48,073 nucleotides of DNA from Polaromonas sp. GTDB lineage: Bacteria; Pseudomonadota; Gammaproteobacteria; Burkholderiales; Burkholderiaceae_C. Below the pieces are notes generated by a model that saw only the letters and a list, made by a program, of their open reading frames with translations, was not told the origin of the DNA and did no database searches. The stretch is from positions 77,437-125,509 of the forward strand of contig NZ_JADMJK010000054.1 in the NCBI RefSeq assembly GCF_018780625.1. The letters run 5' to 3'. Made by a program: the position numbers and the translations under genes. How positions within the stretch are numbered: the first letter of the stretch is position 1; the number at the start of each line of letters is the position of its first letter. Below are positions 1 to 48,073 of the stretch, piece by piece.

Positions 1-144
1 GTGGCCCCGGCTGAAGGCGTTGTCGAAATCGGGCCGGATGCTGATCACCTGCTGATCGGCCACGGTGACCTTCAGGCCGCACATCCCTTCGCACAGCGGG
101 CAGGTACGGCGGTGGACGTAGGATTCTGGGTTTGAGGGGTTCAT
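1..144 (-). CDS. molybdopterin oxidoreductase, N-terminal fragment
   Basis: This is the first 48 codons of a gene that continues past the left edge of the window. The protein begins MNPSNPESYVHRRTCPLCEG and carries a Cys-x2-Cys-x3-Cys pattern at residues 15, 18 and 22. That pattern is the start of the 4Fe-4S cluster domain of bis-MGD molybdopterin oxidoreductases (formate dehydrogenase, assimilatory nitrate reductase and related enzymes). The next in-frame start upstream is blocked by a stop two codons after it, so ATG at 144 is the likely start. The substrate cannot be told from this fragment. It points away from the catabolic cluster and is separated from it by 238 bases. Confidence 0.75.
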   Translation of the reverse strand, partial: MNPSNPESYVHRRTCPLCEGMCGLKVTVADQQVISIRPDFDNAFSRGH

Positions 145-382
145 GCCATTCTCGGTAAAAAGAGTCGGCCTTCAGTCTAGGCAGACTGGCAGCGCAGCGC
201 GGGCTTGAGAACATCGCCCAAATGCACACCGGTAGCTTTGGGTCGCAGCGCTTTAGCTTGTGTCGATTGGGAAATGCTTTTCCAGGTTTCATCGATAGCG
301 CTTGTCCGCCATTAGCGCAAGGGCGTCCCGACAATGATTTGGCACCCGCAACGGCAGGTGCTTATTCACACGAGGACTGAAA

Positions 383-745
383 ATGACAACACGCACCCCC
401 CAGGAAATCCGTTCGTTTCTGCACCAGCAGGTCGAGTTCTGGAACGCTGGCAAGAAAGACGAAATGTTTGCCCTGTACCACGCCATGGTGCCCGGCAAGA
501 TGACCATTGAATATGTCGGCATTCCGGTGCTGGAAGGCTGGGCCGCGCTGGAAGACATGTGGCAGCGCTTTGCCGGCAAGGTCCACATCGACGTGAAGGA
601 GGTCATGGTGACCGGCAGCGAAGCCGCCTGCTATCACCACAACAAGACCATTGGCACCGACACCCCGGCCCGGCCCAGCATCGAGCTGTACAAGTTCGAC
701 GGCGACGATGTGCAGATCCGCTACTTCCACGCCGCATCGCTTTGA
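383..745 (+). CDS. SnoaL/NTF2-like small protein
   Basis: This 120-aa protein has the size and pattern of the NTF2-like cone fold: an N-terminal helix pair followed by strands with aromatic pocket residues. The family includes SnoaL-type cyclases, ketosteroid-isomerase-like enzymes and many uncharacterised ligand-binding proteins. No catalytic set can be assigned. It starts the plus-strand run and lies 12 bases before the ferredoxin reductase gene, so it is probably co-transcribed with it. It is one of three NTF2-fold genes in this end of the cluster, which suggests handling of a bulky hydrophobic intermediate. That role is inferred. Confidence 0.7.
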   Translation: MTTRTPQEIRSFLHQQVEFWNAGKKDEMFALYHAMVPGKMTIEYVGIPVLEGWAALEDMWQRFAGKVHIDVKEVMVTGSEAACYHHNKTIGTDTPARPSIELYKFDGDDVQIRYFHAASL

Positions 746-757
746 ACGCGGACGGCC

Positions 758-1534
758 ATGAGCAATCTGCACACCGAGCGTGTGGTGAGCGTCCACCACT
801 GGAACGACACGCTCTTCAGTTTCCGCACCACGCGCGAACCTTCGCTGCGCTTTGAAAACGGTCATTTCGTGATGGTCGGGCTGCCGGTCAACGGCAAGCC
901 GCTGCTGCGCGCCTACAGCATCGCCAGCTGCAACCATGAGGAACACCTGGAGTTCTTCAGCATCAAGGTGCAGGATGGGCCGCTGACCTCGCGGTTGCAG
1001 CACCTGTCCGTCGGCGACGAGGTGTTCGTCAGCAAAAAACCCACCGGCACGCTGGTGATCCACGACCTGCGGCCAGGCCGGCACCTGTACCTGTTCGCAA
1101 CCGGCACCGGGCTGGCGCCGTTCCTGTCGGTCATCCGTGATCCGGAAACGTACGAACGCTTTGAAAAAATCATTCTGGTGCATGGTGTGCGGCGGGTGGA
1201 CGAACTGGCTTACCGGCAGTTCATCACCGAGGACCTGCCTCGCCACGAAGCCTTGGGCGAGCTGCTGCACGGCAAGCTGATCTACCACCCCACCGTCACG
1301 CGTGAAGCTTTCCACAACCAGGGCCGCCTGACGGACATCATCGAGAACGGCTCGCTGTTCGAGGCCATCGGCTTGCCGCCGCTGGACCCGACGCTCGACC
1401 GCGCGATGCTGTGCGGCAGTCCGGCCATGCTGCAAGACTTGGGCGCCATGCTCGATGCACACGGTTTTTGCGCCTCGCCGCAAGTCGGGGTGCCGGGTGA
1501 CTACGTGCTGGAACGCGCGTTCGTTCAGAAGTGA
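758..1534 (+). CDS. fpr: ferredoxin--NADP+ reductase
   Basis: The 258-aa length is typical of subclass-I bacterial Fpr. The FAD-binding motif is seen as RAYSIAS near residue 52, followed by an NADP-binding half with GTGLAPFLSVIRDPE around residue 117 and the C-terminal VGVPGDYVLERAFV region ending the barrel. The enzyme moves electrons between NADP(H) and ferredoxin or flavodoxin. In this setting it could supply the P450 at 16994-18271, but no ferredoxin gene is visible in the window. It might instead be a housekeeping enzyme. It lies between an NTF2-like gene and a DUF1302 gene on the same strand. Confidence 0.85.
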   Translation: MSNLHTERVVSVHHWNDTLFSFRTTREPSLRFENGHFVMVGLPVNGKPLLRAYSIASCNHEEHLEFFSIKVQDGPLTSRLQHLSVGDEVFVSKKPTGTLVIHDLRPGRHLYLFATGTGLAPFLSVIRDPETYERFEKIILVHGVRRVDELAYRQFITEDLPRHEALGELLHGKLIYHPTVTREAFHNQGRLTDIIENGSLFEAIGLPPLDPTLDRAMLCGSPAMLQDLGAMLDAHGFCASPQVGVPGDYVLERAFVQK

Positions 1535-1645
1535 AGCGCCAAAGACACTTTTTGCATTTCATCAGTAGCAACGGCGCGCGACAGCGGGCCTGCACCGCCG
1601 GATGATGAGACCGCCGAAACCACACAACAACGAGGAGACAACCCC

Positions 1646-3304
1646 ATGCGCATCCGCTTTCGCCATTCCCCGGCCTTGACCGCGATCTCGCTTGCCGTTC
1701 TGGCCGCATCAGGCAGTGCCAATGCTATCGAGATCGACACTGGCAACCCGGATCTCACGCTGCGCGCCGACACCACCGTGCGCTACAACCTTGGCGTACG
1801 CACCGAAAAACAGGACAGCCGTATCCTGAACAACCCGACCTACGACGAGTCTGACAGCAAGTTCGACAAGGGCGACATCGTGACCAACCGGCTCGATCTT
1901 CTGGGCGAACTGGACCTCAACTACAAGAACCAGTTCGGCGCGCGCGTCAGCGGCGCCTTCTGGAACGACCAGGCCTACCACGACACCAGCGTGCGCACCG
2001 TCGCGCCGGGCTTTTCCTCCAGCTACCTCGGCAACCGCTACAACGACACCGTCAAGCGCTACGTGGCCGGGCCTTCGGGCGAGGTACTCGACGCCTTTGT
2101 CTGGAGCAACTTTCGCCTGGGCGAGACCCCGGTCAACGTCAAGATCGGGCGCCATACCAATTACTGGGGCGAAGGATTGCTGTTCGGCGCCCATGCGATT
2201 TCCTATTCGCAGGCGCCCGCCGACGGCGTGAAGGCATCGACCAGCCCGGGCATCGAGACCAAGGAAGTGTTCTTGCCGCTCGGCCAGATTGCCGCCCGCG
2301 CCCAGGTCACCGACAGCCTGAGCGTGGCCGGCCAGTATTTCTACGAATGGAAAAACACGCGCCTGCCTTATGGCGGCACCTACTTTGCGCCAGCCGACAT
2401 GCTGTTCGAGGGGCCAGACAGACTGCCGGTGGCGGCCAATGGCGCTGCGTTTTCGAGGCTGGATTCGGTCAAGCCCAGGCAGTCGGGCAACTGGGGCGTA
2501 AGCGCCAAGTACAACGCTGAGGTGATTGAATCGACGCTCGGGCTGTACTACCGGCGCTTTGACGATTATCAGCCCTGGCTCTCGCCGCAGGTGCTAGGCG
2601 CACAGGGCGCCTACCGCCTGGCGTATCCCAAAAATATCTCGCTTGTCGGCGCCAGCCTGGCGCGCGTGATCGGGCCGGTCAGTGTCGGCTCCGAACTGTC
2701 AATGCGCAAGGACGGTGCGCTCAATGCCACCGGCATCAGCGCCGCCGACAACGAAGGACCGCGCGGCGACACGCTGCATGCCATCGTCAACGGCGTCATG
2801 CTGTTTCCCAAAACCGCGCTGTTCGACACCGCCAGCCTGGCCGCCGAATTCGCCTACAGCCGCTTGCTGCGCGTGAATTCGCATGAAGAACTGTTCAAAG
2901 GCGTGGGCTACGGCGCCTGCCGCGCACTGGAAACACCCGGCGTGGTCGGTTCGGGTAGCAAAGCGGACGGTTGCTCCAGCAAAAATTATGCAGCAGTGGC
3001 GGTCAACTTCACGCCGCAGTGGCTGCAGATCCGGCCGTCGTGGGACATGGACTTGCCGCTGTCCATCAACTACGGCATCAAGGGCAATGCCGCCAGCGCC
3101 GGCGGCGGCAGCGAAAAGGCGCTGACCTATGCCATCGGCATCAAGCTGACCTATGGCCAGCGGCATGAGTTCACGCTGCGCTACGCCGACGCACTGGCCC
3201 GGCCGAAATACAACCCCGGCGGCACCGCCCTGCTGGGCGGCAACGGCAGCGTCGGCAACACCGACCGGGGCTGGCTGGCCTTCACCTACAAAACCGGCTT
3301 TTGA
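1646..3304 (+). CDS. DUF1302 outer-membrane protein (copy 1)
   Basis: This 552-aa secreted protein has a Sec signal peptide cleaved after about residue 27 (GSANA|IEID) and ends in phenylalanine (TYKTGF), the usual C-terminal signature of an outer-membrane beta-barrel. The alternating glycine/aromatic strand pattern fits a barrel. DUF1302 proteins are commonly encoded next to DUF1329 proteins in catabolic clusters of Burkholderiales and Pseudomonas and are thought to handle hydrophobic substrates at the envelope; their exact function is not established. A strong ribosome site (GAGGAGACAACCCC) precedes the ATG. It is a close paralogue of 28099-29790, sharing for example ILNNPTYDESD, so the cluster holds two complete DUF1302-DUF1329 pairs. 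Confidence 0.85.
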   Translation: MRIRFRHSPALTAISLAVLAASGSANAIEIDTGNPDLTLRADTTVRYNLGVRTEKQDSRILNNPTYDESDSKFDKGDIVTNRLDLLGELDLNYKNQFGARVSGAFWNDQAYHDTSVRTVAPGFSSSYLGNRYNDTVKRYVAGPSGEVLDAFVWSNFRLGETPVNVKIGRHTNYWGEGLLFGAHAISYSQAPADGVKASTSPGIETKEVFLPLGQIAARAQVTDSLSVAGQYFYEWKNTRLPYGGTYFAPADMLFEGPDRLPVAANGAAFSRLDSVKPRQSGNWGVSAKYNAEVIESTLGLYYRRFDDYQPWLSPQVLGAQGAYRLAYPKNISLVGASLARVIGPVSVGSELSMRKDGALNATGISAADNEGPRGDTLHAIVNGVMLFPKTALFDTASLAAEFAYSRLLRVNSHEELFKGVGYGACRALETPGVVGSGSKADGCSSKNYAAVAVNFTPQWLQIRPSWDMDLPLSINYGIKGNAASAGGGSEKALTYAIGIKLTYGQRHEFTLRYADALARPKYNPGGTALLGGNGSVGNTDRGWLAFTYKTGF

Positions 3305-3337
3305 AGCCAATTCAATACCGACAGGAGACATTCAAAA

Positions 3338-4702
3338 ATGAAACACATCGCTCTAGCCGTCGTCATGCTGACGGGCCTGCTCACCGCTGCCCATGCCGAG
3401 GTCTCTCCGGAAGAAGCCAAGCAACTGGGCGGCACGCTCACGCGCTTTGGCGCCATCAAGGCCGGCAATAAGGAAGGCACGATTCCGGAGTACACCGGCG
3501 CGCCGGTCAAGATTCCTGCCGATTACAAGCCGGGCAGCGGCATCTACACCGACCCCTTCCGCGCCGAGAAGCCGCTCTACCGCATTGATGCGAAAAACGT
3601 TGATCAGCATGCGGACAAGCTGACCGAAGGCCAGAAATACCTGCTCAAAAAGAACCCGACCACCTATTACATCGACGTTTACCCAACCCACCGCACCGAG
3701 ACGTTCCCGGAAAAGGTGCTCAAGGCCAACGAGCGCAACGCCGTCGCCTGCAAGGGATTGAAGAACTACGACGCCATCGACGTCGCCTGCCGGGGCGGGC
3801 TGCCCTTCCCGATTCCGAAGAACGGCTACGAAGTGATGTGGAACCAGCATGTGCGCTACCAGGGTGAAGGCGTCATGTTCAACCCGTCGCAGCGCGGCTG
3901 GCTGGTCGATTCCACGGGCCGCCCGACCATGACCTCGGAGCAGCTGGCGCGCACCGAATTTCCCTACTACCAGACCGAGCAGGCCGACCGCGATCCGCAG
4001 ATGTACTTGCGGACTTACGCCATCACGCGCGCGCCGGCACGGCTGGCCGGCGTGGGCAGCGGCATTGCCGATTACCTCGACATGGACCAGAAGCCGCGCC
4101 GCGCCTGGGGCTACACACCAGGCCAGCGCCGCGTGCGGCTGGCCCCGGAATTTGCCTACGACACACCCATCGCCAGCCTGGGCGGCCTGTCGCTGTTTGA
4201 CGAGTTGTGGTTGTTCTCCGGCAAGATGGACCGCTTTGACTTCAAGCTGGTCGGCAAGAAGGAAATGGTCCTGCCCTACAACAGCTACAAGTATTACTTC
4301 GGCTGCAAGGCCGAGGCCAAGCTGATGCCGTTCCACGTTGACCCGGCCTGCGAACGATCCGAGTTGCACCGCGTATGGGTGGTCGAAGCCACCTTGAAAC
4401 CCGGACAGCGCCACGTCTATTCAAAACGCGTGTACTACATCGACGAAGACGGCTACGGCGCCGGCATGTTCGACGCTTTCGACCAGAGCGGCAACCTGTA
4501 CCGCGCCATGTTCAACCTGAACGTGCCTTTCTACGATTTTGGCTTTGTCTATGCAGGCGCCAGCATCACCTACGACTTCAACAAGGGCATGTACGGCACG
4601 GTCGCCGACGCCAGCGTCGGCGGCATGCATTACTCGCCAGCGCCTCTGTCCGAGCGCGACATGGGCGCGGACGCGACGATGATGCGGGAAAGCGTGCGCT
4701 AA
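3338..4702 (+). CDS. DUF1329 envelope protein (copy 1)
   Basis: The 454-aa protein has a signal peptide (MKHIALAVVMLTGLLTAAHA, cleavage near residue 20) followed by the mature start EVSPEEAKQLGGTLTRFGA, which is typical of DUF1329. The family has a LolA/LolB-like sandwich fold by prediction and is usually paired with DUF1302; together they probably form a periplasm-to-outer-membrane route for a hydrophobic compound. No lipobox is visible, so it is probably soluble in the periplasm. It starts 33 bases after the DUF1302 gene and is 4 bases before the next gene, indicating one transcript. Its paralogue is 26702-28069, with shared blocks such as IKAGNKEGTIPEYTG. Confidence 0.85.
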   Translation: MKHIALAVVMLTGLLTAAHAEVSPEEAKQLGGTLTRFGAIKAGNKEGTIPEYTGAPVKIPADYKPGSGIYTDPFRAEKPLYRIDAKNVDQHADKLTEGQKYLLKKNPTTYYIDVYPTHRTETFPEKVLKANERNAVACKGLKNYDAIDVACRGGLPFPIPKNGYEVMWNQHVRYQGEGVMFNPSQRGWLVDSTGRPTMTSEQLARTEFPYYQTEQADRDPQMYLRTYAITRAPARLAGVGSGIADYLDMDQKPRRAWGYTPGQRRVRLAPEFAYDTPIASLGGLSLFDELWLFSGKMDRFDFKLVGKKEMVLPYNSYKYYFGCKAEAKLMPFHVDPACERSELHRVWVVEATLKPGQRHVYSKRVYYIDEDGYGAGMFDAFDQSGNLYRAMFNLNVPFYDFGFVYAGASITYDFNKGMYGTVADASVGGMHYSPAPLSERDMGADATMMRESVR

Positions 4703-4706
4703 AGCC

Positions 4707-5129
4707 ATGAACCGGATCACCAACACCAACAAGCAGGTGGCCGCCGCTTTCCTGCAGGCCATCGAGGACGGCGATGCGACGGCCCTGGAGGCGCTGCTGG
4801 CTCCTTCCTTCCATTGGTGGGTGGCTGGCTGGGGCGATCGCACCCGCGCCGAACTGCTTGGCGCACTGTCGCGAACCATGGCCGCTTTCCCCAGCCGGCG
4901 CCTGACAACCATTGGCGTGACCGCCGAGGGCGAGCGGGTGGCGGTGGAGGCCGAGGGCCGCTTCGAGCGCCCTGGGCTGGTTTACGCCAACACCTACCAC
5001 TACCTGTTCATCCTTCAGGATGGACGCATCACCAGCGGCCGCGAGTATTTCGACACGGCCGTCGCCCGCGCGGCATTCGGATCGCCACTACCCTCACCAT
5101 CCCAAGAAGGAAATCACCATGAGCAATGA
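4707..5129 (+). CDS. NTF2-like (ketosteroid isomerase-like) protein
   Basis: This 140-aa protein has the NTF2/SnoaL layout: an N-terminal helix (QVAAAFLQAIEDGDATALEAL), a strand with paired tryptophans (FHWWVAGWG) and a C-terminal strand ending ITSGREYFDT. It resembles the ketosteroid isomerase-like family, but I cannot point to the isomerase Tyr/Asp set. It begins 4 bases after the DUF1329 stop and overlaps the next gene by 11 bases, so translation is probably coupled. The function is unknown; a ligand-binding, isomerase or cyclase role on the cluster's intermediate is possible. Confidence 0.7.
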   Translation: MNRITNTNKQVAAAFLQAIEDGDATALEALLAPSFHWWVAGWGDRTRAELLGALSRTMAAFPSRRLTTIGVTAEGERVAVEAEGRFERPGLVYANTYHYLFILQDGRITSGREYFDTAVARAAFGSPLPSPSQEGNHHEQ

Positions 5130-5538
5130 AGACATCGTCCGCCGTTTCATCGACGCCTTCCGCAAAACCTGGCCTGTTGACATGGACGCGGCGCTGGCGC
5201 CGTTGGCCGAGGATGCGACCTATCAGATCATCGTGCCGTCCATACCACCCATCAAGGGCCGGGCCGCCATCAAGGCCGAGCTGGAGCACATGCAAATCCG
5301 CGTCAAGCAGCAGCGGCACGACATGAAGGCCGTGGCCGCCAGCGGAAACACCGTGTTCACCGAACGGGTTGACTACTCGTTCAGCAAGGGGAAATGGGTG
5401 TCCATTCCGCTAGTGGCCGTGTTCCAGCTCAATGACGCCGGTGAAATCACCACTTGGCGCGAATTCCTCGACCCCTCGGCCGTGGCCGAGCAGCACGGCA
5501 TGACGCTGGACGAGTTGCGCGGCTCACTCGCCGCTTGA
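5119..5538 (+). CDS. limonene-1,2-epoxide hydrolase family protein
   Basis: The 139-aa protein is the size of limonene epoxide hydrolase (LEH), which opens epoxides with water using an Arg-Asp-Asp triad. All three residues are in the expected contexts: R83 and D85 in TERVDYSF, and D118 in WREFLDPS. The LEH-like N-terminus (MSNEDIVRRFIDAF) supports the start at 5119, which has AAGAAGG upstream and overlaps the previous gene by 11 bases; a longer in-frame reading from 5020 would run far into that gene. An epoxide hydrolase fits a pathway that includes a P450. The 3' end overlaps the convergent AraC gene by 15 bases. The substrate is unknown. Confidence 0.75.
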   Translation: MSNEDIVRRFIDAFRKTWPVDMDAALAPLAEDATYQIIVPSIPPIKGRAAIKAELEHMQIRVKQQRHDMKAVAASGNTVFTERVDYSFSKGKWVSIPLVAVFQLNDAGEITTWREFLDPSAVAEQHGMTLDELRGSLAA

Positions 5539-6465
5539 TTCCGGCTGCGCCGCCAGCATGCCGCTGGATTCGCGGTACTGCTGGGGGCGCATGCCAGTCG
5601 CCTTGCGAAAGGCCGCCGTGAAGGCCGAGGCGCTCTCAAAACCGCTGCGCCCGGCCACCTGCTTGATCAGCAGGCGCGAGTCGGACAGCAGCAGCTTGGC
5701 CTTGGCAATGTGCGCGCTGGCGACGAAGCTGCGCAGGGTCACGCCGACGGTGTTCCTGAACATCGCGGGCAGCTCGCGGCTTGGCAGCCCGCAGGCGGCG
5801 GCCAGCGCTTGCAGCGGCACACCGTCGGGCAGGGCCTGCTCGATCAGGTCCTTCACCACCGCCAATTGCCGGGCGCTAAGCTTGCCCATGCCCATGCCCG
5901 CGCCGATGTCGGGTGGACGCGCACCGAAATGCCGCTGCGTTTCAAGCGCCAGCATGGTCAGCATGGTCGTGATTTGAAGCTGGCTGGCAAACGAGGGCTG
6001 GCGCAGTTCCTGGTAAAGCCAGCCCATGGTTGTTTCCAGCCGGTCATTTCTAAGATCGAGTGCCGCCAGGGGGTTCACGCCCCGCCAGTCCCAGAACGCG
6101 CTGTCCAGCAGGCCCAGGCTGACCGGGTCGAACATGCAGACGATGGAGCGCACCTGGCCACGCGACCATTGCATGTCCAGCGACGTCATGGGCGCCACGA
6201 AATTAAGCCGTCCCACCGTGCTGCGCGCCCCACGCTCGCCGGCCACGGTGTAGTGGGCAGCTTGACCGGTGGGCTCGTCGATCAGCAACTCGACGGTACA
6301 ACGGGCGCCCGTCTGCACCAGTGACTGACCGCCGCAGGGCCAGTGCACGTCTTGCACGCGGACCTCGAAGGCAGGGTCGATACGCCGCGCCGCGATCGAA
6401 CGAACGTGCGAAAAGTCGGCCCCGGAGGCGATCCGGGCATTTTCCGTGTCACAGATTTCTTGCAT
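5524..6465 (-). CDS. AraC-family regulator (copy 1)
   Basis: This 313-aa protein has a C-terminal AraC/XylS double helix-turn-helix: first helix region near LQALAAACGLPSRELPAMF, second ending SASAFTAAFRKATGMRPQQY. The N-terminal ~190 residues form a ligand-sensing domain of the AraC-binding-like type, with NFVAPMTSLDMQWSRGQ. I chose ATG at 6465 because GGGAGGAA lies upstream and the matching AraC paralogue (9960-10877) starts at a similar point. It is transcribed divergently from X1 (6660), with a 194-base shared regulatory gap, so it is probably the activator of the X1-SDR-MFS operon. Its last 15 bases overlap the LEH-like gene tail to tail. Confidence 0.85.
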   Translation of the reverse strand: MQEICDTENARIASGADFSHVRSIAARRIDPAFEVRVQDVHWPCGGQSLVQTGARCTVELLIDEPTGQAAHYTVAGERGARSTVGRLNFVAPMTSLDMQWSRGQVRSIVCMFDPVSLGLLDSAFWDWRGVNPLAALDLRNDRLETTMGWLYQELRQPSFASQLQITTMLTMLALETQRHFGARPPDIGAGMGMGKLSARQLAVVKDLIEQALPDGVPLQALAAACGLPSRELPAMFRNTVGVTLRSFVASAHIAKAKLLLSDSRLLIKQVAGRSGFESASAFTAAFRKATGMRPQQYRESSGMLAAQPESSGE

Positions 6466-6659
6466 TTTTAAACCATTCCTCCCGATACTGAGCCCATCCG
6501 GGAGCAAAGAAAAGAGGGGAAAACACCGCCTGCAACTCATCGACACCTTCACTCACTTCGTCGAGACGGGCGCGAACCCAAAAACACACAGAAGGCACGA
6601 TCATTGGCAAAACATTGCCGCGCCACCAGCGCCGCCCCTCCCGCTCTTGAAAGACCACC

Positions 6660-7700
6660 ATGAAAACATTTCCCCGACTCCCCGAACGCGGCGACTTCGC
6701 CTTCCAGATGATGGTCGCCCCGTACCGCACCACCGGCGCTGCCATGCATGACCTGCGCGGCTTCTACGGCCTGCACCTGAGCAAGACCATGCCGTTTGGC
6801 TGCCTGCGCGACGACGAAGGCGCGATGTACTCGGTGGTGCGCTCGGTCAATTCGCCCACTGGCACGCCCAACGCCACCAAGTTTGTCTATCAAAGCACCC
6901 GCGTCGATGGCAAGACGCTGCGCATGGACAAGCCGCGCATGGCCGCCCAGGCGCAAACGCTGATGCCCACCCGCGCCCTGGAAGGCGACACCGCCGTCTG
7001 GACCAGCCTGCCCGACGAGCCGTCGGAACCCGGCAATGCCTGGAAGTTAGAGGCCTCGGGCGAGCACATGCACTGGGTCGAGGACGGCCTGTTCGACATC
7101 CGGGGCCGCATCATCGGCCCCGGCATGCAGTGGTACCTGCCCGGCGCGGACTGGGGCACGTTCTATCTGTCGCAGCACTACGACGTCAGCGGCACCTGCG
7201 AGGGCCGCCAGGTCAAGGGCATCATGGCGGTCGAGCAGTCCTACATGGCAGAAGGCGGCCAGGTGCATTCGAAGAAGTGCCTGATCGTCAACAACAGGAA
7301 GCATGTGGTCTGGTGCGCCTTTGCCAATGTCTATGCCGACGGCAGCATCGAGGCCGGCACCTTCCTGGTCGGCCATGAAAACCTCGGCTTTGCTTTCATC
7401 ACGAATGAAAAGGGCGAGGCGCGCACCACCACCGACATCGAGGCGCTGGTCAAGCACAAGGCAAGCGGCTACTTCGTCGATACCGCCCGCGTCATCATCG
7501 AAGGCAAGGACGAATGGGAATTCCTGCCCGACGCCAAGGGCGAGATGGTGGACTTCCTGGGCGGCTTCCCGCCCACCGCGCAGCAGGAAGGCCGCTGGCG
7601 CCGGGTCGGCGACACCCGCGTGCCGGATCGCTGGTTTGCCTGGGGCGAGACCGACCAGCGCAACGGCACGGCGCGCAATGTGCTGGGACTGGACATCTGA
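6660..7700 (+). CDS. uncharacterised ~345-aa protein X1
   Basis: I do not recognise a named family in this 346-aa protein. It has no signal peptide or membrane segment. It is a full-length paralogue of 18302-19333: both share ERGDF at the N-terminus, MQWYLPG, DWGTFY, SGTCEGR, MAEGG, RTTTDIE and FVGGFP/FLGGFP-type blocks, and a C-terminal NGTARNVLG. The many tryptophans, aromatic residues and short strands suggest an all-beta fold, perhaps lipocalin/AttH-CrtC-like. That is a guess from pattern only. It opens an X1-SDR-MFS operon (2-base gap to the SDR gene) opposite an AraC gene. It may bind or convert the pathway substrate. Confidence 0.75.
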   Translation: MKTFPRLPERGDFAFQMMVAPYRTTGAAMHDLRGFYGLHLSKTMPFGCLRDDEGAMYSVVRSVNSPTGTPNATKFVYQSTRVDGKTLRMDKPRMAAQAQTLMPTRALEGDTAVWTSLPDEPSEPGNAWKLEASGEHMHWVEDGLFDIRGRIIGPGMQWYLPGADWGTFYLSQHYDVSGTCEGRQVKGIMAVEQSYMAEGGQVHSKKCLIVNNRKHVVWCAFANVYADGSIEAGTFLVGHENLGFAFITNEKGEARTTTDIEALVKHKASGYFVDTARVIIEGKDEWEFLPDAKGEMVDFLGGFPPTAQQEGRWRRVGDTRVPDRWFAWGETDQRNGTARNVLGLDI

Positions 7701-7701
7701 C

Positions 7702-8559
7702 ATGGCCACCGTGATACAACCCTCCGCTCCACAACCCCTGAGCCGTCCCGGCCCGCACCTGGGCCGCTTCCAGGGCCAGGTCGCCATCGTCACCGGCGGC
7801 GCATCGGGCATCGGGGAAGCCACCTGCCGGCGCCTGGCCGCCGAGGGCGCCACCGTCGTCGTGGCCGACGTGAACGGCGAGCGCGCCGAAGCGGTCGCCG
7901 CCGAGCTGGGCAACCACAGCCGGGCGCAGCAGTTCGATGCCGCCGATGTGACCTCGATCGAGCGCCTGGTTCTGGGCACCATCGAGCGTTTTGGCCGGCT
8001 GGACGTGCTGCACAACAATGCCGCCCTCACCTCGCCCGCCCTGCATGCCAAGGACACCAACGCCATCGACATCAGCTTTGAGACCTGGGATCTCGTCATG
8101 GGTGCCAACCTGCGCGCTTACCTGGCCGGCTGCAAATACGCCCTGCCGACCATGATCAAGCAGGGCTCTGGCGCCATCGTCAACACTGCCTCCACTGGCG
8201 CTTTTTCGGGCGACATCACCCGCATGGCTTATACCGTTTCCAAGGCCGCCATCATTGGGCTTACCCGGCAGATCGCCACTCACCACGGCCCGCAGGGCAT
8301 CCGCTGCAATGCCGTGGCCCCTGGCCTGGTCCTGTCGGCCGGCTCCCTGGCCACGGTTCCGAACGTGATCAAAGTCATGCAGCGCCACTTGCTGACGCCG
8401 GAGATCGGCGAGCCGGAAGACCTGGCGGCGCTTGTGTGCTTCCTGGCGTCGAGCGAGGCGCGCTACATCAATGGCCAGACCTACATTGCCGACGGCGGCA
8501 TGCTGGCGCACAACCCGGCCATGGCCGACCTGATCGATCTGGCGGCGCGCGGTGGCTGA
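7702..8559 (+). CDS. short-chain dehydrogenase/reductase
   Basis: The 285-aa classical SDR has the cofactor motif TGGASGIG at residues 31-38 and the catalytic set S164, Y177 and K181 (YTVSK). An aspartate at the end of strand 2 (residue 56) suggests NAD(H) preference. Family members interconvert alcohols and ketones. The ATG at 7702 begins 1 base after the X1 stop codon. The C-terminus ends in an SDR-typical ADGGMLAHNP block. The gene overlaps the following MFS gene by 8 bases. It is expected to oxidise a hydroxyl produced in the pathway. Confidence 0.88.
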   Translation: MATVIQPSAPQPLSRPGPHLGRFQGQVAIVTGGASGIGEATCRRLAAEGATVVVADVNGERAEAVAAELGNHSRAQQFDAADVTSIERLVLGTIERFGRLDVLHNNAALTSPALHAKDTNAIDISFETWDLVMGANLRAYLAGCKYALPTMIKQGSGAIVNTASTGAFSGDITRMAYTVSKAAIIGLTRQIATHHGPQGIRCNAVAPGLVLSAGSLATVPNVIKVMQRHLLTPEIGEPEDLAALVCFLASSEARYINGQTYIADGGMLAHNPAMADLIDLAARGG

Positions 8560-9814
8560 GCGCATACCAGGGGAATTCCAGCGCGGCTGGCGCATTTTGC
8601 TGCTGGCGCTGGCGGGCGCGGCCACCACGGTCAGCGTGACGCTGCTCTACAGCTTCGGCACTTTGGTGCTGCCACTGGAGCGTGCCTTTGGCTGGAGCCG
8701 GGGTGACCTGCAAATTGCGATCGCCTGCATGTCAGGCGGCGTGGTGGTGGCAAGCCAGCTGGCCGGCTGGCTCAACCTGCGTTGGGGCATGCGGCGGATG
8801 ACGCTGCTGTCCCTGCTGGCGCTGCCGCTGGCTTTCCTGGCGATCACCTTCATGGGCCAGTCGATCTTCTGGCTCTACCTGGGTTATTTCCTGATTCCGA
8901 TTGCCGGTGTCGGTGTCACTTTCGTCACCTGGACGCAACTGGTCAGTTCGTGGTTCGACCGCAAACGCGGCCTGGCGCTGGCGCTGGTGCTGTGCGGTTC
9001 GGGCATTGCCGCTGCCGTGCTGCCGCCCCTGCTCACCTGGGCCATGGAACGCTGGGACTGGCGCGCCGCCTATGTCGTGATGGGATTGCTGCCGCTGCTG
9101 CTGACGCTGCCGCTGGCCTTGCGTTTCCTGGTGCCGAGCCCGGCAGCCGTTTCAAACCCTGCCATTGCGGTGCGAAAACCGGCGGTGGCCTCGGCCAGTT
9201 TCAGGGTCAGTGCGCGGTCAGGCAAATTCTGGATATTGAACATCGCCCTCACGCTGGTGGTGTCGGCCGTGGTCGGCATGGTGACCAACACCGTGCCGCT
9301 GCTGCGCGACATCGGCCTGTCGGCCACCCAGGCCAGCAGTGTCTTCAGCAGCTTCGGCATTGCGCTGATCTCCGGCCGGCTGCTGGCGGGCTGGCTGATC
9401 GACCGTCTATGGGCGCCGGGTGTGGCTGCGGTTGCGCTGTTCATGCCTTGCATCGGCTGCCTGCTGCTGTGGACAGCGGACGCGAGTTCGTCCACCCTGC
9501 TGCTGACCGCTGCGGTGGCGCTGGTGGGCATCGGTGCCGGCGCCGAGTTCGACCTGTCGGCCTACCTGATTTCCCGCTATTTCGGCTTGAAGGACTATGG
9601 GCGCCTGTTCGGCATCCACCTCGGCCTGATCACGGCGGGCAGCATGCTGGCGCCGCTGATGTTCGCCGCCATGTACAAGACGACCGGCGGCTACGGCCCG
9701 CTGCTCGCCTGGTGCGCGGGCTGCTGCGTGGTCGGGCCACTGCTGCTCCTGACGCTGGGACGCCAGCCGCCGCTGGAAAGCGCAGTGACGCAGGCCGTCG
9801 GCCACCCCGCTTAG
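8552..9814 (+). CDS. MFS transporter (copy 1)
   Basis: This 420-aa protein is built of about 12 hydrophobic helices with a short cytoplasmic loop WFDRKRGLALALVL between helices 4 and 5, a pattern seen in monocarboxylate/OFA-like MFS proteins. It is expected in the inner membrane as a proton-linked importer of an organic acid or hydrophobic substrate. Translation starts at a GTG that overlaps the SDR stop by 8 bases, which implies coupling. It is a paralogue of 15711-16997, sharing GWLNLR and RDIGLSA blocks. Transported compound unknown. Confidence 0.85.
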   Translation: MAERIPGEFQRGWRILLLALAGAATTVSVTLLYSFGTLVLPLERAFGWSRGDLQIAIACMSGGVVVASQLAGWLNLRWGMRRMTLLSLLALPLAFLAITFMGQSIFWLYLGYFLIPIAGVGVTFVTWTQLVSSWFDRKRGLALALVLCGSGIAAAVLPPLLTWAMERWDWRAAYVVMGLLPLLLTLPLALRFLVPSPAAVSNPAIAVRKPAVASASFRVSARSGKFWILNIALTLVVSAVVGMVTNTVPLLRDIGLSATQASSVFSSFGIALISGRLLAGWLIDRLWAPGVAAVALFMPCIGCLLLWTADASSSTLLLTAAVALVGIGAGAEFDLSAYLISRYFGLKDYGRLFGIHLGLITAGSMLAPLMFAAMYKTTGGYGPLLAWCAGCCVVGPLLLLTLGRQPPLESAVTQAVGHPA

Positions 9815-9860
9815 CGCGCACTCACCGTGGCTGGCACGCAGGGCGACCAAGGTGCTTGAG

Positions 9861-9932
9861 AGTTTTTGCTACCGTATTTATAGCTGCTTTCGCACGCCAG
9901 CCTTTCGCAAAAGGCATATTTAATGCTAAAAG
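9861..9932 (+). repeat. dispersed intergenic repeat, copy A
   Basis: This AT-rich block (beginning AGTTTTTGCTACCGTATTTA) sits between the convergent MFS and AraC genes. It matches, base for base over most of its length, the reverse complement of 30911-30981, and more loosely 19940-20009 and 19476-19534. Shared anchors are TTTGCTAC, ATTTATAGC and GCATATTT.ATGCT. Similar repeats are known in intergenic DNA of Comamonadaceae; function unknown. Confidence 0.65.
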
Positions 9933-9959
9933 TCCGCTTACTGGTTAAAACTGATGCGC

Positions 9960-10877
9960 TCAGTGGGTAAAGCTGCTCTCGCGGCAGACCACGCCCCGGT
10001 TCTGACGGTATTGCAGCGGCGTCAGGCCGGTGGCGCGGCGAAAGGCGTCGCCGAAAGCGGCGGCGCTTCGAAATCCACTGCTGTAGGCGACCTGCTTGAT
10101 CAGCAGGTCGCCATCGTCGAGCAATACCTTGGCACGGGCAATGTGGGTCGAAGCCACATAGCTGCGCAGTGTCTGCCCGGAGGTCCGCTTGAACAAGGTG
10201 GACAGTTCGCGCGCCGGCAACTGGCAGGCGGCCGCCATCTCGGCCAGCGACAGACCGTCGGTGTCGGTGGCGCCTTCGATCAGCTCCTTCAGCAGGCTGA
10301 GCTGACGCTCGCTGAGCTTGCCTTGCGGCGCGGACTGTTCTTCCTTCCCAAGGGTGCAATGGCGGTGCAGCTCAATCGCCATCATGGTCAGGATGCAGCT
10401 GACCTGCAGGCCGCTGGCAAATGACGGCGTGGTGGTTTCTTCGGCCAGCCACTGCATGCCGGTGCGCAGTTTTTCGTTCTGCACATCGAGCGTGCAGTCC
10501 GGATCCACTTCATTCCAGTGCCAGTCAATCGCACCCAGCAGGCCCAGCCGCTTGGGGTCCATCATGCACACGACCGCGTGGCGCCGGCCCGGGTTCCAGC
10601 GCACCGAACGGGCCGACTCGGGCGGCATGAAATTAAGCATGCCGACGGGGCGTTCCTGGCCGCTGTTTGTCTGCACCGTGTAGCGCGCCCGTCCCATCGC
10701 TGGCGCCTCAGCCAGCTCAATCAGGCAATGTCGGCCAGACAGCAGGTTGACCGCGCCCGGTTCGGCCCAGTGAATCTCCTGGACGCAAACCTCGTAAGAG
10801 GCCTCCTCCAGATGGGCGCCTATTACTTTCATCGGCGCCAGCGTGTTCATCAACGGTTTAAGTTCGGCTGTGTGCAT
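9960..10877 (-). CDS. AraC-family regulator (copy 2)
   Basis: This 305-aa protein ends in a tandem AraC helix-turn-helix (LAEMAAACQLPARELSTLF, then AAAFGDAFRRATGLTPLQYR). It is a paralogue of 5524-6465: both contain the ESA-type NFxxP segment and a conserved LLIKQVA in the second HTH. The ATG at 10877 is preceded by AGGAGA at good spacing; a longer reading to 10946 has no ribosome site. It lies downstream of, and on the same strand as, the KstD-like flavoprotein gene but has its own AT-rich 130-base upstream region. It is a likely activator of one of the cluster operons, with a pathway compound as effector. Confidence 0.85.
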   Translation of the reverse strand: MHTAELKPLMNTLAPMKVIGAHLEEASYEVCVQEIHWAEPGAVNLLSGRHCLIELAEAPAMGRARYTVQTNSGQERPVGMLNFMPPESARSVRWNPGRRHAVVCMMDPKRLGLLGAIDWHWNEVDPDCTLDVQNEKLRTGMQWLAEETTTPSFASGLQVSCILTMMAIELHRHCTLGKEEQSAPQGKLSERQLSLLKELIEGATDTDGLSLAEMAAACQLPARELSTLFKRTSGQTLRSYVASTHIARAKVLLDDGDLLIKQVAYSSGFRSAAAFGDAFRRATGLTPLQYRQNRGVVCRESSFTH

Positions 10878-10906
10878 CGTCGTGTCTCCTGGAAATGCCG
10901 CCCGAC

Positions 10907-10918
10907 CGGGAAATCCCG
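10907..10918. promoter_or_regulatory. short palindrome upstream of AraC copy 2
   Basis: A 12-base element with arms CGGGA and TCCCG lies about 30 bases before the AraC start. It is a possible operator or 5' leader hairpin. No factor can be assigned. Confidence 0.25.
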
Positions 10919-11007
10919 TCCATGCGACAAGCCCTATATGAGACACTAATTTTATATTTGTTCAAATAATGGTTATCCCGTAGCTGCCGTTTATCTTCGT
11001 GTCAGCG

Positions 11008-12711
11008 TCATTGCGCTTGCGCCAGCGTTTGCGCGGCGATGAACCCGAAGGTCAGGCCGAGCGTGTTGTTGGCGCCATTGCCCGGCGCGCGGCCGCGCCA
11101 CAGGGAGTTCATGTCCAGGCCCGCCGCATGCAGGCCGGGGATGGCCTCGCCCTGCGCATCAAGCACGCGGGCATGCGTGTCCACCCTCAGGCCAACCGTC
11201 GTGGTGGAGTCGCCCGGATGGATCTGCACGGCGTAGAATGGACCGCTGCGAACCGGGCCGAGACAGGGATTGGGCTGGTGCGCGCTATCCCCCATGAAGT
11301 GGTCGGCCGGCGTGCTGCCGCGCTGAAATTCATCATCGACACCGCAGGCGGCCTGCACATTGAAGCGGTCCACGGTCGCTTTCAGAACCTGCGCGGGCGC
11401 GCCGATGCGCTCGGCCAGTCCTTCGAGCGTGGGCGCGGTGATGACGTAGCCTGCGGCGATCAGGCGCTGCAGGCCCCAGCCGCCCGGACGCACCAGTCCC
11501 AGGCCATAGCGGCGGATGAAGGCATGGTCGCAAATCAGGTGCGCCGGAACCGAGCCGGTGCGGTGCATGGGCTCGACCAGGTTGGTCGCCGACTCGTTGC
11601 CAAAACGCCGGCCCTGGTCATTGACCGCAATGCAGCCAGGCTTGCCCCGGTCCAGGAACAGGTGCGGAAACTTTTGCAGCGTACCGTCGGCCTTGCGCAG
11701 CACCGACACCACGACCCAGCCGGCATTGCTCAGGTTGTCGCCATCGAACTGGCCGCCCAGCGCCAGCGCTGTATTCAGGCCGTCGCCGGTGTTGCCCTCG
11801 GGCACGAGCGAGATGTGATGCTCGGGATAGGGAATGTACTGGCGGCGCATCTGCGCATTGGCCGAAAAGCCGCCGCTGGACAGCACGACACCCTTCCTGG
11901 CCCTGACCGTCACCGAGACACCATCGCGCGTCGCCACCACACCGGTGACCCGGCCCTCTTCGAACAGCAGCCGCTGCATCGGCGCATTGCGCCACAGCGT
12001 GACCTGCGCATCGAGCGCCGAGCGTAGCAGGCGCGCGGCCAGCGCATTGCCCATGGTGAGCCGGGTGCCGCGCGGGTAGCGTAGCCGGTCAATCCCATAA
12101 CTGAGCGCCAGCCGGGCCATGTGCCTGAACGAGGCAAAAGACCGGGTCATGTTGGCTGCATGCCCCATGTCGCCCAGGCCGATCATCAAGCCACCGGGCG
12201 CGTTGAATTCGGCCAGGGGCGGACGCAGTAGGCCAAAGTGGTCTCCCAGTTCGCGTCCGTCGTATTCGAGCGGGCACAGCAGCCGGCCATCCCGGGAAAA
12301 ACCTGTCGCCTGCGGGTGCCAGTCGGCAAAGCCGTGCTGCACCGCAAAGCGGGTCGCGGTGTGGCTGTGCAGGTAATCCACCATGAGCGGCGCCGCCTCC
12401 AGAAACGCTTCGAGCAGGTCCGGGCGCAGTGTCGGCCCGACCACCTCGTGCACATAGCGTGAAGCCATGCCGGGCGCTTCATGGATACCGGCCTGCGCCG
12501 CCAGCGAACTGCCTGGCACCCAGATGCCGCCGCCCGACAGCGCGGTGGTGCCGCCGAAGTAGCCGGTCTTTTCAAGCAGCAGGACATCGAGCCCGTGCCG
12601 CGCAGCCACCGTGGCGGCGGTCAGCCCGGCGCCGCCCGAGCCGACGACCACCACGTCCGTGTGGATCGTCTCGCCAACGGGTTGCCGGCTGGCCGCGTCA
12701 GGCGGGCCCAT
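11008..12711 (-). CDS. FAD-dependent dehydrogenase, KstD/fumarate reductase flavoprotein-like
   Basis: The 567-aa flavoprotein opens with a dinucleotide-binding motif (VVVVGSGGAGLTAATVAARH, G24-G29) and continues with a FRD/KstD-type FAD_binding_2 layout, including GGTTALSGGGIWVPG and a C-terminal LHAAGLDMNSLWRG segment before NNTLGLTFGF. Family members include 3-ketosteroid delta-1-dehydrogenases that desaturate a ring next to a ketone. The C-terminal region differs from classical KstD, so activity on steroids is not certain. It overlaps the upstream SDR gene by 14 bases and forms an operon with it. A ring ketone made by the SDR could be its substrate. This is inference. Confidence 0.8.
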   Translation of the reverse strand: MGPPDAASRQPVGETIHTDVVVVGSGGAGLTAATVAARHGLDVLLLEKTGYFGGTTALSGGGIWVPGSSLAAQAGIHEAPGMASRYVHEVVGPTLRPDLLEAFLEAAPLMVDYLHSHTATRFAVQHGFADWHPQATGFSRDGRLLCPLEYDGRELGDHFGLLRPPLAEFNAPGGLMIGLGDMGHAANMTRSFASFRHMARLALSYGIDRLRYPRGTRLTMGNALAARLLRSALDAQVTLWRNAPMQRLLFEEGRVTGVVATRDGVSVTVRARKGVVLSSGGFSANAQMRRQYIPYPEHHISLVPEGNTGDGLNTALALGGQFDGDNLSNAGWVVVSVLRKADGTLQKFPHLFLDRGKPGCIAVNDQGRRFGNESATNLVEPMHRTGSVPAHLICDHAFIRRYGLGLVRPGGWGLQRLIAAGYVITAPTLEGLAERIGAPAQVLKATVDRFNVQAACGVDDEFQRGSTPADHFMGDSAHQPNPCLGPVRSGPFYAVQIHPGDSTTTVGLRVDTHARVLDAQGEAIPGLHAAGLDMNSLWRGRAPGNGANNTLGLTFGFIAAQTLAQAQ

Positions 12712-13525
12712 AGAAATTATCGAGAAAACTGCTCTGGGCTTCCACCCGTTCGCGCCTCAACCTGGCGGAAATCAGGGGGTTGTCCGAGTCTTCCCCGGCA
12801 CAGAGCACCAGCGTCGGACCCTGGCCCAGGCTGGCCAGGCCGATGCGGGCCACGTCCTGCGACGATGTCAGTGTCACCGTATCGGGCGACAGCTTGAACC
12901 TGGCGAACACGGTGCGCAACTTGGGCGTGTCGGTGGCGCCAAGCTGCAGGTTAAGCACATCGACGCCGTGCGGCTTGAGTTCTTTCCACAGGCTTTCGCC
13001 AAAGTTCATCGCATAGGCCTTGGTGGCGGTGTAGATCGCCAGGCGCCCGCAGCCGCCGAGCGCCGCCTCGGAGCCGACCAGCAACAGCCCGCCGCGCCCG
13101 CGCTTGACGAAGACGGTGGCAAAGCCATGGCAGGCTTCGGTTAACAGGTCGATGTTGCGCTGGGTCAGCGTGCGCCAGGCCGCGTAAGGACTGTCAAGAA
13201 ATTTGCCGCCGACACTGTCGCCGCCGGCATTGAACACGACCAGTCCCAGGTCGCGGCCTTCGGCGGCCTGGAACAGTTCGGCAGCAGCCGTCGGGGATGT
13301 GAGGTCGAGCGGGAGCGTGACCACTTCCACGCCATGGTCCGTACGGATCTGTCCAGCGAGTTCTTCGAGTTTGTCGGGCCGCCGGGCGACCAGGATCAGG
13401 CTGAGGCCCTTGGCGGCGGCCTGAAGCGCAAATTCAGCGCCGGTGCCTTCCGAGGCGCCGCAGACCATCGCCCAAGGGCCATAGCGTTTGAAAAAATCAG
13501 GGTCGGAAAGGGATGATGAAGACAT
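12698..13525 (-). CDS. short-chain dehydrogenase, NADP-type
   Basis: The 275-aa SDR has a variant cofactor motif GASEGTGAEF (residues 23-32), ARRPDKL after strand 2 (arginines typical of NADP(H) binding) and a catalytic set S152, Y165 and K169 (YTATK). It resembles the 17-beta-hydroxysteroid/ketoreductase-like SDR group. I selected ATG at 13525, where the SDR-typical N-terminus begins (MSSSSLSDPDFFKRYGPW); no clear ribosome site marks any of the possible starts (13585, 13558, 13525). It overlaps the downstream flavoprotein gene by 14 bases. It is probably the first gene of a two-gene operon transcribed away from 14137. Confidence 0.8.
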   Translation of the reverse strand: MSSSSLSDPDFFKRYGPWAMVCGASEGTGAEFALQAAAKGLSLILVARRPDKLEELAGQIRTDHGVEVVTLPLDLTSPTAAAELFQAAEGRDLGLVVFNAGGDSVGGKFLDSPYAAWRTLTQRNIDLLTEACHGFATVFVKRGRGGLLLVGSEAALGGCGRLAIYTATKAYAMNFGESLWKELKPHGVDVLNLQLGATDTPKLRTVFARFKLSPDTVTLTSSQDVARIGLASLGQGPTLVLCAGEDSDNPLISARLRRERVEAQSSFLDNFYGPA

Positions 13526-14136
13526 GGTGCGGTGGCCGTGGGGTGAAGATGCCTTCATCTTCGGCGACGGCTGACCCGCATGCAAGTGTGCCGAACGTTG
13601 CCGAACGCCGCAATGCTATCGGCGAAATGCAAGCGCGCCGACGCGCCGTCCGGGCAGCCGCGCGTTGCCGGCCGTCAGCGTTTCAGAGCCGGCCGGCGCT
13701 TGCCCAGGCGGTCATGTTCCGGCTCAAGGCAAGACTGGCGTTGTCCAGCGCTCGCAGCGATGGCCACGAGCGTGGCTTGCCCAATGGCGTTGCAGGGGTG
13801 GCGCAGCGTTCGGTTTTATTGGCAGGTATGCCGCCAGTCTTCAGGCTGACGGTCGCGGGAATAGCGGCAAAAGAGAGTTGTGTGCAGGCCATGTAAGTCT
13901 TCCGGAAAAATTAAGGGTTAACCCTAGTATAGGGATTTTTACTAATTTGCACAGAACAGCCCGATATGTGAAGAACCTTGCCATCCGTGTTTTCCCTAGG
14001 CCCGCTAAAAACAGGCGCATCTTCGTTTGACCCAAGGTACATTCAGCAATATTGAACACAACTCTCATTTGTGATTAACTCGCCGGCTACGGGCAAGGCT
14101 TGCTGGCCCAACAGACAAGACAACAAGGATCAAAAA
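13526..14136. other. divergent intergenic region
   Basis: These 611 bases separate the SDR-flavoprotein operon (minus) from the CrtI-like operon (plus). The left half is GC-rich and contains open frames on both strands that look like chance; a 69-aa minus-strand frame at 13683-13892 has no recognisable domain or ribosome site. From about 13900 the base composition becomes AT-rich, as expected for promoters. It contains the palindrome at 13914-13925. No RNA gene is seen. Confidence 0.5.
13914..13925. promoter_or_regulatory. perfect palindrome AGGGTTAACCCT
   Basis: A perfect 12-base palindrome sits 212 bases before the CrtI-like gene in the AT-rich half of a divergent promoter region. A second AGGG lies just downstream (TAGTATAGGGAT). 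It is a candidate operator for one of the cluster's regulators. There is no direct evidence for a binding protein. Confidence 0.35.
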
Positions 14137-15714
14137 ATGACAACACTTCCCTACGACGTGGCCATCGTCGGCGGCGGCCACAATGGCCTGACGGCCGCCT
14201 GCTACCTAGCCATGACCGGCAAGAAAGTGGTGGTGATCGAGGCGCTCGCCAAGGTCGGCGGCATGGCCACCTCGGGCGCGGTGATTCCCGAAGCGCCGCA
14301 GCATATCGTTCATACCTGTGCACTAGATCTCATGTCGCTGCGCGTGCATCCGATGATGCCGGTCGAGCTGGAACTGGAAAAGCACGGCTTTCGCCAGGTC
14401 GAGATGACGCCAGGCTACGTGTACCTGCACCCCGACGGCAATTCGCTGGTGTTCTGGCGCGATCCGCTCAAGACCGCCGAAGAAATCCGGCGTTTTTCGC
14501 CCAAGGATGCGCAGGCCTTCCTCGACTTCATGAAGGTACTCGACGCCTTCATGGACATGGCGGTTCCGATGATGCGGGTCGATCCGACGCAGTTTAATTT
14601 CGGCGCCAAGCTGGGCGCGCTGCGCGCGGTACTGGGCAATCTCAAGCACAAGCCCGACGTGGTGGCGCTGATGACCGGCTCGGCCTACCAGGCCGCGCTG
14701 GAGCGCTTCGAGCATCCGGTGACGATTTCGGCGATGTGTTGCCTGGTCGGCGCCGCCGGCCCGATCACCAACGACGGCACCGGCATCTATTTCATCCTGC
14801 TCGGCTTCCTGCACCGCTTCGGCGTCGGGCGGGTGGTCGGTGGCATGCAGCAGCTGACCAATGCGATGGCATCTCGGCTCAAGGAACTCGGCGGCGAGAT
14901 CATCACGTCGGCGCCCGTCGAGGAAATTGTCGCCGAACACGGCAAGGTGCGCGGGGTGAAACTGGAGGACGGGCGCTTCATCGAAGCCAGGGCCGTGGTG
15001 GCGACCGTCCATCCGAAGATGGCCTTCGAGATGCTGACGCCCGGCTCCATGGACCACAAGCTGATGACACGCGTGGCGCTGGCTCCGGCCAATGCCCACG
15101 GCGCCTCGCCGCTCAAGGTGGATATGGCGCTGCGCGGCCAGGTGTCGGTCAAGCGCCATGAGGCGATGCGCCATGATGGCTTGAGCCTGCGCAAGAGCGT
15201 GCTGCTCATCGGCACCGCCGAGGCGGTGCTGGAGAATTTCGCCACCTCGGCGCGCGGCGAGGTTCCAAAGCTGCCATACATGTGGATCACCGCGCCCAGC
15301 GCGGTCGATCCATCGCAAGCGCCCGAGGGCCAGGACGTGGCCTATCTTTACCCGGTGGCCATGCCGGTGAACCCGCGCGAAGGCTGGGATGCCATCCGCG
15401 ACCGCGTCGGGCAACAGGTCATCGACCAGGCTGGCGAGTACATGGACGGGCTGACCACGCTGGAAATCGGGCGCCGTGTCGAAGCTTCGCCTGATCTGGC
15501 CAAGCGGCTGAACGTGCACAACGGCTGCGTCGTGCATGTGGACACCTCGACCATGCGTTCCGGAAAGAACCGTCCGGTCCAGGGCGCCGGCGTCGAAATC
15601 TTGCCGGTGGCGGGGTTTTACCTTGGCGGCGCCGGCATCCACCCGGGCGGCGGCATCAACGGCCTGCCCGGCCGCATTGCGGCCAACCGCGTCAAGCGCT
15701 TTCTGGCGAAATGA
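14137..15714 (+). CDS. phytoene-desaturase-like FAD oxidoreductase
   Basis: The 525-aa protein has an N-terminal FAD motif (VAIVGGGHNGLTAACYLAMT, residues 8-27) followed by the acidic strand end VVVIEA, and a C-terminal YLGGAGIHPGGGINGLPGR. This start and end pattern is that of the CrtI/NAD(P)-FAD amine-oxidase-like superfamily, whose members desaturate or isomerise isoprenoids and oxidise alcohols. Start at 14137 is supported by AAGGAT upstream and the motif position; the longer reading from 14071 adds 22 unlikely residues. Its stop overlaps the MFS start by 4 bases (ATGA), and that gene in turn overlaps the P450, giving a tight operon. Desaturation of a terpenoid-like skeleton is a plausible but unproven role. 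Confidence 0.8.
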   Translation: MTTLPYDVAIVGGGHNGLTAACYLAMTGKKVVVIEALAKVGGMATSGAVIPEAPQHIVHTCALDLMSLRVHPMMPVELELEKHGFRQVEMTPGYVYLHPDGNSLVFWRDPLKTAEEIRRFSPKDAQAFLDFMKVLDAFMDMAVPMMRVDPTQFNFGAKLGALRAVLGNLKHKPDVVALMTGSAYQAALERFEHPVTISAMCCLVGAAGPITNDGTGIYFILLGFLHRFGVGRVVGGMQQLTNAMASRLKELGGEIITSAPVEEIVAEHGKVRGVKLEDGRFIEARAVVATVHPKMAFEMLTPGSMDHKLMTRVALAPANAHGASPLKVDMALRGQVSVKRHEAMRHDGLSLRKSVLLIGTAEAVLENFATSARGEVPKLPYMWITAPSAVDPSQAPEGQDVAYLYPVAMPVNPREGWDAIRDRVGQQVIDQAGEYMDGLTTLEIGRRVEASPDLAKRLNVHNGCVVHVDTSTMRSGKNRPVQGAGVEILPVAGFYLGGAGIHPGGGINGLPGRIAANRVKRFLAK

Positions 15715-16997
15715 CCGCCGCGTCAACCCCGGCGGCGGAGGCGCCGGCCGGAGAATTTTCCACTGGCTGGCCGACCCTGGCGCTGGCGCTGGCCGGTGTG
15801 GCCACCAGCGTCAGCGCGCTGCTGATCTACAGCCTGGGCACGCTGATCGTGCCGCTCGAAAAAGCCATGGGCTGGAGCCGCGCCGACCTGCAGATCGCGG
15901 TCAGCTTCCTGGCCGCCGGCGGCGCGCTCTCGGTCAACCTGGTCGGCTGGCTGAACCTGCGCTACGGCATGCGCGCCGTCACCGGCGTGTCGATGTTCGC
16001 GGTGGCGCTGGCCTTCGCTTCGTTTGCCTTGATGCACACCTCGATCGGCTGGATGTACCTCGGCTACTTCGTGCTGCCCCTGATCGGGCTGGGCACGACG
16101 CCGGTCACCTGGACGCAGATCGTCGCCCAACATTTCCACCGCCACCGCGGCCTGGCCCTGTCGCTGGTGCTGTGCGGCACTGGAGTTACCGCCGCTGTGC
16201 TGCCGTCTCTGCTGACCTGGACGATGAGCCGCTGGGGCTGGCAGGCGGGCTACCTCACGCTGGCCGCCCTGCCCCTGCTGATGTGGCTGACGCTGAGCTG
16301 GCGTTATTTGCCGGCGTCTGGCACCAAGCCGGCGCGCGCCCGCAGCGCTGAACTCATCGCCGCCGCCAAGCGCGGCATGCCGTTCGCGCAGGCCTTGCGG
16401 GACCGCCGCTTTTGGGTCTGCAACCTTGGCTTGGGACTGGTGGTGTCCGCCATCTACGGCATGGCAACGAACACCGTGCCGCTGCTGCGCGACATCGGCC
16501 TGTCGGCGGCAGAGGCTGGCGGCGTATTCGGCGTTTTTGGCGTGTCGTTGATTGCCGGCCGAATCGGCGTGGGCACGCTGATCGACCGGCTGTGGGCGCC
16601 GGGCGTCGCGGCTGTCGCGCTGGGATTGCCGGCCATCGGCTGCCTGATGTTCCTGGGCGCCGATGCGAGCACACCGATTCCCTGGCTGTTATTGGCGACC
16701 GCCCTGGTTGGTATCGGCTCGGGTGCCGAGTTCGACATTGCCGCCTACCTGGTGTCGCGCTACTTCGGGCTGCGCGACTATGGCCGCCTGTTCGGGCTGC
16801 ACCTGGGCGTAGTCACGCTCGGCTCGACCGTGGCGCCTTTTGCATTCGCCGCGTTGCTCCGCGGCACTGGCGGCTACTCGGCGATGCTGATGGTGTGCGC
16901 CGCCTGCTGCGTCATCGGCCCCTTGCTTTTACTCACGCTTGGCCGCTATCCGGCCGAAGCCTCTTTCATTGACAACCCACTGGAGTCCACACCATGA
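15711..16997 (+). CDS. MFS transporter (copy 2)
   Basis: The 428-aa membrane protein has about 12 helices and the same family features as 8552-9814: TLIVPLEKAMGWSRADLQIA near the first helices, a HRHRGLALSLVLCG loop and RDIGLSAAEAGGVF. Two closely similar carriers in one cluster suggest different substrates or import plus intermediate export. The start ATG overlaps the CrtI-like stop and its stop overlaps the P450 start, each by 4 bases, so the three genes are translationally coupled. Confidence 0.85.
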   Translation: MTAASTPAAEAPAGEFSTGWPTLALALAGVATSVSALLIYSLGTLIVPLEKAMGWSRADLQIAVSFLAAGGALSVNLVGWLNLRYGMRAVTGVSMFAVALAFASFALMHTSIGWMYLGYFVLPLIGLGTTPVTWTQIVAQHFHRHRGLALSLVLCGTGVTAAVLPSLLTWTMSRWGWQAGYLTLAALPLLMWLTLSWRYLPASGTKPARARSAELIAAAKRGMPFAQALRDRRFWVCNLGLGLVVSAIYGMATNTVPLLRDIGLSAAEAGGVFGVFGVSLIAGRIGVGTLIDRLWAPGVAAVALGLPAIGCLMFLGADASTPIPWLLLATALVGIGSGAEFDIAAYLVSRYFGLRDYGRLFGLHLGVVTLGSTVAPFAFAALLRGTGGYSAMLMVCAACCVIGPLLLLTLGRYPAEASFIDNPLESTP

Positions 16998-18271
16998 CCG
17001 AAACCGTATCCGTCAACAAACAACTGGAAAATTCATTTTCCGACGTATCCGACCTGTTCAAAGGCGCTGACGTCGATTTTCACGCGCTGTGCCGCGACAT
17101 GCGCCACAACTCGCCCGTCTATGAAGGCGACTTCATCGCCAGGTTGGGAATCCCCACCAACGCCGGCATTCATGAGCCCCGGCCTACCGTGGCGCTGTTC
17201 AAATACAAGGACGTAATGGCCGTCATGAAAGACGCCGCCAATTTCACCAACGGTTTCATTGCCGAAGGGCTGGGCGCCTTTTTCGATGGCCTGATCATTC
17301 TGGCGATGGATGGCGACCAGCACCGCCGCGTGCGCGCGCTGCTGCAACCAGCCTTCATGCCGGCGTCGGTCAACAGCTGGCGGCCCATGATTGACCGGGT
17401 CATGCGCGAGGACTTCCTGCTGCGGCTTGTGCCCGATAAACGCGCCGATCTGATGGAGTTTGGCCTGCACTTTCCCATTCGCGCCATCTACGCGGTGATG
17501 GGCTTTCCGCAGGACGATCCGGAAAAGTACAAACAGTACGCCGGCTGGGCGCTGACCATGCTGGGCGGCATACAGAACGATCCCGGAAAAATGGCTGAAG
17601 CCAAGATCAAGGCCGGCATCGCGGTCAAGTCGCTCTACGACGCGATCAAGGAAGTCGTGGTCGCGCGCCGCGCCGCCGGCACCGACGGTGATGACCTGAT
17701 CCACCGCCTGCTGCGCGCCGAATACGAAGGCAAGAAACTGGACGACCATGAGGTGGCCACCTTTGTCCGTTCACTGCTCCCGGCCGCTGGCGAAACCACC
17801 ACCCGCACCTTCAGCTCGGTGATGACGCTGCTGCTGGAGCGGCCCGAGTTGCTGGAGCGCGTGCGCCAGGACCGCAGCCTGCTGGCCAAGGTCATCGACG
17901 AAACCGTGCGCTTCGAGCCGGTGGCGACCTTCAAGGTGCGCCAGGCGGCGCAGGACATGGAAATCGGCGGCGTGAAGATTCCCAAGGGCGGCATGGTGCA
18001 GTGCATCGTGGCCTCGGCCAACCGGGACGAGGAGGTGTTCGAAAACCCGGACCAGTTCGACGTTGACCGCCGCATGAAGCCGTCGTTCGGCTTCGGCTTC
18101 GGCACCCACATGTGCATCGGCCAGTTCGTGGCCAAGATCGAGCTGACCTCGGCCATCAACACGCTTCTGGATCTTTTTCCCAACATCCGCCTCGATCCCG
18201 ACCGGCCGGCTCCGCAGATCAGCGGCGCCATGCTGCGCGGTGCCAAGTCCGTGCCGGTGATCTGGGACTGA
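16994..18271 (+). CDS. cytochrome P450
   Basis: The 425-aa length is usual for soluble bacterial P450s. The heme-binding motif FGFGTHMCIG is present with the thiolate at C374, the ExxR pair at E303/R306, and the I-helix oxygen-activation motif AAGETTT at 264-270 (in place of AGxxTT). No membrane anchor is present, so it should be a class I enzyme needing a ferredoxin and its reductase. An Fpr is at 758-1534 but no ferredoxin gene is seen in the window. It is coupled to the MFS gene upstream and X2 follows after 30 bases. It probably hydroxylates or epoxidises the pathway substrate; a steroid- or terpenoid-like compound is guessed from context. Confidence 0.92.
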   Translation: MTETVSVNKQLENSFSDVSDLFKGADVDFHALCRDMRHNSPVYEGDFIARLGIPTNAGIHEPRPTVALFKYKDVMAVMKDAANFTNGFIAEGLGAFFDGLIILAMDGDQHRRVRALLQPAFMPASVNSWRPMIDRVMREDFLLRLVPDKRADLMEFGLHFPIRAIYAVMGFPQDDPEKYKQYAGWALTMLGGIQNDPGKMAEAKIKAGIAVKSLYDAIKEVVVARRAAGTDGDDLIHRLLRAEYEGKKLDDHEVATFVRSLLPAAGETTTRTFSSVMTLLLERPELLERVRQDRSLLAKVIDETVRFEPVATFKVRQAAQDMEIGGVKIPKGGMVQCIVASANRDEEVFENPDQFDVDRRMKPSFGFGFGTHMCIGQFVAKIELTSAINTLLDLFPNIRLDPDRPAPQISGAMLRGAKSVPVIWD

Positions 18272-18301
18272 GCAGACTTTTACTTTTCAGGAACCCAGCC
18301 C

Positions 18302-19333
18302 ATGAACACCTACGACACGATTCCCGAGCGCGGCGACTTCGGCTACCAGACACTGGTCGCACCGCAAAACGTCAGCGGCGCCGCCCTGCACAACCTGCGC
18401 GGCTACTTCGGCCTGCACATCACCAAGGGCATGCCCTTTGGCGTGGTGCGCGACGACGAGGGCCACATGTATGCCTTCGTCCGCGCCTTGAACGAACCGG
18501 GCAGCGCACCCAACCCGACCCGCTTCATCTACCAGTCCAGCCGCATCGACGGCGAGAACATTCGCATGGACAAGCCGCGCATGGCGGCCCAGGCAATGAC
18601 GACCTTTCCCGACCGGGCGCTCGAAGGCGACACCGCCTGCTGGTCCAGCCTCAAGGACGAACCGGGCAACCCGTGGCGAATCACCGCCTCGGGCGAGCGC
18701 ATGACCTGGAAGGAAGAAGGTCTGTTCGAGCTGAGCGGCCCGCTGATCGGCACTGGCATGCAGTGGTACCTGCCCGGCGTGGACTGGGGTACGTTCTACG
18801 TCTCGCAACTGTATGACCTGTCGGGCACCTGCGAAGGTCGGGCGGTCAAGGGCGTGATTGCGCTGGACCAGGCCTACATGGCCGAAGGCGGCGCCATCCA
18901 TTTCAAGAAGGACCTGGTGGTCAACCACCAGATGCACGTCATCTGGTGGACCTTCGCCACGATCTACAAGGACGGCACCTGGGACTCGGGCTCCTTCATG
19001 GTGGGCCACGACAAACTGGGTTACGCGATCTTTCAGAATGAAAAGGGCGAAGTCCGCACCACCACCGACATCGAAGGCACCGTGGTTCACAAGCCGGGGA
19101 GCTACTTTGTCGATACCGCCCGCATCGTTCTCGACGGCCAGGAGGAGTGGGAATATTTGCCCGACCCGCGTGGCGAAATGAGGGATTTTGTCGGCGGTTT
19201 TCCGATTACGGCGCAGCAGGAAGGCCGCTGGCGCCGCGTCGGCGACACCCGCGAGCCGGACCGCTGGATGGCCTGGGGCGAGTCGGACCGCCGCAACGGC
19301 ACGGCGCGCAATGTGCTGGGCGCCGACTTGTAA
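18302..19333 (+). CDS. uncharacterised ~345-aa protein X2
   Basis: This 343-aa protein is a paralogue of X1 (6660-7700) over its whole length. Conserved blocks are ERGDFGY, RGYFGLH, MDKPRMAAQA, MQWYLPG, DWGTFY, SGTCEGR and NGTARNVLG. No family or catalytic motif is recognised. No signal peptide or membrane helix is seen. It is the last gene of the CrtI-MFS-P450-X2 operon and is followed by a terminator at 19406-19440. Two copies, each tied to an MFS gene, argue for a role with the transported or first-converted compound; an isomerase, hydratase or carrier function would all fit. Confidence 0.75.
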   Translation: MNTYDTIPERGDFGYQTLVAPQNVSGAALHNLRGYFGLHITKGMPFGVVRDDEGHMYAFVRALNEPGSAPNPTRFIYQSSRIDGENIRMDKPRMAAQAMTTFPDRALEGDTACWSSLKDEPGNPWRITASGERMTWKEEGLFELSGPLIGTGMQWYLPGVDWGTFYVSQLYDLSGTCEGRAVKGVIALDQAYMAEGGAIHFKKDLVVNHQMHVIWWTFATIYKDGTWDSGSFMVGHDKLGYAIFQNEKGEVRTTTDIEGTVVHKPGSYFVDTARIVLDGQEEWEYLPDPRGEMRDFVGGFPITAQQEGRWRRVGDTREPDRWMAWGESDRRNGTARNVLGADL

Positions 19334-19405
19334 GTTCGATGGGCTGCCTGGTCTTCCCTGGGTTCAGGCCAGCGCTTTTGACACTGGCTGGACGGGGGAG
19401 GAAAG

Positions 19406-19440
19406 TGGCTCAGCAAGTCTGAGCCAATTGAATTTTTTTA
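19406..19440 (+). terminator. rho-independent terminator after X2
   Basis: A perfect 8-base stem (TGGCTCAG / CTGAGCCA) with a 5-base loop is followed within 6 bases by a run of seven T. It lies 73 bases after the X2 stop codon and should end the 14137-19333 operon. Confidence 0.85.
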
Positions 19441-19475
19441 GCAAAAAATGCCACTTCCGCAATTCCAGATTGCAT

Positions 19476-19534
19476 AGTTCGCTACTTTATTTATAGCAAA
19501 ATTTTTGCCGTGCCCAGTTCGCACAAAATTACCC
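19476..19534 (+). repeat. dispersed intergenic repeat, copy B (diverged)
   Basis: A weaker member of the repeat family at 9861-9932. It keeps the GCTACT and TTATTTATAGC anchors, then diverges. It lies just after the X2 terminator. Confidence 0.4.
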
Positions 19535-19570
19535 AACTGGCACGTCCGGGCGGGCAAACCCGTCCGCCAA

Positions 19571-19777
19571 TCAATGCGCCAGGGAAACCAGGCTAAGAAA
19601 ATTGCAGTTATTCTGACAGATGTTGAAAGGCATTTGAGACGTGTTGTGCGACGCCTGCTGGCTCTGCGAATGCGTGCGCACCCCGTTGCCTGAAATCACA
19701 TCATGGTTGGTGCCAAGCCAATTAACAGAAGAAGCAACCAGCCCAACCACCGCAGCAAATTTAACGACCAATAACAT
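19571..19777 (-). CDS. small secreted or membrane peptide (68 aa)
   Basis: This short reading frame has a good ribosome site (AGGAGTTGTC before the ATG), and a perfect TATAAT box at 19812-19817 upstream. The N-terminus MLLVVKFAAVVGLVASSV is a plausible signal peptide or single membrane helix, and the remainder is polar with two cysteines (NICQNNC). I recognise no family. It lies alone in a 750-base gap between two operons, flanked on each side by a dispersed repeat copy. Gene status is supported by the signals, not by homology. Confidence 0.5.
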   Translation of the reverse strand: MLLVVKFAAVVGLVASSVNWLGTNHDVISGNGVRTHSQSQQASHNTSQMPFNICQNNCNFLSLVSLAH

Positions 19778-19811
19778 GACAACTCCTGGTTCATCGTTTG
19801 ATGTTGTACAG

Positions 19812-19817
19812 ATTATA
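19812..19817 (-). promoter_or_regulatory. -10 box of the small peptide gene
   Basis: On the minus strand this reads TATAAT, 34 bases before the ATG at 19777. The best -35 at 17-base spacing (TGTGCA) matches the consensus only 3 of 6, so the promoter may need an activator or be weak. Confidence 0.4.
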
Positions 19818-19939
19818 AAAAACTGTCCATTAAATGCACACGGTGTTTACCCTCAAGTCGATGCCTGAAACTCGTTGAAAAAGGGGTATGGAATTCATCG
19901 CTGTGGCGCAAACTGCTGCTTTCAGTTGCAACTCCAAAC

Positions 19940-20009
19940 GCTTTATTTACTATGCTTTTAATAGCTTTATATGCAATCCCAGTTTACGCAAAAGCACTAT
20001 TTGATCATT
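19940..20009 (+). repeat. dispersed intergenic repeat, copy C
   Basis: This copy reads TTTACTATGCTTTTAATAGC and continues through TTTACGCAAAAGCACTATTTGAT, aligning with copies A and D over about 65 bases with scattered differences. It lies 3' of the small peptide gene and of the minus-strand MDR operon. Confidence 0.55.
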
Positions 20010-20083
20010 GACAATGCTGAATCGACAGGAACGTCAGGCGCCCGGCTTTAGCGCTGCGTCCCTGATCCGGGCACGGGTTATGT

Positions 20084-21010
20084 TCAGGACCGGATGCGCG
20101 CCGTGACCTTGGCATGCGGACCGCTGACCTGGGCCGCCCAGGCTTGGGCAGCCTGCTCGAAGGGGTAGTCCACATAATCCACGATGATGTTCTGCTCGCG
20201 GGCAATCACCAGCAGCCGCTCCCAGATGGCGCGCCGGTCGGCGGGGGGACGCTGGCCGGTGCCGATGGTCGAGAGCGTGCGGAACAGCAGGTCGCCCATG
20301 TCCAGCTCGATCTTGCGCCCGGCGCCGGTGCCGATGGTCATGATGCGGGCGCCCCAGCGCGTGGCCTTCAGGGCATTGAGCAGCGGCTGGCCGCAGACCA
20401 AATCCAGCACCACATCGAAGCCGCCGTTCGACGCGTCCTTGAGCGCCGCCACATCGTCAGCGCCGCCCAGGCGAACCACCTGGTCGGCAATGCCGTGTGC
20501 CGTGAGCTTGGCCAGGCCGTCTTCCGATCGGGCGGCGCCGACCACGCGGCCGGCGCCCAAGTGGCGGGCCAGCTGCAAGGCGATCTGCCCGAGCGTGCCG
20601 GTGGCGCCGAGGATCAGGACGTTCTCGCCCTTCTTGATGTTGGCCAGTTCCAGCGGCACAATCGCGCCGGTCGCGGCAATGCCCATGCTGATCGCGGTCT
20701 TGTCGTCCACGTTGTCAGGCACTTCCCACACCTCCTCGGCGGGCACCAGCGTGCGCTCGGCCCAAGCGCCAAAGGGCAGCACCGAACGCTCGCCAAAGTA
20801 AACCCGCCTCCCCTGGGGGTCCCGGCCTACGCCTTCGCCGCGAATGACGCACGGATATTCCACACCCAGCCGGTAGGCGCCCAGCACATCCCAGCCGCCC
20901 AGGCCGGCGGTGTCCACATCGATCAGCACCGCGCCTTCACGCGGCTCGGGTTCACGGAACTCGCCGAACACCGGCGGGGCGCCGCGTTCGGAAATAATGG
21001 CAGCTCGCAT
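20084..21010 (-). CDS. MDR-family NADPH:quinone oxidoreductase-like protein
   Basis: The 308-aa protein is a zinc-free medium-chain dehydrogenase: an N-terminal GroES-like domain with no zinc-cysteine cluster, then the Rossmann motif LILGATGTLGQIALQLA. It begins at 21010 with AAGGAGAA upstream (MRAAIISERGAPPVFGEF); the open frame extends upstream but that part overlaps the kinase gene in another frame. Relatives reduce quinones, enoyl compounds or enones using NADPH. It is the last gene of a minus-strand run, 28 bases after the kinase-like gene. An enone reductase role is possible in this cluster. Confidence 0.85.
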   Translation of the reverse strand: MRAAIISERGAPPVFGEFREPEPREGAVLIDVDTAGLGGWDVLGAYRLGVEYPCVIRGEGVGRDPQGRRVYFGERSVLPFGAWAERTLVPAEEVWEVPDNVDDKTAISMGIAATGAIVPLELANIKKGENVLILGATGTLGQIALQLARHLGAGRVVGAARSEDGLAKLTAHGIADQVVRLGGADDVAALKDASNGGFDVVLDLVCGQPLLNALKATRWGARIMTIGTGAGRKIELDMGDLLFRTLSTIGTGQRPPADRRAIWERLLVIAREQNIIVDYVDYPFEQAAQAWAAQVSGPHAKVTARIRS

Positions 21011-21038
21011 ACTTTTCTCCTTCATTAAATTAAATCGG

Positions 21039-22403
21039 TTAGTGCGTGGGAAGCAGCCGCACATGCATGGCCGAATGGCCGATGCGGGTCGGGCCATAGA
21101 GCTGCAGGCGACGGCCTTCGATGGCGCCGAACAGTTGCAGCAGACGCTGGTCCTGGTCGGGTCCGGCACTGCGGACATAGGTTTCAAGTGCCGCTTCGGC
21201 GTCAAGCCATTCCTCGAAGCGCCGGCCCAGCAGCGCCGACACATCAGCCAGATCGCGTGCCCGCATTTCGGCGCCCATGGCATCCGAACGCACCATCCAC
21301 TCGATGAGCTTGGCGGCGGAATCCTTGCGCGATTCTTCAAACTCGCTGGCGGTTTCAATGCGCCCGACCGTGTCGGCGAGTTTGGCCAGCAAGGCAGCGT
21401 TGTCGCCGATGCGCTCTTTCGCCGACGGCTCGGCGGCAATGGTCACGCCCGTCAGTGCGCCCATGGACAGCAGCATCACCTGGCGCAGCGCCAGATCAAA
21501 TTCCAGATAGACCGAATGGGCATCGCCCGGCTGCGGCACGCCAACGGTGCCGGTGAACTGCATCGCACCCAATGTGGCGAACTGCAGGGTGTGAAATTCA
21601 ACCGCCGCATGGTCAACCGGCTCGCCGCTGAATTCCTCATAGTGGCGGCATAAAACCGGAAAACTATCCCCCAGGGGCTCGATGGAGTCGCGCATCCGCA
21701 TGGTCGCGATGTCCATCATCGGGTCGCCAATCATGCTGAACTCGAAATCGTAAAGACCGGTGATCTTGCCGTCCTTGAAGTGGAACTGGCCCGAATCGAA
21801 CTGGATGAAGGCCGCTCGCGTGCGGTGCTGGGGCGCGTTGCGGCGCAGCCAGCCGATCACGAATTCGAGCATCGGCTCGGGCCGGCTCTTGGTCCTGGTG
21901 TACAGCGGCATGTAGGCGTCCAGGCCCACCATGGCGATTTCCTCGGCGCCTTGCGGCAGATGCACGCTCTTGGCGACAAACGGCTCGACCGGCAGGCGGT
22001 GCATCGCTGCCACCTCGGCCATGTACTCGCGGGCAATCGCACTGCGCTCTTCGTCGGTGGCCGCCTCGGCCATGTTGCGGCTGCCGGGAACCGCGTCCAT
22101 CAGGATGCAGGGGGGATCCTGGCAAAAGCCATAAATGCGCGGCACCTTGATGCCGTGCTTGCCCAGCACGCTGATCACATCCGCTTCACGCTGGAGTTCG
22201 GGAAAAATGGCGACATCGCCTTCCCGGTCACCGCGCAGGTGCAGGTGCAGCAGTTCACCATCGCGCTGCACATCGACGAACCAGGCCGGTCGCCAGCGAA
22301 CCTGCCGCACCATACTGGTGATTTTTCCGCCCATTACTTCCAGGACGAAAGCGCGAAGCCTGGCTTCGCCGGCCTCGCCATAATCTGGTGCGGTATCCGT
22401 CAT
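21039..22403 (-). CDS. APH/ChoK-fold phosphotransferase-like protein
   Basis: The 454-aa protein has the layout of the aminoglycoside-phosphotransferase/choline-kinase fold: a lysine- and glutamate-bearing N-lobe (LQREADVISVLGKHGIKVPR), hinge ILMDAVPGSRN, then the catalytic loop and DFE metal site. The catalytic loop is unusual: QFDSGQF at 201-207 has Q at the normal histidine position and lacks the usual asparagine, while D203 and D219-F220-E221 remain. Relatives sit beside acyl-CoA dehydrogenases and phosphorylate hydroxy-acyl or alcohol substrates; one such is the N-terminal part of ACAD10/11. It is followed by the MDR gene. Phosphorylation of a pathway hydroxyl is a hypothesis. Confidence 0.75.
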   Translation of the reverse strand: MTDTAPDYGEAGEARLRAFVLEVMGGKITSMVRQVRWRPAWFVDVQRDGELLHLHLRGDREGDVAIFPELQREADVISVLGKHGIKVPRIYGFCQDPPCILMDAVPGSRNMAEAATDEERSAIAREYMAEVAAMHRLPVEPFVAKSVHLPQGAEEIAMVGLDAYMPLYTRTKSRPEPMLEFVIGWLRRNAPQHRTRAAFIQFDSGQFHFKDGKITGLYDFEFSMIGDPMMDIATMRMRDSIEPLGDSFPVLCRHYEEFSGEPVDHAAVEFHTLQFATLGAMQFTGTVGVPQPGDAHSVYLEFDLALRQVMLLSMGALTGVTIAAEPSAKERIGDNAALLAKLADTVGRIETASEFEESRKDSAAKLIEWMVRSDAMGAEMRARDLADVSALLGRRFEEWLDAEAALETYVRSAGPDQDQRLLQLFGAIEGRRLQLYGPTRIGHSAMHVRLLPTH

Positions 22404-22570
22404 CTTGTCAATCCTTGAATGATGTTTACCAAAAACCTGAAGGCCTTTGTCGAAGTCGCATGCTGACGCAAGACCTCTCGCAAATGATAGGTGCCGGGGA
22501 ACGCCACAGGCCGGCTCGAACTATCGTTAAAGCACCTCTGTCTGTCGATGAAACGGGCTTCAACCTGGGT

Positions 22571-23512
22571 TCAAGGCCTGTCTAGCAGCCGCCAGGCCGC
22601 GTCCAGCAAGGTGTCATCGCGCACGGTGGTGCCGAGGAAGCGCGGAAAGCGGTAGCCAGACTGCGGCACAGTATGGCCAGCCCCCTTGAGCGTGAGCAGG
22701 CGAACCTGGGCGGGCGCGCCCCAGTCCTGCTGCCGCACATCCAGGCCATCGATGCGGCTGACCGAGTCAAACACCGGCGCGGCGTCCAGGCCGCTGCGCT
22801 GGGCGAACCAGCGTGCGCTCTCCAGCGCCGGCAGAACGGTGCCGCGGTCACCAAAGCCGAAAATCGTGACGCGCCCGCCATCGTAGGGATTGATCGGGTC
22901 TTTCGTGCCTTCAATCAACACGACCCTGGTGCGCACCGGCTGCAGTTTCCAGCCCATGTTGTCCGGCGTCGGCACGTTGGCGTTGGCCACGATGATGCCG
23001 CTGACCAGGTCTGGCGCCTCGACCGCCAGGCGCATCGCCATGGCCCCGCCATTGGAGTAGCCAAACGCATAAACGCGCTGGCGGTTGATCTTGTGTTCGG
23101 CCGCCAGCGCATCGACCATGGCGCGGGCGAACCCCACGTCGTCCAGGTTCAGCGTGCGGGCGCTGTACGAGGCGGCCAGCCGTCCCTCATTGAAGTGCCC
23201 TTCAAAACCGGTGGGATATACCACCACGGCGCCGCGCTCGCGCGCCAGCCGCTCGAAGCCGCCGCCCAGCATGCCCCGCATCTTCGGGCCGTCCATCAGG
23301 GAGCCGTGGAACACCAGCAGCACAGGCGCCCCGGGATTCAGAGCAGGCGGCGCATAGACCAGGAAACTTCGCGTCAAGCCGCCAAGGGTGAGCATGCGGC
23401 TGACGGCGGGTTCTTCCGGCGGCTTGGGCATGGGCGCGTAAAAAAACCACGCCAGGGCGCCGCCGATCAGGCAGATCCCGGCAGCAGCGGCCATCAGCAG
23501 AGAATTTTTCAT
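22571..23512 (-). CDS. secreted or anchored alpha/beta-hydrolase (LpqC/PHB-depolymerase-like)
   Basis: The 313-aa protein begins with a hydrophobic helix (residues 3-25), either an uncleaved anchor or signal peptide. It has the PHB-depolymerase/esterase signature with G-Y-S-N-G at 151-155 (nucleophile S153), a likely acid D205 in EGTKDPINPY and H280 in GAGHTVP. The oxyanion segment is LLVFHGSLMD. It would hydrolyse ester bonds in the periplasm or at the membrane, which fits ester-linked natural products or a protected alcohol. It is separated by 167 bases from the kinase gene and by 46 bases from the ALDH gene upstream. Confidence 0.8.
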   Translation of the reverse strand: MKNSLLMAAAAGICLIGGALAWFFYAPMPKPPEEPAVSRMLTLGGLTRSFLVYAPPALNPGAPVLLVFHGSLMDGPKMRGMLGGGFERLARERGAVVVYPTGFEGHFNEGRLAASYSARTLNLDDVGFARAMVDALAAEHKINRQRVYAFGYSNGGAMAMRLAVEAPDLVSGIIVANANVPTPDNMGWKLQPVRTRVVLIEGTKDPINPYDGGRVTIFGFGDRGTVLPALESARWFAQRSGLDAAPVFDSVSRIDGLDVRQQDWGAPAQVRLLTLKGAGHTVPQSGYRFPRFLGTTVRDDTLLDAAWRLLDRP

Positions 23513-23558
23513 GATGCGTCAGCCTGGTGAAAACGGAGAATCAGGGTGGCAGCCCGGC

Positions 23559-25052
23559 TCACACGCCGATGGGGAACACGATGGCTTTCTCGTGCGTGTA
23601 CTCGTGCTGCCAGCCGGCGCCGTATTCACGCCCCAGGCCGGAGCGCTTGTAGCCGCCGAAGGGGGCGTCGTTCTGGCGGTAGAGGCCGCCGTTGATGACC
23701 ACGCCGCCGGTGCGCAGTTGCAGCGCCATTTCGTAGGCCTTGGCCGGGTCGCGCGAGTGAATGCCGCCGTACAGGCCGTAGCGGCTGTCGTTGGCGATCT
23801 GCACCGCTTCCTCGTCGGTGTCGAAGCCGATGACGCTGGCGACCGGGCCGAAGATTTCATCTTGCGCGATGCGCATGTCGTTGCGCACGTCGTCGAACAC
23901 CGTGACGTTGTAAAAGAACCCCTTGGCCAGATGGGCTGGTTTAGAGCCGCCAACCACCAGCCGCGCACCTTCGTCAACGCCTGCCTGAACCATACGTTCC
24001 ACGCGGTCGCGCGCGACTCCACGGATCAGCGGACCCAGTTGCGTTGCCGGATCAGCCGGGTCGCCGACCACGATCTGACCGGCGATGGCTTTCATCATTT
24101 CCACGTAAGCCGGGCGAATGCTGTTGTGAACAAGGTGCCGGGTCGCCAGCGCGCAACCCTGCCCGCAGTGGGTGGCCACCTGGAACACGCCTTCCAGGGC
24201 GGCTTTTTGCACATCGGCGTCGGCGCGCACGATCAGGGCCGACTTGCCGCCAAGCTCCAGCAACACCTTCTTGATGGTGGGTGCCGCCTGGCCGAGAATG
24301 GCCGCACCCACCGCCTCGGAGCCGGTGAAGGTGACCATGTCGATCCGTGCATCGGTCGTCAGCAGGCGCGCCACGTCAGGGCCGCCGGTCACGATGTTGA
24401 GCACGCCTGGCGGCAGTCCGATTTCGCTGGCCACTTCGCCGAATAGCAGTGCCGAGAAAGGGGTGTAAGGCGATGGCTTGAGGATGACCGTGTTGCCCGC
24501 CAGCAGGGCTGGCACCAGCTTGGACAAGTTGATGAGGAAGGGCGCGTTGTAGGACGTGATGGCGGTCACTACGCCGACCGGTTCACGCACCACCACCCCC
24601 GAGCCGATCAAGGGCGGGCCGGCCGGGTTGAACGGGTTCATCGCGGTATCGACCGGCAGGGTCTGGGCAGTTGGCAGAAGGGATCGATCCAGCGCCAGAG
24701 CGAACAGCTCCATGGGCCGCGCAAAATTCATCGCGTGCGCCAGCGCTAGGGTGAAACCGCCTTCGGCCACCATCAGGGTTTTGAGGCGCTCGGCTTTGTC
24801 CATCAACGCGGTGTGCATGCGGCGCATGAAGGCGGTGCGGTCGGCCTGAGGCAGGCGCGACCATGGCCCCCTGTCAAAAGCCTGGCGCGCCGCCGTGATG
24901 GCGGCGTCCGCATCGCAAACGTCACCCACAGGCGCCATCCCGATCATGGCCTCGGTGGCCGGGTTGATGACTTCCTCACGGGCGCTTCTGGAAAGCGGCA
25001 CCCACTCGCCATTGATGTAAAGACCGTCGAATTGTGTGTAGGGAGTAGTCAT
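23559..25052 (-). CDS. NAD(P)-dependent aldehyde dehydrogenase
   Basis: The 497-aa protein is a standard ALDH: FTGSEAVG cofactor turn, ELGGKS with general base E266 and the CGQGC active-site cysteine at C300, plus EIFGPV and PFGGYKRSGLGRE motifs. It oxidises aldehydes to carboxylic acids. It follows the GMC alcohol dehydrogenase gene by 6 bases, so the pair forms a two-step alcohol to acid module. The ATG at 25052 begins MTTPYTQFDGLYINGEW, which matches the family. Confidence 0.92.
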   Translation of the reverse strand: MTTPYTQFDGLYINGEWVPLSRSAREEVINPATEAMIGMAPVGDVCDADAAITAARQAFDRGPWSRLPQADRTAFMRRMHTALMDKAERLKTLMVAEGGFTLALAHAMNFARPMELFALALDRSLLPTAQTLPVDTAMNPFNPAGPPLIGSGVVVREPVGVVTAITSYNAPFLINLSKLVPALLAGNTVILKPSPYTPFSALLFGEVASEIGLPPGVLNIVTGGPDVARLLTTDARIDMVTFTGSEAVGAAILGQAAPTIKKVLLELGGKSALIVRADADVQKAALEGVFQVATHCGQGCALATRHLVHNSIRPAYVEMMKAIAGQIVVGDPADPATQLGPLIRGVARDRVERMVQAGVDEGARLVVGGSKPAHLAKGFFYNVTVFDDVRNDMRIAQDEIFGPVASVIGFDTDEEAVQIANDSRYGLYGGIHSRDPAKAYEMALQLRTGGVVINGGLYRQNDAPFGGYKRSGLGREYGAGWQHEYTHEKAIVFPIGV

Positions 25053-25058
25053 GGGTGC

Positions 25059-26702
25059 TTAATGTTGCTGCGCGCTGGTTGCATCGGCGCGAATGAATTC
25101 GGCGGCGCGCATGGCCATGGCCATGGCCGGGCCATTGGTGTTGCCAGAAATGAGCGTGGGCATGATCGAGGTGTCCATGACACGCAGGCCCTGCACGCCG
25201 CGCACGCGCAAACGCGTGTCCACGACGGACCGCTCGTCGGCGCCCATGCGGCAGGTGCCGGCGACGTGGTAGGTCGTGGACCCCTGTCGCAAATACGCCT
25301 CGATGATCTGCTCATCGCTCTGGCAGGCAGGTCCGGGCTGGGTTTCGGCCACCACAAAAGGGGCCAGCGCAGGCTGGGCCAGCATGCGGCGCATGTAGCG
25401 CACCAGGTCGGCCGAATGACGCCGGTCGCGCTCCGTGTCGAAGTAATTGGCGTCGATGTCTGGCGACGCTTCAGGATCGCGGGAAGTGATTTGCACCGAG
25501 CCCCGGCTGTCGGGTGTGGTGAAGTAACCCACCCAGGTCATGCCGGGCTGGTCGTCAATGACGATTTGTCCCTTGGCGTCCACCTTGATCGAATACAGGC
25601 CGATGCCCAGTTCGCCATCAGGGCGCGCCAGCTCGGGCCGGGTTTTGACCAGCGCACAAATTTCGTGCGCGGCCGTGGTCAGGGGGCCGGACTGGTTCAG
25701 CGCGTAGCGCACCAGGTTCTTGCCCAGGCGCCATCCGCCGAACTCCTGGTTCAGGCTGCCCTCGTTGAGCCGCACCTGCATCAGGATGCAGCGGTGCTCC
25801 AGCAGGTTTTGGCCCACGTCCGGCGCATCGACCACGACCGCGATGCCCAGGCGCTGCAGCAAAGCGGCCGGGCCAATGCCGGACAGCTGCAATAGCTTGG
25901 GGCTGTGGATGGCGCCGGCGCAAAGAATCACCTCGCGCCTGGCCCGCACCACCGAAGTGCCGCTGGCATCGCGCATTTCGACGCCCACCACGCAGGTGCC
26001 TTCGAAAACCAGGCGCTGCACTTGCACGCCCGTGCGCACTTCCAGGTTCGGGCGGCCGCGCGCGGGTTCCAGGAACGCCTTGGCCGCACTCCACCGGCGC
26101 CCCTTGCGAATGGTGCGCGCCTGGTAGCCAATGCCGCCGTCGAATGCCGAATTGACGTCTGCCACGCGCGCCAGGCCGGCCTGCTCGGCCGCTTGCAGGA
26201 TGACTTCGTACATCGGATGGTCCTTGGGCTGCATGGAGATGCTCAGCGGCCCGCCGGCGCCGCGCCATTGGGCCGCGCCCAGTTCATGGTCTTCCATCTC
26301 CTTGTAGCAGCGGCCAATGTCGGCCCAGCCCCAGCCCTCGCAGCCCATGGCCTGCCAGTCGTCGTATTCAGAAGGAAGGCCGCGCATGTACACCATGCCA
26401 TTGACCGAACTGGAGCCGCCCAGCGTTCGGCCCTTGACCCAGTCTTCGTTCGGCCGCCCCTTGCCCTGGCTGACGCTGTAATGCCAGATGTTGGGGTTGG
26501 GCGGTGTCAATAGTTTGCCAATGCCGCGCGGCATGTGGATCAGGGGGCTGGTGTCGGCCGGACCGGCTTCCAGCAGCAGCACGCGGCAACGGCTGTCTTT
26601 CGACAGTTCGCTGGCCAGCACGCAGCCTGCCGATCCCGCGCCCACGATGACATAGTCAAAGGCATTGCTTCCGGATTCTTCCGGTACGAATGACGTTTTC
26701 AT
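25059..26702 (-). CDS. GMC-family flavin alcohol dehydrogenase (choline dehydrogenase-like)
   Basis: The 547-aa flavoprotein has the FAD motif GAGSAG (21-26), GMC signature 1 (GRTLGGSSSVNGMVYMRG) and signature 2 (GAIHSPKLLQLSGIG), and the catalytic pair H479 (STTYHVAG) and N523 (SGNTNGP). GMC enzymes oxidise primary or secondary alcohols, here probably a terpenoid- or aliphatic alcohol. The start codon shares one base with the stop of the upstream DUF1329 gene (TGATG), and the ALDH gene follows 6 bases after its stop. It fits the next step after hydroxylation. Confidence 0.9.
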   Translation of the reverse strand: MKTSFVPEESGSNAFDYVIVGAGSAGCVLASELSKDSRCRVLLLEAGPADTSPLIHMPRGIGKLLTPPNPNIWHYSVSQGKGRPNEDWVKGRTLGGSSSVNGMVYMRGLPSEYDDWQAMGCEGWGWADIGRCYKEMEDHELGAAQWRGAGGPLSISMQPKDHPMYEVILQAAEQAGLARVADVNSAFDGGIGYQARTIRKGRRWSAAKAFLEPARGRPNLEVRTGVQVQRLVFEGTCVVGVEMRDASGTSVVRARREVILCAGAIHSPKLLQLSGIGPAALLQRLGIAVVVDAPDVGQNLLEHRCILMQVRLNEGSLNQEFGGWRLGKNLVRYALNQSGPLTTAAHEICALVKTRPELARPDGELGIGLYSIKVDAKGQIVIDDQPGMTWVGYFTTPDSRGSVQITSRDPEASPDIDANYFDTERDRRHSADLVRYMRRMLAQPALAPFVVAETQPGPACQSDEQIIEAYLRQGSTTYHVAGTCRMGADERSVVDTRLRVRGVQGLRVMDTSIMPTLISGNTNGPAMAMAMRAAEFIRADATSAQQH

Positions 26703-28069
26703 CAGCGCACCGTTTCGCGGCCAACAATGGCCTCGGCGCTCATGTCCGTCTCGGGCAGGTTTTTCGGCGACACCATATAGCCGCCATCCGCGACATCGCC
26801 GATCAGCAGCAGCATGCGCTTGCTGAAGTCATAAGTCACGGTCTTGCCGCTGTAGGGAGTTTGCTGGTCGTACAGCTGAATCGTCTTCTGGAACATGCCC
26901 CGGTAGAGTTCGCCGTTCTTGTCGAAGGCGTCGAACATGCCTGCGCCCGAACCGTCCTCGTCGATGAAATAAGTGCGTTTGGCATAGGCGTGGCGCTGGC
27001 CTGGCTTGAGCGTGGACTCGACGACCCAGACCCGGTGCAGTTCCCAGCGCTCGCAGGCCGGGTTCAGGTGCTGCCCGGTGAATTGCTGCGCGCCCTTGCA
27101 CTCGTCATAGAACTTGTAGTTGTTGTAGGGAATCAGCATTTCCTTGCGGCCGACCAGCTTGAAGTCGAATCGGTCCATCTTTCCGGAAAACAGGAACAGT
27201 TCGTCGAACAAGGTGACGCCACCGAGTTGCGCCACGGGGGTGTCGTAGGCGAACTCCGGCGCCAGTTTGACGCGGCGCTGGCCGGGCGAATAGTTGTAAG
27301 CCCGGCGAGGCTTGGCATCCATGTCAAGATAATCGGTGAGCATCGTCATCTGGCCCGAAATGCGCGCCGGCGCCTTGGCGACCGAGTAGGTGCGCAGGAT
27401 CATGTTCGGGTCGCGGTCCTTCTGGTCGAGCTGGTAATAAGGCCGCTCGGTGCGCGTGAACTGGTCCGAAACGACGGTCTTGTTGCCATTGGCATCGACC
27501 AGCCAGCTCACCCCGTGTTGCGTGGTGATATCAGTCGCCACGCTGTAACGCAAGGTCAGGTTCCACATCACCTCATAGCCGTTTTTCGGAATGGCGAACG
27601 GAATGCCGCCGCGGCACGCCACGTCCACTGAAAAATAGTCCTTGCCTGCGGTACACGTGCTTGCATTGCGCACCGTGGCTTTCAGCACCGAGTCCGGATA
27701 AGCGGCAGACCGGTGCGTGGGATAGACATCGATGTAGTAGTCCGGATAGGTCTTGAGCAAATGCTTTTGCGATTCGCTGAGCTTGTCGGCATGCTGCGCC
27801 GCATTCTTGCCGTCAATGCGGTAAAGCGGCTTTTCGCCCTTGAACGGATCGGCCCAGTAGCCGCTGTTGGGTTTGAAATCGGCTGGCGCCTTGGTCTGCC
27901 CGCCGGTGTACTCGGGAATGGTGCCTTCCTTGTTGCCGGCCTTGATGGCGCCGAACTCGGTCAGCGTCGTGCCCAGGGCCTTCGCTTCGTCGGCCGACAC
28001 CGCCGCGTAAGCCTGGGAACAAAGCGCTGCCAGGCTGGCAGCGATGACAAATGTGATTTTCGTTTTCAT
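26702..28069 (-). CDS. DUF1329 envelope protein (copy 2)
   Basis: The 455-aa protein has a signal peptide (MKTKITFVIAASLAALCSQA, cleavage after AYA, about residue 22) and the DUF1329 mature start AVSADEAKALGTTLTEFGA. It is the paralogue of 3338-4702, with the same GAIKAGNKEGTIPEYTG and FAYDTP blocks. The start at 28069 is chosen because the frame extending to 28276 lacks a signal peptide and overlaps the DUF1302 gene. Gene order DUF1302 then DUF1329 in the direction of transcription is the same as at the left end. Probable periplasmic partner of the adjacent barrel protein. Confidence 0.85.
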   Translation of the reverse strand: MKTKITFVIAASLAALCSQAYAAVSADEAKALGTTLTEFGAIKAGNKEGTIPEYTGGQTKAPADFKPNSGYWADPFKGEKPLYRIDGKNAAQHADKLSESQKHLLKTYPDYYIDVYPTHRSAAYPDSVLKATVRNASTCTAGKDYFSVDVACRGGIPFAIPKNGYEVMWNLTLRYSVATDITTQHGVSWLVDANGNKTVVSDQFTRTERPYYQLDQKDRDPNMILRTYSVAKAPARISGQMTMLTDYLDMDAKPRRAYNYSPGQRRVKLAPEFAYDTPVAQLGGVTLFDELFLFSGKMDRFDFKLVGRKEMLIPYNNYKFYDECKGAQQFTGQHLNPACERWELHRVWVVESTLKPGQRHAYAKRTYFIDEDGSGAGMFDAFDKNGELYRGMFQKTIQLYDQQTPYSGKTVTYDFSKRMLLLIGDVADGGYMVSPKNLPETDMSAEAIVGRETVR

Positions 28070-28098
28070 GATCTTGGTTTCTTTCAAGGGGCTTGGGT

Positions 28099-29790
28099 TC
28101 AAAAGCTGGTTTTGTAGGTCAATGCAAGCCAGCCGCGGTCCGTGGTGCCGGTGCTGCCACTGCCGCCCACGAGCACGCTGCCAGACGGGTCGTACTTCGA
28201 ACGCGCGCGTGTATCGGCATACAGCAACGAGAATTCGTGCATTTGCGCATACGTCGCCTTGACGCCAACCGACCACGACAGCTCGCCTTCCTTGCCGCCA
28301 CCCGACGAAGGCGCATTGCCGCGCAGGCCATAGGTCAGCGACATCGGCAACTCAACATCCAGGGAGGGGGCCACCTGCAGGTACTGCGGCGTGAAGAGAA
28401 CCGCCATGCCCAGATAGTCTTTCGTCGAGCAGCCGTCGCTCTTGTCACCGCGACCGCCGGACGGGTTGACGCAGGCCGCGCTGCCCGCGCGCTGGTAGAA
28501 GGCCTCGTTGGAATTGACTTTTTGCAGCCGGCTGTAGGCCAGTTCGGCAACGAGCGATCCGGTATCGGCCAGCGGCGTCTTGGGCAGCAGGTACACGCCG
28601 TTGATCAGCGCGTGCCAGGTGTCGCCGCGCGGCCCCTGGTTGTCCACCGGGTTCATTCCTGCGGCATTCAGCGCACCGTTCATGCGGAAAGACACTTCGG
28701 CGCCGACGCTGACGGGACCGACCACCCGCGCAAAGCTGGCCGCCAGCATTTCAACTTTCTTCGGATACACCAGTTGCCAGGCCGTGGGCACGGTGCCTAC
28801 GCCCGGAATCGCCACGAAATTGGTGAAGTTGGGCGAAAACCAGGGGTTGTAATCGTCAAAGCGACGGTAGTAGGCCCCGACCGTTGACTCGATGTCTTCC
28901 AGGTTCATCTTGGCGCTCAGGCCGAAGTTGCCTGAATTCCTGGGCTTGATGGATGTGGCATGCAATAGCGAGTTGCCTGCCGGATCGACCGGCAGCCGGT
29001 CCGGCCCCTCGAAGAACGGGTCAGCCGGACCGAAGTAGGTCCCGCCATAGGGCAGCCGTGATGGTTTCCACTCGGTGAAATACTGCGCCGCCAGCGACAA
29101 GCTGGGCGTGGGCTGGTACTTCAGGTAGATCTGGCCGAGCGGAAGAAAAACCTCCTTCAGTTCGATGCCAGGACTGGTGACTGCCTTGACGCCATCGACG
29201 GGCGACTGCGAATACGAAATCGCATGGGCACCCAACAAAAAGGCTTCGCCCCAGTAGTTGGTGTGCCGGCCGACCTTCAGGTTGGCAGGCTTGTCGGCCA
29301 CGCGGAAGTTGGCCCAGACAAAGGCGTCCAGAACTTCACCGGACGGACCGCGCGTGTAGCGCTTGACGGTGCTGTTGTATTGGTTGTTGAAATAACTGGT
29401 GGCAAAACCGGGAACCCTGCTGCGCACGGTGGTGTCGCTGTAGGCATCGTCATACCAGCCCGCACCGCTGATCCGCGCGCCGAAACTGTTCTTGTAGTTC
29501 ACATCGAGTTCGGTCAGCAGATCCAGGCGCTTGGTCACCAGGTCGCCGCGACCGAACTTGCCGTCCGACTCGTCGTAGGTTGGATTGTTGAGGATCCGCG
29601 TATCGGGCTTGTCAGTGCGAACGCCCACATTGGCGCGAATGGTGTTGTCCCAGCGCACCGACAGGTCAGGATTGTCGGTCTTGATCTCGATGGCCATGGC
29701 GGGCGTGGCCAGCATGAGCGTGGCGGCGAAAGTGCCGCCAAGCACTGCTCGGGGCGAACGGGCGTTGGGCTGAAAAAGTCTTTGATTCAT
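28099..29790 (-). CDS. DUF1302 outer-membrane protein (copy 2)
   Basis: The 563-aa protein has a signal peptide cleaved near residue 33 (ATPAMA|IEIK) and ends with phenylalanine (ALTYKTSF), as expected for an outer-membrane barrel. It is a close paralogue of 1646-3304; both have PDL, RILNNPTYDESD and a conserved VRTDK/VRTEK start. The ribosome site GAGGAGACAACC is nearly the same as in copy 1. It leads the operon DUF1302-DUF1329-GMC-ALDH, with the esterase following after 46 bases. The upstream region 29791-30121 should hold its promoter. Confidence 0.85.
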   Translation of the reverse strand: MNQRLFQPNARSPRAVLGGTFAATLMLATPAMAIEIKTDNPDLSVRWDNTIRANVGVRTDKPDTRILNNPTYDESDGKFGRGDLVTKRLDLLTELDVNYKNSFGARISGAGWYDDAYSDTTVRSRVPGFATSYFNNQYNSTVKRYTRGPSGEVLDAFVWANFRVADKPANLKVGRHTNYWGEAFLLGAHAISYSQSPVDGVKAVTSPGIELKEVFLPLGQIYLKYQPTPSLSLAAQYFTEWKPSRLPYGGTYFGPADPFFEGPDRLPVDPAGNSLLHATSIKPRNSGNFGLSAKMNLEDIESTVGAYYRRFDDYNPWFSPNFTNFVAIPGVGTVPTAWQLVYPKKVEMLAASFARVVGPVSVGAEVSFRMNGALNAAGMNPVDNQGPRGDTWHALINGVYLLPKTPLADTGSLVAELAYSRLQKVNSNEAFYQRAGSAACVNPSGGRGDKSDGCSTKDYLGMAVLFTPQYLQVAPSLDVELPMSLTYGLRGNAPSSGGGKEGELSWSVGVKATYAQMHEFSLLYADTRARSKYDPSGSVLVGGSGSTGTTDRGWLALTYKTSF

Positions 29791-30121
29791 GGTTGTCTCC
29801 TCGGATGTCCGTGGTGGTGGGTGGGATCGGTGGTTTGTTGCGGGCGCAAGAAGGCCCCTCTTCGTCTGCTGCGAAGATAAAAAAGCAAATGGATATTGAG
29901 TTGCGCGCCCTGGCGGGCGCTTGGCCTCAAGGCGGCGGGAGGAAAGGAGGCCCGTGGGCCGGCCGGGTGCGACGCCAGTTGCAGTTCACTGGTCTGGTAT
30001 GCCGGCGTGCCGTGCGTGAATACATGTGGGTCTTGCGCCGGTTCAGGTGGCAATCGATCGCGGGAGAGCCGTTGGCGTCGTCATGGCGAACCTGTGGGCC
30101 AGCGGCTGCATCAGGCGAAAG
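29791..30121. promoter_or_regulatory. upstream region of the DUF1302-GMC operon
   Basis: These 331 bases lie between the TetR gene and the DUF1302 gene, both on the minus strand. It holds no credible gene and no obvious terminator, so read-through from TetR is possible. A promoter for DUF1302 is expected here but I cannot place boxes with confidence. Confidence 0.4.
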
Positions 30122-30766
30122 TCAGTCGGCGTTTGGCGCGATGGCAATCACGCCGCGAAGCAGCGTGACCAGCAACTCGGGCGACATCGGCTGGGGCGCC
30201 ATGCTGGCACTGCCCGCTGCCGGCAGCCGCACGCTGCGGTTGATTGCCAGGAATGCGTCGCACAGGTCTTCGAGCGGTACCGTCGAGCGCTTGCCGGCGC
30301 GCTGGAACAGCTTGCCGATGATGCGGGCGAAAGCAGTCCGAACCGAGTCATGGTAGACGCGGTACTGCTCTGCAAAGGCGGGGTCCCGCAAGGCATAGAG
30401 ATAGGTTTCAGCCGAGATCATCGACCAAAGCCCGTCCGGATCGAACCGGATGGAACGGTCGTTGAAGGTGTCGAGCAGGGTTTCAAGGTCCAGTCCGCTC
30501 TCGGTCAGCTCCAGCCAGCTGGCCTGCTCGGTGGTGATGCGTTCGCCAATCAGGTCGAGCAGCAGGGCCTGCTTGTTTTCAAAGTTGGCGTAAAACGCAC
30601 CGCGGGAAAAACCGGCAGCTTCGGCAATGCGTTCGGCCGAGGTGCCGGCAACGCCGAAGCGCGCAAATTCGCGCAGGGCCGATTCGCGCAGGGCCAGCAG
30701 CGTCTGCTGGCGGCGCTCGTCACGGCTCAGACGCGGCGGTGGTGATGTTTTTGAATTCAGATGCAT
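30122..30766 (-). CDS. TetR-family regulator (214 aa)
   Basis: The N-terminal TetR helix-turn-helix is clear: LALRESALREFARFGVAGTS, RIAEAAGFSRGAFYANFENK at about residues 45-64. The rest is a helical ligand domain. The ATG at 30766 lies within a palindromic element (30761-30774) and has no ribosome site; a TAATAT-like -10 lies just upstream, so a leaderless message is possible. The position upstream of the DUF1302-GMC-ALDH operon suggests it represses that operon and itself until a pathway compound binds. Confidence 0.88.
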   Translation of the reverse strand: MHLNSKTSPPPRLSRDERRQQTLLALRESALREFARFGVAGTSAERIAEAAGFSRGAFYANFENKQALLLDLIGERITTEQASWLELTESGLDLETLLDTFNDRSIRFDPDGLWSMISAETYLYALRDPAFAEQYRVYHDSVRTAFARIIGKLFQRAGKRSTVPLEDLCDAFLAINRSVRLPAAGSASMAPQPMSPELLVTLLRGVIAIAPNAD

Positions 30767-30774
30767 GTACGCAT
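30761..30774. promoter_or_regulatory. imperfect palindrome over the TetR start codon
   Basis: The element reads ATGCATGTACGCAT, matching its reverse complement at 10 of 14 positions. It covers the start codon of the TetR gene, a usual place for autoregulation. An outer inverted repeat GATGCATG at 30760-30767 and CATGCATC at 30786-30793 surrounds it. Confidence 0.4.
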
Positions 30775-30910
30775 ATTAGTGTGGGCATGCATCTTTTTGG
30801 TCAGGACAAACCCTTGCACAGGCATTGCATGGGGCTTCAGCGAAAACTGCGCGTGGAAACGTCCAGCCACGATGCTTCAAAGCACATTTGTTTTAACCAG
30901 CAGACGATTT

Positions 30911-30981
30911 TTCAGCATCAAATATGCCTCTTTCGCAAGCAGTGAAAGCGTATACAGCTATAAATTTAGTAGCAAAAATTC
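30911..30981 (-). repeat. dispersed intergenic repeat, copy D
   Basis: On the minus strand this reads TTTTTGCTACTAAATTTATA and GCATATTTGATGCT, a close match to copy A at 9861-9932 through about 70 bases. It lies between the flavin reductase gene and the TetR gene. Confidence 0.65.
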
Positions 30982-31030
30982 GCTGCCTGCTCTGAGTAAA
31001 GCCCGGGGCAAGTACGTTCTTGAGAGGAAT

Positions 31031-31561
31031 TCAGGCGTGAAGGTCTGCGATTTGCCGGTAGCGGCCCTGGAAATACAACAGCGGATTGCGCTCGGCATCA
31101 AAATCAAAGCGACGTACCCGGCCGACAAACACCAGGTGGTCGCCGCCGTCGAAAGTGGTGTGAGTAACGCACTCGAAAGTTGCCGCTGCGCCTTCGATCA
31201 CCGGCACACCGGTCGCGCGCAATTCCCACGAAATCCCATGAAATCGGTCCTCGCCGCGCTTGACGAAGCGCGACGAGAGTTCCTGCTGGTCGCTGCTCAG
31301 CACATTGATGCCGAACGCGGATGAACGCTGGAAGCGCTCCAGGTTCGACGAATTGCGGTCCAGGCAAAACAGCACCAGCGGAGGGTCGAGCGACACCGAG
31401 GTAAATGAATTTGCGGTCAGGCCGACCGGTTGCCCGTCAGCATCCGTGGTAGTGACGATGGTGATGCCGGTGGCAAAGCTGCCAAAGGCACGGCGCAGCA
31501 ACATCGGATCGACCTCGCCCATGTCCTTTTCAATGGTTTCAATCGTTTCGGCAGCGTTCAT
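31031..31561 (-). CDS. flavin reductase (NADH:FMN/FAD oxidoreductase)
   Basis: The 176-aa protein belongs to the DIM6/NTAB flavin-reductase domain family: RRAFGSFATGITIVTT at the N-terminus, GLTANSFTSVSLDPPLVLFC, and SNLERFQRSSAFGINVLSSDQ. It makes reduced flavin for a partner monooxygenase, here the protein encoded at 32391-33611. The start at 31561 has GGAGGT at ideal distance and overlaps the TetR stop by 4 bases (ATGA). A longer reading to 31624 is not supported by a ribosome site. It is the last gene of a monooxygenase-TetR-reductase operon. Confidence 0.88.
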   Translation of the reverse strand: MNAAETIETIEKDMGEVDPMLLRRAFGSFATGITIVTTTDADGQPVGLTANSFTSVSLDPPLVLFCLDRNSSNLERFQRSSAFGINVLSSDQQELSSRFVKRGEDRFHGISWELRATGVPVIEGAAATFECVTHTTFDGGDHLVFVGRVRRFDFDAERNPLLYFQGRYRQIADLHA

Positions 31562-32385
31562 GCGGACCTCCGTGAAGTCGGGGCAGCGGGCAGGGACGAA
31601 TCCATCATCTTGTCGGGCCGCCACCAGGCCAGCGTGGCCGAGCGGCTGGTCAGCACCTGCCAGGCTTGCGCGACCGCCTGTCCTGCCGCGCCCTGCTCCA
31701 TGCCCAGGCCACGCAGGATCATCTCAGTCAGTTGGTGGATGTAGGCGGGATCTAGCCCTGGGGCATGCAGAATGCGCCGCGTGCCTTCGAGCACGGCGCC
31801 CACGCTGAAATCGATGGCCGCATCGAGCGACTCGAAGCTCAGCGCCCCGGCCTCGCGCGCTTGCATCAGGCAGGCCTTGATCTCCAGGCCGTGCAGATCT
31901 TCATGATTGAAATACTGGACGAAATCAACGCTTGAAGTGAAGGCGACGCGGGCCGGCTCCATGGCCGCTCGACTCAGCGTAAGAAGCGGCCCGCCCGCCG
32001 TGCGCACAGCCGGGTCGGCCACATCGCCGAACAGTTGCCCGTAGGTAGCGACCATCTCCTGCGCCATGCGCTGGCCCAGTTCGGGCAGGATCTCGTCGAG
32101 CGACTCGAAATACTTGTAGAAGGTGCCGCGCGACACGCCGGCCACGCGAATCACGTCGTCGATGACCGGACGGGTTCCAGGCGCGCTTCCGGCATGGGCT
32201 TCGAAAGTGGCGGACAGCAGGCGTTCGCGCATGCGCGCGCGTTTTTCAGCGCCAGCACGGGTGCGAAAACCGGGAATCTGGCTGTCGTCTTCAGCGCTTT
32301 TTTCGCCGGACGTGGAACGCCGGGAGGCGGCCGCCCGAATCACCGTTTTTGCCGATGCAGCAGAGGTGGCAGGTGTTTTGGTCAT
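31558..32385 (-). CDS. TetR-family regulator (275 aa)
   Basis: The protein has a long charged N-terminal extension rich in Ser, Ala and Lys (about 60 residues), then a TetR-type helix-turn-helix near DDVIRVAGVSRGTFYKYFES. The C-terminal helical domain likely binds the effector. It sits between the monooxygenase and flavin reductase genes, 5 bases after the first and 4 bases overlapping the second, so it is encoded in the operon it probably controls. The inverted repeat 33652-33678 is a likely binding site. The N-terminal extension is unusual for the family; a later start near residue 51 is possible. Confidence 0.85.
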   Translation of the reverse strand: MTKTPATSAASAKTVIRAAASRRSTSGEKSAEDDSQIPGFRTRAGAEKRARMRERLLSATFEAHAGSAPGTRPVIDDVIRVAGVSRGTFYKYFESLDEILPELGQRMAQEMVATYGQLFGDVADPAVRTAGGPLLTLSRAAMEPARVAFTSSVDFVQYFNHEDLHGLEIKACLMQAREAGALSFESLDAAIDFSVGAVLEGTRRILHAPGLDPAYIHQLTEMILRGLGMEQGAAGQAVAQAWQVLTSRSATLAWWRPDKMMDSSLPAAPTSRRSA

Positions 32386-32390
32386 GGCAT

Positions 32391-33611
32391 TCAGGCGTTG
32401 GCGTCAATACGCGCCAGCAAGTTCAGGTTGGAGTCCAGGCCGGCCAGGGCGCGGCCGTACAGTTCATTGGACAAGATGGTGTTGAGCGCGGTGTGGCGCG
32501 AGCCGACGGACAGGTCACGCCAGTAGCGCTGCAGGGGGCTGCTGACGGCAAAGGCACCGGGGCCAGCCACTTCCATCAGGCGCTCGCCGGCGCGGCGCAG
32601 CTGGCGCATCGCATAGCCGCAATCGGCCTGGATGCGGGCCTTTTCAAAACCGGTGAGCGCGCGCGTTTGCGCGGTTTCGTCGATCTGGCTGACGGCACGG
32701 CGCACATGCAGCCAGGCCGAGTCGATTTCAAGGGCGGCCTCGCCAACCTGCCCGATAAAAGCCTGGGAGTCGGCTTGCGTCGGGTATTTCCAGCCAATCA
32801 CGGCCCGCGCGGACAGACTGGCCAACACTGCGTCCAGCATCGCCGTGGCCGCGCCCAGCATCGGCGACAGCACGCCCAGCGGGAACAGTGGCTCCATCGG
32901 CCAGCGGTCACGCGGCTCCAGGCCGGCAGCCTGCAGGTTGGCCGTGCCGCGTCGCAACTGCGAAAAGCGCAGCACCAGCGCTTTGGGCACGCGGGCGCTT
33001 TCAGCCACGACCGTGTTGCTGCCCGAGGCGGCCAGCCCGGCCACATGCCAGGTGTCGCGGATCTGCACCGCCGGGGTGTTGAGCGGCAGGATGGCAAAAC
33101 CCGCATCGACCACCTGACCCGCACGGTCCAGGATGCGCACGCCGTTGAGCGCCCAGTGGGCATGCAGGCAGCCCGAGGCATAGCCCCAGGAACCGTTGAC
33201 CTGATAGCCATCGCCGTCCTCCTGCGCTGTGCCGGTTTGCGCCGCGACACTGCAAAACAGTTCGTCGCCCGTCTTGAACACCAGTTCCGTGACCTGCGCA
33301 GGCATCGATGCCACCGAGGCGGTCACACCGGACAACAGGCCAAAAACCCAGGCCGTGCCGGCACAGCCCCTGGCCAGTTCGGCCACGGTCTCGACATGGG
33401 TGATCAAGGGATTGCCAACGCCGCCAGCGCGCTTGGGAAACATCAGGCGGAGCAATCCGGCTTCGCGCAAGGCACTGATGGATTCATCGCTGGCGCGGCA
33501 ATTTTTTTCCGCTGAAGCGGCGTTGGCGGCGAGCAAGGGCACAAGTTTGCGGGCCAGCGCCACGGGATCGGTGGCGTTTGAGATTTCGGGGACAAGGGCT
33601 TGGAGGGTCAT
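32391..33611 (-). CDS. flavin-dependent monooxygenase, acyl-CoA-dehydrogenase fold
   Basis: The 406-aa protein has the acyl-CoA dehydrogenase fold of group D flavoprotein monooxygenases such as HsaA, HpaB-C2 and DszC-like enzymes. Recognisable parts are the N-terminal helical domain (LREAGLLRLMFPKRAGG), the central beta domain with VNGSWGYASGC and the C-terminal helices ending RHTALNTILSNELYG. No catalytic glutamate of true acyl-CoA dehydrogenases is apparent. It pairs with the flavin reductase 31031-31561. Possible reactions include hydroxylation of a phenolic ring or of a ketone-bearing carbon. The start is ATG 33611, after a region with a strong inverted repeat. Confidence 0.82.
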   Translation of the reverse strand: MTLQALVPEISNATDPVALARKLVPLLAANAASAEKNCRASDESISALREAGLLRLMFPKRAGGVGNPLITHVETVAELARGCAGTAWVFGLLSGVTASVASMPAQVTELVFKTGDELFCSVAAQTGTAQEDGDGYQVNGSWGYASGCLHAHWALNGVRILDRAGQVVDAGFAILPLNTPAVQIRDTWHVAGLAASGSNTVVAESARVPKALVLRFSQLRRGTANLQAAGLEPRDRWPMEPLFPLGVLSPMLGAATAMLDAVLASLSARAVIGWKYPTQADSQAFIGQVGEAALEIDSAWLHVRRAVSQIDETAQTRALTGFEKARIQADCGYAMRQLRRAGERLMEVAGPGAFAVSSPLQRYWRDLSVGSRHTALNTILSNELYGRALAGLDSNLNLLARIDANA

Positions 33612-33651
33612 GACGGATAGAACTTTGAAGTGAATGAGTCCAATGTATCAG

Positions 33652-33678
33652 ACACTGATGTCATAGTGACATTAGTGT
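33652..33678. promoter_or_regulatory. TetR-type operator, 27-base inverted repeat
   Basis: Two 12-base arms, ACACTGATGTCA and TGACATTAGTGT, are separated by TAG and differ at only one pair. The element lies 40 bases upstream of the monooxygenase start codon. This form (long, nearly perfect, short spacer) is typical of TetR operators, and the operon encodes its own TetR. Confidence 0.7.
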
Positions 33679-33895
33679 TTACTATTACTGAATGACTTTC
33701 GCCAATTAAATTAAATTAGACACTTATCGAAAAAATGTCTTTAAAATTTGACTGACAAGAAAATTCAGATTGAAGTGAAATCACGGCGATTCTTGCCATC
33801 CCTGCAAACTATCGATTCAAGGGCAGCCGCTGATGCCTGCGTCAATATCCACTCAATGCCAACTTGGCACAACCAGCCCCAGAGGAGACCACAAC

Positions 33896-34453
33896 ATGAC
33901 CCCATCATCCCTTTACGATATTTCGCTGCAACGCCTGAACGGAGATGCCGCCACGCTGGCCGAGCATGCCGGCCAGGTTCTGCTGATCGTGAACGTGGCC
34001 TCGAAATGCGGTTTGACCCCGCAATACGCTGGCCTGGAGCAGCTGCATGCGAGCTACGCAGAGCAAGGGCTGCGTGTGCTGGGGTTTCCGTGCAACGACT
34101 TTGGCGCGCAGGAGCCTGGCACCGAAGCGGAGATCCAGAATTTCTGCCAGTCGAACTACGGGGTGCAATTCCCCATGTACGGCAAGCTCAGCATTAACAG
34201 CGAGCCACGCCATCCGCTGTATGCGCACCTGATTGCAGCCCAACCCAAGGCCGGCGCATCCGGCAGCGACAAGCTTCACAGTACGCTGGCGCAGCATGGA
34301 TTGCTGCCCCAGCATGAAACCGACGTGATGTGGAACTTCGAGAAGTTCCTGATTGGCCGTGATGGCCAGGTGCTGGCCCGCTACGCGCCGGACGTGACGC
34401 CTGAAAATGCAGCACTGGTGGCAGACATTGATGCTGCGCTGGCAGCCCGGTAA
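33896..34453 (+). CDS. glutathione peroxidase (BtuE-like)
   Basis: The 185-aa protein has the thioredoxin-fold GPx layout: peroxidatic C38 in VNVASKCGLTPQY and the WNFEKFLIGRDG segment that supplies the Trp and Asn. At the position of the usual catalytic Gln (GFPCNQFG) it has Asp: GFPCNDFG, D68. BtuE of enteric bacteria is the nearest relative I know. It should reduce peroxides with a thiol donor in the cytoplasm. The start at 33896 is supported by AGAGGAGACC upstream. It is monocistronic, pointing towards the panD operon but 316 bases before it. It is likely a stress gene without a link to the catabolic genes. Confidence 0.85.
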   Translation: MTPSSLYDISLQRLNGDAATLAEHAGQVLLIVNVASKCGLTPQYAGLEQLHASYAEQGLRVLGFPCNDFGAQEPGTEAEIQNFCQSNYGVQFPMYGKLSINSEPRHPLYAHLIAAQPKAGASGSDKLHSTLAQHGLLPQHETDVMWNFEKFLIGRDGQVLARYAPDVTPENAALVADIDAALAAR

Positions 34454-34769
34454 ACGATGTTCATCTGGCTTGACCACGCTCACCGCAGCAGACACGGTGG
34501 TTGCAAATGCTGCTAGGTCGCACGGGTATATCGTGCTCGATTCTGGCTGCAGGTAGTGCGCATCCCCGGTCATTGACAAAGCGTTAACAGAGGAGATGGC
34601 CATCGGATCAGCGCCAGCCGGTCCACTCGGGTTAGCACATGGGAGCGGTCAGGCGCCGGCGCAAGCAATGCTAGGATGCCAGCGACTTTGAAAGTCGCAA
34701 GGTCCATGTGAAGTATTTTCAAACGGATGCCGTGCAGCGTTCGAATCATTAAACCCAACAGACACAACC
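34454..34769. other. intergenic region upstream of panD
   Basis: This 316-base gap contains no credible gene. It must carry the promoter of the panD-bio operon. A TTGACA at about 34572 is not followed by a good -10. The palindrome at 34682-34698 is the only clear element. Confidence 0.5.
34682..34698. promoter_or_regulatory. perfect 17-base palindrome upstream of panD
   Basis: Arms GCGACTTT and AAAGTCGC flank one central base. It lies 72 bases before the panD ATG. It does not resemble the BirA operator. It could be an operator or leader hairpin for the operon. Confidence 0.4.
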
Positions 34770-35150
34770 ATGTTCCGAACCCTGCTCAAATCCAAGATCC
34801 ATCGCGTTGCGGTCACACACTGCGAGCTGCATTACGAGGGCTCGTGCGCCATTGACGAGAACCTCCTGGAAGCGGCCAACATCGTCGAGAACGAGCAGAT
34901 ACATATCTGGAACATCAACAACGGCGAGCGCTTCATCACCTACGCCATCAAGGGCGAGCGCGGGTCGGGCATGATTTCGGTCAACGGCTCGGCCGCGCGC
35001 CGCGCCTCCAACGGCGACCTGCTCATCATTGCCGCCTTTGCCCAGGTGCCGGGCGATCAGGTGGCGGAGCACGAGCCGCAACTGGTGTTCGTGGACGACC
35101 AAAACCGCCAGACCGCGTTGCGCCATAAGGTGCCGACGCAGCAGCTGTGA
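34770..35150 (+). CDS. panD: aspartate 1-decarboxylase
   Basis: The 126-aa proenzyme is the normal size for PanD and contains the self-cleavage site E23-G24-S25 (HYEGSCAID) from which the pyruvoyl group is formed. K9 and R54-region residues typical of the active site are also seen. It converts L-aspartate to beta-alanine for pantothenate and CoA synthesis in the cytoplasm. Its stop overlaps the start of the bioA frame (GTGATG). It heads an unbroken gene run through bioAFDB, a P450 and two pterin genes. Confidence 0.95.
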
Positions 35151-36562
35151 TGCCAGGCGCCGGCGGCATGTCCGCCACGTCCCTCTCCCGGCGCAGCCTG
35201 GCAGCGGTCTGGCACCCGTGCACGCAGATGCAGCGCGCCGCCAGCGTGCCGCCCCTGGGCATCGTGCGCGGCGAAGGCCCCTGGCTGTTCGACGACGCCG
35301 GCCAGCGCTACTTCGACACCAGCAGTTCCTGGTGGGTCAACCTGTTCGGCCACGCCGATGCGCGCATCAATGCGGCGCTGAAGGACCAGCTCGACACGCT
35401 GCCGCACGTGATGCTCGCCGGCTGCACCCATGCGCCGGCCGTCGAGCTGGCCGAGCGGCTTTCGGCGCTGACGGGCGGCGTGCTCGGGCACTGCTTTTTC
35501 GCCAGCGACGGTGCCTCGGCGGTCGAGATTGCGCTGAAGATGAGCTTTCACCACTGGCTCAACCGGGGACGACCGGCCAAGCGCGAGTTCGTCTGCTTGC
35601 GCCAGGGCTACCACGGCGAAACCCTGGGCGCGTTGGCCGTCACCGACGTGGCGGTGTTCCGCGACGCCTACGACCCGCTCCTGATGCGCTCGCACCAGGT
35701 GATGTCGCCCGACGCCCGCCAAGCGCTGCCGGGCGAGTCCGCCACCGATGTCGCGCTGCGCGCCGCCGCGGCTCTAGAGGCCCTGCTGGCCGAGCGTCAT
35801 GAGCACATTGCCGCCCTGATTCTCGAACCCCTGGTGCAGGGCGCCACCGGCATGGCGATGCACGACCCAGCCTACCTGCGCGCCGCGCGCGCACTGTGCG
35901 ACGAGTACGAGGTGCTCCTGATTGCCGACGAAATTGCCGTGGGCTGCGGGCGCACCGGCACCTTTTTTGCGTTCGAGCAGGCGACACTGCCGGGCCAGAG
36001 CCTTATCTGGCCCGACCTGGTGTGCCTGTCCAAGGGCATCAGCGGCGGCTACCTGCCGCTCTACTTGGTGCTCTCGCAGGGCCGCGTCTATGAAGCCTTC
36101 CTGGACGACGACGTGGCGCGCGGCTTTTTGCATTCACACTCCTACACCGGCAATGCGCTGGCCTGCCGCGCGGCGCTGGCCGTGCTGGACCGCTTCGAGC
36201 AGGACGATGTGCTGGCGCGCAACCGGGAGCGCGCCAAGCTGTTGACTAAAGCGTTGGAGCCACTACAAACCGATGCACGCATCGAGCACTTCCGCCAGAT
36301 CGGCATGATCTGGGCCTTTGATGTGCGCGAGCCCTTTCTTGGCGCACGCTTTGCCGAGCGCTTCCACCTGGCCGGGCGCGAACGCGAACTGCTGATCCGC
36401 CCGATCGGCCGCACCGTGTACCTGATGCCGCCTTATGTGCTGACGGGCGAGCTGTCGGCCTGGCTGGCCGGGCGCCTGCTGGCCACGCTGGACGATGTCC
36501 TGAGCCAAGCCTTCACGGATCCTGACCATGCTGATAGACCACCTGAACCGCCAACGGCTTGA
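35150..36562 (+). CDS. bioA: adenosylmethionine-8-amino-7-oxononanoate aminotransferase
   Basis: The 470-aa protein is a fold-type I PLP aminotransferase with BioA features: W-H-P-C-T-Q near the N-terminus, SSSWWVNLFGH, YHGETLGALAVTD, DEIAVGCGRTG, and the PLP lysine K295 in LSKGISGG. It converts KAPA to DAPA with SAM as amino donor. Three starts are possible: GTG 35147, ATG 35150 (one-base overlap with panD) and ATG 35168; I give the second. It overlaps bioF by 35 bases. Confidence 0.95.
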   Translation: MPGAGGMSATSLSRRSLAAVWHPCTQMQRAASVPPLGIVRGEGPWLFDDAGQRYFDTSSSWWVNLFGHADARINAALKDQLDTLPHVMLAGCTHAPAVELAERLSALTGGVLGHCFFASDGASAVEIALKMSFHHWLNRGRPAKREFVCLRQGYHGETLGALAVTDVAVFRDAYDPLLMRSHQVMSPDARQALPGESATDVALRAAAALEALLAERHEHIAALILEPLVQGATGMAMHDPAYLRAARALCDEYEVLLIADEIAVGCGRTGTFFAFEQATLPGQSLIWPDLVCLSKGISGGYLPLYLVLSQGRVYEAFLDDDVARGFLHSHSYTGNALACRAALAVLDRFEQDDVLARNRERAKLLTKALEPLQTDARIEHFRQIGMIWAFDVREPFLGARFAERFHLAGRERELLIRPIGRTVYLMPPYVLTGELSAWLAGRLLATLDDVLSQAFTDPDHADRPPEPPTA

Positions 36563-37745
36563 GCGCCAGGCCCAGGGCCTCACGCGCCAGCGCCGCATCG
36601 CCGAGTCGCCGTGCGCGCCGCGCCAGGAGGTCAGCTGCGGCGGCCAGCCAGCGCGTGAAATGCTGGTCTTTGGCAGCAACGACTATCTTGGCCTGGCGAA
36701 TCACCCGGCCTTGGTCGAAGCACTGGCCGAAGGCGCGCGCCAGTTCGGCACAGGCAGCGGCGCCTCGCACCTGATCAGCGGCCACTCGCGCGCCCATGCC
36801 GCACTCGAGGAGGACCTGGCCGCCTGGCTGGCGCCCTGCATTCCGGATGCTCAAGCGCTGTACTTCTGCACTGGTTTCCTGGCCAACATGGCGCTGCTCA
36901 CCGCGCTGGGCGACGCCAGCGCCACGATCTTTGCCGACAAGCTCAACCACGCTTCGCTGGTTGACGGCGCCCTGCTGGCCAAGGCGCCGATGCAGCGCTA
37001 TGCCCACAAGAACCTCACAGTGCTCGAGCGCCAACTCGAACGCTGCATGACACCGATCAAACTGATCGTGACCGATGCGGTCTTCAGCATGGACGGCGAC
37101 ATGGCCGACTTGCCGGCGCTCCTGGCGCTGGCCGAGCGCTTCGACGCCTGGCTGATCGTCGATGACGCCCATGGCTTTGGCGTGCTCGGCGCCCAAGGCC
37201 AGGGCGCCCTGGGACACTTCGGCCTGCGCAGCGAGCGCCTGATCTACATGGGCACGCTGGGCAAGGCGGCCGGTGTGGGCGGCGCCTTTGTGGCTGCGCA
37301 CCCAAGCATCATCGACTGGCTGGTGCAGTCCGCCCGCGCCTACATCTACACCACCGCCGCGCCGCCCGCCGTGGCCCATGCCCTGCGCGAGAGCCTACGC
37401 CTCATCCAGAGCGTCGAGGGCGATCAGCGGCGCGTGCAACTGCAGCAGCGCATCACCGAGCTACGCACCGGGCTTGCTACTCTTATCGCCGCGCATCCGG
37501 CGCTGGAGTGGCGGCTGGCCGATTCCCGCACCGCGATCCAGCCGCTGATCGTGAACAGAAACGAAGCCGCGTTGGCGCTGATGGCCGCGCTCGATGCGCA
37601 GGGTCTGTGGGTGCCGGCCATCCGCCCGCCCACGGTGCCGGTCGGCACTGCCCGGCTGCGCATCACTTTGAGCGCTTCGCACACTGCCGAGGATGTTGAG
37701 CTGCTGGTCCAAGGCCTGGCGCTGGCCGCACGGCAAATGTCATGA
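36528..37745 (+). CDS. bioF: 8-amino-7-oxononanoate synthase
   Basis: The 405-aa alpha-oxoamine synthase has the PLP lysine K246 in GTLGKAAGVGG, the DDAHGFGVLG motif and FGSNDYLGLANHP. It condenses pimeloyl thioester with alanine to KAPA. The gene overlaps bioA by 35 bases and bioD by 4, so the operon is tightly packed. The N-terminus of about 40 residues is longer than in E. coli BioF. Confidence 0.95.
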   Translation: MLIDHLNRQRLERQAQGLTRQRRIAESPCAPRQEVSCGGQPAREMLVFGSNDYLGLANHPALVEALAEGARQFGTGSGASHLISGHSRAHAALEEDLAAWLAPCIPDAQALYFCTGFLANMALLTALGDASATIFADKLNHASLVDGALLAKAPMQRYAHKNLTVLERQLERCMTPIKLIVTDAVFSMDGDMADLPALLALAERFDAWLIVDDAHGFGVLGAQGQGALGHFGLRSERLIYMGTLGKAAGVGGAFVAAHPSIIDWLVQSARAYIYTTAAPPAVAHALRESLRLIQSVEGDQRRVQLQQRITELRTGLATLIAAHPALEWRLADSRTAIQPLIVNRNEAALALMAALDAQGLWVPAIRPPTVPVGTARLRITLSASHTAEDVELLVQGLALAARQMS

Positions 37746-38545
37746 ATATGGGCATGATCCCTTCCCACCCCACGCCTTTCCTTATGCCGTTGCAGCCATC
37801 GCACCCGCTGCATGGCTGCTTTGTCACCGGCACCGACACGGCCGTAGGCAAGACCCAGGTCAGCGCGGCGCTGCTGCACTGGTGCGCCCAGCAGGGCTGG
37901 CGCAGCGCGGGCTTCAAACCCGTGGCGGCCGGCACCACGCGCATCGACGGCCAGAGCGTCAATGAGGATGTGCAGGCCTTGCGCCAAGCCGGCTCGGCGC
38001 GACTCACCGATGCCGAAGTCGGTCCGCTGCAGTTCGAGGCCGCCTGCGCGCCGCAGATTGCCGCCGTCCTGGAGGACCGGTCCATTGACCCGGCGACGAT
38101 TCTGTCCGCCGCCCGCCATCTGGCTAGATGTGCCGATGTCGTCGTGGTCGAAGGCGTGGGCGGGTTCTGCGTGCCGCTCGGCCCCGACTGGGACACGGCC
38201 GACCTGGCAGTAGCCATAGGCCTGCCAGTGATTCTGGTGGTCGGCCTGCGCCTGGGCTGCATCAGCCATGCGCTGCTCACGGCCGAGGCAATTCGAGCGC
38301 GTGGCTTGCCGCTGGCCGGCTGGATTGCCAATACCGTTGACCCCGACATGGCGCACCGCGAAGGCAACCTGGCCAGCCTGCGCCATGAAATGACGCGCCG
38401 CCACCAGGCGCCCTGCCTGGGTGTGCTGCCCTGGCTGGACGCGCCGAAACCCGCCGCCGTGGCAGCCCATCTGGACGCTACGGCCCTTCACAGGGTGTTT
38501 GACCACACGCCCTTGCCTTCCTCCTGCCTACTTGAGAGCACCTGA
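37742..38545 (+). CDS. bioD: dethiobiotin synthetase
   Basis: The 267-aa protein has the P-loop GTDTAVGKT at residues 30-38, the substrate-handling lysine in SAGFKPVAAG and VVVVEGVGGF. It closes the ureido ring of dethiobiotin with CO2 and ATP. An N-terminal extension of about 20 residues before GCFVTGTDT suggests that a later start, ATG 37784, is also possible; the ATG at 37742 overlaps bioF by 4 bases. A long tail beyond the core makes it bigger than the usual ~225 aa. Confidence 0.93.
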   Translation: MNMGMIPSHPTPFLMPLQPSHPLHGCFVTGTDTAVGKTQVSAALLHWCAQQGWRSAGFKPVAAGTTRIDGQSVNEDVQALRQAGSARLTDAEVGPLQFEAACAPQIAAVLEDRSIDPATILSAARHLARCADVVVVEGVGGFCVPLGPDWDTADLAVAIGLPVILVVGLRLGCISHALLTAEAIRARGLPLAGWIANTVDPDMAHREGNLASLRHEMTRRHQAPCLGVLPWLDAPKPAAVAAHLDATALHRVFDHTPLPSSCLLEST

Positions 38546-39589
38546 ATGACAACCGCTGCCACTATTGCCACCATTGACGTTTCCTCCCTGCGCCGCACCT
38601 CTGTGCCTTCGAACGCCCCGCCAGCGCCGCTGCGCTGGTCGGTCGCGGATGTGGCCGCCCTGTACGAGCTGCCGTTCATGGACCTGCTGTTTCAAGCCCA
38701 GCAGGTCCATCGTGCGCACTTCGATGCCAGCGAGGTGCAGCTCTCGACACTGCTGTCGATCAAGACCGGCGGCTGCGCCGAGGACTGCGGCTACTGCCCG
38801 CAGGCGGCCAGCGCCGACAGCGGTGTCGAAGCGACCAAGCTGATGCCGCTCAATGAGGTCATGGCCGCCGCGCAGGCCGCCAGGGACCAGGGCGCCACCC
38901 GCTTTTGCATGGGCGCTGCCTGGCGCAGCCCGAAGGAGCGCGACATGGACTGCGTGACCGAGATGGTGCGCGGCGTGCGCTCGCTGGGCCTGGAGACGTG
39001 CATGACGCTGGGCATGCTGCAGGCTAGCCAAGCGCAGGCCTTGAAGGACGCCGGCCTGGATTATTACAACCACAACCTGGACAGCGCCCCCGAGTTCTAC
39101 GGCAGCGTCATTACCACCCGCACCTACCAGGACCGCCTGGACACCTTGGGCCATGTGCGCCAGGCCGGCATCAACGTGTGCTGCGGCGGCATCGTCGGCA
39201 TGGGCGAGAGCCGGCTCGAGCGCGCCGGCCTGATCGCGCAGTTGGCCAACCTCGAGCCGTATCCTGAATCGGTGCCGATCAACAACCTCGTGCCGGTGCC
39301 CGGCACGCCGCTGGCGGACACGCCGCTGCTGGACCCGTTCGAGTTCGTACGAACGATTGCCGTGGCGCGCATCACCATGCCGCTGGCCATGGTGCGCCTG
39401 TCGGCCGGGCGCGAGCAGATGGATGAAAGCCAGCAGGCGCTGTGCCTGCTGGCGGGCGCCAACTCGATCTTCTACGGCGACAAGCTGCTCACCACCAGCA
39501 ACCCGCAAGCCGACCGCGACCGCCAGCTGTTTGACCGGCTGGGCATCAAAGCCCAGGGCGCCCGCCCGGCAGCCCATCCAGCGCCGTGA
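38546..39589 (+). CDS. bioB: biotin synthase (radical SAM)
   Basis: The 347-aa protein has the radical-SAM cluster motif C77-x3-C81-x2-C84 ([12 protein letters not shown]) and further BioB blocks: [38 protein letters not shown] and [13 protein letters not shown]. It inserts sulphur into dethiobiotin using a 4Fe-4S cluster and a 2Fe-2S cluster. The start follows the bioD stop immediately with no gap, and its stop overlaps the P450 start by 4 bases (GTGA). Confidence 0.96.
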
Positions 39590-40932
39590 CCATGCGCGCG
39601 GTCAACAGGAGCGCGGACCCGATGCCGCCCGCGTTGGAGCGGCCCCTTATGGATGCCGCGTTTCTGGCCAATCCCTACCCGACCTACCGGGCCTTGCGCG
39701 AAGCCGGCCCGATCCACTGGCGCGAGGAGTTCTTTGGCGGCGCCTGGCTGGTGACGCGCCATACCGATGTCGAGCTGGTGCTCAAGGACCCGCGCTTTTC
39801 GGCGAAACGCACCGGGTCTTGGGTCAAGGACCGCGAGGACGCGCCGGGCGAGTTCAAGGGATTTCAAGCGCTGTTTGCCCGGGCGCTGCTGTTTTTGGAT
39901 GCACCCGACCACCCGCGCATCCGCAAGGTGCTCAATGCCGGGTTTCGGCCCGAGATCCTCCAGGGGCTCGCGCCTCACATCGAGCGGGTAGCGGGCGAGT
40001 TGCTGGACCGGGTGGCGCACCAAGAGACGTTTGACTTCATCGAGGCTGTGGCCCGGCCGCTGCCGGTGCGGGTGATGGCGCTGCTGCTGGGCATCGAGCA
40101 ACCCGATGACGACTTCATGGCCTGGTCGGAGCACCTGGCGAGCTTCATCGGCGAGCCGCAGCCAACGCGCGCGCAGGCGAGAAGCGCGCAAACCAGCCTG
40201 CTGGCGATGGGCCTGTATTTCGAGTCGCTGCTGGCACTCAGGCGGAAAACGCCGGGCGACGACCTGGTCAGCCGTCTGGCGCAGGCCCAGGCCAGGGGCG
40301 AGATCGAGGGCGGCGCCGAGCTGCTCGCGCAGTGCGCGATGCTGCTGTTCGCTGGCCACGAGACCACGCGCCACCTGCTGGGTAGCAGCGTGCACGCGCT
40401 GCTCTCGCATCCGGCGCAGTGGCAGCGCCTGGTGCGCGAGCCTACGCTGCTGCCCGGCGCCGTGCGCGAGCTGCTGCGCTTTGAAAGCCCCGTGCAGTAC
40501 ACCGGGCGGCGCGTGGCGACCGATATGGTGCTGCACGGTGTGCAGCTGCGCCGGGGCGAGCTGGTGCTGGCAATGATCGGCGCAGCCAGCCGTGACCCGG
40601 CGCGCTACCCAGACCCCGATGTGCTGGACATCACACGCTGCCACGGCCCGTCGCTCGCCTTTGGCTCGGGCCCGCATGTGTGCATCGGCGCGGCGCTCAC
40701 GCTCTTGGAGGCCCGGATCGTGCTGGGCCAGCTGCTTGACCGCTGGCCCGGCCTGAGCCTGGCCGAGGCCGCGCCGCGCTGGGGCGACACGCCCGCTTAC
40801 CGGGGGCTAGTGGCGCTGCCGCTGCGACGACGGCCGGCACATGATGACCATTGGGCAAGTCAACCACAGCTCGATGCCATTGGCACAGAGGCTCGCCGGG
40901 CTACAGCATTAGCGACACAGGTGCACTCATGA
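39586..40932 (+). CDS. cytochrome P450 in the biotin operon (BioI-like position)
   Basis: This 448-aa protein is a standard soluble P450: I-helix AGHETT at 256-261, ExxR at E295/R298 and heme motif [10 protein letters not shown] with C366. The start is GTG at 39586 (overlapping bioB by 4) or ATG at 39592. In Bacillus, BioI is a P450 in the bio operon that cleaves acyl-ACP to pimeloyl-ACP. This gene has the same place here, coupled to bioB, with panD and pterin genes around it, so a pimelate-forming or related role is attractive, but the sequence does not prove it. A C-terminal tail of about 30 residues after the core is not typical. Confidence 0.9.
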
Positions 40933-41696
40933 CCCGAACTGCACTTGTCACGGGCGGAGCAAAACGAATCGGCCGAGCCATCAGCCTGCGCCTGGCCGCC
41001 GAGGGCTACGGCGTCATCATCCATTACCTGAACAGCGAGGCTGACGCCGAAAAGACCCGGGACGATTGCCTGGCGGCCGGAGCCCGCATGGCAAGGATCA
41101 TTCGCAGCGATCTTTCAAAACAGCACGACAGGCATCAGCTGTTGGACCGGGCCACCGAGATGGCTGGAGCCGTCAATTTGCTGGTTAACAGCGCATCGCT
41201 GTTTAACTATGACGAGGCAAGCACATTCGTCGACGAGCGCCTGACAGACCACCTGCAAACCAACTACCTGGCGCCGGTCGAACTGACCATGGCCATGCAC
41301 AGGATGGCCAGTGCTTCAAAGCCGGACAGCTTGAGCCATGTGGTGACGCTACTTGACCAAAAGGTGTTTAATCTGAACACAGACTACATGACCTACACAC
41401 TCGCCAAGCTCGCCAGTCATTCGTCCATCCGCTATCTGGCGCAATGCTGTGCGCCCGTTATGCGAGTCAATGCAATTGCGCCGGGGCTTACCTTTGTCAG
41501 TGGGGAAATGAATCAGGAAGATTTCATCAACGCACACCGGATCGCCGCGCTCGGACGGTCCAGTACCGCAGAAGACATCGCTGCGTCGGTCGTGCTGCTC
41601 GATGAATCGCGCTCCATCACTGGCCAGACCCTGGTTGTCGACGGCGGCCAGCATCTGGTACCGCGTGCGCGCGACGTGGCGTTTGAGACGCGATGA
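40929..41696 (+). CDS. folM: FolM-like dihydromonapterin/pteridine reductase (SDR)
   Basis: The 255-aa SDR has the pteridine-reductase variant of the cofactor motif, TGGAKRIG (8-15; R13 in place of the usual small residue), and YTLAK at 156-160. The block LLDQKVFNLN just before it is typical of FolM-type proteins. FolM reduces dihydromonapterin or dihydrofolate with NADPH. ATG 40929 overlaps the P450 stop by 4 bases, and its stop overlaps the next gene by 4 bases. The pairing with a FolB-like gene supports pterin metabolism. Base composition is lower in GC than in the bio genes. Confidence 0.82.
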   Translation: MTRTALVTGGAKRIGRAISLRLAAEGYGVIIHYLNSEADAEKTRDDCLAAGARMARIIRSDLSKQHDRHQLLDRATEMAGAVNLLVNSASLFNYDEASTFVDERLTDHLQTNYLAPVELTMAMHRMASASKPDSLSHVVTLLDQKVFNLNTDYMTYTLAKLASHSSIRYLAQCCAPVMRVNAIAPGLTFVSGEMNQEDFINAHRIAALGRSSTAEDIAASVVLLDESRSITGQTLVVDGGQHLVPRARDVAFETR

Positions 41697-42067
41697 TGGA
41701 AAAGTGGATTCGCCTAGAGGGCTTAAGGCTCGCTGTTTCCATCGGCATCCACGATTTTGAGCGAATCGGCCCGCAGCCTTACAAGCTCGACATCGGTCTT
41801 CGGCTGGTTGACCACTACCGCACAATAAACGATTCCATCTCGGAGACGGTGGACTATGACAAGCTGAGATCGAGTGTGACAACGCACCTGGAATCGAGGC
41901 ATTTTAATCTTCAGGAAACCGTCATCCAGAACGTGGTCGGACTGTGTTTCGCGCTGGACAACAGAGTCATTGCCGTTGATATCAAGACATCCAAGACCTC
42001 TGTTTACCCTGACTGCGACGCGGTTGGACTGCACTATGTGCTCAATCGGGATGAATGGAACCTGTAA
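41693..42067 (+). CDS. folB: dihydroneopterin aldolase (FolB/FolX family)
   Basis: The 124-aa protein is the size of FolB and keeps the catalytic region: E23 in GIHDFER, Y55 in VDYDKL, E75 in LQETVI and K101 in IKTSKTSVYPD. FolB cleaves dihydroneopterin; FolX epimerises dihydroneopterin triphosphate, so the exact activity is open. It lies directly after the FolM-like gene, a pair that would make a tetrahydropterin. It is the last gene of the panD-bio-P450-pterin operon. Confidence 0.85.
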   Translation: MMEKWIRLEGLRLAVSIGIHDFERIGPQPYKLDIGLRLVDHYRTINDSISETVDYDKLRSSVTTHLESRHFNLQETVIQNVVGLCFALDNRVIAVDIKTSKTSVYPDCDAVGLHYVLNRDEWNL

Positions 42068-42090
42068 CCTACATTTGTTTAACCAATGAG

Positions 42091-42110
42091 GCTTACAAAT
42101 TAATGTAAGC
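42091..42110. terminator. weak hairpin after the operon
   Basis: Arms GCTTACA and TGTAAGC enclose AATTAA, 24 bases after the folB stop, followed by AAATTTTG. The stem is AT-rich and the T run short. It is a possible weak terminator. Confidence 0.3.
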
Positions 42111-42611
42111 AAATTTTGTAAACACCTTTAGAGGCTGACCCCCAATGGGCACATGTCGACGCCATTCACTTCACCACGACATCCTCCAAATCAACCACCT
42201 TCAGTAGATAAGGTGTTGGCGCCGATCTTAGATTGAGCAATACCATAAACATTGATGAACGGACAGCTGCGGCCTATCTGGAATCCTCCGGCTCAAGGAA
42301 CCTGAAGGCCCCAACAGTGCAACGGCTCACCTTGCACTTACCGTGGCCGAGGGCAGGCGATCCTGCGTCACGTCTGCTTTTCACAGCCGCCCTGCGCGGA
42401 CTTACCGTGCCCGACAAAACATCGATGCGGATGAGGTTCTGATCGGTCAGTGGTGGAGATCGCAGCCGGTAGAAAACGATTGCAGGCTGCTCATTTTTGA
42501 GCTCAAAAGTTAGCAGGTCAACTACGAACCAGGCTCAAAGCCCGTTGCATTGTCTTTTGATCCTGGATTTATAAGCTTTTCCTTGGTAGCTCATAACTTC
42601 AAAGTTTTGAG
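42111..42611. other. non-coding or decayed DNA
   Basis: This 501-base stretch between folB and the remnant below shows no gene I trust. A 69-aa frame at 42233-42442 begins with TTG and has no recognised domain. Base composition is mixed, as expected for decayed accessory DNA. Confidence 0.4.
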
Positions 42612-42938
42612 CTATGCACTTAATTTGGCTTTATCCATTCGGGCTGCATAACAAAGCGAGTCGATAAAGCGATCGACCAAAGGGTGGGGAATTTTTACCA
42701 TGTCCACATCTTGGTTCGACATTGAAAAATATGCGTGACTCCACAACTCGCGGCGCACGCCGGCTATGGTGTCGGAGAACGTCGCCTGCGGTTTGGGATA
42801 CCAGGCGGCGCAGCGCCGGTAGAGCTGTCCGGACGAGAACAGCTGCCGCGCGGCCAGTGTCACAAGCAAGGGAATATAGCGCCAGCAGTGTTGGCGCCCG
42901 GCTACTTGGTTGAGCCTTAGGAATGATGGGCTTTGAGT
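42612..42938 (-). pseudogene. fragment, possibly a transposase C-terminal end
   Basis: An open frame of 108 codons without a proper start runs from 42938 to a stop at 42612. It contains WYPKPQATFSDTIAGVRREL, then MVKIPHPLVDRFIDSLCYAA, which resembles the C-terminal end of proteins annotated as transposases. It has no start codon with a ribosome site; GTG or TTG starts lie in the middle. Identification is uncertain. It faces away from the nucleotidyltransferase gene, whose upstream palindrome begins at 42947. Confidence 0.35.
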
Positions 42939-42946
42939 CGCTTACG

Positions 42947-42978
42947 GTTATACTGACTTTTTCTAAACTCAGTATAAC
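42947..42978. promoter_or_regulatory. inverted repeat before the nucleotidyltransferase gene
   Basis: Two perfect 10-base arms, GTTATACTGA and TCAGTATAAC, are separated by 12 bases and end 6 bases before the ATG. Each arm includes a TATACT/AGTATA core that could also be a -10 box. The layout suggests an operator through which expression is self-limited, as in toxin-antitoxin or phage-type genes. Confidence 0.6.
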
Positions 42979-42984
42979 TGCACC

Positions 42985-44007
42985 ATGCTTTACACCTCAC
43001 TGTCCACCGCAGCCCAAACTGCCTACGCGTCGCTGGCCAGTGCAAGCCGGTTAGATGACGTGCGCACCGTGGCTGAACTGCCCGGTAGCTTCTCCACAAA
43101 GGTGATTAAGGGGAAAGAGTATTTGTATTATCAAACCCCGGACCTGACGGGAAAGCAGATGCAGATTTTCCTTGGCTCTGCCTCTGCCGAACTCACCCAA
43201 TTGGTAGAGCTCCACCGAAATGGTGGTGGCAAAAAGGTTCACCTTCGCCAGCTCACCCGCCAAGCCATTGCGGCTGGCTGCCCGGCCATTGTCCCGAATC
43301 ACGCAAAAATCATCGAGCGCCTGGCCGATGCGGGGTTCTTCCGCGCCGGGGGAATCTTGGTGGGGACTCACGTTTACATGGCCTATCAGAATTACCTTGG
43401 TATTCAGTGGCAATCGGCCGCCCAAACCGTCGACTTGGACTTTGCGCATGCCGGCCGTAACGTATCCGTTGCGATTCCATCGGACGTCACGATGGACATG
43501 GGTAGCGAAATCGAAGCGCTCCAGATGGGATTCATTCCAGTGAAAAGCTTGACCACTTACGTGAAATCCGACGAGCCGGACTTGCAAATCGATTTCGTGA
43601 CCTGCTGCCACCGCGGCGGCGACACTCCCGTGCTCATCAAAGCACTGAACGCGACGATGCAGCCGTTGAAATTCATGGAATTCTCCATGGAGGCCCCAAT
43701 TCAGGTCACACTCCTGGCTCAGCGCGGGCCTATCACCGTAAATGCGCCGCCCCCTGAGAAGTACGCGTTGCACAAGTTGCTGGTCTATGGCGAGCGGCCG
43801 CAAAACATGCGAGTCAAAGCAACCAAGGATTTGGCACAGGCCGCATCGCTCATTGACTACTTGGCCAAGAATGACGCTGAACTGTTAAACGAGACGTGGG
43901 CCGGGCTGCTCAGCCAAGGGCCAGGCTGGCAGGGTCGAGCGATTGAAGGACTAAAAGCTTTAAATGAGCACTACCCTGATGTGGATACGGCTGCATTAGT
44001 CGTCTGA
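42985..44007 (+). CDS. GSU2403-family nucleotidyltransferase-fold protein
   Basis: The 340-aa protein has the pol-beta-like nucleotidyltransferase features of the GSU2403 group: GILVGTHVYMAYQNYLG followed by the metal-binding D-x-D in TVDLDFA. The group is common in accessory DNA; its biochemical activity is not established and a toxin or defence role is possible. GC content is lower than in the catabolic genes, a sign of transfer. The ATG is 6 bases after the inverted repeat 42947-42978, which leaves no room for a usual ribosome site, so the message may be leaderless. No partner gene is next to it: the 5' side is a decayed fragment and the 3' side a decayed transposase. Confidence 0.72.
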   Translation: MLYTSLSTAAQTAYASLASASRLDDVRTVAELPGSFSTKVIKGKEYLYYQTPDLTGKQMQIFLGSASAELTQLVELHRNGGGKKVHLRQLTRQAIAAGCPAIVPNHAKIIERLADAGFFRAGGILVGTHVYMAYQNYLGIQWQSAAQTVDLDFAHAGRNVSVAIPSDVTMDMGSEIEALQMGFIPVKSLTTYVKSDEPDLQIDFVTCCHRGGDTPVLIKALNATMQPLKFMEFSMEAPIQVTLLAQRGPITVNAPPPEKYALHKLLVYGERPQNMRVKATKDLAQAASLIDYLAKNDAELLNETWAGLLSQGPGWQGRAIEGLKALNEHYPDVDTAALVV

Positions 44008-44059
44008 CTAATGTCAGCGCTATGGTAAGTTGACCCACACCACCGGGCTTCCCTGCCAC

Positions 44060-44664
44060 CTCTCCCCGCGCCATCTGCACACCCCTTACGCGCTGGCCGC
44101 CGTCACGCCATCGCCCGCCCCGGCCCCCTGACCCTTCATCTTCCTTTTCCCCGTCGGCAAGCTGACCGACGCAACACGGGCATACCCCATCCCATTGCAC
44201 ACCCATCGTTGAGCTGTCGGGATAACGGGCGCCCGCGACAAAGACGGCAATATCCTGCATGCCCAGCCAAATCGTCCTGGCGCCCGGTTCGCCATCGTGC
44301 TTTCTGCCCAGAAAGCCCCCGCGCTGGGCAATCAGGCGCACCACGGTGTTGAGCGGGGGCGTCTGCCGGGGCACGGGCTTTTTGTTCAGGATGAACGCCG
44401 CTCGCCACTCATCGGGCTCGAACCAATTGACGAGTTCCACTGCGTCCTGCAGCGTGGATGCCACCCGGTTGGTCAGCAGGCGCCAGACCACCGGCTTGGC
44501 GCCTGCCGGGGAGTTGTTTCCGACGCAATCAGGCAGGTCACTTCAAGCTCGCCGCCCTGGCGGTCAGGCAGCAGAACACGCCGGGCGCGCACCTCCTGCT
44601 CGACCGCGCGGGCCTTGCGCCCGCGACCGGCCGGCATCTCAAAGCGGAAGCGCACTGGCAGCAT
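44060..44664 (-). pseudogene. decayed IS4-family (Tn5/IS50-type) transposase
   Basis: Two frames hold consecutive parts of a Tn5-type transposase. The first (44664 downward) reads VEQEVRARRVLLPDRQGGEL and ends near ASETTP; the second continues AGAKPVVWRLLTNRVASTLQ. The frame is broken at the G run 44508-44511, where one base is missing. A larger loss follows at about 44422: VELVNW joins directly to FEPDEWRAAFILNKK, skipping the section that holds the Y-R-E-K catalytic signature. The C-terminal part IAQRGGFLGRK and IWLGMQD is kept. It cannot be active. The 5' part is absent and its edge overlaps the 3' end of the integrase gene. Lower limit is approximate. Confidence 0.8.
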
Positions 44665-45982
44665 GAGTGTTTCTAAGCCGCAAGGTCACCGGTTTGAATT
44701 CAGGCAGCACTGAGTGTTTGATCTTGCTTCGGCCAAGGCGCAGGTCTTCAAGATAATCAGACCACGCCTGCATCATCTCCTGGCGCTTTGCAAGGAACTC
44801 GGCCCGGTTATAAGCTGTCCCGTTGGCATCCTTGACGGCGTGAGCCAGTTGCATCTCAGCCACAGCCTCGTCAAAACCCAGGGTTTCGACGATCAGGGTG
44901 CGGGCGGTCGCCCGGAACCCATGCGCGGTCATCTCGTCCTTGGCATAACCCATGGCCCGCAGCGCCGCGTTGACGGTGTTTTCGGACATCGGCCGGTCGC
45001 GATGGCGCTCCCCCGGGAACACCAGCGCCAAGTGGCCGGTCAGCAAGAACAATTCCTCCAGAACCTGCACCGCCTGCGTCGACAGCGGAACGAAATGAGG
45101 CTCCCCCACCTCTTTTTCGAGCTTTGTTCGCTTCAGGCGCGCAGACGGGACGTACCACAGGCCGTTGTCCAGGTCGAGTTCGCACCACTGCGCCTTGCGA
45201 AGTTCTCCCGGCCGCACCAGCAGCATCGGAGAGAGCTTCAGGGCTGCGCGAACGACATAGCTGCCTTGATACGCCTCAATGGCGCCCAGGAGCCGGGCCA
45301 GTTCCTGAGGCTTGGTGATGGCCGCGAAATGCTTGCACTGGGGCTTTTTCAATGCGCCCTTGAGGTCCCGTCCCGGATCCGTCAAATCATGGCCTTCTGC
45401 AATCGCAAAGCGAAACACGTTGGAGCACGTTTCAAGCACACGGTGGGTGGTTTCGCGAACACCTCGCGCCTCGACACGCCTGAGCATCTCAAGCAGGATC
45501 TTTGGCGTGATGTCGCTCAGCAGCTGAGAGCCGATGAGGGGAAATACATCGTTTTGGAGGCGGGCGATGACCTTGGAACTGTAGCTCTGCATCCATTGGT
45601 CCTGGCGTACATGGAACCAGCGCCGGGCGACCTCTTCAAAGCTCCCCAGCGGGGCTTCTCCGGCTTCCTGACGACGCCCGGCTTCATGTCGCTCGGCAAT
45701 CACCGCACGCTGATGCCGTCGGTCGTCGCTGGGATCCTGCCCTGCCGCCAGCATCGACCGTGCAACAGTAGCCTTCTGGCGGGCTTGCGCCAGCCCAACC
45801 TGCGGGTAGACACCAAGGCTCAACGTCTTGCGCTTACCCTGATACGTGTAGTCGAATCGCCAACCATGCGAGCCGCCGTTGACGAAGGGCAAAAGATACA
45901 ACCCCCCGCCGTCACTCAGCCTGCCGGCGCCAGGCTTCAGCGCCTTGATGGTCCGGTCGCTCTTGATCATTTCCAAAGCCAT
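44639..45982 (-). CDS. P4-type tyrosine recombinase (integrase)
   Basis: The 447-aa protein has an N-terminal Arm-DNA-binding domain (LSDGGGLYLLPFVNGGSHGW) and the catalytic residues R257 (RPGELR), H354-x2-R357 (HGFR), H381 and Y391. It catalyses island integration and excision at a tRNA 3' end. Start at 45982 is supported by GGGGAG and by the DUF4102-type N-terminus MALEMIKSDRTIKALKPG. The last ~35 residues (after LEDLRLG) differ from usual integrase ends and run into decayed transposase DNA, so the C-terminus may have been altered. The tRNA-Phe fragment lies 217 bases upstream. Confidence 0.92.
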   Translation of the reverse strand: MALEMIKSDRTIKALKPGAGRLSDGGGLYLLPFVNGGSHGWRFDYTYQGKRKTLSLGVYPQVGLAQARQKATVARSMLAAGQDPSDDRRHQRAVIAERHEAGRRQEAGEAPLGSFEEVARRWFHVRQDQWMQSYSSKVIARLQNDVFPLIGSQLLSDITPKILLEMLRRVEARGVRETTHRVLETCSNVFRFAIAEGHDLTDPGRDLKGALKKPQCKHFAAITKPQELARLLGAIEAYQGSYVVRAALKLSPMLLVRPGELRKAQWCELDLDNGLWYVPSARLKRTKLEKEVGEPHFVPLSTQAVQVLEELFLLTGHLALVFPGERHRDRPMSENTVNAALRAMGYAKDEMTAHGFRATARTLIVETLGFDEAVAEMQLAHAVKDANGTAYNRAEFLAKRQEMMQAWSDYLEDLRLGRSKIKHSVLPEFKPVTLRLRNTHAASALPL

Positions 45983-46131
45983 ATTCCGCTCCCCTTTCGC
46001 GCAAGCGCGTCCCTCGTTGATGAGTGATGCAGTAACTTTTCTGCAGCTACCTCGATTCTTTCGAGTTACTGCAGGAGTTACTGCAAAAGTGGCTGGATTG
46101 GGCCGGAATTTTTCGGACGTCCCCGGACAAC

Positions 46132-46167
46132 AAAAAAGCCCTAAGGTGTTGATACCTAAGGGCTTTT
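46132..46167. terminator. bidirectional terminator next to the tRNA-Phe fragment
   Basis: A strong hairpin with arms AAAAGCCCTAAGGT and ACCTAAGGGCTTTT (one mismatch) and a GTTGAT-type loop, with A runs on the left and T runs on the right, works in either direction. It lies 32 bases beyond the tRNA-Phe CCA end on the minus strand and was probably the terminator of the tRNA gene. Confidence 0.8.
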
Positions 46168-46198
46168 GGACTTCGTCGGACTTCCGCGAAATTTTATA

Positions 46199-46244
46199 TG
46201 GTGGCCTGGGGCGGAATCGAACCACCGACACAAGGATTTTCAAT
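46199..46244 (-). repeat. tRNA-Phe 3' fragment; probable island att site
   Basis: On the minus strand the 46 bases run from ATTGAAAATCC (anticodon GAA) through the T-arm GGTTCGATTCC to GCCACCA. They match the 3' half of a betaproteobacterial tRNA-Phe gene. The 5' half is absent: after CAAT the sequence to the right is unrelated, so this is not a working tRNA. P4-type integrases use tRNA 3' ends, and this one lies beside an integrase. It is a truncated attachment copy left by integration. Confidence 0.78.
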
Positions 46245-46588
46245 GCCCATCCTTGTGTGCGGCTTGAGCGAACCGACACGCAACATTCATATGAATCAAG
46301 GACTTAGAGCGCACCGGCCCGCATTCAAACGCAGCCGGCCGCAGTCAAAAGCACTCGATTCCCGTCACGAACGTCAGAAACTGCGTCAGACGCCAGTGAT
46401 GTTTCCATTCTAGCGACAACGACTTATACACGCCAGTCCCCGGCACAAATGAAGCCGCGATGCATGCAAAAAACCGGCCTCAATCCTGACGCCATGCCCT
46501 GCCCCGCTACCCTTGCAGGAATCCGGGTCATCAGGACAAAAGCGCTCGCCGGGCCTGCGGCCATTTTGCTGCCCGCCATAATTCCCCG
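46245..46588. other. region without a gene, right of the att fragment
   Basis: These 344 bases hold no credible gene. Part of it (GCGGCTTGAGCGAACCGACACGC) loosely repeats the tRNA-fragment sequence beside it and may be a further decayed copy. There is nothing else I can name. Confidence 0.4.
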
Positions 46589-47776
46589 ATGACTTCATCA
46601 TCGTCCCTGCCGACCGCTGAAGCCGACGGCACCGGCAAGCACCGGCCCGCCCCCTCGCCGGCCAAGGCAGCAGCCGGCAAGGAGGCTCCGGCACAACCGG
46701 CAAAAATCCCGCTGAGCGCCTATGCGCCCGTTCTCCTGGCCCGACCGATGTCGGTGTTCGGCGCGAAGTTCGAGGTCCACCTCTCTGCCTCCTGCACCCT
46801 GAATCCCGGGACGGCCCTGCAGGCCGTGATGGACACCAGCCTGCTCACGTTTCTTCGCACCGAAAATCCGGCCCAGCTCCAAAATTTGAAAACGTTGATT
46901 TATGCCGGAACGGGCAAGCACCAGCCGTCCGAAACGACTAGGAAACGCATTCAACAGGATTTAAAACTGCTCGACGCCGAAGCCGTGGTGGCCGTCCTTA
47001 ATGGCCGGGAGCCCCCGCCGGCGCCCCCTCACTCCGACTGGAGGGCCGTGCTGATGGGGATGGGCGAGGGAGAAAGCCATTTCGTGCGCGACCTCACGAC
47101 CAACCTGGCCTCGTGGGACGACCAGGCACTGCACATCCGCGCGCTGGTGCGGGCTGGCCAGCAGGACCAGGCGCAGGCCCGCACCGCAGCCCTGATGGGC
47201 ACGGGCCCGCTCGCCTGGGAAGCACTCAATCCCCGGCTGCTACAGGCCCCTCAAGTGCTGGTGCTGCTGGAAAGCTGCTTGCAGACGCTGGCCCGGCTGA
47301 TGTGCGCAGTGGACATGCCTTCGCTGGATTTACCGGCCCGGGAATCCAACATCACCGAGCTGCTTGACCCCGGCCGCCGACCGCTGGGGCACTGGCTCTA
47401 CGACGTGCAACAGGCCTCGGAGTGCACAAGTCTTTCGGCCCTGGCCCAGCGCCTTTTGAGCGTCGGCGCCAGGCATCACGACCGGGCCGTCAGCCATGAC
47501 CTGCTGAAAAAATGGTCGAGCTCGAAAAACGTCGTGATGCCCCAGACAGCCGCCAAGCCGGTCTTGCGCGGTGTGCGCATCCGGGCGCGCGCCGACAGGC
47601 TCCAGGACCGCTTTTACGTGGCCCGGCTCCTGACGTTTTTGTGCGACCTGACGTGTTCGGGCATCCCGGGCGAAGCCCCGGCCTGGGCCGACATCCAGGC
47701 GCAGCTCAAAGACCGGTACAGCCAGGTCTACCGGCTGGAGGCTGCGAATTGGCCGCGGGCCCCTGGCGCGGCCTAG
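46589..47776 (+). CDS. hypothetical protein (395 aa)
   Basis: I do not recognise a family. The first 45 residues are rich in Pro, Ala, Lys and Ser and look disordered; the remainder is mainly helical with no signal peptide or membrane segment. A C-terminal stretch (HDLLKKWSSSKN...AAKPVLRG) recalls a DNA-binding helix-turn-helix, without certainty. No ribosome site is clear at ATG 46589; an alternative start is the M of MSVFGAKFEVH, about residue 54. It lies in the island side of the att fragment and overlaps the next gene by 4 bases tail to tail. Confidence 0.55.
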   Translation: MTSSSSLPTAEADGTGKHRPAPSPAKAAAGKEAPAQPAKIPLSAYAPVLLARPMSVFGAKFEVHLSASCTLNPGTALQAVMDTSLLTFLRTENPAQLQNLKTLIYAGTGKHQPSETTRKRIQQDLKLLDAEAVVAVLNGREPPPAPPHSDWRAVLMGMGEGESHFVRDLTTNLASWDDQALHIRALVRAGQQDQAQARTAALMGTGPLAWEALNPRLLQAPQVLVLLESCLQTLARLMCAVDMPSLDLPARESNITELLDPGRRPLGHWLYDVQQASECTSLSALAQRLLSVGARHHDRAVSHDLLKKWSSSKNVVMPQTAAKPVLRGVRIRARADRLQDRFYVARLLTFLCDLTCSGIPGEAPAWADIQAQLKDRYSQVYRLEAANWPRAPGAA

Positions 47777-47943
47777 CCGTTGGCTTTTGCTTTGGCCTGC
47801 CTGGCGGCCTCTTTCTGCACCTCCGCATCGATGCGGCTGATAAAGCTTGAGCCAGGGATTTGACCGCCATACAGCGGGGTCATGGCTTTCGTAACGCGGG
47901 ACACAACTTCGCGGGTCATGGGGGTTGATTTTGATTTTGACAT
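47773..47943 (-). CDS. small basic protein (56 aa)
   Basis: The sequence starts MSKSKSTPMTREVVSRVTKA and ends QAKAKANG, and is rich in Lys, Arg and Ala. The TPMT..S.V.. opening and GGQIPGSSFISR recall short proteins of plasmids and islands with a seed-maturation-like motif. That is a weak resemblance. Start is ATG 47943; a longer frame to 47970 has no better ribosome site. It converges on the 395-aa gene with a 4-base overlap. The 130 bases beyond it to the window edge show nothing I can name. Confidence 0.5.
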   Translation of the reverse strand: MSKSKSTPMTREVVSRVTKAMTPLYGGQIPGSSFISRIDAEVQKEAARQAKAKANG

Positions 47944-48073
47944 CTGAGTTCTCGATTTGAGGCACCGCAAGATGGCGGCAAGGAGTACTTTCTCAAAACC
48001 TGGCGCCCGGGCGGTGCTGTTTTCTGGAAAAGTTGGCGAACGTTGACGTCGACAACCTTTGCAAGCAGCTCCA

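Follow-up and report, generated by a model that had tools for sequence, protein, structure and literature searches.

The final steps of biotin synthesis require a pimeloyl thioester. In Bacillus subtilis, the biotin operon bioWAFDBI carries the genes bioA-bioF-bioD-bioB followed by that of a cytochrome P450, bioI, whose product (BioI, CYP107H1) cuts acyl-ACP to pimeloyl-ACP. The BioC-BioH pathway feeds pimeloyl-ACP to BioF. BioI has been called an enigma in the literature. B. subtilis can reportedly do without it (PMC11089781; PMC7645780; PMC12915131), the BioF of that organism reportedly does not accept the BioI product (PMC11089781), and BioI is stated to be unique to B. subtilis (PMC12915131). 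As also reported, the diiron oxygenase BioE of Elizabethkingia and Chlamydia performs an O2-dependent cleavage of long acyl-ACP to a pimeloyl group and has been reported in Burkholderiaceae (PMC12915131), and in alpha-proteobacteria BioZ, encoded within the bio operon, replaces BioC-BioH (PMC8024396). The beta-proteobacterial BirA is reported to be without a DNA-binding domain (PMC5343134), and the usual biotin repressor is therefore not expected in the locus described below.

Gene content and conservation of the locus

The window analyzed here is a stretch of 48,073 nucleotides from a Polaromonas draft genome (G000), the assembly of which is 88.9% complete. Eight open reading frames, all on the + strand, occupy positions 34770-42067, and profile searches matched each to the family that a sequence-only reading had named. 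The first is panD, encoding aspartate 1-decarboxylase (34770..35150; NCBIfam TIGR00223, 160 bits), followed by bioA (35150..36562; TIGR00508, 487 bits), bioF (36528..37745; TIGR00858, 441 bits), bioD (37742..38545; TIGR00347, 150 bits) and bioB (38546..39589; TIGR00433, 404 bits), all five over their cut-offs; in the bioF tree, the bioF gene belongs to the lineage with the order A-F-D. The sixth gene (39586..40932; Pfam PF00067 passed) encodes a cytochrome P450 of the CYP107 clan, which we propose, on the strength of structural matches to BioI-ACP and of operon conservation, as a pimeloyl-ACP-forming analogue of BioI. It is followed by genes for a FolM-like short-chain dehydrogenase (SDR; 40929..41696; PRK09134 255 bits, below the cut-off of 281, with an SDR domain that passes Pfam) and for a FolB-like dihydroneopterin aldolase (41693..42067; PF02152 passed, folB equivalog cut-off missed at 46 vs 72 bits). 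A terminator-like hairpin lies 3' of folB on the + strand (42091..42110), in a scan that returned a number of sites near chance. No bioZ or bioE was found among the eight operon genes by profile search.

The seven junctions read from the sequence as 1, 35, 4, 0, 4, 4 and 4 bases, exactly as had been claimed, and their tightness depends on the choice of start at bioA, bioD, bioB and the P450. The bioA gene may begin at a GTG at 35147 or an ATG at 35150, and the P450 gene at a GTG at 39586 or an ATG at 39592; a home-made codon-usage gene caller selected inner starts for bioA (35228), bioD (37784) and bioB (38651), which would leave 77, 38 and 105 bases between the neighbouring genes, and did not call folB. 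Tight spacing is also common in the window, with gaps of at most 4 bases at 9 of the 23 other co-directional junctions called. On the + strand between 34400 and 42800, the scan returned no sigma-70-like site, and the promoter and hairpin scans yielded roughly the numbers seen in shuffled sequence. From this arrangement we infer that the eight genes likely share a single transcript.

A scan of genome contigs with six P450 peptide patterns recovered 64 loci encoding a relative, a set that favours close relatives, holds some genomes twice and possibly leaves out the window's own records. At 49 of these 64 loci, the P450 is preceded on its own strand, at a distance of no more than 400 bases, by a bio gene (bioB in 32, bioD in 14, bioF in 3), in genera that include Polaromonas, Rhodoferax, Limnohabitans, Variovorax, Thiomonas, Azohydromonas, Tepidicella and Thauera. 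An upstream bio gene was absent within the fetched stretch at 13 loci, ten of them from Massilia or Cupriavidus, and the remaining two stretches were too short to tell. The order bioA-bioF-bioD-(bioB)-P450 is found at 35 of the 64 loci, panD precedes bioA at 13, and folM and folB lie near the P450 at a single locus (L058), where panD and bioA adjoin as well. The P450 genes of two loci, L151 and L076, were missed by the codon-usage gene caller and were both recovered by tblastn. In a class-wide sample of 370 genomes, the P450 was found at E 1e-95 in none of the 369 besides the window's own; among the 20 genomes listed for this sample, two belong to the same family and two more to the same order.

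The conserved unit is thus smaller than eight genes: bioA-bioF-bioD-(bioB)-P450 is conserved across many genera of Burkholderiales as well as in Thauera and Azoarcus. Conservation of the gene order is accordingly strong for this unit, partial for panD-bioA, and nearly absent for folM-folB, so that a single transcript for the synthesis of a CoA precursor, of biotin and of pterins is a picture of this strain and not of a conserved unit. The sequence-only reading had regarded the arrangement as unfamiliar. B. subtilis is known to close its bioAFDB operon with a P450, and for this reason the gene is not an odd passenger; its spread in Burkholderiales is new as far as our literature search tells, in which none of the titles and beginnings of abstracts listed, mostly outside subscription journals and preprints, reports this P450 in Burkholderiales.

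The two pterin genes are a lineage-specific local attachment, as indicated by a spacer in L058, a short alignable piece in another relative (L055) and a differing base composition. The G+C content of folM (58.7%) and folB (51.2%) compares with 67.8-69.1% for the genes from bioA to the P450. In the window, the P450 runs 34 residues beyond the conserved end of the family, vs 2-15 residues in seven relatives compared; that of L058 stops 5 residues past this end, and folM begins about 330 bases further on. L055 encodes a P450 83-84% identical to that of the window, and its DNA can be aligned over the tail of the P450 and over some 60 bases where folM starts; neither the remainder of folM nor folB was found at that locus. 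A second folB lies elsewhere in the genome of L058, and the incomplete G000 shows the window copy only. A functional link between the P450 and pterins, also considered, was rejected on the grounds that folM and folB are not conserved beside the P450.

Biotin genes that accompany the P450

The association with biotin synthesis was gauged in 150 genomes of the family, comprising an even draw for which at least 90% completeness was requested, together with G000 (88.9%). A bioF cut of 414 bits, set at a gap in the score list, placed 67 genomes at or above it and 83 below, and 57 passed the curated cut-off. The P450 (E 1e-75) was present in 15 of the 67 genomes with such a bioF vs 1 of the 83 without (Fisher p 2e-5, a value that serves only as a guide because species are not independent). 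Among the 15 bioF-bearing carriers, 12 have the P450 in or beside the bio cluster (one of these, G198, from positions alone); in G152 it lies about 40 kb from the cluster, and G134 and G074 encode a 45-48% identical relative on another contig.

A further operon type occurs in the same GTDB family. The bioF tree set holds 17 loci with the order bioA-bioD-bioF, whose bioF genes form a separate set (support 98/95), so that they differ from the window in gene order, in bioF lineage and in having no P450 in the locus (0 of 17; the G134 relative on another contig belongs to such a genome). panD is labelled before bioA in 4 of these 17. The P450 accompanies 44 of the 50 loci of order A-F-D in the same set (with L151 corrected), and since these loci were mostly picked by their P450, the co-occurrence is drawn from the 150-genome sample alone.

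In the window's genome, at its 88.9% completeness, there is no canonical BioC (best match 91 bits vs a cut-off of 185) and no BioH over the cut-off (best match 79 bits vs 207), and the BioC homologue that is present lacks SAM motif I, which sets this genome apart from the BioC-BioH pathway. BioW was found in none of 16 P450-bearing genomes, G000 included, in a search in which the B. subtilis control was positive. Canonical BioC is also scarce in the family as a whole: it exceeds the cut-off in one of the 150 genomes (G173), with G167 following at 183 bits, the next two at 136 and 109 bits, and 22 genomes yielding no match at E 1e-19. The bioF of G173 scores 379 bits, which places that genome among the 83. 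Of the 67 bioF-bearing genomes, 52 lack the P450, and G167 is the one member of this group whose BioC exceeds 136 bits; as nearly all of the 52 lack both the P450 and a good BioC, another pimelate route in the family is implied.

Loss of the methyltransferase motif follows the BioC score. We aligned 23 rows, namely G000, two Thauera operon copies and 20 places picked among low and high scores alike. The SAM motif I pattern was absent from all 13 low-scoring rows (79-101.5 bits, G000 included), each of which lies in a stretch that also matches comF, and was present in all ten high-scoring rows, one Thauera gene being counted twice among these; the row from the Thiomonas locus L166 keeps part of the motif. 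Across 52 P450-bearing genomes, the best BioC score is two-peaked, with 15 genomes at 153-239 bits, 34 at or below 101.5 and three without a match at E 1e-19. Of the 37 genomes with a BioC of at most 101.5 bits or none, all but Roseateles (L110) have the P450 directly behind a bio gene (36 of 37); of the 15 with at least 153 bits, 7 do, and in an eighth, G043, the P450 leads the cluster. Two Thauera loci (L082 and L085) carry bioH and bioC between the bioF and bioD of the P450 operon itself, genes that were named by eye from the sequence, bioC also by its BioC score.

The P450 and the CYP107 enzymes

The window P450 carries the heme-cysteine, ExxR and I-helix acid/threonine motifs, which we take to have their usual meaning in this superfamily, and C366, G360, E259 and T260 are invariant in all 58 family members. 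A template-free structure model built from a 58-row alignment (mean pLDDT 86.7) was compared with the PDB by Foldseek. Ranks 1-12 were all chains of the BioI-ACP complexes 3EJB, 3EJD and 3EJE, which represent one protein, with E values from 2e-27 to 2e-26 and 34% identity. BioI is thus the first match of the predicted structure, by a small margin: the twelfth BioI chain has an E value of 1.6e-26 vs 4.1e-26 for CYP107X1.

Orthology with BioI was not borne out by sequence. Identity to BioI is 34.7% (35.1% on the HMMER alignment) and to CYP107X1 39.2%. Members of one P450 family share at least 40% identity, and the window enzyme falls below this threshold with respect to BioI (CYP107H). BioI ranked second by phmmer and third by the family profile. 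We compared 30 BioI residues that contact the ligand in the acyl-ACP complex 3EJB, as listed in Table 5 of PMC10741444; residue 56 was left out since its letter did not fit. The window P450 keeps 7 of the 30, a count equal to those of TamI and PksS, and on HMMER pairwise alignments it keeps 8, with 9 for PksS, 9 for CYP107X1 and 4 for 8yhn, so that the contacts are not preferentially shared with BioI. Within the family itself, the positions aligned with BioI contacts F97, F103, F187, G307, L326 and others are identical in all 58 members, an invariance that suggests one shared substrate. The position of BioI F82 is likewise F in 58 of 58 members and is not F in the four other CYP107 enzymes compared.

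In the tree, the P450s from Burkholderiales cluster together, separate from the characterized enzymes (support 99/100), with two further family members, L143 and L153, falling inside it. A clade test run without these two gave p-AU values of 0.0675 for a grouping with BioI, 0.347 with 8yhn and 0.028 with PksS. The tree speaks neither for nor against kinship with BioI. Sequence does not separate BioI from the other CYP107 enzymes, and the Burkholderiales P450 was possibly recruited independently of it.

Possible roles of the P450

We consider it rather probable that the P450 is a BioI-like, O2-dependent source of pimeloyl-ACP in the bioA-bioF-bioD-bioB-P450 operon. The enzyme would bind a long acyl chain carried by the acyl carrier protein (ACP), its presumed substrate, and would cleave it oxidatively with O2 to the presumed product, pimeloyl-ACP, using a redox partner that is probably encoded elsewhere. 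BioF would then condense pimeloyl-ACP with alanine, and panD, a frequent upstream neighbour, would contribute beta-alanine for CoA and for the prosthetic group of ACP. The P450 would in this manner do the job of BioI in genomes that have a BioC homologue devoid of the SAM motif and in which BioW was not found. A BioI-type reaction is favoured by the place of the gene in the operon, its co-occurrence with bioF, the lack of BioW and of canonical BioC, and the predicted fold. The proposed enzyme would be like BioE in its O2-dependent cleavage of acyl-ACP, but BioE is ferritin-like and not a P450, and BioZ, a ketoacyl-ACP synthase, acts by condensation rather than cleavage.

In its sensible version, the proposal is that of an aerobic route that operates alone or beside BioC-BioH. 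Thauera species are facultative anaerobes and would hence need both routes, and the presence of bioH and bioC in the P450 operon of Thauera, together with the many bioF genomes that lack the P450, weakens the case for the P450 as a sole route. A bolder form is that a CYP107-clan P450, recruited in Burkholderiales independently of BioI, became the obligatory O2-dependent source of pimeloyl-ACP as BioC decayed to a pseudo-methyltransferase. We advance this form tentatively and incline to doubt it; if true, it would be the first case of acyl-ACP cleavage by a P450 as the physiological entry to biotin.

Other roles are less well placed. A role of the P450 at another point of biotin metabolism, such as the oxidation of biotin, dethiobiotin or another acyl intermediate while pimeloyl-ACP arises by an unrecognised route, would agree with the indifferent retention of BioI contacts, with the shared operon of P450 and bioH-bioC in Thauera and with the 13 relatives, largely Massilia or Cupriavidus, without an upstream bio gene. 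We nevertheless hold such a role to be unlikely, given that the P450 is encoded in a single one of the 83 family genomes in which no bioF of operon grade was found, that the P450 is tied to bio operons chiefly where a good BioC is absent, and that the nearest fold to the modeled structure is that of BioI-ACP. It is more improbable still that the P450 makes pimeloyl-ACP and is dispensable, with the flux carried by BioZ, by BioE or by a BioC homologue that works in spite of its missing motif I: the reported non-essentiality of BioI in B. subtilis, the reported occurrence of BioE in Burkholderiaceae and the 52 genomes with bioF and no P450 speak for it, but an idle gene would hardly be expected to stay at the operon end across many genera, and BioW, the alternative available to B. 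subtilis, was found in none of the 16 genomes searched. The notion of a functional unit of all eight genes that ties the synthesis of CoA, biotin and pterins together, and in which a pterin or an acyl compound would be the substrate of the P450, can draw on the seven tight junctions and on the adjoining panD and bioA of L058, but is highly improbable in view of the one locus in 64 with folM and folB beside the P450, after a spacer and with a differing composition.

The BioI-like reading bears on a larger question. The carriers of the bioAFD(B)-P450 operon, mostly without canonical BioC and without BioW where tested, are natural hosts that may depend on a P450 route to make their biotin, and they make the role of BioI testable. 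If that reading is true, biotin synthesis in these organisms would be dependent on O2.

Genes adjoining the biotin operons

Upstream of panD and the bio operon, the Rhodoferax locus L060 carries nadB-queE-queD (2559-5630; gene names assigned by eye), and genes of similar length occupy the corresponding position in Limnohabitans loci. In Caballeronia (L076:2463-5891), bioB and the P450 gene are followed by a gene named by eye as panC, and this bioB-P450-panC order is another contact between biotin and pantothenate genes. Genes for biotin-dependent carboxylases, typed as pyruvate or acyl-CoA carboxylase by eye from sequence, adjoin the P450 gene in L078 and L080, lie 5' of bioF in L098 and L117, and likewise adjoin the P450 or bio genes in L077 and L138.

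At the 3' end of the string in the window, G+C falls to 51-56% across folM, folB and an open reading frame at 42985-44007, with no gene called between 42067 and 42985. This low-G+C stretch (41001-44000) is possibly a junction of acquired DNA.

A P450-free operon type

The same family harbors a second type of biotin operon, bioA-bioD-bioF (loci L119-L126, L128, L129, L131-L136, and L142), with no P450 gene within the locus and no match to canonical BioC in the genomes concerned.

A BioC homologue lacking SAM motif I

A homologue of BioC without SAM motif I is encoded at L051:4983-5906 (minus strand), and homologues likewise without the motif neighbor comF in L159-L169 and L178. An open frame of approximately 300 residues is retained in all 13 cases examined. 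Equally low-scoring BioC matches are also present in many family genomes that lack bioF. The motif-I-less homologue may have taken on a new, non-methyltransferase role.
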